Shown one piece after another: positions 1 to 35,140 of a DNA stretch of 35,140 nt. The translations under genes and the position numbers were made by a program. Location: positions 1-35,140 of the IMG/VR virus record IMGVR_UViG_3300025828_000075; one strand, given 5' to 3'. Positions within the stretch are counted from its first letter, which is position 1; each line of letters begins with the position of its first letter. The notes beneath the pieces are model-generated. The model was not told where the DNA came from. It ran no database searches and saw only the letters and a list, made by a program, of their open reading frames with translations. The DNA is from a virus.

Positions 1-1
1 T

Positions 2-1369
2 CGCCAAATAGAAGAAGGCGACAGACTGGTTCGTCAGGCTCAAGAGGCTGCGATTGGCGATTTGAGTGACCGACAAGGTTCTTTAGTCAGTGATCTTACA
101 GAAAGAATTGGGTCATTAAGCACTGATTTGACCGATATCAATAGCGTCATAGAGAGTAATTTCCAAGACCTATTAGACCGACAGCAATTGTCAGCCTCTG
201 AGTTGTCTGCGATACAAGCCGCTGCGCAAACCGCTACCGATCAAGAGCTGGCAACACTGGGACAACAAGCACAATCTACGCAGGGCGAGATAGGTTCTAT
301 CAGTCAGCAACTAGAAGCTCTTGGCGGCACACAAGCCGAAATAAACAGTTTGAATCAACAGTTAGAAAGCCTATATACAGATGTGGAGTCTGGAAACGCG
401 GCTCAATCCGAAACGATACGCAACGAAACCGCGAATCTGATAGCAGGTTTGGAACAACAAATCGGCGGGCTGGCCGACAATCTTGGTGCTTTGCCGATTG
501 AGTCGATTCAGTCGCAACTAGCCGCTGTCAATGACCAAACCGCGCAATTTCAGCAAGCCGTTGATGCAGCAACGGGACAGAGAGCAGAATTGGCGTCGCG
601 TATCGACGCTTTACAAGCCGCTGGCTTAACGCAAGACGATTTAGCCGCAGCGATTAATCCGATATCTCAGCAAAGACAAGAAGCAATCTCTGCTGCTGTG
701 AACCCAATTCAGGCGCAAATAGAGGCGCTTCGAGGCGAAATACCTCAACAGGTAGACACAGAGGCTCTGCGTCAGCAGATTACTGATGACATCATGGCTC
801 AGATGCAGAGCCAGCAGCCGCCACCTGCAACCACAGCGCCACCTGCAACCACAACGCCGCCAATCACGGTCGGCTCCGCAGAGGGCCAGCAAGGTGTAAG
901 CGTTGAGCCAGAAATGGACGCTTATGGCTTCGGCCCATCAGCGTCGGAAGCCGCTGGGTTCAACCCTTACGGCGGTGGCTCAGCAGCAGCCATGAATGTA
1001 TCGGATGGTCGCGCAGATGCTATGGGTCTTTTTGAAGAGAGAGAGCAGTTTGACCCAAGGGGTCAGCGCGCAGCGACCCCCACAACAAGAATCAAACAGC
1101 CCGCGCCTACGGCGGTTAAAAGCGGTGGGCGATATTACACAGATCCTGTGACTGGCAACTCCATGTATCAGCCACCAATGCCGAAAGCGCCTCCGAGGAT
1201 GATGATACCGCAAGTAATGCCTACACCTATAGACTTGACCACGGGTAAGCCGAGAGACATGGGTTTTTTTGATAGCAAGCCTCCAAGCAAACCCGCGCCG
1301 ACAATTAAACCCTCTTTCCCCATTCCTAAAGTGGCGTTTGATCCCAGCAAGCTAAGATTTAGATTTTAA
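2..1369 (+). CDS. Coiled-coil Gln-rich virion-region protein, 5' truncated
   Basis: The reading frame is already open at the first base, so the N-terminus is missing; at least 455 residues remain. The first ~250 visible residues are rich in Gln, Ala, Glu, Ser and Leu with heptad-like spacing and few Gly or Pro, consistent with a long coiled coil. A Pro/Thr-rich linker follows (around nt 815-875), then a Gly/Pro/Met-rich tail ending in basic and aromatic residues (KLRFRF). I do not recognise a family. It is the first gene of a tightly packed virion operon, so a structural role (internal, scaffolding or fibre-like) is inferred from context only. A TTG at 62 could act as a start, but the frame continues upstream without a stop. 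Confidence 0.7.
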   Translation, partial: RQIEEGDRLVRQAQEAAIGDLSDRQGSLVSDLTERIGSLSTDLTDINSVIESNFQDLLDRQQLSASELSAIQAAAQTATDQELATLGQQAQSTQGEIGSISQQLEALGGTQAEINSLNQQLESLYTDVESGNAAQSETIRNETANLIAGLEQQIGGLADNLGALPIESIQSQLAAVNDQTAQFQQAVDAATGQRAELASRIDALQAAGLTQDDLAAAINPISQQRQEAISAAVNPIQAQIEALRGEIPQQVDTEALRQQITDDIMAQMQSQQPPPATTAPPATTTPPITVGSAEGQQGVSVEPEMDAYGFGPSASEAAGFNPYGGGSAAAMNVSDGRADAMGLFEEREQFDPRGQRAATPTTRIKQPAPTAVKSGGRYYTDPVTGNSMYQPPMPKAPPRMMIPQVMPTPIDLTTGKPRDMGFFDSKPPSKPAPTIKPSFPIPKVAFDPSKLRFRF

Positions 1370-1381
1370 GATAGGGCTGCC

Positions 1382-1747
1382 GTGGCTTCCGACAACATAC
1401 CTGAAAACGTAGCGAATCCATCCCTGTACAAAAAAGCCAAGGCAAAAGCTAAGGCCAAGTTTGATGTGTATCCTTCGGCCTATGCTAACGGCTGGATGGT
1501 TCAGGAGTACAAGCGAATGGGCGGAACATACAGAGGCAAAACCGGCGGCGAAGTTACGCTAGACCCAGTAAAAAGCGATTTGGACAAAGACGGCAAGCTA
1601 AGTAAATATGAGCGCAAGCGCGGCACTGCAATTGCCAAGAGCATGGCAAAGAAAATGAACATGGGTGGAACCGTGATGGTTCAAGGCCGTGGCTGTGGCG
1701 CTATCATGCCAAGCAAGCAAAAGAAGACGCGAGTACCTCGTGGCTAA
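1382..1747 (+). CDS. Small basic protein of the KAKAKAKFDVYPSAYANG family
   Basis: This 121-residue, Lys-rich protein starts at GTG 1382, 12 bases after the previous stop. A Lys/Ala tract leads into a FDVYPSAYANGWMVQEYK core. That core resembles small conserved proteins found in the virion gene clusters of many marine phages and some giant viruses; the function is unknown. A DLDKDGKLSKYE stretch near residues 65-76 looks like an EF-hand calcium loop (D-x-D-x-D-G). Its 3' end overlaps the next gene by 8 bases, which implies translational coupling. Nucleic-acid binding is plausible from the charge but is only inference. Confidence 0.75.
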   Translation: MASDNIPENVANPSLYKKAKAKAKAKFDVYPSAYANGWMVQEYKRMGGTYRGKTGGEVTLDPVKSDLDKDGKLSKYERKRGTAIAKSMAKKMNMGGTVMVQGRGCGAIMPSKQKKTRVPRG

Positions 1748-2240
1748 GCCCAGAAGCGGACTCAAGAAATGGTTTGGCAAAGGCAAGGGTGGCAACTGGG
1801 TTGACATCTCAGCGCCCAAAGAAGGCGGTGGCTTTGAAAAGTGTGGGCGTAAGAGTGCCAGCGATTCTGATCGTGGTTACCCTAAGTGCGTACCCGCAGA
1901 TAAAGCCGCTAACATGAGCAAAAAGCAGATTGCTTCAGCGGTTAGCCGCAAGCGGTCAAAAAAACAGGGTGTTGGTGGCAAGCCTACCAATGTCGCAACT
2001 TTCGCTAAAGACGGAGGCGAGATTATGAAAAGCAAGATGGGCACAAAAGGCGGCGCAATGGGTGGCAAGAAAGGCATGAAAATGCCTATGGGCATGAAGA
2101 AAGGCGGCTCAGCCATGAAAACCAAAGGCTACGCAAAAGGTGGGGCCATGAAGACCAAGGGGTACGCCAAAGGCGGCGCAGCTAAAGGCGGTATGAAAAA
2201 GCCTTCAAGCAAGAACAGTGGTCTATATGGCCGCAGCTAG
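1740..2240 (+). CDS. Small basic protein with YPKCVP motif and Gly-Lys repeats
   Basis: This is a 166-residue, very basic protein. I chose GTG 1740, inside the end of the previous gene, because the conserved core begins at once (KPRSGLKKWFGKGKGGNWVD, then YPKCVPADKAA). The upstream GTG at 1689 would add an unrelated extension. The core resembles a small family of unknown function in marine phages and large DNA viruses. The last ~65 residues are low-complexity repeats built on KGYAKGGA. The stop TAG overlaps the next GTG start by one base. Its position next to another basic protein suggests a packaged DNA-binding role, which is not demonstrated. Confidence 0.72.
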   Translation: MAKPRSGLKKWFGKGKGGNWVDISAPKEGGGFEKCGRKSASDSDRGYPKCVPADKAANMSKKQIASAVSRKRSKKQGVGGKPTNVATFAKDGGEIMKSKMGTKGGAMGGKKGMKMPMGMKKGGSAMKTKGYAKGGAMKTKGYAKGGAAKGGMKKPSSKNSGLYGRS

Positions 2241-2938
2241 TGGCTTACCTTCAGAGCAATATCCCGCACTTTAAGTGCTGGGTGCGGAAGGAATACACGC
2301 ACAACCATGAGAAGTATCACGGCGAGTTTGTTCACGCGATGGCTATTGCTGTCACGACGATGCCGACTCGCTGTTTGTCGTTTCAGATCATCTTTACGGG
2401 TGCTGAGACTTACGACGATGACGAAGAGCCAAACGTGCATGGCGGCGCGATGTGGGCGAGGATGCCAATTACAGCGTTGGTTGCAGATACGCCCTTTGAT
2501 GAATGGCCAGAGCCAATGCCTGTATGGGCAGCTCAGCCTTGGGATTGCAGCTCATACAACCATGCGGTTTACGTTTTAGATCGAGCGACACCAACACCTT
2601 GGCTTGCCAAGATTGACGGCGAATTTTATCCAGCTAAGTATTACTTCACAGTAGATTACGCGGAAAACGAGATAGCCGATGACCCAGCGCAACACAAGCA
2701 GAGTCATGTTTTGGAGCTTCTTGATGCTGGGAAGTGGACTGGAAATATCGTTGCTTTGCCGAATAATCGAGTGCGGGTAACCCACCCAGCTTGGTTTGAG
2801 ACTGGGGAAGGTGCGCCAGACTTCAAGCCAAGCCAACATATCCACTACTCAAAAAGTGATTTAGACTATACGCTTGACGTGAATCAGGTTTTTGACAACC
2901 TCTACGCAGGTAAAAAAGATGGCGGTAAGCGGAAGTAA
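2240..2938 (+). CDS. Conserved hypothetical protein in virion operon
   Basis: This 232-residue soluble protein has a GTG start that overlaps the previous TAG. It is rich in aromatic and acidic residues (for example DEWPEPMPVWAAQPWDCSS) and has no signal peptide, membrane segment or coiled coil. I recognise no catalytic motif. Its place between small basic proteins and the adaptor gene suggests a virion or assembly role. Its last 20 bases overlap the next gene's start, again indicating coupled translation. Confidence 0.7.
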   Translation: MAYLQSNIPHFKCWVRKEYTHNHEKYHGEFVHAMAIAVTTMPTRCLSFQIIFTGAETYDDDEEPNVHGGAMWARMPITALVADTPFDEWPEPMPVWAAQPWDCSSYNHAVYVLDRATPTPWLAKIDGEFYPAKYYFTVDYAENEIADDPAQHKQSHVLELLDAGKWTGNIVALPNNRVRVTHPAWFETGEGAPDFKPSQHIHYSKSDLDYTLDVNQVFDNLYAGKKDGGKRK

Positions 2939-3614
2939 AGATTTCGAGTTGGACGTAGCTGACTACGTTGAAGAAGCGTTTGAGCGTTGCGGCTTAGAGC
3001 TTCGCACGGGTTATGACCTAAAGACGGCCAATCGATCCCTCAACCTGATGCTCGCAGAGTGGGCAAACCGTGGCTTGAATCAATGGACGATCAATCAAAA
3101 GACGTTAGCGATGGTCAAAGACACGACCTCGTACACGGTTGACGCAACAAATCCAACCGCAACAATTGACGTTTTAGACGTGTTCATTCGTGAGACTTTG
3201 GGCGGTGTATCAACAGACGTGCCGCTATCTCGAATGTCTCGATCCGAGTACGCCAATCTTTCTACCAAAACAAGCACGGGAAAGCCTAACCAGTATTTCG
3301 TAGACAAGCAGATTAGCCCGACCATCACAGTTTGGCCTGCACCAGATCAGACATCCAAATACGATTTATATCTAAACGTGTTGAGCCGTATGGATGACGC
3401 AGATGCTGGGGCAAACACATTGCAGGTTCCGTTTCGATTTTACCCCTGCTTAGCCGCTGGTTTGGCTTATTACATTGCGCTAAAGAGAGCGCCTGAAAAG
3501 GTTGGTATGCTGAAACAGATTTACGAGGAAGAGTTCCAGCGAGCGTTGAGCCAAGACGAAGACCGCGCCTCTTTTAGAGTGGCCCCCGATCTTCGTGGGT
3601 ACAACATAGCGTAA
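2919..3614 (+). CDS. Head-tail adaptor-like protein (T7 gp11 / P22 gp4 type)
   Basis: This 231-residue protein starts at ATG 2919 (MAVSGSKDFELD), which has AGG 9 bases upstream. The helical N-terminus (DVADYVEEAFERCGLELRTG) and the following NLMLAEWANRGLN segment are typical of podovirus proteins that form the ring between portal and tail. A beta-rich middle section and a C-terminal helical YYIALKRAP/EEEFQRAL region follow. The family assignment rests on recalled resemblance. Position fits: it lies upstream of a second adaptor-like gene and the tail hub. The stop overlaps the next ATG (TAATG). Confidence 0.7.
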   Translation: MAVSGSKDFELDVADYVEEAFERCGLELRTGYDLKTANRSLNLMLAEWANRGLNQWTINQKTLAMVKDTTSYTVDATNPTATIDVLDVFIRETLGGVSTDVPLSRMSRSEYANLSTKTSTGKPNQYFVDKQISPTITVWPAPDQTSKYDLYLNVLSRMDDADAGANTLQVPFRFYPCLAAGLAYYIALKRAPEKVGMLKQIYEEEFQRALSQDEDRASFRVAPDLRGYNIA

Positions 3615-3937
3615 TGGCTTACGCATCCAACAAGCGTGCTTACGGCATCTGTGACATCACGGGCTTTCGCTATCGCCTAAAAGACATGAAGATGACGTGG
3701 GATGGCTTATTGGTAGGCCCAGATCAGTGGTCACCAAAGCATCCACAACTCATGCCAAAGCCAGCCCCTGTTGACCCGCAGGCATTGCAGATCACGCGCC
3801 CTGATCAAGCGGCTGACGGCAACGACAACAACTTTTTCACCGTTTACACAAATGTTGGAAATGGTATTTTGGGTACAACTTTGCAAACTTTTGGAATAAC
3901 CTGTAGTGTTGGCACCGTGGAGGTAACAACGTCATGA
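3614..3937 (+). CDS. Small conserved virion-cluster protein, degenerate zinc-ribbon-like
   Basis: This 107-residue protein opens with MAYASNKRAYGICDITGFRY and continues with a MTWDGLLVGPDQWSPKHPQL segment. Related phage proteins often carry two Cys-x2-Cys pairs at the CDxxGF and VxPxxW positions, giving a zinc ribbon. Here only one cysteine of the four remains, so zinc binding is unlikely. The C-terminal half is rich in Asn, Gly and Thr. The gene lies between two adaptor-like genes and overlaps both (TAATG upstream, ATGA downstream), so a small structural or completion role is likely. The exact function is unknown. Confidence 0.65.
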   Translation: MAYASNKRAYGICDITGFRYRLKDMKMTWDGLLVGPDQWSPKHPQLMPKPAPVDPQALQITRPDQAADGNDNNFFTVYTNVGNGILGTTLQTFGITCSVGTVEVTTS

Positions 3938-4584
3938 GCTTCACATTGGCAACGCTAAAATCGACTGTGCAAGATTACTTGCAGGTCAATGAGACCACGT
4001 TCAACAACAACCTGAACACGTTCATACAAGAGTCTGAGAGCCGCATCTTCAAGCTGGTTCAGCTGCCAGAACAGCGAAAGAATGTGCAGGGTACGTTGAC
4101 GGCAAGCAATCGTTTCTTGGCTACGCCAAGCGACTACTTTGCGCCGTTTTCATTGGCGGTTATTGATAGCGACAACAAGTACCACTATTTGGATTTCAAG
4201 CATCCGTCATTCATCAAGGAATACAGCCCTACCACGACAACCACTGGCAGGCCCAAGTATTACTCGTTGTTTGACGAAACAGCCTTTGAGCTGTCGCCTG
4301 TACCAGATTCTGGTTATACGGCAGAGTTGCATTACCTGTATAAGCCAGCGTCTTTGACGGTTGGCGGCGACTCAGGTACGACAATCCTGTCTACGGATCA
4401 CCCTGATCCGCTACTGTACGGCACCTTGGTTGAGGCTGCTGTGTTCCTAAAAGAAGCTCCTGACGTAATAGCCAACTTCGAGGCTCGGTTCAAGGAAGGC
4501 GTCTCTCGGATGAAGAATCTGAGCGAAGGCCGTGGAACCAGAGACGAGTATCGATATGACTTATTGCGTACAGGGGTAACCTAA
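3934..4584 (+). CDS. Phage adaptor / tail-completion-like protein
   Basis: This 216-residue protein begins at an ATGA overlap. Its N-terminal helices (LATLKSTVQDYLQVNETTFN, then IQESESRIFKLVQL) and the beta-rich FLATPSDYFAPFSLAV region resemble a phage adaptor family found in marine podoviruses. A C-terminal helical stretch (LVEAAVFLKEAPDVIANFEARFKEGV) resembles the end of head-completion proteins. The gene order around it matches an adaptor-to-hub assembly series. The assignment is by recalled resemblance and context. Confidence 0.68.
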   Translation: MSFTLATLKSTVQDYLQVNETTFNNNLNTFIQESESRIFKLVQLPEQRKNVQGTLTASNRFLATPSDYFAPFSLAVIDSDNKYHYLDFKHPSFIKEYSPTTTTTGRPKYYSLFDETAFELSPVPDSGYTAELHYLYKPASLTVGGDSGTTILSTDHPDPLLYGTLVEAAVFLKEAPDVIANFEARFKEGVSRMKNLSEGRGTRDEYRYDLLRTGVT

Positions 4585-5307
4585 TTGGAACCAATCAAAG
4601 AGCTTGAGGGCAAAAAAGTAGCAATCATTGGTCTGGGAGCCTCCCAGATCGACTATGTTATTGGTAAAGAAAACAGCGTCGAGTGGGACGAGGTTTGGGT
4701 CATTAACTCAGCCTTGTCGGTTTTCGACTGTGATCGTGTTTTTATGCTTGACCCTGCTAGTCGATTTTTAGATACCGATGATGCAGGCAACCAAACCGAC
4801 GTAATGCGAAAGCTCCTGCCTACGTTTGATAAGCCGATATACACCTGTGAGCTAGATGAGCGCGTACCTGCGCTGGTTGAATATCCGCTTGAAGAGGTCA
4901 TCAAAGACCAACGCTGCGCTTACATGAACACCACGGTTTCTTATGCCTTGGCGTTTGCAGCGTGGAACAAAGTGGGCGAGGTCGATCTGTTTGGCATGGA
5001 TTTCAGTTACAAAAACAACCTGCACTTCGCAGAGGCTGGCAGAGCCTGCCTTGAGTTTTGGATTTGCAAAATGATCGCCATCGGGGTCAAGGTTGGCGTA
5101 AGCCCTAGATCGTCTTTGCTCGATCAGAACGTGCCGATAGAGGAAAGGCTCTACGGCTATCACCGACTACCAAACCCGAAGATAGCGATGCCAAATCCAG
5201 AGGGAGAGTGGGTGGTCTGCAACCGCTCAGAGCTGGCACAGATGGTCAAAAAGCACAAGTTAGAGACGGTGGAGCTGCCGTCTTCACCTGAACCGTATAA
5301 GGGGTAG
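4585..5307 (+). CDS. MptE/DUF115-like Rossmann-type protein
   Basis: This 240-residue protein starts at a TTG directly after the previous stop. The N-terminus is a nucleotide-binding-type beta-loop-alpha: KKVAIIGLGAS (residues 10-20). It is followed by VWVINSAL, RVFMLD and VDLFGMDFSY, alternating beta strands and loops. The pattern recalls the DUF115/MptE-like fold and related sialyltransferase-like proteins, which act on nucleotide-activated sugars or pterins. I cannot prove catalysis. An enzyme-fold gene inside a structural operon is odd. It may modify a virion glycan or protein, or be a moron. It is translated as part of the operon, with 2 bases to the next gene. Confidence 0.55.
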   Translation: MEPIKELEGKKVAIIGLGASQIDYVIGKENSVEWDEVWVINSALSVFDCDRVFMLDPASRFLDTDDAGNQTDVMRKLLPTFDKPIYTCELDERVPALVEYPLEEVIKDQRCAYMNTTVSYALAFAAWNKVGEVDLFGMDFSYKNNLHFAEAGRACLEFWICKMIAIGVKVGVSPRSSLLDQNVPIEERLYGYHRLPNPKIAMPNPEGEWVVCNRSELAQMVKKHKLETVELPSSPEPYKG

Positions 5308-5309
5308 TT

Positions 5310-5594
5310 ATGTCGCAAGGTAGAGTAGAGCTGGGTCAGGTCATGGTTTCAACGACTGAAAACCGTGGGCATGACGTAGAGTTTTGGGCAACGGAGACAA
5401 CTAAGAAGATTTTAGGTATATCAGCAGAAGCTGAGCCGCACATTCGATTGCAGGCCGAGGCTTTCCGCAACCATATTTATGCGATAATCTTGGCAGGAAT
5501 GAAGAACGCTATTGCTTCTGACAGGGTAACCATTCGCGGTTTGCTTGCGTCTCAGGGGCATGAAGACATGGCAAAGATAATCAAGGAGCTTTGA
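5310..5594 (+). CDS. Small conserved hypothetical protein
   Basis: This 94-residue protein is predicted to be mostly alpha-helical (TTKKILGISAEAEPHIRLQA, then FRNHIYAIILAGMKNAI). It has no cysteine cluster, signal peptide or clear membrane span. It sits 2 bases after the preceding gene and 1 base before the next, so it is part of the operon. I do not recognise a function. Its place between an enzyme-like protein and a virion protein suggests an assembly or chaperone role, which is inference only. Confidence 0.65.
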   Translation: MSQGRVELGQVMVSTTENRGHDVEFWATETTKKILGISAEAEPHIRLQAEAFRNHIYAIILAGMKNAIASDRVTIRGLLASQGHEDMAKIIKEL

Positions 5595-5595
5595 T

Positions 5596-6024
5596 ATGGC
5601 CATCACCTCTGCAATCCCTACTAGCTTCAAGCAAGAGCTTTTGGTTGGAACTCACAACTTCACAGCATCTACCGGCGATGCTTTCAAGCTTGCGCTATAC
5701 ACGTCCAGCGCAACCTTGGGTGCTGCTACAACGGCATTTACGACCACGGGGCAAGCCAGCGGCACCAACTACACTTCGGGCGGCGCGACAGTTACTTCGG
5801 TAACCCCAACAACCTCTGGCACGACTGCTGTTTGTGACTTTGCTGATCTAACCTTCGGCACGGCTACCATCACTGCGCGAGGGTGCATGATTTACAACGA
5901 CGATCAGTCCGACAAGGCGGTTGCGGTCATAGACTTTGGTGGTGATAAAACCAGTACGGCTGGCGATTTCACTATCGTCTTCCCAAGCCCCACGGCTACT
6001 GGCGCGATCATTCGGCTGGCGTAA
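5596..6024 (+). CDS. Beta-rich virion structural protein
   Basis: This 142-residue protein is rich in Thr, Ala, Gly and Ser (TSFKQELLVGTHNF, then FKLALYTSSATLGAATTAF). Alternating hydrophobic residues indicate an all-beta structural protein. Similar short proteins opening with MAITSAIPTSFK occur in virion clusters of many phages, usually as minor structural or decoration proteins. There is no signal or membrane segment. It lies directly upstream of the tail-hub gene. Confidence 0.65.
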   Translation: MAITSAIPTSFKQELLVGTHNFTASTGDAFKLALYTSSATLGAATTAFTTTGQASGTNYTSGGATVTSVTPTTSGTTAVCDFADLTFGTATITARGCMIYNDDQSDKAVAVIDFGGDKTSTAGDFTIVFPSPTATGAIIRLA

Positions 6025-6030
6025 TGGCTC

Positions 6031-7929
6031 ATGCCGCTACAAACACTAGAGTTTCAACCGGGCATCGACAAGGAGGGCACCGACTACTCGGCTAAAGGCG
6101 GATGGGTAGACGGTAACCTCGTTAGATTCAGAAAGGGTCGTGTCGAAAAAGTAGGCGGCTGGCAAAAGCTCGGCTCAAATTATTACCTTGGCACAGGCCG
6201 AGCACTTCATTCTTGGATAAGCCTTGGCGGTGTTCGATACCTTGGCGTCGGTTCGACGTTTAAGTATTACATCGAAGAAGGTAATGCCTATTACGACATT
6301 ACCCCTATCAGGGCAACCACTGCTGCTGGCGATGTTACCTTCGCCGCAACTGACGGCTCGTCCACGATCACAGTAACCGACTCTGCTCATGGCGCAGTAA
6401 CCAACGACTTCGTGACATTCAGCGGAGCGGCCACCCTTGGCGGTAACGTGACAGCGGACGTGCTGAATCAGGAATACCAGATATCACTGGTTACGGGCAC
6501 TAACACTTATGAAATCGTTGCAAAAGACACGTCTGGTGCGACGGTTACAGCTAACGCATCGGACACAGGCAACGGCGGTGCAAGCGTAGTAGGCACTTAC
6601 CAGATCAATGTAGGGCTAGACACTTTCGTGAAATCGTCTGGCTGGGGCGTGGGCACTTGGAGTTCTGGCGGTTTTGGCTCTGCATCATCCATCAGCGCAG
6701 TGAACCAGCTCCGTTTGTGGACGCATGACAACTACGGTGAGAACCTGATCATCAACCCTCGCGGCGCAGGCATCTATCGTTGGGTCGAAAACAATGGAAC
6801 CAGCGTCAGGGCGCTTGAGCTTTCTGCTGTCAGTGGGGCAAATCTAGTGCCCACAGTGGCGCTTCAGGTGATCACGTCAGAGACAGACCGCCATTTAGTG
6901 GTTCTTGGTGCAGATCCGATATCAGGTGGCGTCCGCACTGGGTTGATTGACCCCATGTTGGTGGCGTTCTCAGATCAAGAGAACGAGCTGGACTTTGAGC
7001 CAACAGCGACCAACACGGCTGGTTCTTTGCGCCTATCGTCTGGTTCTTTCATTGTCGGCGGAATCAAGTCTCGGCAGGAGATCCTGATCTTTACCGACAC
7101 CAGCCTGTACAGCATGAATTTTATCGGGCCACCGCTGACGTTTGCGATCAACTTGATTAACGAGGGTTCTGGCTTGTTATCGCCAAAGTCTGCTGTGAAT
7201 GCGCCAAACGGCGTGTTCTATGCCAGCAAGACAGGATTTTACTTTTACAGTGGCTCGGTCAAGCGCCTGCCCTGCACTGTGCAAGAGTACGTCTTTGAAG
7301 ACTTAGACTTAGATCAGGCTTTCAAATGTCATATGGGCGTGAATACCGAGTTCAGCGAGATATGGTTCTTCTACCCAAGCATTGAAGACGGCACTGGCGA
7401 GATCAGCCGATACGTCATTTACAACTACGAAGAAAACCATTGGTCTGTGGGCAGCTTGATTCGTTACGCATGGCTTGACGCAGGCATAGAAGATCTACCG
7501 TATGCCACCGCAACGAGCAGCTCTCAGCAGTGTGTTTTCGAGCACGAAACAGGTTTTGATGACTATGAAGACGCTATGACTGGAGTTTTCATTGAAAGTG
7601 CTGACTTGGACATCTCGTCTGGTGACTCATTTACTTTTGTTAAGCAAATTATTCCTGATATGAAGTTTGTCACCGAGTCTGGGGTTAGCGTAGATCCTGC
7701 GATGAACATCGTGCTCAAGAGCAGAGATTACCCCGGACAAAGCCTAACAACCGATTCCACCACGCAGGTCACACCGACAACCACGTTTAGCAATGTGCGT
7801 ACAAGGGCACGGCAAGTTGCTTTTCGGTTTGAGAGTGATGATGACAACGCGGCTGCTGACCAGAAGGGCTACAAGTGGCGGCTTGGCTCGACTCGTATTG
7901 AAATCCAGCCCAGCGGTAGGCGCGGATGA
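6031..7929 (+). CDS. Tail hub / stabilisation protein, P22 gp10-like
   Basis: This 632-residue protein has an N-terminus typical of the P22 gp10 / podovirus tail-hub family: MPLQTLEFQPGIDKEGTDYS, then a GNLVRFRKGRVEKVGGWQKL segment. A beta-propeller-like series follows with landmarks VNQLRLWTHDNYGENLI, LDFEPTATNTAG, GIKSRQEILIFT and TSLYSMNFIGPP. P22 gp10 binds below the gp4 adaptor and forms the lower tail tube that receives the fibre and needle. Length is larger than P22 gp10 (~470). The extra residues probably come from the Gly/Thr-rich insertion near residues 90-190. This gene is the best evidence for a short-tailed phage. Confidence 0.8.
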   Translation: MPLQTLEFQPGIDKEGTDYSAKGGWVDGNLVRFRKGRVEKVGGWQKLGSNYYLGTGRALHSWISLGGVRYLGVGSTFKYYIEEGNAYYDITPIRATTAAGDVTFAATDGSSTITVTDSAHGAVTNDFVTFSGAATLGGNVTADVLNQEYQISLVTGTNTYEIVAKDTSGATVTANASDTGNGGASVVGTYQINVGLDTFVKSSGWGVGTWSSGGFGSASSISAVNQLRLWTHDNYGENLIINPRGAGIYRWVENNGTSVRALELSAVSGANLVPTVALQVITSETDRHLVVLGADPISGGVRTGLIDPMLVAFSDQENELDFEPTATNTAGSLRLSSGSFIVGGIKSRQEILIFTDTSLYSMNFIGPPLTFAINLINEGSGLLSPKSAVNAPNGVFYASKTGFYFYSGSVKRLPCTVQEYVFEDLDLDQAFKCHMGVNTEFSEIWFFYPSIEDGTGEISRYVIYNYEENHWSVGSLIRYAWLDAGIEDLPYATATSSSQQCVFEHETGFDDYEDAMTGVFIESADLDISSGDSFTFVKQIIPDMKFVTESGVSVDPAMNIVLKSRDYPGQSLTTDSTTQVTPTTTFSNVRTRARQVAFRFESDDDNAAADQKGYKWRLGSTRIEIQPSGRRG

Positions 7930-8237
7930 GCAAGCTGCTTGAGACAAGGTTGCCGTTTTCTCAAGGCGATTCTGTCAGTTCGGACACCTTCAACCGGCTG
8001 GTTCGTATCTTAGAATTGAACCTTGGGTCGGTTGATTTCACGATATCTCCGCACTTTAACGCGACTGAAATCAGTCAGCTTCAGTTTGCAACAGGTAGTA
8101 TAATCTTCAATACTACTAACCAAATACACCAAGCGTTTGACGGTAATAGTTTTAGAGACCTCTATAGCCATCAAACTTATCCAACGGGACTAGCGATTAC
8201 CGCTGGCGTTGGGGCTGTCACTGTGAGTACACCGTAA
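7926..8237 (+). CDS. Small tail protein ending in one fibre-repeat motif
   Basis: This 103-residue protein overlaps the hub gene by 4 bases (ATGA). The N-terminal ~80 residues (FSQGDSVSSDTFNRLVRILE, then a FATGSIIFNTTNQIHQAFDG beta segment) look like a small fibre-base or joining module. The last ~16 residues, TGLAITAGVGAVTVSTP, match one unit of the repeat array in the fibre protein at 33875-34657. It may be a truncated fibre relative or share a binding module. The stop TAA overlaps the next ATG. Confidence 0.6.
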   Translation: MSKLLETRLPFSQGDSVSSDTFNRLVRILELNLGSVDFTISPHFNATEISQLQFATGSIIFNTTNQIHQAFDGNSFRDLYSHQTYPTGLAITAGVGAVTVSTP

Positions 8238-10381
8238 TGGATGCAATGCTACAGAATCGAATTCAAAACCTGATTGGCGGAGATATGCCAATGGGTGTTG
8301 AGCAATACGCAGAGGGGGGTGAAGTTGATATGCCCGGCCCTAATTCTGGCTTTGAGACAGACTTGCTAGAAGGCGCTGTTGAGGGTCTTGATGAATCGGA
8401 AAGCATGGGGATGGGAATTCCTAGCATGGCCCCGTCTGAAAACCCAAACCAAGATTTAGAATCCGCGATTAGCGAGTTGATGATGGCTCGCGGTCAAACC
8501 GACGATGAAGGCGAAATATCATATATCGACGGCTTGATAGGCGCTGCCGAAGTTGGTGCCAACGCGCCTATGGCAGACCTTGCTATGGAGCTTTCTCAGG
8601 CTGGTCGAGGTGGTGATGTCACGTTAGCGCATCTTCGTAACGGCGAAATCGTTTTGCCACCAGAGTCAATGGATGATCCAGCGTTTGAGTCTGCTGTTGA
8701 GAAGCGGCTTATCGAGCTAGACATAGATCCGCAAGCAGCGGTTGTTGGTGCTGGTATCGCAAGCCTCAACCCAATTACTGGGTTAGAAGAGTTTGGTTGG
8801 TTCAAAAAGACTTGGAAAAGCGTCAAGAAGGTTGCAAAGAAGGTCATTAAGCCGCTTGCAAAGGTGGCTCAGTTTATACCCGGCCCTTGGCAACCGATAG
8901 CGGCGCTGGCAGATAAAGCCTTTACTGTTTATGACGTGGCTAAAGGCAGGGCAAGCCCATTGGCCTTGGCTACCGTAGCTGGCCCATTGGCGACTGGCGG
9001 GAGCTTTACCAAAAACATTGGGGATATCACCAAAGCTGGAAGCGGAAGCTTTTTGGGCGGAATTGGCAAGGGTCTAACAGGAACCGCTGGAAGCCTGAGA
9101 GGTGGCATTGGCTCGTTATTCTCAAACCCCGCTCAAGCTTTGACCAAAGACTTGCCTAACTTACTCAAAACCGCAAACTATCAGGGGATGTCTCCAGCAG
9201 ATCGGACGGCTGATGCCGTTTCTCGTCTGCGTCAGCTAACACAAGATCCTAACGTAAATAATTTAGTTCAAGGTTTTCGCAAAGCTGGTATGACGCCTGT
9301 TCAGCAGATTCAAGCTTTACAAAAAGCTGGCGCTGGCGGCTCCATGTTCGGGAACATATTCGGCGGCCAAACGACGTTAGGCAACGTGTTGGGCGGAATT
9401 GGCGGGTTGGGCGGCCAACAACCCATGCCTTCCCAGCAATATCAAGTTCAGGCTGGAGACACGCTCTCTCAGATCGCTGCTGACAATGGTATTTCGCTTG
9501 ATTTGTTGATGGCTAATAACCCACATATTACCGATCCCAACATGATTGTTACGGGCCAGATGTTAAGGCTTCCCGGCGGAACTATAACCGTTGGCGCTGG
9601 CGGGACTGGCGGGACTGGTGGTATTGGCGGCATTTTTAGCGGAGGCGGAGCTGACGGGGTTGGTAATTACGGCGTTATCGGTGATGTCCTTGGAGGGTTG
9701 ACGGACAAGCTTGGCCTGACCAATTACGGCGGGACAGCGGGAACAGGAGCCTCTGGGTCTCGCGGACTAGGCGGCTTGGGAACACTGGGCGCTATCGGCG
9801 CTGCTGGTTTGCTTGGCAAGCTGGCTTATGACGAAGCCAAGAACCGAAAAGGCGTGGCCCTTACCCCGCTCACTCAAGAGGGATCAACTGGCCGATACAA
9901 CATCGAAGCCGAAATTGCACGGCGCACGGGTCAGCCTGCACCTAACCCTGTTGAGTACGGTTTGTTGCCAACGGGAACAATACCCACACTAAGTGGTGGT
10001 AGACCAACCCCAAGAGCCGAAGAAACACAGCAGCCAGTAATGACCGCACGGTATGGCGGCGCTGTCATGCCGATGGCTTACGCCAAGGGCGGTAACGTAG
10101 CCACAGAAGACTTTGAGCGCATGAACGGTGGCATCAACGGCGAGGGCACAGAAACCAGTGACGATGTGCCTGCCATGCTGTCAGACGGCGAGTTTGTCAT
10201 GACAGGTCAAGCAGTACGAGGTGCTGGCGCTTTTGACTTGTCCAAGGGTAAAGGCGGTATCATCACGCTGACACCAAACGGCGGCGAAAGCAGAGAAGGC
10301 GGCACAGCCTTGATGTATGAGATGATGGATTTGTTCGCTGAGTTTGCAGATAAGCCTAAATCAAAGAGGGCAGCGGCATGA
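8237..10381 (+). CDS. Large internal virion protein with LysM domain
   Basis: This 714-residue protein has several layers. The acidic N-terminus carries YAEGGEVDMPGP. A basic amphipathic segment (WFKKTWKSVKKVAKKVIKPL) starts near residue 190, followed by hydrophobic Ala/Gly-rich stretches of the kind seen in membrane-active ejection proteins. A LysM domain (QYQVQAGDTLSQIAADNG, ending MLRLPG) lies at about residues 402-447 and would bind peptidoglycan. The C-terminus carries AYAKGGNVATEDF and AMLSDGEFVMTGQAV, a motif frequent in marine phage internal proteins. No hydrolase motif is visible, so it probably anchors at the cell wall during DNA delivery rather than cutting it. Overlaps: TAATG upstream, ATGA downstream. 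Confidence 0.68.
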   Translation: MDAMLQNRIQNLIGGDMPMGVEQYAEGGEVDMPGPNSGFETDLLEGAVEGLDESESMGMGIPSMAPSENPNQDLESAISELMMARGQTDDEGEISYIDGLIGAAEVGANAPMADLAMELSQAGRGGDVTLAHLRNGEIVLPPESMDDPAFESAVEKRLIELDIDPQAAVVGAGIASLNPITGLEEFGWFKKTWKSVKKVAKKVIKPLAKVAQFIPGPWQPIAALADKAFTVYDVAKGRASPLALATVAGPLATGGSFTKNIGDITKAGSGSFLGGIGKGLTGTAGSLRGGIGSLFSNPAQALTKDLPNLLKTANYQGMSPADRTADAVSRLRQLTQDPNVNNLVQGFRKAGMTPVQQIQALQKAGAGGSMFGNIFGGQTTLGNVLGGIGGLGGQQPMPSQQYQVQAGDTLSQIAADNGISLDLLMANNPHITDPNMIVTGQMLRLPGGTITVGAGGTGGTGGIGGIFSGGGADGVGNYGVIGDVLGGLTDKLGLTNYGGTAGTGASGSRGLGGLGTLGAIGAAGLLGKLAYDEAKNRKGVALTPLTQEGSTGRYNIEAEIARRTGQPAPNPVEYGLLPTGTIPTLSGGRPTPRAEETQQPVMTARYGGAVMPMAYAKGGNVATEDFERMNGGINGEGTETSDDVPAMLSDGEFVMTGQAVRGAGAFDLSKGKGGIITLTPNGGESREGGTALMYEMMDLFAEFADKPKSKRAAA

Positions 10382-12132
10382 GCATATTGACGCCGGGCCA
10401 ACTGGCTAGGGTTCGTCGGTTCCAAGAGGGCGGCAGTACATCGCAGCCTTATGTTGCTGGTGTAACCAAGACCGAGCAACGCATTGACCCTATTACGCAG
10501 CAACTGCTGTTTGGATTGGATGGTCAGGGTGGGTTCATACCCGGCGCTTTTCGCGCAGCAGAGCGCACCTTCTTTGATGACCAAGGTCGCCCGATTGTCA
10601 TACCCCAAGAGATTGCAGGATTCAGCCCCGACCAGATTAGGGCGATGGAGTTGGCTAGGGCCAATGTCGGCGTACAGCAGCCATTCATTGAAGAGGCGAT
10701 GCGCCGAGGTCAACAAGGCATTGGATCGATCCAGAGAGGTCTGGAAGACCAAGCCATATCGTCTCAGAGGGCGCTAGAAGCCCAAAGAAGCGGCGCTCAG
10801 TTTGCCCTTGACCAAAGAGACCGTGCGCTCATGGATGCGCTCAGAGGCACTCAGGAGGGCCGTGGCAGGGCTATATCGGCTGAAGAGCGGCTTCGTGGTG
10901 ACTTGGGCGATTTAGCTCGTCGAGGTGTGCGTGACACGCAGCGGTTTGGCGTGGATTTAGCCCGTGCTCGGCAGCAGGGTCGCAGAACATACGACGAGTT
11001 TGGCCGTGACATTACTGACACAGTTGGTATGAGCATGACGGAGGCGCAGCGCCTTCGTAGTGGTTTGGGCGAGTCTGAAGAGCTATTGCGAGGAACTGCT
11101 GGTGACTTCGATGTGGCTGGAGCTACTGCCAAGTACCAAGATCCTTACGAAGATCAGGTCGTGCAGCAGATGATCCAAGACGCAACTGAGGGTCTTGCTC
11201 AACAAGATATCAGCGCGATTGCTGGAGATATACAAAGAGGCGGAGAGTCAGCGTTTGGCTCCAGAGCGCGTCTGAGCGCCGAAGAAAGGGCGGAAGCCCT
11301 TGGCAGGGGTTTGGCAAAGAGTGTTGGCGAACTGCGCTCACGCGGCTTTCAGCAGGCTCAGCAGACGGCTATTAGCGAAGACGAAAGGCGGCGACAGGCT
11401 GCACGAACCGCATCGGCTGGTTTGGCAGGGCTGCGTGGTCAAGCCTATGGCGCAGGTCGTGATGTGACTGGTCAGCTAGGGCAAGCGGCACAAGCCAAGC
11501 TTGCGGCTGGCACAGGTTATGGAAACTTGTTGCAGCAAACTGCTCAACAGCAGCTTGGTGCTCAGCAGCAGCTCGGCAGTCAACTAGGTCAGATGGCGCA
11601 GCAGCGGTTTGCTGCTGGCACAGGTTTAGGACAAGCACTGTCTGGTTACGGTCAGCAAAGCGCAGCGGCTAGACAACAAGCTGGTCAAACGGGCATGGGC
11701 GTAGCTGGCGCTCTTGCAGGTCAGTACGGTCAGATTGGAGCGCAGCAAGCGGCTGGCGGACAGGCTCTAGGAGCCGCCCAGACGGGCTATGGCAGCTTTA
11801 TGAGCGGTCTGGGCCAGCAGGCTCAGCAGGCAGGTATGCAGGATGTAGCAGGCTTACAGGGCATTGGCGGCATGACTCAGCAGCAGCGACAGCGACAGCT
11901 TGACGCGCAACGTGCTGGCTTGTTGCAGGCGCAGCAAGCGCCACTGGCTCAGTACCAAGCCTTGATGCCATTCGTGCAAATGGCCCCAGCAGGTCAGACG
12001 CAGTTCCAGACGCAGTTTGCGCCAGACCCATCTGCGTTGCAGGCGGGTGTGGGTACAGGTCTTGCGACGTTGGGCGCGTTGGGTAACTTCTTCAACCCAT
12101 CTACTCGGCTTTCAGGGAGTGGTAACCAGTAA
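10378..12132 (+). CDS. Gln/Ala/Arg-rich internal or ejection-type protein
   Basis: This 584-residue protein starts at an ATGA overlap. After RFQEGGST (residues ~14-21) the chain is dominated by Gln, Ala, Arg and Gly with long helical tracts (EAQRSGAQFALDQRDRALMD) and imperfect repeats such as QQLGAQQQLGSQLGQMAQQ. It contains almost no cysteine. Such composition is typical of podovirus internal proteins released with the DNA; I see no enzymatic motif. The neighbours on both sides are similar large proteins. The function is assigned by composition and context only. Confidence 0.62.
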   Translation: MSILTPGQLARVRRFQEGGSTSQPYVAGVTKTEQRIDPITQQLLFGLDGQGGFIPGAFRAAERTFFDDQGRPIVIPQEIAGFSPDQIRAMELARANVGVQQPFIEEAMRRGQQGIGSIQRGLEDQAISSQRALEAQRSGAQFALDQRDRALMDALRGTQEGRGRAISAEERLRGDLGDLARRGVRDTQRFGVDLARARQQGRRTYDEFGRDITDTVGMSMTEAQRLRSGLGESEELLRGTAGDFDVAGATAKYQDPYEDQVVQQMIQDATEGLAQQDISAIAGDIQRGGESAFGSRARLSAEERAEALGRGLAKSVGELRSRGFQQAQQTAISEDERRRQAARTASAGLAGLRGQAYGAGRDVTGQLGQAAQAKLAAGTGYGNLLQQTAQQQLGAQQQLGSQLGQMAQQRFAAGTGLGQALSGYGQQSAAARQQAGQTGMGVAGALAGQYGQIGAQQAAGGQALGAAQTGYGSFMSGLGQQAQQAGMQDVAGLQGIGGMTQQQRQRQLDAQRAGLLQAQQAPLAQYQALMPFVQMAPAGQTQFQTQFAPDPSALQAGVGTGLATLGALGNFFNPSTRLSGSGNQ

Positions 12133-13466
12133 TGGCGATAAATAGAGCGCAGTTAGAGCGGCAGATTGTTGGTTTAAGCGGTGATCCAATTGAGGAGTAC
12201 GGCAGCGGTACAGGCTTGAAGCCCATAGATACCGAACAGCTCGTAGATCCTGTTCAAAATCAAATTGACGAAATGGCTAAAGCTTTGCAGCCAAAGCCTT
12301 TTGACTTTGACGCAAGCTTTGACAAATACTCTAAGCGCCTTGCGCCATATTTTTCTCAGTCTACTCGCCCAACTTTTTACGATATGGCCTCGGATATTGG
12401 CAAGGCTATGCTATCTGCCGACCCGACTGCTGGCGCATTTCGTAGTGCAGGCATTGGATTCTCAAACTTCAACGAGCGTTTACGCAAAGACAAAGAAAGC
12501 CGTCTTGCGCTAGATCGACAGATTGGTTTGCAAGCCATGCAGATGGCTATGGCCGATGAAAGGGCAGCAAAAGATTATTTGAACAAGCTAGAGCTTGAGA
12601 GGATCAAGCTTGCTGGCAAGCCGTATGACCCTTTGATTTACGAGGTTCCTGACCCCAAAACTGGTGAGATTGCCACCATTGAGGTTGACCCTCGCAACCA
12701 AGTAGAAGTTGCTGCAATACGAATGATGCCGGGTGCTAAACAAATTAAGCTTGCCGACTCGCAGATCACGATTGATTCTCGCACCACCCCTGAAAGCACT
12801 TACGACAAAGAGTCAGCAAAAACGCTAAATGAGTTAGAAAAAGAGTGGGCAGAAGAAGCAAAACAAGGCATTTCGCAAAACCAATTAACTAGCATGTTTT
12901 TGTATCAACTACAAAAGCTGGGGCCAGGCGGCTTTGGTGTAGTTGAGGCTGGAACTTTGGGCGCTCGTCAAATTTTGGACGATTTAGGGATTGTTGTTGA
13001 TGAAACCATCTCTGATCAACAGCTTGTGAACACGCTTGGAACAAGAATCGCAATGGCTTTGGTGGGCCAAACAAAAGGCGCGATTACCGAGATGGAAATG
13101 AGGTTGTTTTTGTCGGCATCGCCAACTCTTGCGTCTACCTACGAAGGTGCTTTGAAACAAGCTGCGCTATTGCAAAGAATTGGCAACCTAAACATTAAAA
13201 GGGCGGAAGACTGGAACCAAGCCGTCCAAGAGGGCATTTTGGACGGTGCAGAAACTGCTTCAGATAGGCTTAGGATTGCTAGGTCTTGGGAAATTGGCTG
13301 GCAGAAGAAGAACCCGTTTTTGACCGCTGAAGAAACTGGTGAGCTGCGTCGATTTGCCGCAGAAGAGAGCGAGTATGCCAAAACCCTTCGCACGGCTTTG
13401 CGCCCAGAGGTGAAAAGCTCAACAATGGTCACGGATTTTTCAAATGTTGAATCCGAAGGAAGCTAG
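12132..13466 (+). CDS. Probable internal virion protein
   Basis: This 444-residue helical protein overlaps the previous stop by one base (TAATG). It is mixed-charge, with helical stretches such as FDASFDKYSKRLAPYF and LNELEKEWAEEAKQG. A PTFYDMASDIGKAMLSADPT segment near residue 80 and a RSAGIGFSNFNERLRKD segment recall internal proteins of marine podoviruses. No signal peptide or transmembrane span is apparent. It is placed between two large ejection-type proteins and is probably part of the same complex; a detailed role is unknown. Confidence 0.6.
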   Translation: MAINRAQLERQIVGLSGDPIEEYGSGTGLKPIDTEQLVDPVQNQIDEMAKALQPKPFDFDASFDKYSKRLAPYFSQSTRPTFYDMASDIGKAMLSADPTAGAFRSAGIGFSNFNERLRKDKESRLALDRQIGLQAMQMAMADERAAKDYLNKLELERIKLAGKPYDPLIYEVPDPKTGEIATIEVDPRNQVEVAAIRMMPGAKQIKLADSQITIDSRTTPESTYDKESAKTLNELEKEWAEEAKQGISQNQLTSMFLYQLQKLGPGGFGVVEAGTLGARQILDDLGIVVDETISDQQLVNTLGTRIAMALVGQTKGAITEMEMRLFLSASPTLASTYEGALKQAALLQRIGNLNIKRAEDWNQAVQEGILDGAETASDRLRIARSWEIGWQKKNPFLTAEETGELRRFAAEESEYAKTLRTALRPEVKSSTMVTDFSNVESEGS

Positions 13467-16016
13467 ATGACCACGCAGGTAACTTACCAAGGCATTGAGT
13501 ACACCGTGGCAGACGGCGAGACTGTCGATGACCTCTTGAAAAAGAAAGGGTTTCAAGAAGTGCACGAACAAAACATGCTTAAAATGACATCAAAGTTGGT
13601 CGCTCCTACCCCAAGAGAGCAGCAGCTCATGAGTCGAGAAGAAGAGAAGTCGAGTGTCGGCACGGCGCTACTTCAGGGCTTGTCAAACGATCAAGGCTAT
13701 CAAACCGCATGGCTTGCACAGCAACGATTTCCAGAGTTGGTAGAGCGCGGCATAGATCCTGTTGATTACTACTTCTTAGATGAAGACGAAGACATTGCCT
13801 ACATCGACCCGTATAGCAACGAGGTGGTTAAAGAGTTCAAAGACAACCTTCTTGTCGATACCGCTCGCTATGTTGGCCCAACTGCACAATTTCTTGGCGA
13901 GTTAGGCGGCGGGACGGCTGGCTTAGTTGGTGGTGCTTTTTTGACTGGCAACCCATTTGGAGCGGCTGCTGGCGGCGCTGGTGGAACGGCTTTTGGTGGC
14001 GGTGTGGTGTACGCAGGTCGAGCTGGAATATCCGCAGCGTTTGACGGGCCGCCGCTTAAAACGTCAAAACTTGCCGATGATTTAATGGTTAGCTCTGCCT
14101 TTGGCGCTATTCCTTTTGGAACCAAGGCCGCGCAGTTAGCAGGTAGCGCGTTTAGAACCGCCTCGACTAAATTCCCCGGCAAAGATGGCAAGACCGCGCT
14201 TGAAACCATCTTGCGAGATGGCGGCGAAACTATTGATGAAAAAGTTGCTTTTGCCAAAGAAAGGTTTGGTGTTGACCTAACACGGGCAGAGGCTCAAGGA
14301 ATTATGAGCAACGCAGGTGCCATTCAGCGTTACTTGCAGATGCAGCCCGGCTCGCAAAAGCTTTGGGACTTCTACCACAACCGACAGCTACAGGTTGAAG
14401 AGGCGGCAGACGTTTTCTTTAGCGAAATTTTGCGTGGCGATTACTTAGCTGGTTTGAAGAAATCTAGGCTGTCTGGGCGGCAAGGTCTTGATCCAGATGT
14501 GGATTTAACCAAAGCCTCTGATGAGGTGCTCAAGAAGCTTGCGGCTAAGCGTCAAGAAAGGGCAACGCCTGTTTATCAAAACGCTTTTGAGTTAGAAACT
14601 CCAATCGACGTAAGTGATATCGCACGACAATTGCAGATGGATTTGGCCGATCCGAATCTCAGAGGCAAAGCCAGAAGTGTTAAGCAAGAACTTTTAGATG
14701 CCCTGACAGATTTTTCTGGATTGTCCAAGAGCACCCAAGGGGCGTTAGCACTTAAAGACAATACTGAGATGCTGCACAACGCTCTGAGAAACGACTTTAG
14801 ACCCCTCATTGAAGGCTTAACCAAAGACGCTCAAGCAACGCTAAAGAGAGAAGTCAGCCAAATCAGGGAGAAAATATCGAGCAGGCTCAAGACTGCGAAC
14901 CCAGAATACGCAAGAGCTACGGCTATTTACGATCCGTCGAAAGGTCATTTGCAAGCGTTAGAAAGAAGCGTTGTAAACAATCTTGCTCAAGCAGCGGAGC
15001 TTGGTGGGGAGCAAGCAGCGCGGCTGACGCAAAAACTATTCAGCGGAAACATCAAGCCAAAAGACCTTACATTGCTGCGCCGTTTAATTCAGACGGAAGA
15101 TCCGCAGGTTTGGCAGAACATAAAGGGCACATGGTTACGCACTCAGTTTGATGACGCGATAGCGTCAAGCACCAATCCGCTTGGAGTGCCTAATCGCTTC
15201 CTGAGTAGACTGGGCATCAGGGGCAAGACCATGATGGGTCGAGGTGCAGAAAAGGCCAGAGGCACGAAAGCCAAAGTGTTTGAGGCAATCATGGAGCCAG
15301 TCGAGCTTCAAAACTTCGTTGATCTGGTTGAGATGATGCAGGCAACCAACTTTATTGCCTCAAAAGGCGGATCGCCTACTCAACCCCTATTAGCAATGCA
15401 AAAGCTTTTAGACAAAGAGACTCGCGGTTTGGGGCGGATAGCTATTGGCGCTGTCAGATCTGCTCTAGAGATACCACAACGTCTAATAGTTCGCGGTTTT
15501 GATGACATGACAGCGGCAAATATAAATTTTCAACGAGAGGTTTACGAAGACAAATTGATTGAAGCTTTGATTGACCCAACGGTTGCGGCTGACTTAGCCA
15601 AGGCCATTGATGCAATAAAGCCAACTGTTTATTTTGTTACTCAGGCTGCGACTCGCGGAGGATTTGAGGTTTTTGACAACATACTTGAAGACAGGCTGGT
15701 GCCAGATAAGATCAACCCAACAACGGGCCAGTTAGAGCGTGGGCCTCAAGGCATAGAAATGATCGAGAGTGCCAAGGAAGTGACTCAGCCAGAGCAGCCG
15801 TTAGAAGATCCACAGGCTATGCTGCAGGGCTTGTCGGTTCCACAAGTTGGTGGTGGCGCATCTGCGTTTGAACCTCTCTCACAAGGCCCATCAGCAACCC
15901 CAGCACTAGGCAAGATAGACCCAGCTATGTCGCCCACCATCCTGCCATCAGACAAGGATAGAGAGCTGGCTATGCGCTTGAGAGGGCCATTAGGCGGGAT
16001 CGCTTCCCTCGCTTAG
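13467..16016 (+). CDS. Large DNA-ejection-type virion protein
   Basis: This 849-residue protein starts directly after the preceding stop. The N-terminus (TYQGIEYTVADGETVDDLLK) is a small ubiquitin-like or LysM-like beta segment. A Gly/Ala-rich hydrophobic region at about residues 137-190 (LGGGTAGLVGGAFLTGNPFG) could insert in a membrane. The remainder is mostly long alpha-helices, ending in a Pro/Gln-rich tail. Size, position and composition match the largest ejection protein of short-tailed phages, but no specific catalytic motif is visible. It is the last gene of the left virion operon. Its 3' end overlaps the end of the convergent minus-strand gene by 27 bases. Confidence 0.62.
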   Translation: MTTQVTYQGIEYTVADGETVDDLLKKKGFQEVHEQNMLKMTSKLVAPTPREQQLMSREEEKSSVGTALLQGLSNDQGYQTAWLAQQRFPELVERGIDPVDYYFLDEDEDIAYIDPYSNEVVKEFKDNLLVDTARYVGPTAQFLGELGGGTAGLVGGAFLTGNPFGAAAGGAGGTAFGGGVVYAGRAGISAAFDGPPLKTSKLADDLMVSSAFGAIPFGTKAAQLAGSAFRTASTKFPGKDGKTALETILRDGGETIDEKVAFAKERFGVDLTRAEAQGIMSNAGAIQRYLQMQPGSQKLWDFYHNRQLQVEEAADVFFSEILRGDYLAGLKKSRLSGRQGLDPDVDLTKASDEVLKKLAAKRQERATPVYQNAFELETPIDVSDIARQLQMDLADPNLRGKARSVKQELLDALTDFSGLSKSTQGALALKDNTEMLHNALRNDFRPLIEGLTKDAQATLKREVSQIREKISSRLKTANPEYARATAIYDPSKGHLQALERSVVNNLAQAAELGGEQAARLTQKLFSGNIKPKDLTLLRRLIQTEDPQVWQNIKGTWLRTQFDDAIASSTNPLGVPNRFLSRLGIRGKTMMGRGAEKARGTKAKVFEAIMEPVELQNFVDLVEMMQATNFIASKGGSPTQPLLAMQKLLDKETRGLGRIAIGAVRSALEIPQRLIVRGFDDMTAANINFQREVYEDKLIEALIDPTVAADLAKAIDAIKPTVYFVTQAATRGGFEVFDNILEDRLVPDKINPTTGQLERGPQGIEMIESAKEVTQPEQPLEDPQAMLQGLSVPQVGGGASAFEPLSQGPSATPALGKIDPAMSPTILPSDKDRELAMRLRGPLGGIASLA

Positions 16017-16271
16017 CATCGGTAGGGTTGGTTCGTCCATATCAGCAGGGCTGGCGATGATCATTGCGCCACTGACATTCCAGTCAAAGTCGTAACCCAT
16101 ATGGAACTCACCCTCGAAGTCGATCATTAGGTTGCGGCTACAAAGCCGTAAGAGCGCAGCCTGTTGATGCAGGGTCATTCTGCTGAACAGGTCGATAACC
16201 TCGTCAGCGTTAGCCACGGGCCGATACGATTGCGGTATCTGGGTCGGCTTCTTTCTGAATATGTTTTTCAA
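15990..16271 (-). CDS. Small hypothetical protein downstream of RHH regulator
   Basis: This 93-residue protein starts at TTG within a TTGA overlap with the upstream gene's stop, so the two are co-transcribed. The N-terminus is basic (MKNIFRKKPTQIPQSYR), followed by a helical EVIDLFSRMTLHQQAALLRL stretch and an acidic, Met-rich C-terminus. I do not recognise a family. Pairing with a ribbon-helix-helix regulator could suggest an antitoxin-type arrangement, but no toxin fold is evident. The end overlaps the convergent virion gene by 27 bases. Confidence 0.55.
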   Translation of the reverse strand: MKNIFRKKPTQIPQSYRPVANADEVIDLFSRMTLHQQAALLRLCSRNLMIDFEGEFHMGYDFDWNVSGAMIIASPADMDEPTLPMLSEGSDPA

Positions 16272-16444
16272 TGTCGATCCCTATTGAACAGCTCTTCATG
16301 TCTTTCTTCGATCATTAACTGCAACTGACTTATCAACGTGCGGCGCTCTCTAGCGCATATCTCACGCAGCATCTCGTATGTTTCTAGGTCGATAGCCAGC
16401 GACTTTCTCCGTCGATCAGCGGCGACTGGTTCTTCGATTTCCAT
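16268..16444 (-). CDS. Ribbon-helix-helix-like transcription regulator
   Basis: This 58-residue protein starts at ATG 16444. A short strand, RRKSLAIDLETYEMLREIC, is followed by helix-turn-helix-like residues ARERRTLISQLQLMIEERH. The pattern is basic strand, Leu/Tyr helix, loop, second helix, as in ribbon-helix-helix (Arc/CopG-type) DNA-binding proteins, which usually bind as dimers near their own promoter. It is divergent from the oxygenase gene across a 55-base AT-rich gap, so it could regulate both directions. It is followed by a TTGA-coupled partner gene. Confidence 0.62.
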   Translation of the reverse strand: MEIEEPVAADRRRKSLAIDLETYEMLREICARERRTLISQLQLMIEERHEELFNRDRH

Positions 16445-16499
16445 GACGGTTCTCTGATTAATATTGAGCAATTGTATAGGATTGTATATCATTGCACAA
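16445..16499. promoter_or_regulatory. Divergent promoter region, RHH gene / oxygenase
   Basis: This 55-base AT-rich gap separates two divergent starts. On the plus strand TTGAGC (16464-16469) and TATATC (16485-16490) form a weak -35/-10 pair with a 15-base spacer. On the minus strand TTGTGC and TATACA are a comparable weak pair. Two related words, ATTGTATAGG and ATTGTATATC, sit side by side (16471-16490) and could be operator half-sites for the adjacent RHH protein. The predicted plus-strand transcript would begin close to ATG 16500, leaving almost no leader. Confidence 0.4.
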
Positions 16500-17213
16500 A
16501 TGTATGAAATCAAAAACTATATGCTGTCGATGCAGTCGCATTGGATGATCAACCAGCCGCTGTACAAGGCCGTACAGGAAAGCGTACCGATGATTGCGGA
16601 CTTTCGCGCTCAGGATGGGCGGGAGAGCTTGCCTAAAACGCCTGTCTCCCAGCTCTGCAAGAAGATATTTCCAGACGTGTATCGAGTGCCCTTGTTCCGC
16701 AGGCAGTTCTGCAAGATGTTGGTCGAAGAGATCAAGCAGATGGAGAAAGAGATACCCTTCGAGCCAAATCAAGAAGAGGACGAGCTAAGGCAGATACCAG
16801 AGATTGTGCTGCAAGAGCATACGCCTGAGCTGTATCGCAATATGTGGTTTGTGGTGCAGAACGTCTTGAACCCCATATTCAATGTCCTGTACCACAGAGA
16901 CTGTCGTGACGTGGCCTCGATTCAGATAGCCAACTACAATCCCAAGGACAAGCAGAAAGGGGCGTGGCACCACGACGAAAGCGCCGACATCAGCGTTGTG
17001 GTTCCGCTGAACACCGACGAGTACAAGGGCGGTGGCACTGAGTTCCACAGCCACGGGGTGCTGAGTCCGCTGCCCAGCGGCCACGCGCTGATCTTTCCCT
17101 CCTTCACCAACCTGCACCGTGGCTTAGCGGTAGACAGCGGTGACCGCTACCTACTTGTTTTCTGGCTTTACGACAAGAAAAGGCTGATCGAAAACTACAA
17201 TAGCTTGGTCTAA
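16500..17213 (+). CDS. 2-oxoglutarate/Fe(II)-dependent oxygenase
   Basis: This 237-residue protein uses ATG 16500. There is no ribosome-binding site in front of it, so a later ATG (16521 or 16545) is possible. The C-terminal double-stranded beta-helix carries the iron-binding HxD in WHHDES (His157, Asp159) and a distal His in NLHRGL (His206). Arg216 in GDRYLLVFWL is suited to 2-oxoglutarate binding. GGGTEFHSHG and GHALIFPSF are typical prolyl-4-hydroxylase-type landmarks. The substrate is unknown; phage members may hydroxylate proteins or nucleic acids. It is a lone gene divergent from the RHH regulator. Confidence 0.78.
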   Translation: MYEIKNYMLSMQSHWMINQPLYKAVQESVPMIADFRAQDGRESLPKTPVSQLCKKIFPDVYRVPLFRRQFCKMLVEEIKQMEKEIPFEPNQEEDELRQIPEIVLQEHTPELYRNMWFVVQNVLNPIFNVLYHRDCRDVASIQIANYNPKDKQKGAWHHDESADISVVVPLNTDEYKGGGTEFHSHGVLSPLPSGHALIFPSFTNLHRGLAVDSGDRYLLVFWLYDKKRLIENYNSLV

Positions 17214-17246
17214 TTTGCACTTTTCTGCATTTAATTGTAAATAAAT

Positions 17247-17275
17247 GTGTACAACGACACGGCAATCTGTATAAT
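17247..17275 (+). promoter_or_regulatory. Promoter with CACGG spacer motif (copy 1)
   Basis: GTGTAC (17247-17252), 17-base spacer, TATAAT (17270-17275). The spacer has the form AACGA-CACGG-N7. The same N5-CACGG-N7 spacer occurs at 32345-32373 (+) and 32282-32310 (-). It lies 25 bases upstream of the AAGGAG leader of the next gene. Confidence 0.65.
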
Positions 17276-17300
17276 AGTTGGCATAGCAAAGGAGAACGTG

Positions 17301-17522
17301 ATGATCAAACTTACCAAAAAAGCAGACGCATACTGGGCTGGCAACGGTTTCGGCAACGAAGCTGCCGAGTGGGTAGTCAAAGGCGCAGAGGACATCGTTG
17401 TACGCAAAAGCGGAAGCGGATGGATTGCTACCGAGAACGGTACTCGCATCGTGAGCGGACGTGGCACCAAGAAAGAGGTGATCGCAGAGCTTGAATGGAA
17501 ACGACCAGAGCTTGTCGCTTAA
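17301..17522 (+). CDS. Small hypothetical protein
   Basis: This 73-residue protein is preceded by AAAGGAGAACGTG directly before ATG 17301, a leader shared with other accessory genes here. The sequence has Trp/Gly-rich beta-strand patterns (YWAGNGFGNEAAEWVVKG, then VVRKSGSGWIATENGTRIV), suggesting a small beta-sheet fold. It has no cysteines and no membrane span. I do not recognise a function. It has its own strong promoter, and the next gene has another, so these are separately transcribed accessory genes, likely early or host-interaction factors. Confidence 0.62.
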   Translation: MIKLTKKADAYWAGNGFGNEAAEWVVKGAEDIVVRKSGSGWIATENGTRIVSGRGTKKEVIAELEWKRPELVA

Positions 17523-17554
17523 CTAAATTTATTTACACTATTTTGCACAAATGT

Positions 17555-17587
17555 GTGTACAACGACACGGGATTATGAGACTATATC
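17555..17587 (+). promoter_or_regulatory. Promoter motif with CACGG (copy 2, aberrant -10 spacing)
   Basis: GTGTACAACGACACGG (17555-17570) is identical to copy 1. The best -10, TATATC (17582-17587), lies 4 bases further downstream than in the other copies. TTTGCACAAATG just upstream (17542-17553) resembles sequence at 16492-16502. Confidence 0.5.
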
Positions 17588-17593
17588 TGTGTC

Positions 17594-17610
17594 GGGAGGA
17601 TGACCCTCCC
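17594..17610 (+). other. Leader hairpin upstream of 17626 gene
   Basis: GGGAGG (17594-17599), loop ATGAC, CCTCCC (17605-17610). The stem contains an AGGAGG-like sequence that could imitate and sequester a ribosome-binding site. It ends 15 bases before the start codon. Confidence 0.45.
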
Positions 17611-17625
17611 CGCTAACGGAGAAAG

Positions 17626-17829
17626 ATGATGGAAGACCAAAACTACAAAATCGGGCAAAGGGTGGTTCTTAACTGCAAAAACTTTGTTTCGCCTAGCAAT
17701 TTAGACGATGACGGCTGGTTCCCGGTGTATGGAACAATCACGGGCTTCACCAAAAAAAGAATCAAGGCGATCAACGAAATCAGAGACACCGAAGGATTCT
17801 ACAGCCCTGACAATGTCAGGGCGATCTAA
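17626..17829 (+). CDS. Small hypothetical protein
   Basis: This 67-residue protein has start ATG 17626 (a second ATG follows in frame), with CGGAGAAAG in front as ribosome-binding site. The sequence (KIGQRVVLNCKNF, then DDDGWFPVYGTITGF and a KKRIKAINEI stretch) looks like a small SH3/KOW-like beta barrel. That is a fold guess from the pattern of hydrophobic residues. It is preceded by its own promoter motif and a GC-rich leader hairpin, and followed by two hairpins before the next gene. Confidence 0.6.
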   Translation: MMEDQNYKIGQRVVLNCKNFVSPSNLDDDGWFPVYGTITGFTKKRIKAINEIRDTEGFYSPDNVRAI

Positions 17830-17843
17830 ACTCCAACTGACGA

Positions 17844-17879
17844 GGCTGGGTGGTTCCCAGCCGAAACACCGCAAGGTGT
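17844..17879 (+). other. Two adjacent hairpins in the 17829-17907 spacer
   Basis: GGCTGGG (17844-17850), loop TGGTT, CCCAGCC (17856-17862). Then ACACC (17866-17870), GCAA tetraloop, GGTGT (17875-17879). The second has a stable GNRA loop. No T-tract follows, so they are more likely mRNA stability or processing elements than terminators. Confidence 0.5.
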
Positions 17880-17906
17880 CTTGGAAAACCAACTAAGGAA
17901 AATGTG

Positions 17907-18266
17907 ATGTCAACAAGAGCAACATACCAAATCAAAAGCGGCTTCAGCACCGCAACCTTCTACATCCACCACGACGGATACCTGTCTGGTGCAGCGTCTT
18001 ATTTCAAAGACACTCTCGATCTTATGCGTATCAGTGACCGACCCTTCCTACCTTGCTTCTTGTGGGCAAACGAGCGAGCGGAACTGACGGACGGGCACGA
18101 AGCTCACGGCGATACTGAATACCGATACGACGTAAAGAAGCGTATTGACGGATGGTTTGTCGCCGCCTACAAGCGAAAGTCTTACGACAGCGATGTTTTC
18201 GAGATGGAGTGGTCTGGCCCTATTGCTAACTTCGTTAGTCAACATGCAAAACAAGAGGCCGCGTAA
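17907..18266 (+). CDS. Conserved hypothetical protein, STRATYQ/HHDGY family
   Basis: This 119-residue protein has start ATG 17907 with AAGGAAAATGTG leader, matching the leader of other accessory genes. It opens MSTRATYQIKSG, followed by TFYIHHDGYLSGAASYFKDT. These landmarks recur in a family of unknown function found on phages and plasmids, often near anti-restriction or accessory genes. There are no membrane segments. The coding sequence ends within a perfect GC-rich hairpin that includes the stop codon. Confidence 0.65.
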   Translation: MSTRATYQIKSGFSTATFYIHHDGYLSGAASYFKDTLDLMRISDRPFLPCFLWANERAELTDGHEAHGDTEYRYDVKKRIDGWFVAAYKRKSYDSDVFEMEWSGPIANFVSQHAKQEAA

Positions 18267-18321
18267 GCGGCCCTAAACGCCAACTTTCACCGATTGCAAT
18301 ACTCGGACACTGAAAGTTGGC
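18257..18321. terminator. Hairpin pair between convergent genes
   Basis: The first hairpin is GGCCGC (18257-18262), loop GTAA (including the stop codon), GCGGCC (18267-18272). The second has 11-bp arms, GCCAACTTTCA (18279-18289) and its complement (18311-18321), with an inner CCGA/TCGG pair. It sits exactly where plus- and minus-strand transcription units meet, so a bidirectional stop is likely, although there is no clear T-tract. Confidence 0.5.
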
Positions 18322-18515
18322 TACCGACGAAACCTACGCCGTAGCTCGACCCTGCAAGCATTCAGGGCTTCGAGCCACTGGCTAGATTGATCTTCCTTTG
18401 CATCTGGGTACGCAACCATCAAGGTTGCGTAATTCATCAGCGCCTCTTGTACTTCGCTTATCTTGTCCTTGGCCTCCAACTCAGATTTGAGCTTGGACAG
18501 GTCAAGCGAAGTCAA
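18321..18515 (-). CDS. Small coiled-coil hypothetical protein
   Basis: This 64-residue protein starts at TTG inside a TTGA overlap with the preceding gene's stop. The N-terminal half (LDLSKLKSELEAKDKISEVQ) has a strong heptad-like pattern, suggesting a helical dimer. The C-terminus is basic (CRVELRRRFRR). It is the last gene of the minus-strand recombination operon and ends at the arm of the convergent hairpin. The function is unknown. Confidence 0.58.
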   Translation of the reverse strand: MTSLDLSKLKSELEAKDKISEVQEALMNYATLMVAYPDAKEDQSSQWLEALNACRVELRRRFRR

Positions 18516-18739
18516 CCCTTTGCCCTTTTCTGTTCTGCCATCCGAGCAGCATACGCATCGAGCGGCTCGCCAAACTTTTTCTCAAACCACTGCCCCCATG
18601 TGACTCTACGGTGCGGCGGGTTGTTTGGGGTGGCGTATTTTTTGCGGTTCCAACACCATCGAGCAGCGTGATATTTGATGTCATCAGCCCACTGCTTCTC
18701 TTGGGCTTTCTCTTCTTCAGTTAAGGTCAGAAAGGCCAA
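18512..18739 (-). CDS. Small basic protein coupled to exonuclease
   Basis: This 75-residue protein most likely starts at TTG 18739, inside the end of the exonuclease gene, with GAGG about 13 bases upstream. The frame continues further up, so the start is uncertain. It contains EEEKAQEKQWADDIKYHAARW and RRVTWGQWFEKKFGEPLDAY, aromatic and basic helical segments that look conserved in style. Function is not recognised. Overlap on both sides (23 bases with the exonuclease, 4 with the next gene) points to coordinated expression with recombination genes. Confidence 0.5.
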   Translation of the reverse strand: MAFLTLTEEEKAQEKQWADDIKYHAARWCWNRKKYATPNNPPHRRVTWGQWFEKKFGEPLDAYAARMAEQKRAKG

Positions 18740-19487
18740 ACTCTTTGATCCCCTCTTGGTTGAACGGCAGGTACAGGTCTTGCTCACGGCACTTAATGCC
18801 GACAGCCATCGCCTGTTCGTTCTGGGCATCGGCATAGGCTATGGCTTCATCCGACAAGGTATAGACACCAAACGGATACGGGTGAGCCTTTTCCTGCGCC
18901 AAGAAGTAAAACTTCTCAGTGGGCAGTCCAACGGCTCGACAGCCAGCCAGATAGTACGCAGCCTGCTGATGGTATCGGAACGTGTTGATCGCGCTCCTGA
19001 AGCCGCGAGGTGAAGCGTCACGGCAGGTCTTGAGATCCCAAATGTCAGTGCCAGTGTGCCAGTCAAGTTTGCCCTTGCACGGCTGACCATTCCAGATCCA
19101 GCACAGTGTCAGCTCGACGCGATGCTCTGGCTTTGGGATGAAGTCAGCGACCACCTCGCGGCGCTCCATGCAGATGTCGTACATATCCTGCTTGCAGGCA
19201 GTGCGATCACCCAAGTCTTCGAGCCATTCAGCATACTCGGCCTTGCCAACCTTGGTGCGCTTATCAACCGCTGGCTCAATGGCAAACTCGTCAAAGAACT
19301 TGTGGTGCTCCAAGAACACGGTGTGCTGCACCCTGCCTTCAAGCAGCGCGGGTGAGTTGTTGAACACTTGGTTCTTCCAAGTGTAAGGGCACCTAGCTAT
19401 CGAGCTAAGATCGTGAGATCGCCACGCAGGGATCGAGTCGTAAGTGGGGTAGTCGAGGTCTTCGTAGATACCTACTTTGAAATCCAT
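18717..19487 (-). CDS. RecE-like (exonuclease VIII) PD-(D/E)XK exonuclease
   Basis: This 256-residue protein has the N-terminal pattern of exodeoxyribonuclease VIII-type phage enzymes: SSIARCPYTWKNQ, then ALLEGRVQHTVFLE with His55. The PD-(D/E)XK core follows: Glu125 (VELTLCW), Asp142 (KGKLDW), and Asp151-Leu-Lys153 in WDLKTC. A helical FRYHQQAAYYLAG motif (Q-x3-Y) completes the family signature. Such enzymes resect duplex DNA 5'-3' to make single strands for annealing. The upstream gene encodes an SSB, which fits a recombination module, though no separate RecT/Red-beta annealase is seen. AGGAGAAC precedes ATG 19487. Confidence 0.8.
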   Translation of the reverse strand: MDFKVGIYEDLDYPTYDSIPAWRSHDLSSIARCPYTWKNQVFNNSPALLEGRVQHTVFLEHHKFFDEFAIEPAVDKRTKVGKAEYAEWLEDLGDRTACKQDMYDICMERREVVADFIPKPEHRVELTLCWIWNGQPCKGKLDWHTGTDIWDLKTCRDASPRGFRSAINTFRYHQQAAYYLAGCRAVGLPTEKFYFLAQEKAHPYPFGVYTLSDEAIAYADAQNEQAMAVGIKCREQDLYLPFNQEGIKEFGLSDLN

Positions 19488-19498
19488 CTTGTTCTCCT

Positions 19499-19533
19499 AA
19501 AAAAGCCCCAGTCTTCGGGCACACGGACTGGGG
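19499..19533 (-). terminator. Intrinsic terminator-like hairpin before exonuclease gene
   Basis: Read on the minus strand: CCCCAGTC, 12-base loop, GACTGGGG (plus coordinates 19506-19533), then C and a run of six T (19499-19504). This is a textbook intrinsic terminator. It lies only 11 bases upstream of the exonuclease start, with the gene's ribosome-binding site directly after the T-tract, so it would act as an attenuator. Confidence 0.65.
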
Positions 19534-19629
19534 AACGTGCAGGAGAGCGTGTTCAATCACTCGGCCCTGAAAGATCCCGCCTTCTGGCTCAGCGGACGGG
19601 AACGCTGTTGGAGGGTCGTGATGGAACCC

Positions 19630-19737
19630 TTAGCCAAGACCAAATCCTATCAATAAACCGACGAAAAATGCCCCTATCACGGCATACGAAGTAAATGTCG
19701 GTATCCTTGCCGATTCGACAAATCTGCGCAAACTCAC
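19630..19737 (-). CDS. 35-residue single-span membrane protein
   Basis: Start GTG 19737 overlaps the upstream gene's TGA stop (GTGA). The protein begins with a basic segment (MSLRRFVESARI). One continuous hydrophobic helix follows (SYAVIGAFFVGLLIGFGLG), with GxxxG-like small-residue spacing. This is a classic small type-II-like membrane protein, Arg-rich end inside. It could be a holin-like or inhibitory peptide, but no lysis genes are near. It sits in a recombination operon, so a role in superinfection or membrane attachment is equally possible. Confidence 0.6.
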   Translation of the reverse strand: MSLRRFVESARIPTFTSYAVIGAFFVGLLIGFGLG

Positions 19738-20126
19738 AGCGACTCCAGTCGCTTGATCTCTGCATCGATGTAGAATCGGATCTTCTTTGCATCGCGCAGC
19801 CGATCACTGTGAGATGCCTGTCCGTAGCGGTATGCGCCACGAAATATCTCGCCCATTTGAGCGTTCATGTCCTTAAATGAGATCAGGTCTTGCAGCTCCG
19901 TAGCACCCTTTGGCAGCTCGTAATACGAAGCCGTGCTGCCATCGCTCACGCTTACTACTGGCGCTATCTCTTCTAAACGCTTTTCAAGATCATCAAGATA
20001 TTCCTGCTTGATTGACCATGCCGTGCCGTAGCTGCACTTTGCCCACTCAGCCGCCTGCTTCGTTGTCGCGTCGGGATTTTCTTTGAAAAACCTACGCAGC
20101 TTCGCTGATTTTGTTTTATTAGTCAT
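19734..20126 (-). CDS. HTH plus DUF3310-like protein
   Basis: This 130-residue protein has two parts. Residues ~10-45 (FFKENPDATTKQAAEWAKCS, then YGTAWSIKQEY) look like a helix-turn-helix. Residues ~70-130 (ELPKGATELQDLISFKDMN, then IFRGAYRYG and DAKKIRFYIDAEIKRLE) match the DUF3310 / SaV-like domain common in phage early regions, whose function is not firmly known. The fusion suggests DNA-binding plus a helical partner domain. It lies 9 bases downstream of the SSB gene and overlaps the small membrane-protein gene. Confidence 0.68.
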   Translation of the reverse strand: MTNKTKSAKLRRFFKENPDATTKQAAEWAKCSYGTAWSIKQEYLDDLEKRLEEIAPVVSVSDGSTASYYELPKGATELQDLISFKDMNAQMGEIFRGAYRYGQASHSDRLRDAKKIRFYIDAEIKRLESL

Positions 20127-20135
20127 GTCGCCCCC

Positions 20136-20846
20136 CTAAAACGGAATATCGTCTTCAAAGTCATCGTCTGCCAAGGCAGGCGCTTCCTCTTGTTTCGGTT
20201 CTTCCGCTACTGGCGCAGGCTTGCCTTTGCCCTTCGCCATCGCCGCTTGCAGCTCGAAGCACGGATCGATTTGTTCTTTACCCGGTTCGTCGCAGCCGCC
20301 GATCTGCCACTGCATGAAGCGGGGCAGTTCCTCGAAGATGTCGCAGGCTTTCTTGCTGGCTTCATCTGACTCGCCAGAGAACTCGCGGCAGTAGTCTTCC
20401 AGATCGAAAACCACCTGTTCGTTGACCGTAGCGGCTTTCTTCGCGCCACCGTCAGCGCAGAAGACACCGACAACCTTGGCGTTACCGCCACTGGTTAAAC
20501 CAACATCGACCTTGCAAGTCGTGCCCAAGATTTTGGTCAGGTCAAACGACTTCAGCTCTTCTTCGGTAAACGATTTGTTGCGCCACGCCTGCAAGTGCTG
20601 ACGCAGCTTGGCCCGTTCATTCAGGGACAGCGTGTACTGGCAATTGATCGACATGGGTCGGTCATCGTCCATACGCAGCTCTGGCAGTTCCCAGAAGATG
20701 AATACGTTGTGGCGCTTGTTCACCTCGCCTTGGTACTCGTTCATTGTGGTACCAGCGTCAACCAGCTTGTAGCAAATTGCGTTGTGAGTGCCGACTGGTA
20801 CCTGCTCGAAGTCTCCACCGCCACCACCTGATGCTATGATTCCCAT
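20136..20846 (-). CDS. Single-stranded DNA-binding protein with acidic DDIPF tail
   Basis: This 236-residue protein starts at ATG 20846, preceded by AAGGAAAACGCG; the extra upstream start adds 8 residues without a better signal. A beta-rich N-terminal part (FEQVPVGTHNAICYKLVDAG, then RHNVFIFWELPELRM) is followed by a Lys/Pro/Glu linker. The extreme C-terminus is DDDFEDDIPF. That acidic tail is the hallmark of SSB proteins, which use it to recruit replication and repair enzymes. The body resembles phage ssDNA-binding/DUF669-like proteins rather than canonical E. coli SSB. It is divergent from the primase-helicase across a shared promoter region and is the first gene of the recombination operon. 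Confidence 0.75.
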   Translation of the reverse strand: MGIIASGGGGGDFEQVPVGTHNAICYKLVDAGTTMNEYQGEVNKRHNVFIFWELPELRMDDDRPMSINCQYTLSLNERAKLRQHLQAWRNKSFTEEELKSFDLTKILGTTCKVDVGLTSGGNAKVVGVFCADGGAKKAATVNEQVVFDLEDYCREFSGESDEASKKACDIFEELPRFMQWQIGGCDEPGKEQIDPCFELQAAMAKGKGKPAPVAEEPKQEEAPALADDDFEDDIPF

Positions 20847-20856
20847 CGCGTTTTCC

Positions 20857-20911
20857 TTGTGTAATTGCAAAAAGGTGTACTATTATGCACATCTTGGAAA
20901 ACGTGATGCAA
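20857..20911. promoter_or_regulatory. Overlapping divergent promoters, SSB operon / primase-helicase
   Basis: On the minus strand TTGCAT (20911-20906) and CATAAT (20887-20882) lie 18 bases apart. On the plus strand TTGTGT (20857-20862) and TATTAT (20881-20886) also have an 18-base gap. The two -10 boxes overlap, so the promoters probably compete. The CACGG spacer motif of the accessory promoters is absent here. Confidence 0.5.
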
Positions 20912-20932
20912 GGAAAAATTACATGGGATTGA
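20906..20932 (+). CDS. Possible 8-codon leader ORF overlapping primase-helicase start
   Basis: ATG 20906 is preceded by TTGGAAAACGTG, the leader pattern used at real starts elsewhere in the window. The 8 codons (MQGKITWD) end at TGA 20930-20932, which is 9 bases inside the primase-helicase reading frame. It could couple or attenuate translation of the large gene. This may be coincidence. Confidence 0.3.
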   Translation: MQGKITWD

Positions 20933-23079
20933 AAATAACCGACGGCAATCAGAAGGATTTTAGCAGGCCATTGAGCGGTGACATCCGCGCTGACTTCGAG
21001 TCTTTCTTAGCCGAGAACGGGATGACCCCAGACCCACAGAAGGGTTTGGTCGTTGGCGGTGACATCGGCAGGGCTTACATGGACGTTAACGGCAAGCAAA
21101 AGCTTGTTGGTTGGTATCAGGTCTGGCTCGATCAAGAGGTGCCGTTTGGTCGGTGCGGTGACCGCACGATCAGTAACGACGAGCCGATAGCAAAGTGGAA
21201 GCCTGAGAACTCAGAGCGCCACCAGATGACCCCAGAGCAGCGGGAACAGATCAGGCAGCTCAGTGAGCAGGCTGCAAGAGAAAAAGAAGAGCGCCAAGCC
21301 AAGGCTGCAAAGCGAGCCAAAGAGCTGTGGGATAGCTACCCAGAAGCCACAGACGATAACCCATACTTACAGCGTAAGGGCGTGACTAGCCACGGTTTGC
21401 GGCAGGACGGCGACAGACTGGTCATACCAGTGCTCGATGCCAAGCTTAAGATTGCAGGACTCCAGTACATTGATGACGCAGGCGGTAAGAAGTTTCTCCC
21501 CGGCACCAAGAAGAAGGGATCTTTTTTTGTCATTGACCCCGGCTCGATGCGTCAAGCGCACACCATTAACTACGTCGAGGGCTACGCAACAGGGGCCAGT
21601 TACTTTGCTGATCTGGGTCAGCCAGTCGTGGTTTGTTTCGATGCCTTTAACTTATCTCCAGTCGCGGAAACCATCAGCGGCTACTTCCCACAAGCCAAGC
21701 ACGTCTTCATCGCAGACTTCGATGACTCAAAGACAGGCGAACAGGAGGCGATTAAAGCCGCGCAGGTAGTGAGGCGTATCGGTGCTCAGGCCGAGGTATT
21801 GATGCCGCAGAGCAAGGGCGACTACAACGACCACGCCATCGAGGGTGAGTTGATGCCTGAGCTGAACCATGTGGAGGTGCCGGTCGAATACGACTGGAAC
21901 AAAACGGAAAAGGGACGGCTGCTGAACACCAAAGACAATGTGCGCGGTGTACTGACGGTGAACCAGATCGATGTGCGCTACAACGTGATCAAGAAGAACA
22001 TGGAGATCATCATCCCTCACACCGACTTCATTGCCGATATGCGCGACGAGTCTGCGCTGATTGAGATCGAGGATCGCTGCATCCAGATCGGTGTACCACA
22101 CATGAAGGTGCGCGACTACCTCAAGCTCTTGGCGCGGGAGTACAACCCTGTGAAGGAGTGGATGGAGAGCAAGCCGTGGGATGGCAGGAGCAGGTTGCAA
22201 GAGTTCTTAGCAACCATCACCAGCAGCAACGAGCCGCTGAAAGAGATGCTGATGACTAAGTGGCTGGTTTCCTGCGTAGCAGCGGCATGTGAACCCAATG
22301 GCGTGGCACTTGAGGGCATACTGGTGTTCCAAGGTGCTCAAGGGCTGGGCAAGACGCTGTGGTTTAAGCGCCTATGCGACTACGAGAACGGCTGGCTGTT
22401 GGAGGGTGCAACGCTGAACCCCAGTGACAAGGACAGCGTGAAGCAGGCAGTGAGCCACTGGATTGTGGAGCTGGGTGAGATTGAATCGACCTTCAAGAAG
22501 TCCGACATCGACCAGCTCAAGGCGTTTGTCACGAAGAAGAGCGACGAGCTGCGCCTACCTTATGACCGCGCCAGTACAACCTACCAGCGCCGCACGGCCT
22601 TCTACGCCTCCGTCAACGCCCGTGAGTTTTTGACCGATACCAGCGGCAACCGACGCTTCTGGGTCGTGCCTGTGACCGCCATCAACGCAAACCACGGGAT
22701 CGATATGCAACAGCTCTGGGCTGAGGTCAAAGAGACGCTGTACACGAACACCGACTGGTACTTAAACCATGAGCAGCGAGAGATGTTGCAGGACTCGAAT
22801 GAATACTATCGCACCCAGTCTAGCGTCGAAGACCTCATCCTTGAGCACGTCCATTTCACCAGCACCCAGACCAAGCCAGTGCAGATGACAAAGCTGCTGA
22901 GAGACCTCGGAATAAGCCAGCCAAGGATGCCTGATATCAAGGATGCGAGCAGGGTATTAGCAGCCCACGGGCTGGAACCGCGCAAGAGTAACGGTAAAAA
23001 AGTGTACGACTTGGACTACACAAAGGTAGAAGTTGGCAATGCCGACAAATTTAGTGGCACTTGGAGCAAAGAGTTTTAA
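20923..23079 (+). CDS. Toprim primase / VirE-family helicase
   Basis: This 718-residue protein starts at ATG 20923, with AAGGAAAA 7 bases upstream. The N-terminal part includes a Toprim-type domain: Glu219 in NYVEGYATGAS, then Asp265 and Asp267 in IADFDDSKTG, and a GDYNDHA loop. The C-terminal half is a virulence-associated-E (VirE) P-loop domain: Walker A QGAQGLGKT (Lys477), Walker B HWIVELGE (Glu516/Glu519), and the conserved KKSDIDQLKAFVTKKSDELR and SGNRRFWVV segments. It should make primers and unwind DNA at the phage origin. No DNA polymerase gene is visible, so it probably hands over to host polymerase. Confidence 0.85.
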   Translation: MGLKITDGNQKDFSRPLSGDIRADFESFLAENGMTPDPQKGLVVGGDIGRAYMDVNGKQKLVGWYQVWLDQEVPFGRCGDRTISNDEPIAKWKPENSERHQMTPEQREQIRQLSEQAAREKEERQAKAAKRAKELWDSYPEATDDNPYLQRKGVTSHGLRQDGDRLVIPVLDAKLKIAGLQYIDDAGGKKFLPGTKKKGSFFVIDPGSMRQAHTINYVEGYATGASYFADLGQPVVVCFDAFNLSPVAETISGYFPQAKHVFIADFDDSKTGEQEAIKAAQVVRRIGAQAEVLMPQSKGDYNDHAIEGELMPELNHVEVPVEYDWNKTEKGRLLNTKDNVRGVLTVNQIDVRYNVIKKNMEIIIPHTDFIADMRDESALIEIEDRCIQIGVPHMKVRDYLKLLAREYNPVKEWMESKPWDGRSRLQEFLATITSSNEPLKEMLMTKWLVSCVAAACEPNGVALEGILVFQGAQGLGKTLWFKRLCDYENGWLLEGATLNPSDKDSVKQAVSHWIVELGEIESTFKKSDIDQLKAFVTKKSDELRLPYDRASTTYQRRTAFYASVNAREFLTDTSGNRRFWVVPVTAINANHGIDMQQLWAEVKETLYTNTDWYLNHEQREMLQDSNEYYRTQSSVEDLILEHVHFTSTQTKPVQMTKLLRDLGISQPRMPDIKDASRVLAAHGLEPRKSNGKKVYDLDYTKVEVGNADKFSGTWSKEF

Positions 23080-23144
23080 GGGTACCCTGAAAGGTGCCCT
23101 GCTTGCACTTGGTGTAAGTGATTGATTTGTATGTAGTTATTAAC

Positions 23145-23267
23145 AGGGTAGGGTAGGGTACTACTATTTAATAATAATAATAATAATAGTATATAGCCTA
23201 TAGGCAGTAGGGAATACGGGTATAGGTTTTTCAAAAAGTTTGAGACGCTGTACCCTCACCCTCGTAC
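23145..23267. repeat. GGGTA/ACCCT inverted repeats flanking an (ATA)n tract
   Basis: Three GGGTA units (about 23146-23161) face ACCCT-rich sequence ending near 23267 (GTACCCTCACCCTCGTACCC). Between them lies an AT-rich ATAATAATAATAATAATA tract (about 23169-23187). A GGGTACCCTGA word also occurs at about 23081. Iteron-like repeats plus an easily melted tract, directly after the primase-helicase gene, are what a replication origin could look like. No DnaA box is evident. Confidence 0.4.
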
Positions 23268-23289
23268 CCTGACGGTTGTGGAGAGCGAG

Positions 23290-23457
23290 ATGAAAAAGTT
23301 TGAGTGGGACGATGACGCGAGCGAAGAGCAGAACTTCAGGCAGTGGGCTATGATGAATGCAGATGAACGCGAGAGCGTAGGGCAAGCGCCTCTTTCGGAG
23401 AAAGAGGCGCGGGTGTTGTTCAACGAGCTGAAGGAGAGCGGATGGCTGACGATGTAA
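23290..23457 (+). CDS. Small hypothetical protein upstream of terminase
   Basis: This 55-residue acidic protein starts at ATG 23290 with GGAGAGCGAG in front. The sequence (KKFEWDDDASEEQNFRQWAM) is rich in acidic residues and Trp, then helical (LSEKEARVLFNELKESG). It overlaps the start of the terminase small-subunit gene by 16 bases, so the two are translated together. No family is recognised. An auxiliary role in packaging is inferred from position only. Confidence 0.6.
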   Translation: MKKFEWDDDASEEQNFRQWAMMNADERESVGQAPLSEKEARVLFNELKESGWLTM

Positions 23458-23972
23458 AGCGCAAGCCGGGTAGACCGAAAAAAGAGCGCAAGCAGCTAGT
23501 GGAGACGCCAAAGGCTTTCCTTGCAGATGAAGAGGCTGGCATCACAGACATGCAAGCGGCTTTCGTGTGGCACTACACGGAAGGCGCGTGTGGGCAGACG
23601 GAAGCAGCGCGGAGAGCAGGGTTCTCGTTTCCTGCGAGCGCAGCGACCAAGATGCTCAACGGCAACGACTTCCCAAAGGTCACGCGAGCGGTGCGGGTCA
23701 AGCAGGATGAGATGCGTGAGAAGTACGCGATCACACCGCAGAAGACGGGAGCAATGCTGTGGAAAATAGCCGAGACTTCATTCGAGACGGGAGCGTACAA
23801 CGCTGCGGTTAGCGCAGTGAAAGAGTTGAACCAGCTCGCTGGCCTCACGATCCACCGCAGTCAGAACCTGAACATCAACGCTGATTTGCAGAAGATGACG
23901 AAGGAAGACATCAAGCACCGGCTTAACGAGCTGCTGGGCGTGGACGGGGAGATGAGCGACAAAGACTACTAA
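23442..23972 (+). CDS. Terminase small subunit
   Basis: This 176-residue protein starts at ATG 23442 after AAGGAGAGCGG. The basic N-terminus (RKPGRPKKERK) contains an AT-hook-like GRP. The core QAAFVWHYTEGACGQTEAAR, then RAGFSFPASAATKMLN, is the DNA-binding helix-turn-helix region typical of small terminase subunits. The C-terminal helices (TGAMLWKIAETSFETGAYNA, AVSAVKELNQLAGL) fit the oligomerisation part. It recognises the packaging site on concatemeric DNA. No large subunit follows; instead there is a 558-bp gene-free region. Confidence 0.75.
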   Translation: MADDVKRKPGRPKKERKQLVETPKAFLADEEAGITDMQAAFVWHYTEGACGQTEAARRAGFSFPASAATKMLNGNDFPKVTRAVRVKQDEMREKYAITPQKTGAMLWKIAETSFETGAYNAAVSAVKELNQLAGLTIHRSQNLNINADLQKMTKEDIKHRLNELLGVDGEMSDKDY

Positions 23973-23994
23973 CCTCGTCGGTTTGATGTACTCG

Positions 23995-24013
23995 CAGAAC
24001 GAACATCGTTCTG
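23995..24013 (+). terminator. Hairpin after terminase small subunit
   Basis: Perfect 8-bp arms CAGAACGA (23995-24002) and TCGTTCTG (24006-24013) with an ACA loop, 22 bases after the terS stop. No T-run follows, so it may be a weak terminator, an mRNA 3' stabiliser, or a protein-binding site. Confidence 0.4.
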
Positions 24014-24111
24014 GCCCCGCCTCCCGCCCAGCCCCTCAAAATCTCGGAAAAATGCCGATATTATGTTAAATAGGATAAAAAGCCAATAAAAACAAAGGCT
24101 TACGCATTTAT

Positions 24112-24127
24112 GTTAGTGAGCACTAAC
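24112..24127. promoter_or_regulatory. Operator-like palindrome GTTAGTGAGCACTAAC
   Basis: The arms GTTAGTG and CACTAAC are perfect complements around a central AG. The form resembles operators of TetR-family repressors. No such repressor is encoded in the window, so it could bind a host protein or be a packaging element. Confidence 0.4.
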
Positions 24128-24412
24128 TTACTTGTATTGGCCCGCCCTGCTCAGAGGCGACACACGTCTAGGCCGCTAGGCTGCGCGACCTTGGTTTTCT
24201 TCTCTCTGAGCGCCTGTACGCGCCTCTCAGCCGATTCCGTGCGCGGCAGTAGGAACCCTATAGGGTCGGAAAAAGCCTGAGAGATCGGCCTGTGGCGCGA
24301 CCCCCGTACACCCCTATATAGCGAGCGCGGCGAGCGCGATAGCTATAGCAAGGTTTGGCGCATTCAGTATTCAAAAATGTGTATGCCAAAAGGTAGGAAC
24401 CCTACCCACCCG

Positions 24413-24514
24413 ATTTTTGCGGGATGAACAAAAATCTGGGGATGGATGAGCAGGGCTTGATCGCAGGATCGCGGCAAAGGTAACCCCGCAAAAATTTTAT
24501 TTCTATTTTTTTTT
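24413..24514 (+). ncRNA. Candidate structured RNA or terminator closed by 11-bp stem and T9
   Basis: ATTTTTGCGGG (24413-24423) pairs perfectly with CCCGCAAAAAT (24485-24495). The 61-base interior contains a GATC-GCAG-GATC hairpin. A T-rich stretch with nine consecutive T (24506-24514) follows. This could be a small RNA with its own terminator, or a long-loop terminator before the next operon. Confidence 0.35.
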
Positions 24515-24530
24515 CGCATAAACTCGCCCG

Positions 24531-24941
24531 ATGGCAGATTCAAGAAACAAGGGTGCGGCATTCGAGCGCGACATCGTGAAGCGCATCAATGCGTTTGCCG
24601 ATCAACACACCCTTGGTTTCCAGTGCAAGCGTAACCTCGACCAGTATCAAACCGCTGATCTTTGTGACATCCAGATTCCCAATCACGCCATCGAGTGCAA
24701 GGCGTACAAGTCTGGCTGGTGGTATGCACCAGCTTGGTGGGATCAGGTTTGTGCGGCTTGTGGCGACAACACGCCCGTTTTGATATACAAGTTCAACAAC
24801 AAAGCGATCAGGGTATGCCTGCCGCTTTACGCGATTAACGAAAATATGGCGCGAGATAACTCTCGGACAGCGGTTATCACTCTTGACGAGTGGTTTGATC
24901 TGTTGAAAGAGAGCTTTGACGGCCAACGAGAGGCTGCGTAA
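24531..24941 (+). CDS. Holliday-junction-resolvase-like PD-(D/E)XK nuclease
   Basis: This 136-residue protein starts at ATG 24531. It begins RNKGAAFERDIVKRIN (Glu12). Asp46 follows in TADLCDI and Glu55-Cys-Lys57 in AIECKAYK, the E...D...E-x-K pattern of Hjc-like resolvases and related phage endonucleases. WWYAPAWWDQV forms an aromatic patch. Such enzymes cut branched DNA to clear recombination intermediates before packaging. It lies next to the probable packaging region and, with the RecE-like and SSB genes, completes a recombination set. The ribosome-binding site is weak. The stop overlaps the next ATG. Confidence 0.65.
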   Translation: MADSRNKGAAFERDIVKRINAFADQHTLGFQCKRNLDQYQTADLCDIQIPNHAIECKAYKSGWWYAPAWWDQVCAACGDNTPVLIYKFNNKAIRVCLPLYAINENMARDNSRTAVITLDEWFDLLKESFDGQREAA

Positions 24942-25411
24942 TGGCTGGCATGGACGATATCGACATTTTTGACAACCCATTTCGTGACCCAGTGTACGAA
25001 GAGCTTGGTTTTACCTTCGATCCAGACCGAAACCAATACTTTGAGGTAATTCAAGACCCAGAGTATGGCGCTATGCGCCGATACTATTCGCCTAGAGACC
25101 GCGAACCTGTCCCTGAGTTGAGTGATGCGCGTATGGCTTTTGACGAACAGCTTCAACGAAAGGACATGGCACGGTATTTGTCCCAAATGGGCGCTCTGAA
25201 AGGTTTGGTAGGTGGCGTCTCCGATGCAGACATGATTCGTTTTGGCCGCTCAAAGCCTAAAACGATGAAAAGCAAAAAAATGCAAGGCGATAAAAAGCTG
25301 CAAGCCATGAAAATGGCTCGCCTGATGAATGATATTGGCTTTGACGCCAACGCTAACAGCGGTGGTGGTGTGGGAAGCTTAGAAATGGACTTGTTTAGGC
25401 GCATCCGATGA
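24941..25411 (+). CDS. Small protein sharing DDIDIF motif with giant ART protein
   Basis: This 156-residue protein begins MAGMDDIDIFDNPF, almost the same opening as the next gene (SSFDDIDIFGVPV). The middle part is helical and charged; residues ~105-130 are strongly basic (GRSKPKTMKSKKMQGDKK). No catalytic motif is seen. The TAATG start and ATGA end overlap both neighbours. The shared N-terminal motif suggests that both proteins are targeted to the same place, perhaps the capsid interior. That is inference. Confidence 0.6.
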   Translation: MAGMDDIDIFDNPFRDPVYEELGFTFDPDRNQYFEVIQDPEYGAMRRYYSPRDREPVPELSDARMAFDEQLQRKDMARYLSQMGALKGLVGGVSDADMIRFGRSKPKTMKSKKMQGDKKLQAMKMARLMNDIGFDANANSGGGVGSLEMDLFRRIR

Positions 25412-28400
25412 GCAGTTTTGATGATATCGACATATTCGGCGTTCCCGTCACTGGCTCGACCCGTGATCGTGATTTAGACCGTCTTGAGCAAATGGTTCGT
25501 GGTCGATACATCGATCCGCTTGAGCAGCAGGCGAAAGACATGGTCAAAAGTCAGGTTGTGCAGGCTCTTAGTGGTATGGAAGGGGTCACTGGAGCTGCGA
25601 TATCTCAAGTTGTTGCGCTTGCTGACTCTCAAGACCCGAATGACAAGCTGGTTTTTAATCAGATCGTGTCCCGTTTGAATTTGCCGGTGAATATCCGGCG
25701 GATGGGCGACGATTACGTGGCTTCAAAGCGTTTTGAGGGTGCTTTGGGCCGTGATTCGAGCGTTGACGTGATGGCTTATCGGCCAGACGAGGGTGAAACC
25801 CAGTACAGTTTGGGTGCTCAGAAGCGTTTTCCCAATCTTTTAGGCAGAAACTCGTCTGCTGACGTGTCAGCGCGGGTTTCTACGATGGGCGACCCTGAAA
25901 TACGAGCCAGATTTGAGAAAAGATTCGCTGACGGCGGTGAAGTTGACATTTTTGACGAGCCTGTAGGCCAAATGAACCGTCGCCAACAGCCCAAAGACGT
26001 GGCTCGCCCAACCCCAGCCCAACTTGCGAACATCGGGGCGGCTTTTGCAGACCCTTTGGGCATGATTGACATCACGGGTGAGTACCCAGAGTTCCCCGCA
26101 GCGGGTGTTTCCACTGCTGAGATGGTTATGGAAGGGCCAAGATCGCCTAGTTTGATGGAAAATTTGCGCGAAGGTAACTATGGGGCAGCGGCGCTTCAGG
26201 GTGTGGGGGTAATTCCCGTCGTTGGAGGCGCTGCGAGGGCCATTCGAGGCGTTGCGAAGGGCGCAGACCGTCTTGCGAAGGCTCAAAAGGCTGGTTTTGA
26301 CACCGATACGGTGTATTACCACGCGACGGATAAATTTGGAGACTCTGAGTCTGGGGAATTTGCCCAGTTGCGTCCTTCAGCAAAGGGAAAACTAGGGCCG
26401 GGTATTTATTTATCCCCTGATGCCAGTTACACGCAGAAATATATCCGTCGATCTTACAGATCAGATACGGATGAGCCGCCTTTCGGTGAGGGCGCTCGCA
26501 TTTTGCCGGTTTTTGTGCGCGGCAAGGTAGGTACTAGAGAAGATTTTGCTGAAGCTGTCGAGAGCATCAAGAAAAACGCATCAGACAAAACAGATTTTGC
26601 AGTGATCAAGCGTCAAGCCCAAGAAAAAATGGCAGACGATGGGTTTGCTGGGTTCAGGGTGCAGGATGAGCTTGTCATTTTCGACCCCAAAAACATCCGC
26701 TCGGTGAACGCTGAGTTTGAAGACCTTGATTCGCCTGAGTTGCTGAAGGCGGAAGGTGGAGAGATACGCAAGTTTAGCAAAGGCGGCATCCTCGACCTAA
26801 TCGTCAAAGGCGATTTCGACCCACGGTTTGACCCACGGGTAAAAGAGCAAGATATGCTCCGCAACCTAGAGGCTGAGATCATTGGCAGTAACCAGACTCA
26901 GCCGATGCCACGATTGGCGCTTTCAGAACTCGAAGGCGAGGACTTTGTCACCTCGATGACCGATAGAACCCGTGCAGGTGGTGATGTGAAAAGCATCAAC
27001 CGGGTGCAGTTAGTCGATCCTGTTTATTTGCCGGGTGGTCAGGACTTCATGTTCAACAACCCCAGTGCGGTTTGGGCATCAGCGGAAAAGCCGTCCCGTG
27101 AAATTTTGGAACTTGCGCGAGAGCTAAAGTCAGAATCTGGCAAAGACCCTCTTTACATACCTTGGCGTATGGCTCCAACAGGCGGTGATTTTTCTACGAC
27201 CACTGGTGAGCTGATGCTCGGCTATGCCGCAGCCAACATGACCAAGTCTACGAAGAAAGCTTTAGATAAAGCTATTCGAGACTACCGCACCAAAGGCAGT
27301 ATGGTTAAAGGCAATCGAGTTGGTGCTGGCAGAAAGATTGAGGGTTGGAAAGGCATAGATGACCCAAGCGCGGTTCAGGTTTGGCGCAACACCCCAGATG
27401 CAGTTCGCAAAGAGCTGATGAACATGATGGACGTTCAGTTCCGCAACAAGGGCGGTTTGTCTATCGGTGCTGCGCGATTGATCAATGCTGATCCCAAGCA
27501 GCTCACGGCCAGAGACGCAGGCATTCAGAACGTAGGCCGCATCTTTGCCGACATCGATATTTTTGACTCGGCTCACCCCTCGTACCCGTTTGCAGTGCCC
27601 GGTGGTGGCGTTGGTGTCCTAGAAAACGCAAGCGCGGCAACGGTGTTTGATTTGCTACCCAAGGCTAAGTTTGGTGATGCTCAGAAGAAGGTCAAAGACC
27701 CGGCCAATCCCACGGCGCAAGAGATTCGTGCGCTCCAGATGAAGCCGTATGGCGGCACGATCACTGAGGACATATTACGTCGCATGGAAGCTCGCGGCGT
27801 AGATGTGAACTCTATAGCGGGTCTTACGGGTGGCGCTTTGACGTTTACGCTGCTGTCGGCTGGCTTGGTTACGCCGCAAGAGGTTCAGGCTGGTGCTCTC
27901 AAAGAGTTTGCCGACAGTATGCGTAAAGCCGATGAGATGGGCTTCAAGACCGATCAAGTCCTATATCACGGCTCTACGTTTGATATCGAAGAGTTTGTGC
28001 CAAGCTCTGCTGGAGACAACGACTTTGGTCAAGGCACCTACTTGACCATCTCACCGAGTGACGCTTCCCGTAACTACGCAGGAGAAGGGCCAGACTTAAC
28101 CAACCGAATTAACACGCTTTCTGAAAGCATACAAGAAAGCTTGGAGGGCAGTTGGGGCTGGAATGCAGATTTTTGGGACAAGATAAACGACCCAGAAGTG
28201 TTTGCTAAGATCGAAAAACTAGTCGATGAGTTTGAGGAAAATCGTGACCGAGGGGTGCTTGAGGAAGCTGCTGACCTTGCAGCCAAGACAATTTTAAAAG
28301 GCCAGAACGAAGGTGTGATATATCCCGTCTTTGTGAACAATAAAGACTTTGCGGTTATCGGCGGTAAGAACAGAACGGTTATTCCTGTAGATACAGAGAA

Positions 28401-30192
28401 GTACATTATATGGGCCAAAGAAGAGATAGATCGAGACGATTTTCTTTACGAGGACGATTACGACGAAGCTGTACTTGAGTACGCTCAAGAACTCGAAAAC
28501 ACTGACTATGAAAGCCCGATTGCAGAACTTGCAGACAGTCTTAGAAGTGCAGGGGCGGGTGATGAAGTGGTCGGTCGGGTAATTGACTCAGCTATGGAAA
28601 GCGGTCAAATCGATTTGAGCGAGATGAATGATCTCATTCGCGGTTCTTACAACGAGGATTTTGACACTGGCGAGATGCTAAATAACGGCCAGATTGTGCA
28701 AGACGTATTGAAAGACCTTGGCTACAAGGGCGTTGTTGATAACACGGTTGGTCAAAGGTTTGCAGGCATGGGTGCAGGCAAAATGCACACCATCGTATTC
28801 CCCGGTAACGAAAACCTGATTCGCTCAATAAACGCTAAGTTTGACCCCGCAAAAGCTGACTCGCCCAACATACTTGCAAGCGCACCACCAATACTGGCTC
28901 CTATTGGCGGGGCGACGATTCTCGCTGCCACGGCTTTGTCGGCGCAAGAGGCTCAAGCGGGAGGCGTGGGGAGCCTCAAAACAGCTATAGACAAAAGTCG
29001 TGAACAAAGCCTCAAGCAAGCCAAAGAGCAGGGCTTTGACCTCGATAACGTCATGTATCACGCCAGCAAGCAAGACATCGATGAGTTCGTACCCGGTTAT
29101 GATGATGGGCTTGTCTTTCTGACTCCAAGCAAAGAATTTGCAAATAATTGGCTAGGCAAAGGCAGATTTAAAGAAAGGCAAGGCGGCACTGGTGCGATTG
29201 AAGGTGTGAAGGCAGAGATAAAGCAGCTCAGGAAAGAAGCAGATGAGATAATGGAATCGCTTCCAGACGATCAAGCCAGCCAGTATTACCGAGAAGTATT
29301 TGACCCTAAAAGAAGGCAGCTTGCCCGTGAAGAGCGAGAGGCCGACAGCGCCATCTACCCCGTAGTCACTAGGACTAAAAAGCCGTTTGTGCCGAGCAAA
29401 AATGTTGATGTCTTAGAGGAGTTGTACGGTAAAGAGTACCTAGACGCGCCATTCGGCAGCGGGTTTCCTACATACAGAGATGCCTTGAAGGACGGAAATT
29501 ATCTTTTGTATGAAAACAAACAGGTTGTAGATTTCTTGAAGAGCAAGGGCTACGACTCGATGTTCTTGAAAGAAAGCTCTGGCGCAGATGAGCCGTTCAC
29601 CACGCTGGCTGTTTTCGAGCCTTCCGATATTCGTTCAGTCAACGCCAAGTTTGATCCTAAAAAGAAAGGCTCCTCCAAGATACTGGCAAGCGCCCCGTTT
29701 GTCGCAGGACTAGGCGCTATGGGCGCTATGCAAGAAGCTAGGGCTGCGACATTGCAGGCAGAGGGTGCGCCGTTTGAGGTTGCGTTAGACGCTGCCACAG
29801 CGATAGGAGCACCGATTGTCGGCGGTTTGGCAGGGTTGGCTGAGTTCACGCAAGGCTTGCCACGCAGGATTGCAGGCGACCTCACGGGCGAAGAAGCTGC
29901 TGATCGGATCAGAGCTTTGCGTGAAGGCGTGAGTGGCGCGTTGAACTACGACCCAACCAGCGATATAGGTCGTGAGATGAGCCAGAAGGCACAGGAAGGT
30001 ATTGCTCAACTAGCAGCGCCGGTTGTGGAAAGACTAGAGCCTGTGGTTACGGGCGCTGTGGAGCAGATCACAGACCCGCAGAACGTGTCACCACTGGGTC
30101 TGCTTTATCAAGGTGGCAAGTATCTTTACGAAGACATCTTCGGTGAGCCAGAGCGAGAAGCGGCTAAGAGCGCAATGGACGTGGCTCTATAG
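25408..30192 (+). CDS. Giant polyvalent protein with three ADP-ribosyltransferase-like domains
   Basis: This is a 1594-residue protein. The N-terminal region carries DDIDIFGVPV and, at residues 172-186, RFADGGEVDIFDEP. ART domain 1 spans ~300-440: VYYH (His305), GIYLS (Tyr334), ELVIFDPKNIRS (Glu421). Residues ~505-775 form an unrecognised domain that includes ADIDIFD at 714-720. ART domain 2 (~848-1150) has VLYH (His854), GTYLT (Tyr878) and HTIVF, with His1127 where Glu is expected. ART domain 3 (~1210-1415) has MYH (His1218) and TLAVF, with Thr1399 at that place. Each ends in an [F/I]RS[VI]NAKF-type motif, and domains 2 and 3 follow Ala/Gly-rich hydrophobic stretches. Related phage 'polyvalent' proteins are injected with the DNA and modify host proteins. 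Only domain 1 keeps the full H-Y-E set. The end overlaps the convergent operon by 29 bases. Confidence 0.72.
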   Translation: MSSFDDIDIFGVPVTGSTRDRDLDRLEQMVRGRYIDPLEQQAKDMVKSQVVQALSGMEGVTGAAISQVVALADSQDPNDKLVFNQIVSRLNLPVNIRRMGDDYVASKRFEGALGRDSSVDVMAYRPDEGETQYSLGAQKRFPNLLGRNSSADVSARVSTMGDPEIRARFEKRFADGGEVDIFDEPVGQMNRRQQPKDVARPTPAQLANIGAAFADPLGMIDITGEYPEFPAAGVSTAEMVMEGPRSPSLMENLREGNYGAAALQGVGVIPVVGGAARAIRGVAKGADRLAKAQKAGFDTDTVYYHATDKFGDSESGEFAQLRPSAKGKLGPGIYLSPDASYTQKYIRRSYRSDTDEPPFGEGARILPVFVRGKVGTREDFAEAVESIKKNASDKTDFAVIKRQAQEKMADDGFAGFRVQDELVIFDPKNIRSVNAEFEDLDSPELLKAEGGEIRKFSKGGILDLIVKGDFDPRFDPRVKEQDMLRNLEAEIIGSNQTQPMPRLALSELEGEDFVTSMTDRTRAGGDVKSINRVQLVDPVYLPGGQDFMFNNPSAVWASAEKPSREILELARELKSESGKDPLYIPWRMAPTGGDFSTTTGELMLGYAAANMTKSTKKALDKAIRDYRTKGSMVKGNRVGAGRKIEGWKGIDDPSAVQVWRNTPDAVRKELMNMMDVQFRNKGGLSIGAARLINADPKQLTARDAGIQNVGRIFADIDIFDSAHPSYPFAVPGGGVGVLENASAATVFDLLPKAKFGDAQKKVKDPANPTAQEIRALQMKPYGGTITEDILRRMEARGVDVNSIAGLTGGALTFTLLSAGLVTPQEVQAGALKEFADSMRKADEMGFKTDQVLYHGSTFDIEEFVPSSAGDNDFGQGTYLTISPSDASRNYAGEGPDLTNRINTLSESIQESLEGSWGWNADFWDKINDPEVFAKIEKLVDEFEENRDRGVLEEAADLAAKTILKGQNEGVIYPVFVNNKDFAVIGGKNRTVIPVDTEKYIIWAKEEIDRDDFLYEDDYDEAVLEYAQELENTDYESPIAELADSLRSAGAGDEVVGRVIDSAMESGQIDLSEMNDLIRGSYNEDFDTGEMLNNGQIVQDVLKDLGYKGVVDNTVGQRFAGMGAGKMHTIVFPGNENLIRSINAKFDPAKADSPNILASAPPILAPIGGATILAATALSAQEAQAGGVGSLKTAIDKSREQSLKQAKEQGFDLDNVMYHASKQDIDEFVPGYDDGLVFLTPSKEFANNWLGKGRFKERQGGTGAIEGVKAEIKQLRKEADEIMESLPDDQASQYYREVFDPKRRQLAREEREADSAIYPVVTRTKKPFVPSKNVDVLEELYGKEYLDAPFGSGFPTYRDALKDGNYLLYENKQVVDFLKSKGYDSMFLKESSGADEPFTTLAVFEPSDIRSVNAKFDPKKKGSSKILASAPFVAGLGAMGAMQEARAATLQAEGAPFEVALDAATAIGAPIVGGLAGLAEFTQGLPRRIAGDLTGEEAADRIRALREGVSGALNYDPTSDIGREMSQKAQEGIAQLAAPVVERLEPVVTGAVEQITDPQNVSPLGLLYQGGKYLYEDIFGEPEREAAKSAMDVAL

Positions 30193-30343
30193 GCACCTTC
30201 ACAAACTCCGCAGTCACCTTCACCTCGACTTCTTGGTCTTGGTGAAGGGCTTCGAGGATCACGTCTTCGATCAAGTCTTCGAGGACATCAAGGTCTACTA
30301 GCGTCTTTACCCTGATCTCAGCTATTACTGTCATTTTTCGCAT
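30164..30343 (-). CDS. Small acidic hypothetical protein
   Basis: This 59-residue protein starts at ATG 30343 after GGGGAATCG; the next in-frame ATG (30334) lacks a ribosome-binding site. The sequence alternates strands and acidic helix (MTVIAEIRVKTLVDLDVLED, then LIEDVILEALHQDQEVEVKV), resembling a small ferredoxin-like alpha/beta fold. It is the last gene of the minus-strand operon. It overlaps the preceding gene by 26 bases and the convergent giant gene by 29. The function is unknown. Confidence 0.55.
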   Translation of the reverse strand: MRKMTVIAEIRVKTLVDLDVLEDLIEDVILEALHQDQEVEVKVTAEFVKVPIEPRPLRS

Positions 30344-30509
30344 CGATTCCCCGTTCTTGTTTCCATAAGCGGATAATGTAGTCGGCTTCTGGCCCCACGT
30401 CATGGTGCCTGTCGAGCACATGGCGGTAAAGCTTCATGGCTTTTTCGCTATCGGCTTCCAGCATCATGCGAAAGTTTGCCATGTCTAGAGTTGCAAAATA
30501 CTTATCCAT
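30318..30509 (-). CDS. Small helical hypothetical protein
   Basis: This 63-residue protein starts at ATG 30509, with GAAGGAAGCGCC in front; a TTG 15 bases earlier is less likely. The sequence (FATLDMANFRMMLEADSEKA, then MKLYRHVLDRHHDVGPEADY) is helical and rich in His and Met. I do not recognise a family. It overlaps the end of the Mom-like gene by 8 bases and is expressed with it, so an accessory role to DNA modification is possible. Confidence 0.55.
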   Translation of the reverse strand: MDKYFATLDMANFRMMLEADSEKAMKLYRHVLDRHHDVGPEADYIIRLWKQERGIDAKNDSNS

Positions 30510-31092
30510 TGGCGCTTCCTTCAATGTCGTAACTAAAAAGGTGTTTGCGGCTTCGCTTCACCCATTCGCCCTCCATCTCTGAATACTTAACGCCTTTCAT
30601 TTTGCGAATTTTACCGTCTGGGTGAACAAAGTCGGTTTTTTGTGCTGTCAATCCGTGGTATTTGAAGTTGCTTGCTTTATAGATGCCGCCGTCGTGATTC
30701 TGAGCGGTGTCTGCGTAAGTAATAATCAACCTCAAGGGGTAGCGTTTTTTGACCATTTTTATGGCTTGCGATATCAGTCTGCTTGGAGAATTTCTTGGGG
30801 CACCCTGCTCAAAAGCGAGACGGGTGATCTCCAAGACCCCGTGCTGTTCGTGGCTTTCGTAAAGACCATTTATGTTTCGAGCGTTTGGCACCCCAAAGGT
30901 CAGAGCGCCCCAGCAGTATCCGTCGAACAAAGCCCCAAAGCTGTAGACATGCAAGAAGTCTTTGTCGCCAAAGTAATGTGATTTTCGGTACACCTCAGAG
31001 GCGACTGACTTCGGGATTGACTCAACAGAAAACATCTTAGGCGATGGAGGGGCGGTAAAACCCCCTCCAAAAAGATCGCCTTGGTCATTCAC
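30502..31092 (-). CDS. Mom-like DNA modification protein (GNAT-type)
   Basis: This 196-residue protein starts at GTG 31092 in the end of the upstream gene, with TTGGAGG in front. The core has EITRLAFEQGAPRNSPSRLI, with a GNAT-like phosphate-binding loop and helix, and YADTAQNHDGGIYKASNFKY, close to landmarks of phage Mu Mom and its relatives. Mom converts adenine in DNA to N6-carbamoylmethyl-adenine, which protects it from host restriction enzymes. The basic C-terminus (KRSRKHLF) may contact DNA. No Mu Com homologue is seen. The family match is by recalled motif, and substrate could differ. Confidence 0.68.
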   Translation of the reverse strand: MNDQGDLFGGGFTAPPSPKMFSVESIPKSVASEVYRKSHYFGDKDFLHVYSFGALFDGYCWGALTFGVPNARNINGLYESHEQHGVLEITRLAFEQGAPRNSPSRLISQAIKMVKKRYPLRLIITYADTAQNHDGGIYKASNFKYHGLTAQKTDFVHPDGKIRKMKGVKYSEMEGEWVKRSRKHLFSYDIEGSANG

Positions 31093-31294
31093 CCTCCAAC
31101 TCCGCCAGCCACCACGCCAAATCCCCAGCCTTGAACTCTTCAAAGGCTTCCTCAACCAACTCTGGCCTGCCAAGGCGCTCAGCCTCGGCATTGATCGCCG
31201 CTCGCTCGGTTACCCCGCGCTGCCAGACTTTGTGGTCATCACTGTACTCGAAATACCAGTCGTGGTTGCGTAGCATTTCAATCAGTTTTTCCAT
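31085..31294 (-). CDS. Small acidic hypothetical protein upstream of mom-like gene
   Basis: This 69-residue protein starts at ATG 31294 after GTGGAGGATGAAG. The sequence (MEKLIEMLRNHDWYFEYSDD, then VTERAAINAEAERLG) is helical and acidic, with Trp and Tyr, and ends WWLAELEGE. It is not recognised. Mu controls mom through the small protein Com; this gene sits in the equivalent place, but it has no zinc-finger cysteines, so homology is not suggested. It overlaps neighbours by 17 and 8 bases. Confidence 0.58.
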   Translation of the reverse strand: MEKLIEMLRNHDWYFEYSDDHKVWQRGVTERAAINAEAERLGRPELVEEAFEEFKAGDLAWWLAELEGE

Positions 31295-31508
31295 CTTCAT
31301 CCTCCACAAACTTAGCGAGCTTTTGCTGAATACTCGTCCACCGAGCTTTTAGCTCGGCTTCTTCGTCTTTGTTGTAACACTTGAACCAGAAGCAGGTGCC
31401 GATTAGCCCGTTGACGCGAGGATCATCGGCGCTGCTACGCATAAGCGTAGACAGCATCTCGATCTCTTCGTTGGTGAGCTGAAGGTATTGGGTTTTAAGT
31501 AGGGTCAT
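31278..31508 (-). CDS. Small helical hypothetical protein
   Basis: This 76-residue protein starts at ATG 31508. A strong GGAGGTGGCGTG lies in front, inside the end of the SprT-like gene; start and stop share an ATGA-type overlap. The sequence is helical (LTNEEIEMLSTLMRSSADD, then EAELKARWTSIQQKLAKFVE) with a FWFKCYNKDEE centre. The function is not recognised. It is co-translated with genes on either side in the seven-gene minus operon. Confidence 0.58.
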   Translation of the reverse strand: MTLLKTQYLQLTNEEIEMLSTLMRSSADDPRVNGLIGTCFWFKCYNKDEEAELKARWTSIQQKLAKFVEDEDGKTD

Positions 31509-32035
31509 CACGCCACCTCCTGCATTGGTTCGATGTAAGGGTTGACCAACGTGCGCCGCAGCTCACGATAGATCGTCTTGAACGCATCGCCGTGCGGCTT
31601 GTGATAAGTCTTTTTGAGGTAACGGGTAAAAGGGCCGTACCGTTTCTGAATGTGGTGCGCCACTTCATGCGCGACCACGCATTTGAGCAGTAGCTCAGAG
31701 TCCGCGCAATTGGTGATGCTGCCAATAACAGGATCATCGGCATACGACCTGTATTCATGAAAAGCAGTAAGATTGTTTCGGCAGTGCCGCACATCGATAG
31801 AGATGCCTTTGGCACCACCGTAGCTGCGCTGGTTGCGATACTTGGTTTCGACCTGCAATCGTTTGAGAGCGTCTGCGTAAGTCAAAGGTTGAACCTTCGG
31901 ATATGTGATTCCGACTTGAACCTCGTATTGTTTCTTGCAGATTTCTTTTAAGCACTGCTTGGCAAACTTCACGACGAGCTTGTGCTCGTCGGGTGTCACG
32001 TTGGGGCCGCGCTTTGATTTGATTTCGGAACTCAT
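31508..32035 (-). CDS. SprT-like zinc metalloprotease
   Basis: This 175-residue protein starts at ATG 32035 with AAGGAGAACGTG in front. It has the zinc-protease motif HEVAH (residues 123-127) in VVAHEVAHHIQ, and a downstream KPHGDAFKTIYRELR with third ligand His148. This arrangement is typical of SprT/Spartan-like proteases, which in eukaryotes cleave DNA-protein crosslinks; phage members may clear host proteins from phage DNA. No C-terminal zinc ribbon is present. It is in the same operon as the Mom-like gene, so a DNA-processing role is plausible. Confidence 0.75.
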   Translation of the reverse strand: MSSEIKSKRGPNVTPDEHKLVVKFAKQCLKEICKKQYEVQVGITYPKVQPLTYADALKRLQVETKYRNQRSYGGAKGISIDVRHCRNNLTAFHEYRSYADDPVIGSITNCADSELLLKCVVAHEVAHHIQKRYGPFTRYLKKTYHKPHGDAFKTIYRELRRTLVNPYIEPMQEVA

Positions 32036-32045
32036 CACGTTCTCC
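32018..32045. repeat. 28-bp direct repeat, copy A (start of SprT-like gene)
   Basis: It is identical to 32238-32265. It covers ribosome-binding site, start codon and first six codons (MSSEIK), 220 bp apart from copy B. See the linked finding. Confidence 0.85.
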
Positions 32046-32255
32046 TTAAAAAATTGCTAGTCCGCTCTGGTCGCTGTAAAAGCGCATGACCTTGGGCTTG
32101 TAACCTTCGGCCTCGAACCTAACGCGCGAAAAATATTGACCACGCGACCACATCGGCTTGATTTCCCAAGCGGCAGAAAATTTGACATTGGGGTTACGAC
32201 GCTTGAACAGTCTTTTAGCAATCGCCAAAGTCGGTTTTTTGATTTCGGAACTCAT
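32046..32255 (-). CDS. Small basic hypothetical protein, first gene of minus operon
   Basis: This 69-residue protein starts at ATG 32255 after GGAGAACGTG. It opens MSSEIKK, the same six residues as the SprT-like protein (MSSEIKS), because the DNA of the two start regions is duplicated (28 bp). The rest is basic, with beta-strand-like stretches (AAWEIKPMWSRGQYFSRVRF). No family is recognised. It is the first gene after the minus-strand CACGG promoter. Confidence 0.58.
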   Translation of the reverse strand: MSSEIKKPTLAIAKRLFKRRNPNVKFSAAWEIKPMWSRGQYFSRVRFEAEGYKPKVMRFYSDQSGLAIF

Positions 32256-32265
32256 CACGTTCTCC
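32238..32265. repeat. 28-bp direct repeat, copy B (start of 32255 gene)
   Basis: It is identical to 32018-32045 and covers the ribosome-binding site and first six codons of the upstream small gene. Sequences outside the 28 bp differ. Confidence 0.85.
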
Positions 32266-32281
32266 GTTGTTGGTTTCCAAC

Positions 32282-32310
32282 AGCTTACCACATGCCGTGC
32301 CCATATGCAA
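32282..32310 (-). promoter_or_regulatory. Promoter with CACGG spacer (copy 3, minus strand)
   Basis: Reading on the minus strand: TTGCAT (32310-32305), 17-base spacer ATGGG-CACGG-CATGTGG, TAAGCT (32287-32282). It drives the seven-gene operon with the SprT- and Mom-like genes. Divergent copy 4 lies 35 bases away. Confidence 0.65.
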
Positions 32311-32344
32311 ACACCTACACAAAAGAATTTATTCAAATAAAGTG

Positions 32345-32373
32345 TTGCACATCGACACGGATGCCATTAAGAT
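32345..32373 (+). promoter_or_regulatory. Promoter with CACGG spacer (copy 4, plus strand)
   Basis: TTGCAC (32345-32350), 17-base spacer ATCGA-CACGG-ATGCCAT, TAAGAT (32368-32373). It drives the three-gene operon ending in the serine recombinase. AGGAGAAATGTG follows 14 bases later, in front of ATG 32400. Confidence 0.65.
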
Positions 32374-32399
32374 GCAATTTCACTTACAGGAGAAATGTG

Positions 32400-32681
32400 A
32401 TGACCGATAACGTAATTGTGACCCAAGCCGCTAAACGCTTTACCCTTGAGCTTAACAAGTTCGCGCAGCAGCACGATCTACAGCCTTGCGAGGCTATGTT
32501 GCTGCCGGGCCTGTTTCGCAAAGCCGCGAAAGTGGTTGACCAAGCGGTTCTTCGTTTTACTGAGAACGCTTTTGAAAATGAAGAGTTGGGTTTCTTTCTT
32601 GCGGCGCAGGCTCGTAAGCTAGGCGCGACGGATGAAGCGAAAAAGCTTTGGGAAGAATACTTGCAGGAGGGCGCAGCATGA
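32400..32681 (+). CDS. Small helical hypothetical protein
   Basis: This 93-residue protein starts at ATG 32400 with AGGAGAAATGTG leader. The sequence is helical and Ala/Leu-rich (TLELNKFAQQHDLQPCEAML, then LFRKAAKVVDQAVLRF), ending acidic. It is not recognised. It is the first gene of the recombinase operon, and its stop overlaps the next ATG (ATGA). A regulatory or accessory role for the recombinase is possible but unsupported. Confidence 0.58.
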   Translation: MTDNVIVTQAAKRFTLELNKFAQQHDLQPCEAMLLPGLFRKAAKVVDQAVLRFTENAFENEELGFFLAAQARKLGATDEAKKLWEEYLQEGAA

Positions 32682-32911
32682 GCGCCCAAGCAAAGAAAGT
32701 TTTCTACAACCGAGTGCGCCGCACTTGCCTGAAGCACAACATCGACATCGTGTACGATGGGATGCCCAAGGCGGTGTACGGCGTCGAGTTGGTCAAAGAC
32801 GGTCAGGTGATGTTTGCTGACCGTAGTACCGATAACATGCCGTTGGACATAAACTGGCAGCGGCTGCATGAAGAGATGACTGACTATGGCTACAAAGGCG
32901 GTGTGAAATGA
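32678..32911 (+). CDS. Small basic hypothetical protein
   Basis: This 77-residue protein starts at ATG 32678 (ATGA overlap, GGAGG 8 bases upstream). It begins MSAQAKKVFYNRVRRTCLKH, basic and helical, followed by IDIVYDGMPKAVYGVELVKD. It has the size of a recombination directionality factor or regulator placed right before a recombinase, but no such motif is clear. It overlaps the recombinase start (ATGA). Confidence 0.58.
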   Translation: MSAQAKKVFYNRVRRTCLKHNIDIVYDGMPKAVYGVELVKDGQVMFADRSTDNMPLDINWQRLHEEMTDYGYKGGVK

Positions 32912-33699
32912 GCGGCAACCCACTGAAGCAAATCAACAATATCTACGGCTACGTCCGCGTATCTACAGACGAGCAGGTCAAGTCTGGCATCTCACTGGAG
33001 ACGCAGAAGCAGCAGATCAGTGAGTTTGTGCGTGAAAAGTACAACCGTGAGGTGACCGAGTTCTTTGCGGATGAAGGCATCTCTGGCACCCATGCGGTGC
33101 TAGATCGACCCGCTAGTCGCGACATGACCGACGTGATCGATGAGCATGACGTGGTGATCTGCACTCGGCTTGACCGATTGAGCCGCTCCAGCTCTGACCT
33201 TCTTGGCCTGATACCTGTTCTGCAAGACATTGGTATCACGCTGTACTTCTGCGAGCAGTTTGGCGAGATGCCGATTGTCTATCCAGATGCCGCCAAGTCT
33301 AAGGGCTTGGATGCCAAGTTTGATATGAACTCTATGGCCAATCAGATTATGCTTATGGTCTTGAGCGCGGTTGCTGAGATCGAACACGCGACCATCAAGG
33401 ATCGCTTTGCCGCAGGCAAGCTTGACTGGGCATCTCGCGGCTACGCCATTGGCGGATCTGCGCCATACGGCTTTCGTCATGTTGAGGTGAAGACGGGTAG
33501 TAAGACGCGCAAGTATCTCGAAGAGGTGCCTGAAGAACAGGCGGTTCTGAAATCAATCTATCGCCTTCATAAGCGTGGCCTTGGCGCTCGCAAGATTGCC
33601 AAGCAGGTAAACAGCTTGCACGACATACCTCCGCTCACGCATTCCAAGGTGCAGCGCATCCTTAGCCGCAAATTTCAGGGTGTCCCTAACGCTGCATAG
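32908..33699 (+). CDS. Serine recombinase (resolvase/invertase family)
   Basis: This 263-residue protein carries the catalytic domain of serine recombinases: YGYVRVST with nucleophile Ser19, the arginine motif TRLDRLSRS (residues 86-94), and the long helix VLSAVAEIEHATIKDRFAAG. A GGSAPYGFR turn and helical segments (GLGARKIAKQVNSL) make a short recombinase-type C-terminal DNA-binding part. It is larger than Hin/Gin invertases (~190) but far smaller than large phage integrases (450+). An unusual insert (EQFGEMPIVYPDAAKSKG) follows the core. It may act in DNA inversion, resolution or integration. Tail-fibre genes follow within 180 bp. Confidence 0.8.
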   Translation: MSGNPLKQINNIYGYVRVSTDEQVKSGISLETQKQQISEFVREKYNREVTEFFADEGISGTHAVLDRPASRDMTDVIDEHDVVICTRLDRLSRSSSDLLGLIPVLQDIGITLYFCEQFGEMPIVYPDAAKSKGLDAKFDMNSMANQIMLMVLSAVAEIEHATIKDRFAAGKLDWASRGYAIGGSAPYGFRHVEVKTGSKTRKYLEEVPEEQAVLKSIYRLHKRGLGARKIAKQVNSLHDIPPLTHSKVQRILSRKFQGVPNAA

Positions 33700-33731
33700 G
33701 CTCTATCATGGTGACTTAATTGGAGGTCACT

Positions 33732-33875
33732 ATGACGGCTTTAGAGGATATTGAAGAGGCCATCGAGACGATGGAGGCTTCGCTTGCGACAGATTTCATG
33801 ACGAATGCGGTGCGCGACATCATGAGCACTGCGGTTCAGCGTCTGAAAGATGCCAAAGAAAAGTTGACTGACTGA
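33732..33875 (+). CDS. 47-residue helical protein before fibre gene
   Basis: ATG 33732 is preceded by TTGGAGGTCAC. The sequence (MTALEDIEEAIETMEASLAT, then FMTNAVRDIMSTAVQRLKDA) is fully helical with regular hydrophobic spacing, like a small coiled coil. Its TGA overlaps the ATG of the fibre-repeat gene (TGATG), so both are translated together. It could be a fibre chaperone or a base trimer. The family is not recognised. Confidence 0.6.
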   Translation: MTALEDIEEAIETMEASLATDFMTNAVRDIMSTAVQRLKDAKEKLTD

Positions 33876-34657
33876 TGTCTCAAGAAGGTTGGGGTCGCGG
33901 TACATGGGGGTTGGGTGCTTGGGGCACTCCGCTCTTTATTGATGTAACGCCTGATGGACAGCAGGCGACTGCTGCTGTGGGCGCGGTCACCATCGACGGT
34001 GAGGCAAATGTACCGCTCACTGGCTTAGCGATCACATCTGGCATCGGCGCGGTCACTGTCATTGCAGAGGCTAATGTCACCCCGACAGGTCAGGCGATCA
34101 CATCAGGCGTTGGCGCTGTTACGGTTGACGCGGAGGCGAATGTTCCCGTCACTGGCCAAGCAATCACATCGAGCGTCGGCTCTATCGAGGTCGTGGCTCG
34201 CGCTATCGTGCAGGTCACGGGTCAGTCGATCACGTCAGGACTCGGTGCGCCGACAGTCGATGCAGAGGCTAATGTTACGCTCACAGGTCAGGGCATTGCA
34301 TCTGGGCTAGGAACCGTAACAGCCAGAACGGTTAACAATGTTTTTGTTGACGGCCAGCAGATAAACTCGGCCATCGGTGACGTGAGCACGGTTGCGGGTG
34401 CCATTGTGCAGCTCACAGGCTTGTCAATGGTTGCAAGCGTCGGTGATATTCTGGTATGGGGTGAGATAGACACCAACCAAGACCCGTCCTACAATCCAAT
34501 CAGCACAACCCAATCTGCGGGTTATTCGGCTGTCGATACTAGCCAGTCCGCAGGGTATGGAGACATAAGCACAACTCAATCTGCGGGTTACTCGACTGTT
34601 GATACCAGTCAATCCGCAGGATACGAAGAAATCAAAGCAGGCCGAGATGCCGCATAA
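33875..34657 (+). CDS. Tail-fibre-like protein with eight 22-residue repeats
   Basis: This 260-residue protein opens with a Trp/Gly motif (EGWGRGTWGLGAWGTPLF) seen in many marine phage proteins. Residues ~27-202 consist of eight ~22-residue units built on TGQAITSGVGAVTVDAEANV, which would form a repeating beta structure. Residues ~205-250 hold four 11-residue repeats (ISTTQSAGYSA / VDTSQSAGYGD). No chaperone or enzyme domain is present. It probably forms part of a fibre or an appendage. One unit of the same repeat ends the protein at 7926-8237. Confidence 0.7.
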   Translation: MSQEGWGRGTWGLGAWGTPLFIDVTPDGQQATAAVGAVTIDGEANVPLTGLAITSGIGAVTVIAEANVTPTGQAITSGVGAVTVDAEANVPVTGQAITSSVGSIEVVARAIVQVTGQSITSGLGAPTVDAEANVTLTGQGIASGLGTVTARTVNNVFVDGQQINSAIGDVSTVAGAIVQLTGLSMVASVGDILVWGEIDTNQDPSYNPISTTQSAGYSAVDTSQSAGYGDISTTQSAGYSTVDTSQSAGYEEIKAGRDAA

Positions 34658-34669
34658 ACAGGTGATCAA

Positions 34670-35140
34670 ATGGTAAGTTACGTTAATGACCTTCGCTTGT
34701 CCGAATTGGCCACTGGGGAAGGCTCCGGGACATGGGGCACGACCACAAACACCAACCTAGAACTGATTGGTGAAGCTCTTGGATACGCGACTGAACAGTC
34801 TTTTGGTTCAGATGCAGACGCCACCACCACGGTTGGCGACGGTGTTTCTGATCCCGCTCGCGCCATGTATTTCAAGGTCACATCCGCAGTCAGTCTGACG
34901 GCTACTAGAACTCTTACCATTGCGCCAAACACCGTTTCTCGCGTGATGTTCATCGAGAATGCGACCAGCGGCTCTCAGTCTATCGCTATCAGCCAAGGCT
35001 CTGGCGCGAATGTGACGATTGCGACGGGCAAAACTGCGATTGTTTATTTAGACGGCGCAGGATCTGGTGCGGCGGTAGTTGACGCTATGGCTGGGGTTGA
35101 CCCTGGTGTGACGGATACGTTGGCGGAAGTTCTGGTTGCA
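34670..35140 (+). CDS. Tail-fibre protein, 3' truncated by window end
   Basis: This protein starts at ATG 34670, with only a weak purine-rich signal (AGGTGATCAA), 12 bases after the previous stop. At least 157 residues are visible without a stop. It begins VNDLRLSELATGEGSGTWGT, a fibre N-terminus common in marine phages, followed by Thr/Ala/Ser-rich beta-type sequence (TSAVSLTATRTLTIAPNTVS) and a DTLAEVL segment. It likely continues for several hundred residues as a fibre. The receptor-binding end is outside the window. Confidence 0.68.
   Translation, partial: MVSYVNDLRLSELATGEGSGTWGTTTNTNLELIGEALGYATEQSFGSDADATTTVGDGVSDPARAMYFKVTSAVSLTATRTLTIAPNTVSRVMFIENATSGSQSIAISQGSGANVTIATGKTAIVYLDGAGSGAAVVDAMAGVDPGVTDTLAEVLVA

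Follow-up and report, generated by a model that had tools for sequence, protein, structure and literature searches.

A 1,594-residue phage protein with three ADP-ribosyltransferase (ART)-like domains appears, from comparison with its relatives, to be a modular and quickly changing chain in which conserved landmarks bound exchangeable cassettes. It is probably a modular multi-effector (polyvalent) cargo protein that is carried in the virion of a marine phage with an SU10-like portal and adaptors, and whose effector units behave as exchangeable cartridges. The gene was identified by translation as a stop-free reading frame on the plus strand of the window, by which we mean the whole 35,140-nt stretch of DNA analyzed here. 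Together with a small gene upstream, it is laid out as follows (L numbers denote the relatives compared):

24941..25411, + strand: small upstream gene, 156 aa, starting MAGMDDIDIF; 4-base overlap with the start of the three-ART gene
25408..30192, + strand: whole ORF, 1594 aa, in the order tag, NT, linker, ART1, MID, ART2, ART3, CT
25420..25437, + strand: DDIDIF tag at the N-terminus (aa 5-10), which doubles as a recombination joint among relatives
25438..25947, + strand: NT module (aa 11-180), present in some relatives and absent from others
25933..25953, + strand: second joint, GGEVDIF (aa 176-182), the attachment point of module DNP in L148
25966..26271, + strand: linker (aa 187-288) with a hydrophobic ALQGVGVIPVVGG segment, preceding ART1
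26272..26721, + strand: ART1 (aa 289-438), with H305, Y334 and D420-E421
26320..26322, + strand: left joint of the ART1 body exchange, the catalytic His305 codon, where identity ends in relatives
26679..26766, + strand: right joint of the ART1 body exchange, FDPKNIRSVNAEF...LLKAEGGEI; L016 is 100% identical here and unrelated just upstream
26779..27897, + strand: MID (aa 458-830), a conserved domain without a Pfam family
27934..28845, + strand: ART2 (aa 843-1146), with H854, Y878 and H1127 replacing Glu
28819..28886, + strand: ART2 exit joint, IRSINAKFDP..NILASAP, with 75% DNA likeness to the ART3 exit joint
29017..29655, + strand: ART3 (aa 1204-1416), with H1218, F1237 replacing Tyr and T1399 replacing Glu
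29629..29696, + strand: ART3 exit joint, IRSVNAKFDP..KILASAP, from comparison with relatives
29692..30189, + strand: CT module (aa 1429-1594), beginning hydrophobic

The three domains were assigned with sequence profiles. The Pfam family ART-PolyVal (PF18760) matched three stretches of the protein (whole-protein E = 5.9e-15, 56.7 bits against a curated cut-off of 31.2), and ART-PolyVal and DUF3990 were the only families reported. Searched singly, all three segments still matched PF18760, with E values of 8e-4, 9e-6 and 8e-7 for ART1, ART2 and ART3 and scores of 20.6, 26.9 and 30.3 bits, each below the cut-off. An earlier sequence-only reading had proposed three ART-like domains from a repeated series of landmarks and had named profile matches to one segment alone as a possible refutation, an outcome that did not occur. 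Both the domains and the series were borne out, the latter with small corrections on translation: ART1 carries GFDTDTVYYH (aa 296-305), GIYL, PVFV and VIFDPKNIRSVNAEF; ART2 carries GFKTDQVLYH, GTYL, PVFV and IVFPGNENLIRSINAKF; and ART3 carries GFDLDNVMYH, GLVFL (F for Y), PVVT and AVFEPSDIRSVNAKF. The wording of the consensus needed amendment, as the first Asp is replaced in ART2 (GFKTDQVLYH), ART1 ends in NAEF and ART3 has VFL. The Ala/Gly-rich hydrophobic links described before ART2 (~aa 812-835) and ART3 (~aa 1160-1190) are present, and comparable links also precede ART1 (aa 262-280) and follow ART3. No ART1 relatives were found in cellular genomes with the sequence patterns used, PDB sequence searches with ART1 returned weak ZAP/PARP matches at most, and PADLOC gave a single weak match, at the start of ART2.

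All three domains begin with a His-type YH, and the R-S-E site of the T4 Alt/VIP2 ARTs was found in none of them. ARTs of phage polyvalent proteins have been described as H-Y-D (PMC5512222). ART1 has a complete H-Y-E set, with His in strand 1 (H305), Tyr in strand 2 (Y334) and an acidic residue in strand 5 (E421, part of the acidic pair D420-E421), and this set hardly varies within the ART1 family, the Glu being conserved in almost every member even though the phages differ widely. The H-Y-[D/E] triad, which Iyer et al. (2017) describe for the Tox-ART-HYD2 clade, is incomplete in the other two domains: ART2 is H-Y-H (H854, Y878 and, at the acidic position, H1127) and ART3 is H-F-T (H1218, F1237, T1399). 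We therefore qualify the earlier suggestion of a multi-target effector, since the canonical H-Y-E is kept by ART1 only. ART1 is likely to be catalytically active, and ART2 or ART3 less likely than ART1.

There is a sizeable chance, somewhat short of even, that ART1 is the sole enzyme and that ART2 and ART3 are dead folds that bind targets, NAD or ADP-ribose or take part in assembly. The variant residues are fixed in their families (the His, Phe and Thr of ART3 in nearly all members), yet the domains are under purifying selection (window versus L004, omega = 0.18 for ART1, 0.20 for ART2 and 0.11 for ART3, compared with 0.08 for MID). Non-canonical sets can nonetheless work, and because the phage ART AcrIF11 functions with H-F-H-D (PMC12421852), sequence by itself does not justify calling ART2 and ART3 dead; in addition, wider relatives of ART2 retain an E or Q beside the conserved His. 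Loss of activity in these two domains would be compatible with a virion-carried cargo protein in everything except the term 'multi-enzyme'.

Structure models, suggested earlier as a check on the fold, gave tentative signs of an ART fold, stronger for ART1 than for the other two domains. The model of aa 281-830 (ART1 plus MID; 68 sequences, pLDDT 78.7) matched solved PARP domains weakly (tankyrase 2, E = 0.14 or worse, probability up to 0.85) and gave strong matches to viral models of proteins annotated as PolyVal ADP-ribosyltransferase. Its top PDB match was a pre-ejectosome chain from cyanophage A4 (PDB 9K3A, chain B; E = 1.3e-3, probability 1.0) with a TM-score of only 0.17; we treat this as a lead that concerns the whole ART1 plus MID model and is not tied to either domain. 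Among the matches of the same model, and of interest for MID, were weak ones to YTH/EVE-type folds (probability 0.14 or less). The ART2 plus ART3 model was of low confidence (pLDDT 67) and its top match, AcrIF11 (PDB 6KYF), was weak (probability 0.41), so the proposed ART fold of these two domains rests on sequence profiles.

The longer contig of L043 encodes the large terminase subunit (TerL) together with an SU10-type portal and a major capsid protein (PHROGs, Pfam), and the window includes genes for two SU10-type adaptors, a serine recombinase and a primase of the VapE type. A PF03237 terminase search of the relatives returned no matches; TerL was found by PHROGs and Pfam. With several domains in one chain and portal-terminase packaging in the phage (from the L043 genes), the protein has two features of a polyvalent protein. 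Based on the tail hub protein, the closest named phage is DSL-LC04 (39% identity), and the three-ART protein was absent from the named phages in the collection save for weak single-domain matches. Adjoining the serine recombinase gene (32908-33699), we also observed a gene for a protein of VTGQAITSGVGAVTVDAEANV-type repeats (33875-34657), with internal DNA repeats.

Virion packaging and injection of the three-ART protein seem likely to us. The protein would most likely be made late in infection, be loaded into the virion and then enter the cell together with the DNA, where ART1, and perhaps ART2 and ART3, would transfer ADP-ribose from NAD+ onto host macromolecules while the other modules of the chain act alongside. 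In favor of this cargo reading, many phage ARTs are located in packaging contexts according to a published analysis of gene context (PMC9503650), Octadecabacter virus 2 has terminase and tail tubular genes on either side of its ART1 relative, and the A4 pre-ejectosome is the top PDB match of the ART1 plus MID model. Against it, the A4 match is weak (TM-score 0.17), ART2 and ART3 have neither canonical catalytic residues nor a confident model, and the gene comes after the TerS and nuclease genes, outside the tail and ejection genes.

That position, which follows the primase, TerS and nuclease genes and is separated by ~9 kb from those for tail and ejection, would also suit an unpackaged host-takeover enzyme made in the infected cell, similar to T4 ModA/ModB, with DDIDIF serving as flexible linkers or cleavage sites, and any packaging signal of the three-ART protein is putative. 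We consider such an enzyme unlikely, given that published ART polyvalent proteins are linked to packaging contexts, that the Octadecabacter virus 2 relative sits between terminase and tail genes and, as a weak point, that [FY]A.GG.V peptides are common to the three-ART protein and probable virion proteins at 8237-10381. Peptides of this type (QYAEGGEV, AYAKGGNV, RFADGGEV) recur at 8237-10381 and 1689-2240 (probable virion proteins) and within 25408-30192.

As to how three ARTs came to lie in one chain, a 91-sequence tree of the ARTs in these phages resolved ART2 and ART3 into one clade each (100/99 support), and ART1 and an alternative, ART1b, were also separate at lower support. The ART1, ART2 and ART3 clades each include members from the proteins of other phages, and other module orders occur (ART1-ART2 in L072-L075, ART3-ART1 in L077 and ART3 in slot 1 in L175). 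Tandem duplication within the protein, raised earlier as one possible origin of the set, would explain why the landmark order is the same in all three domains and why ART2 and ART3 have a common exit motif (IRSxNAKFDP..ILASAP, 75% DNA likeness), but pairwise likeness of the ARTs is limited to their ends, and the proposal is left unsupported by clades that are deep, separate and each represented in other phages and in other module orders. Recent internal duplication was rejected on this tree, and we regard a tandem origin as very improbable; ART1, ART2 and ART3 appear to have been brought together, not recently copied from one another.

Comparison of relatives revealed gain and loss of whole units. 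The full ART1-MID-ART2-ART3 chain is present in the window and five other contigs (those of L004, L051, L054, L055 and L118), while ART3 is missing from L003, L005 and L006, where the chain is joined at the common exit motif (IRSxNAKFDP...ILASAP), ART2 is missing from L007 and both are missing from L008. The ART3 exit of a relative matches the window at the ART2 exit joint (28819..28886).

In slot 1 it is the ART1 body itself that is replaced by another ART. The replacement begins at the codon of the catalytic His and ends at FDPKNIRS, and the flanking sequences are 88-100% identical. The window and L016 share 4,141 bp at 99.3% identity up to the His305 codon, after which L016 has a replacement body of ~565 bp encoding a different ART (Pfam E = 1e-12); identity returns at FDPKNIRS and continues for 88 bp at 100%, to the end of the contig. 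Because this right flank is so short, better cases are pairs with both flanks inside one contig, namely L059/L144 (1,842 bp at 97.7%, another body, 691 bp at 96.7%), L111/L043 (361 bp at 95.3%, another body, 3,228 bp at 95.4%) and L006/L004 (1,247 bp at 96.4%, another body, 2,222 bp at 88.3%). L004 and L121 additionally share 5,773 and 2,691 bp that reach to the His codon (97-99% identity). In the L004, L006 and L111 comparisons this codon is no more than a few bases away from the left joint, and identity to the window ends at 26323 in L016 and L006 and at 26321 in L040; in L059/L144 the alignment continues 27 bases beyond the His codon and the right identity returns 44 bases after the start of NPKDVRS. 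ART1b is present in eight contigs. Synonymous divergence between the window and L003 is unequal among modules of the same two phages (dS = 0.38 for ART2, 1.16 for MID and 2.05 for ART1), as expected under module exchange. Although every relative is metagenomic and the L016 flank stops after 88 bp at a contig end, it is scarcely credible that the mosaics are artifacts of metagenome assembly switching between strains, since ART1b recurs, the altered proteins remain in frame and three pairs have both flanks, hundreds to thousands of bases long, inside single contigs; these pairs led us to reject assembly chimeras as the only source of the swaps.

These joints suggest that unit swapping at fixed positions provides a fast-changing kit for manipulating the host bacterium. 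The effector set would be altered in the phage population by recombination at short conserved coding joints, namely the DDIDIF tag, the ART entry motif, whose last residue is the catalytic His, and the exit motif FDPKNIRSxNAxF...GG.

Units other than ARTs take part in the same arrangement. MID is present in at least 19 contigs (omega = 0.04-0.08 versus several relatives), often behind an ART in other phages, and yielded no Pfam match and no convincing PDB sequence match; it represents a conserved, unnamed domain family that accompanies ARTs. In L011 a PBECR5 RNase occupies the place of MID after the ART1 exit joint (the same module occurs in L052), which raised the idea that MID is a PBECR-type RNase; this was rejected by hhalign against the PBECR5-bearing module (probability 0.2%). 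A GNAT domain precedes ART1b in L040. As regards domains with disparate biochemical activities, a further trait of polyvalent proteins, the window protein contains ARTs and one unnamed domain (MID), to which relatives add PBECR5 or GNAT.

The DDIDIF tag opens both the three-ART protein and the product of the small upstream gene. In relatives it separates modules in connectors such as AEGGAIDINDIDIF or sits at the extreme C-terminus, and at least eight different sequences come after it. Its codons vary synonymously, which points to selection acting on the peptide. The small upstream gene (24941-25411) is missing or moved elsewhere in relatives: L014, L038, L039 and L041 lack it, with the junction falling within the tag, and L148 has the module of this gene (DNP) fused behind the NT module at the second DIF box. 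That DDIDIF directs virion loading or processing is a guess. The idea that it is a motif of phages in general was rejected, as the DIDIF pattern occurs only once or twice per record in 13 whole records; among family members in those records it is located at cargo genes, and a scan of the collection found unrelated internal matches in six stretches (L123, L125, L137, L139, L143 and L149). If our reading is right, the tag could serve to find more cargo genes in uncultured phages.

Other variable sites were observed near these genes. In L043 the ART1 protein has a DIDIF tail and is directly followed by a 928-aa gene (L043:6541-9327) that has no Pfam match and possibly encodes another cargo unit. 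Exactly at 24390/24391, L007, L011, L013 and L148 have an extra 793-867 bp that the window and others do not, and this insert holds a ~200-aa ORF in L011 and L148. At window positions 23965-23968, L004 (L004:7061-7561) and L006-type relatives have a 500-bp insert with a 168-aa ORF, whose L004 product resembles a small methyltransferase on reading of its sequence.

A more ambitious proposal is that these elements form a dedicated cartridge system, which we find doubtful when its parts are taken jointly. DDIDIF would be a functional cargo tag for virion loading or processing; its coding DNA and the entry and exit motifs of the ARTs would act jointly as a common recombination joint; several ART types, the PBECR RNase, GNAT and others would slot in frame into an injected chain; and the backbone would give the catalytic His and the cartridge the remaining active site.

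Much of this organization has precedents. Polyvalent proteins with one or several ARTs are described, including 12 in one P. aeruginosa prophage protein (PMC5512222), with the ARTs accompanied by further conflict domains such as GNAT and PBECR (Iyer et al. 2017, PMC5512222), and extensive mosaicism is described for polyvalent proteins of Helicobacter phages. The present protein resembles those of Iyer et al. (PF18760) in being a large phage protein with H-Y-acid type ARTs, and differs in that exchange is seen between near-identical genomes with joints near base level (His codon, FDPKNIRS), that DDIDIF punctuation recurs and that ART2 and ART3 are without an acidic residue at the usual position. 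T4 Alt, a head-packaged ART that enters the cell along with the DNA and modifies proteins of the host (PMC5512222), offers a similar delivery model but belongs to the R-S-E clade, whereas the present ARTs are H-Y-type and multi-domain. AcrIF11 (PDB 6KYF; PMC12421852), a diphtheria/PARP-type phage ART that inhibits type I-F CRISPR, has an acidic DE pair in a loop that resembles D420-E421 of ART1, but is small, single-domain and without a sequence match to the present protein. Recent domain shuffling documented in phage receptor-binding proteins and endolysins (PMC10684548) likewise exchanges whole domains between conserved flanks of one protein; the emphasis, in the accessible text of that study, is on proteins for receptor binding, lysis, neck passage and replication and not on ART effectors that are injected. 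Vibrio MARTX multi-effector proteins are also long chains whose effector modules are exchanged by within-gene recombination (PMC5555677), although as secreted bacterial proteins with animal-cell targets they may be compared in organization only.

Because multi-ART chains, polyvalent mosaicism and phage domain shuffling are all published, our headline finding is of a known kind. Its specific contribution is the map of cartridge joints together with the DDIDIF punctuation, for which we found no precedent in the accessible text of the literature searched. If the reading is right, phage effector repertoires turn over because near-identical genomes exchange whole catalytic bodies, with joints that can be mapped at nearly single-base precision, and how injected effectors follow changing hosts would become testable.
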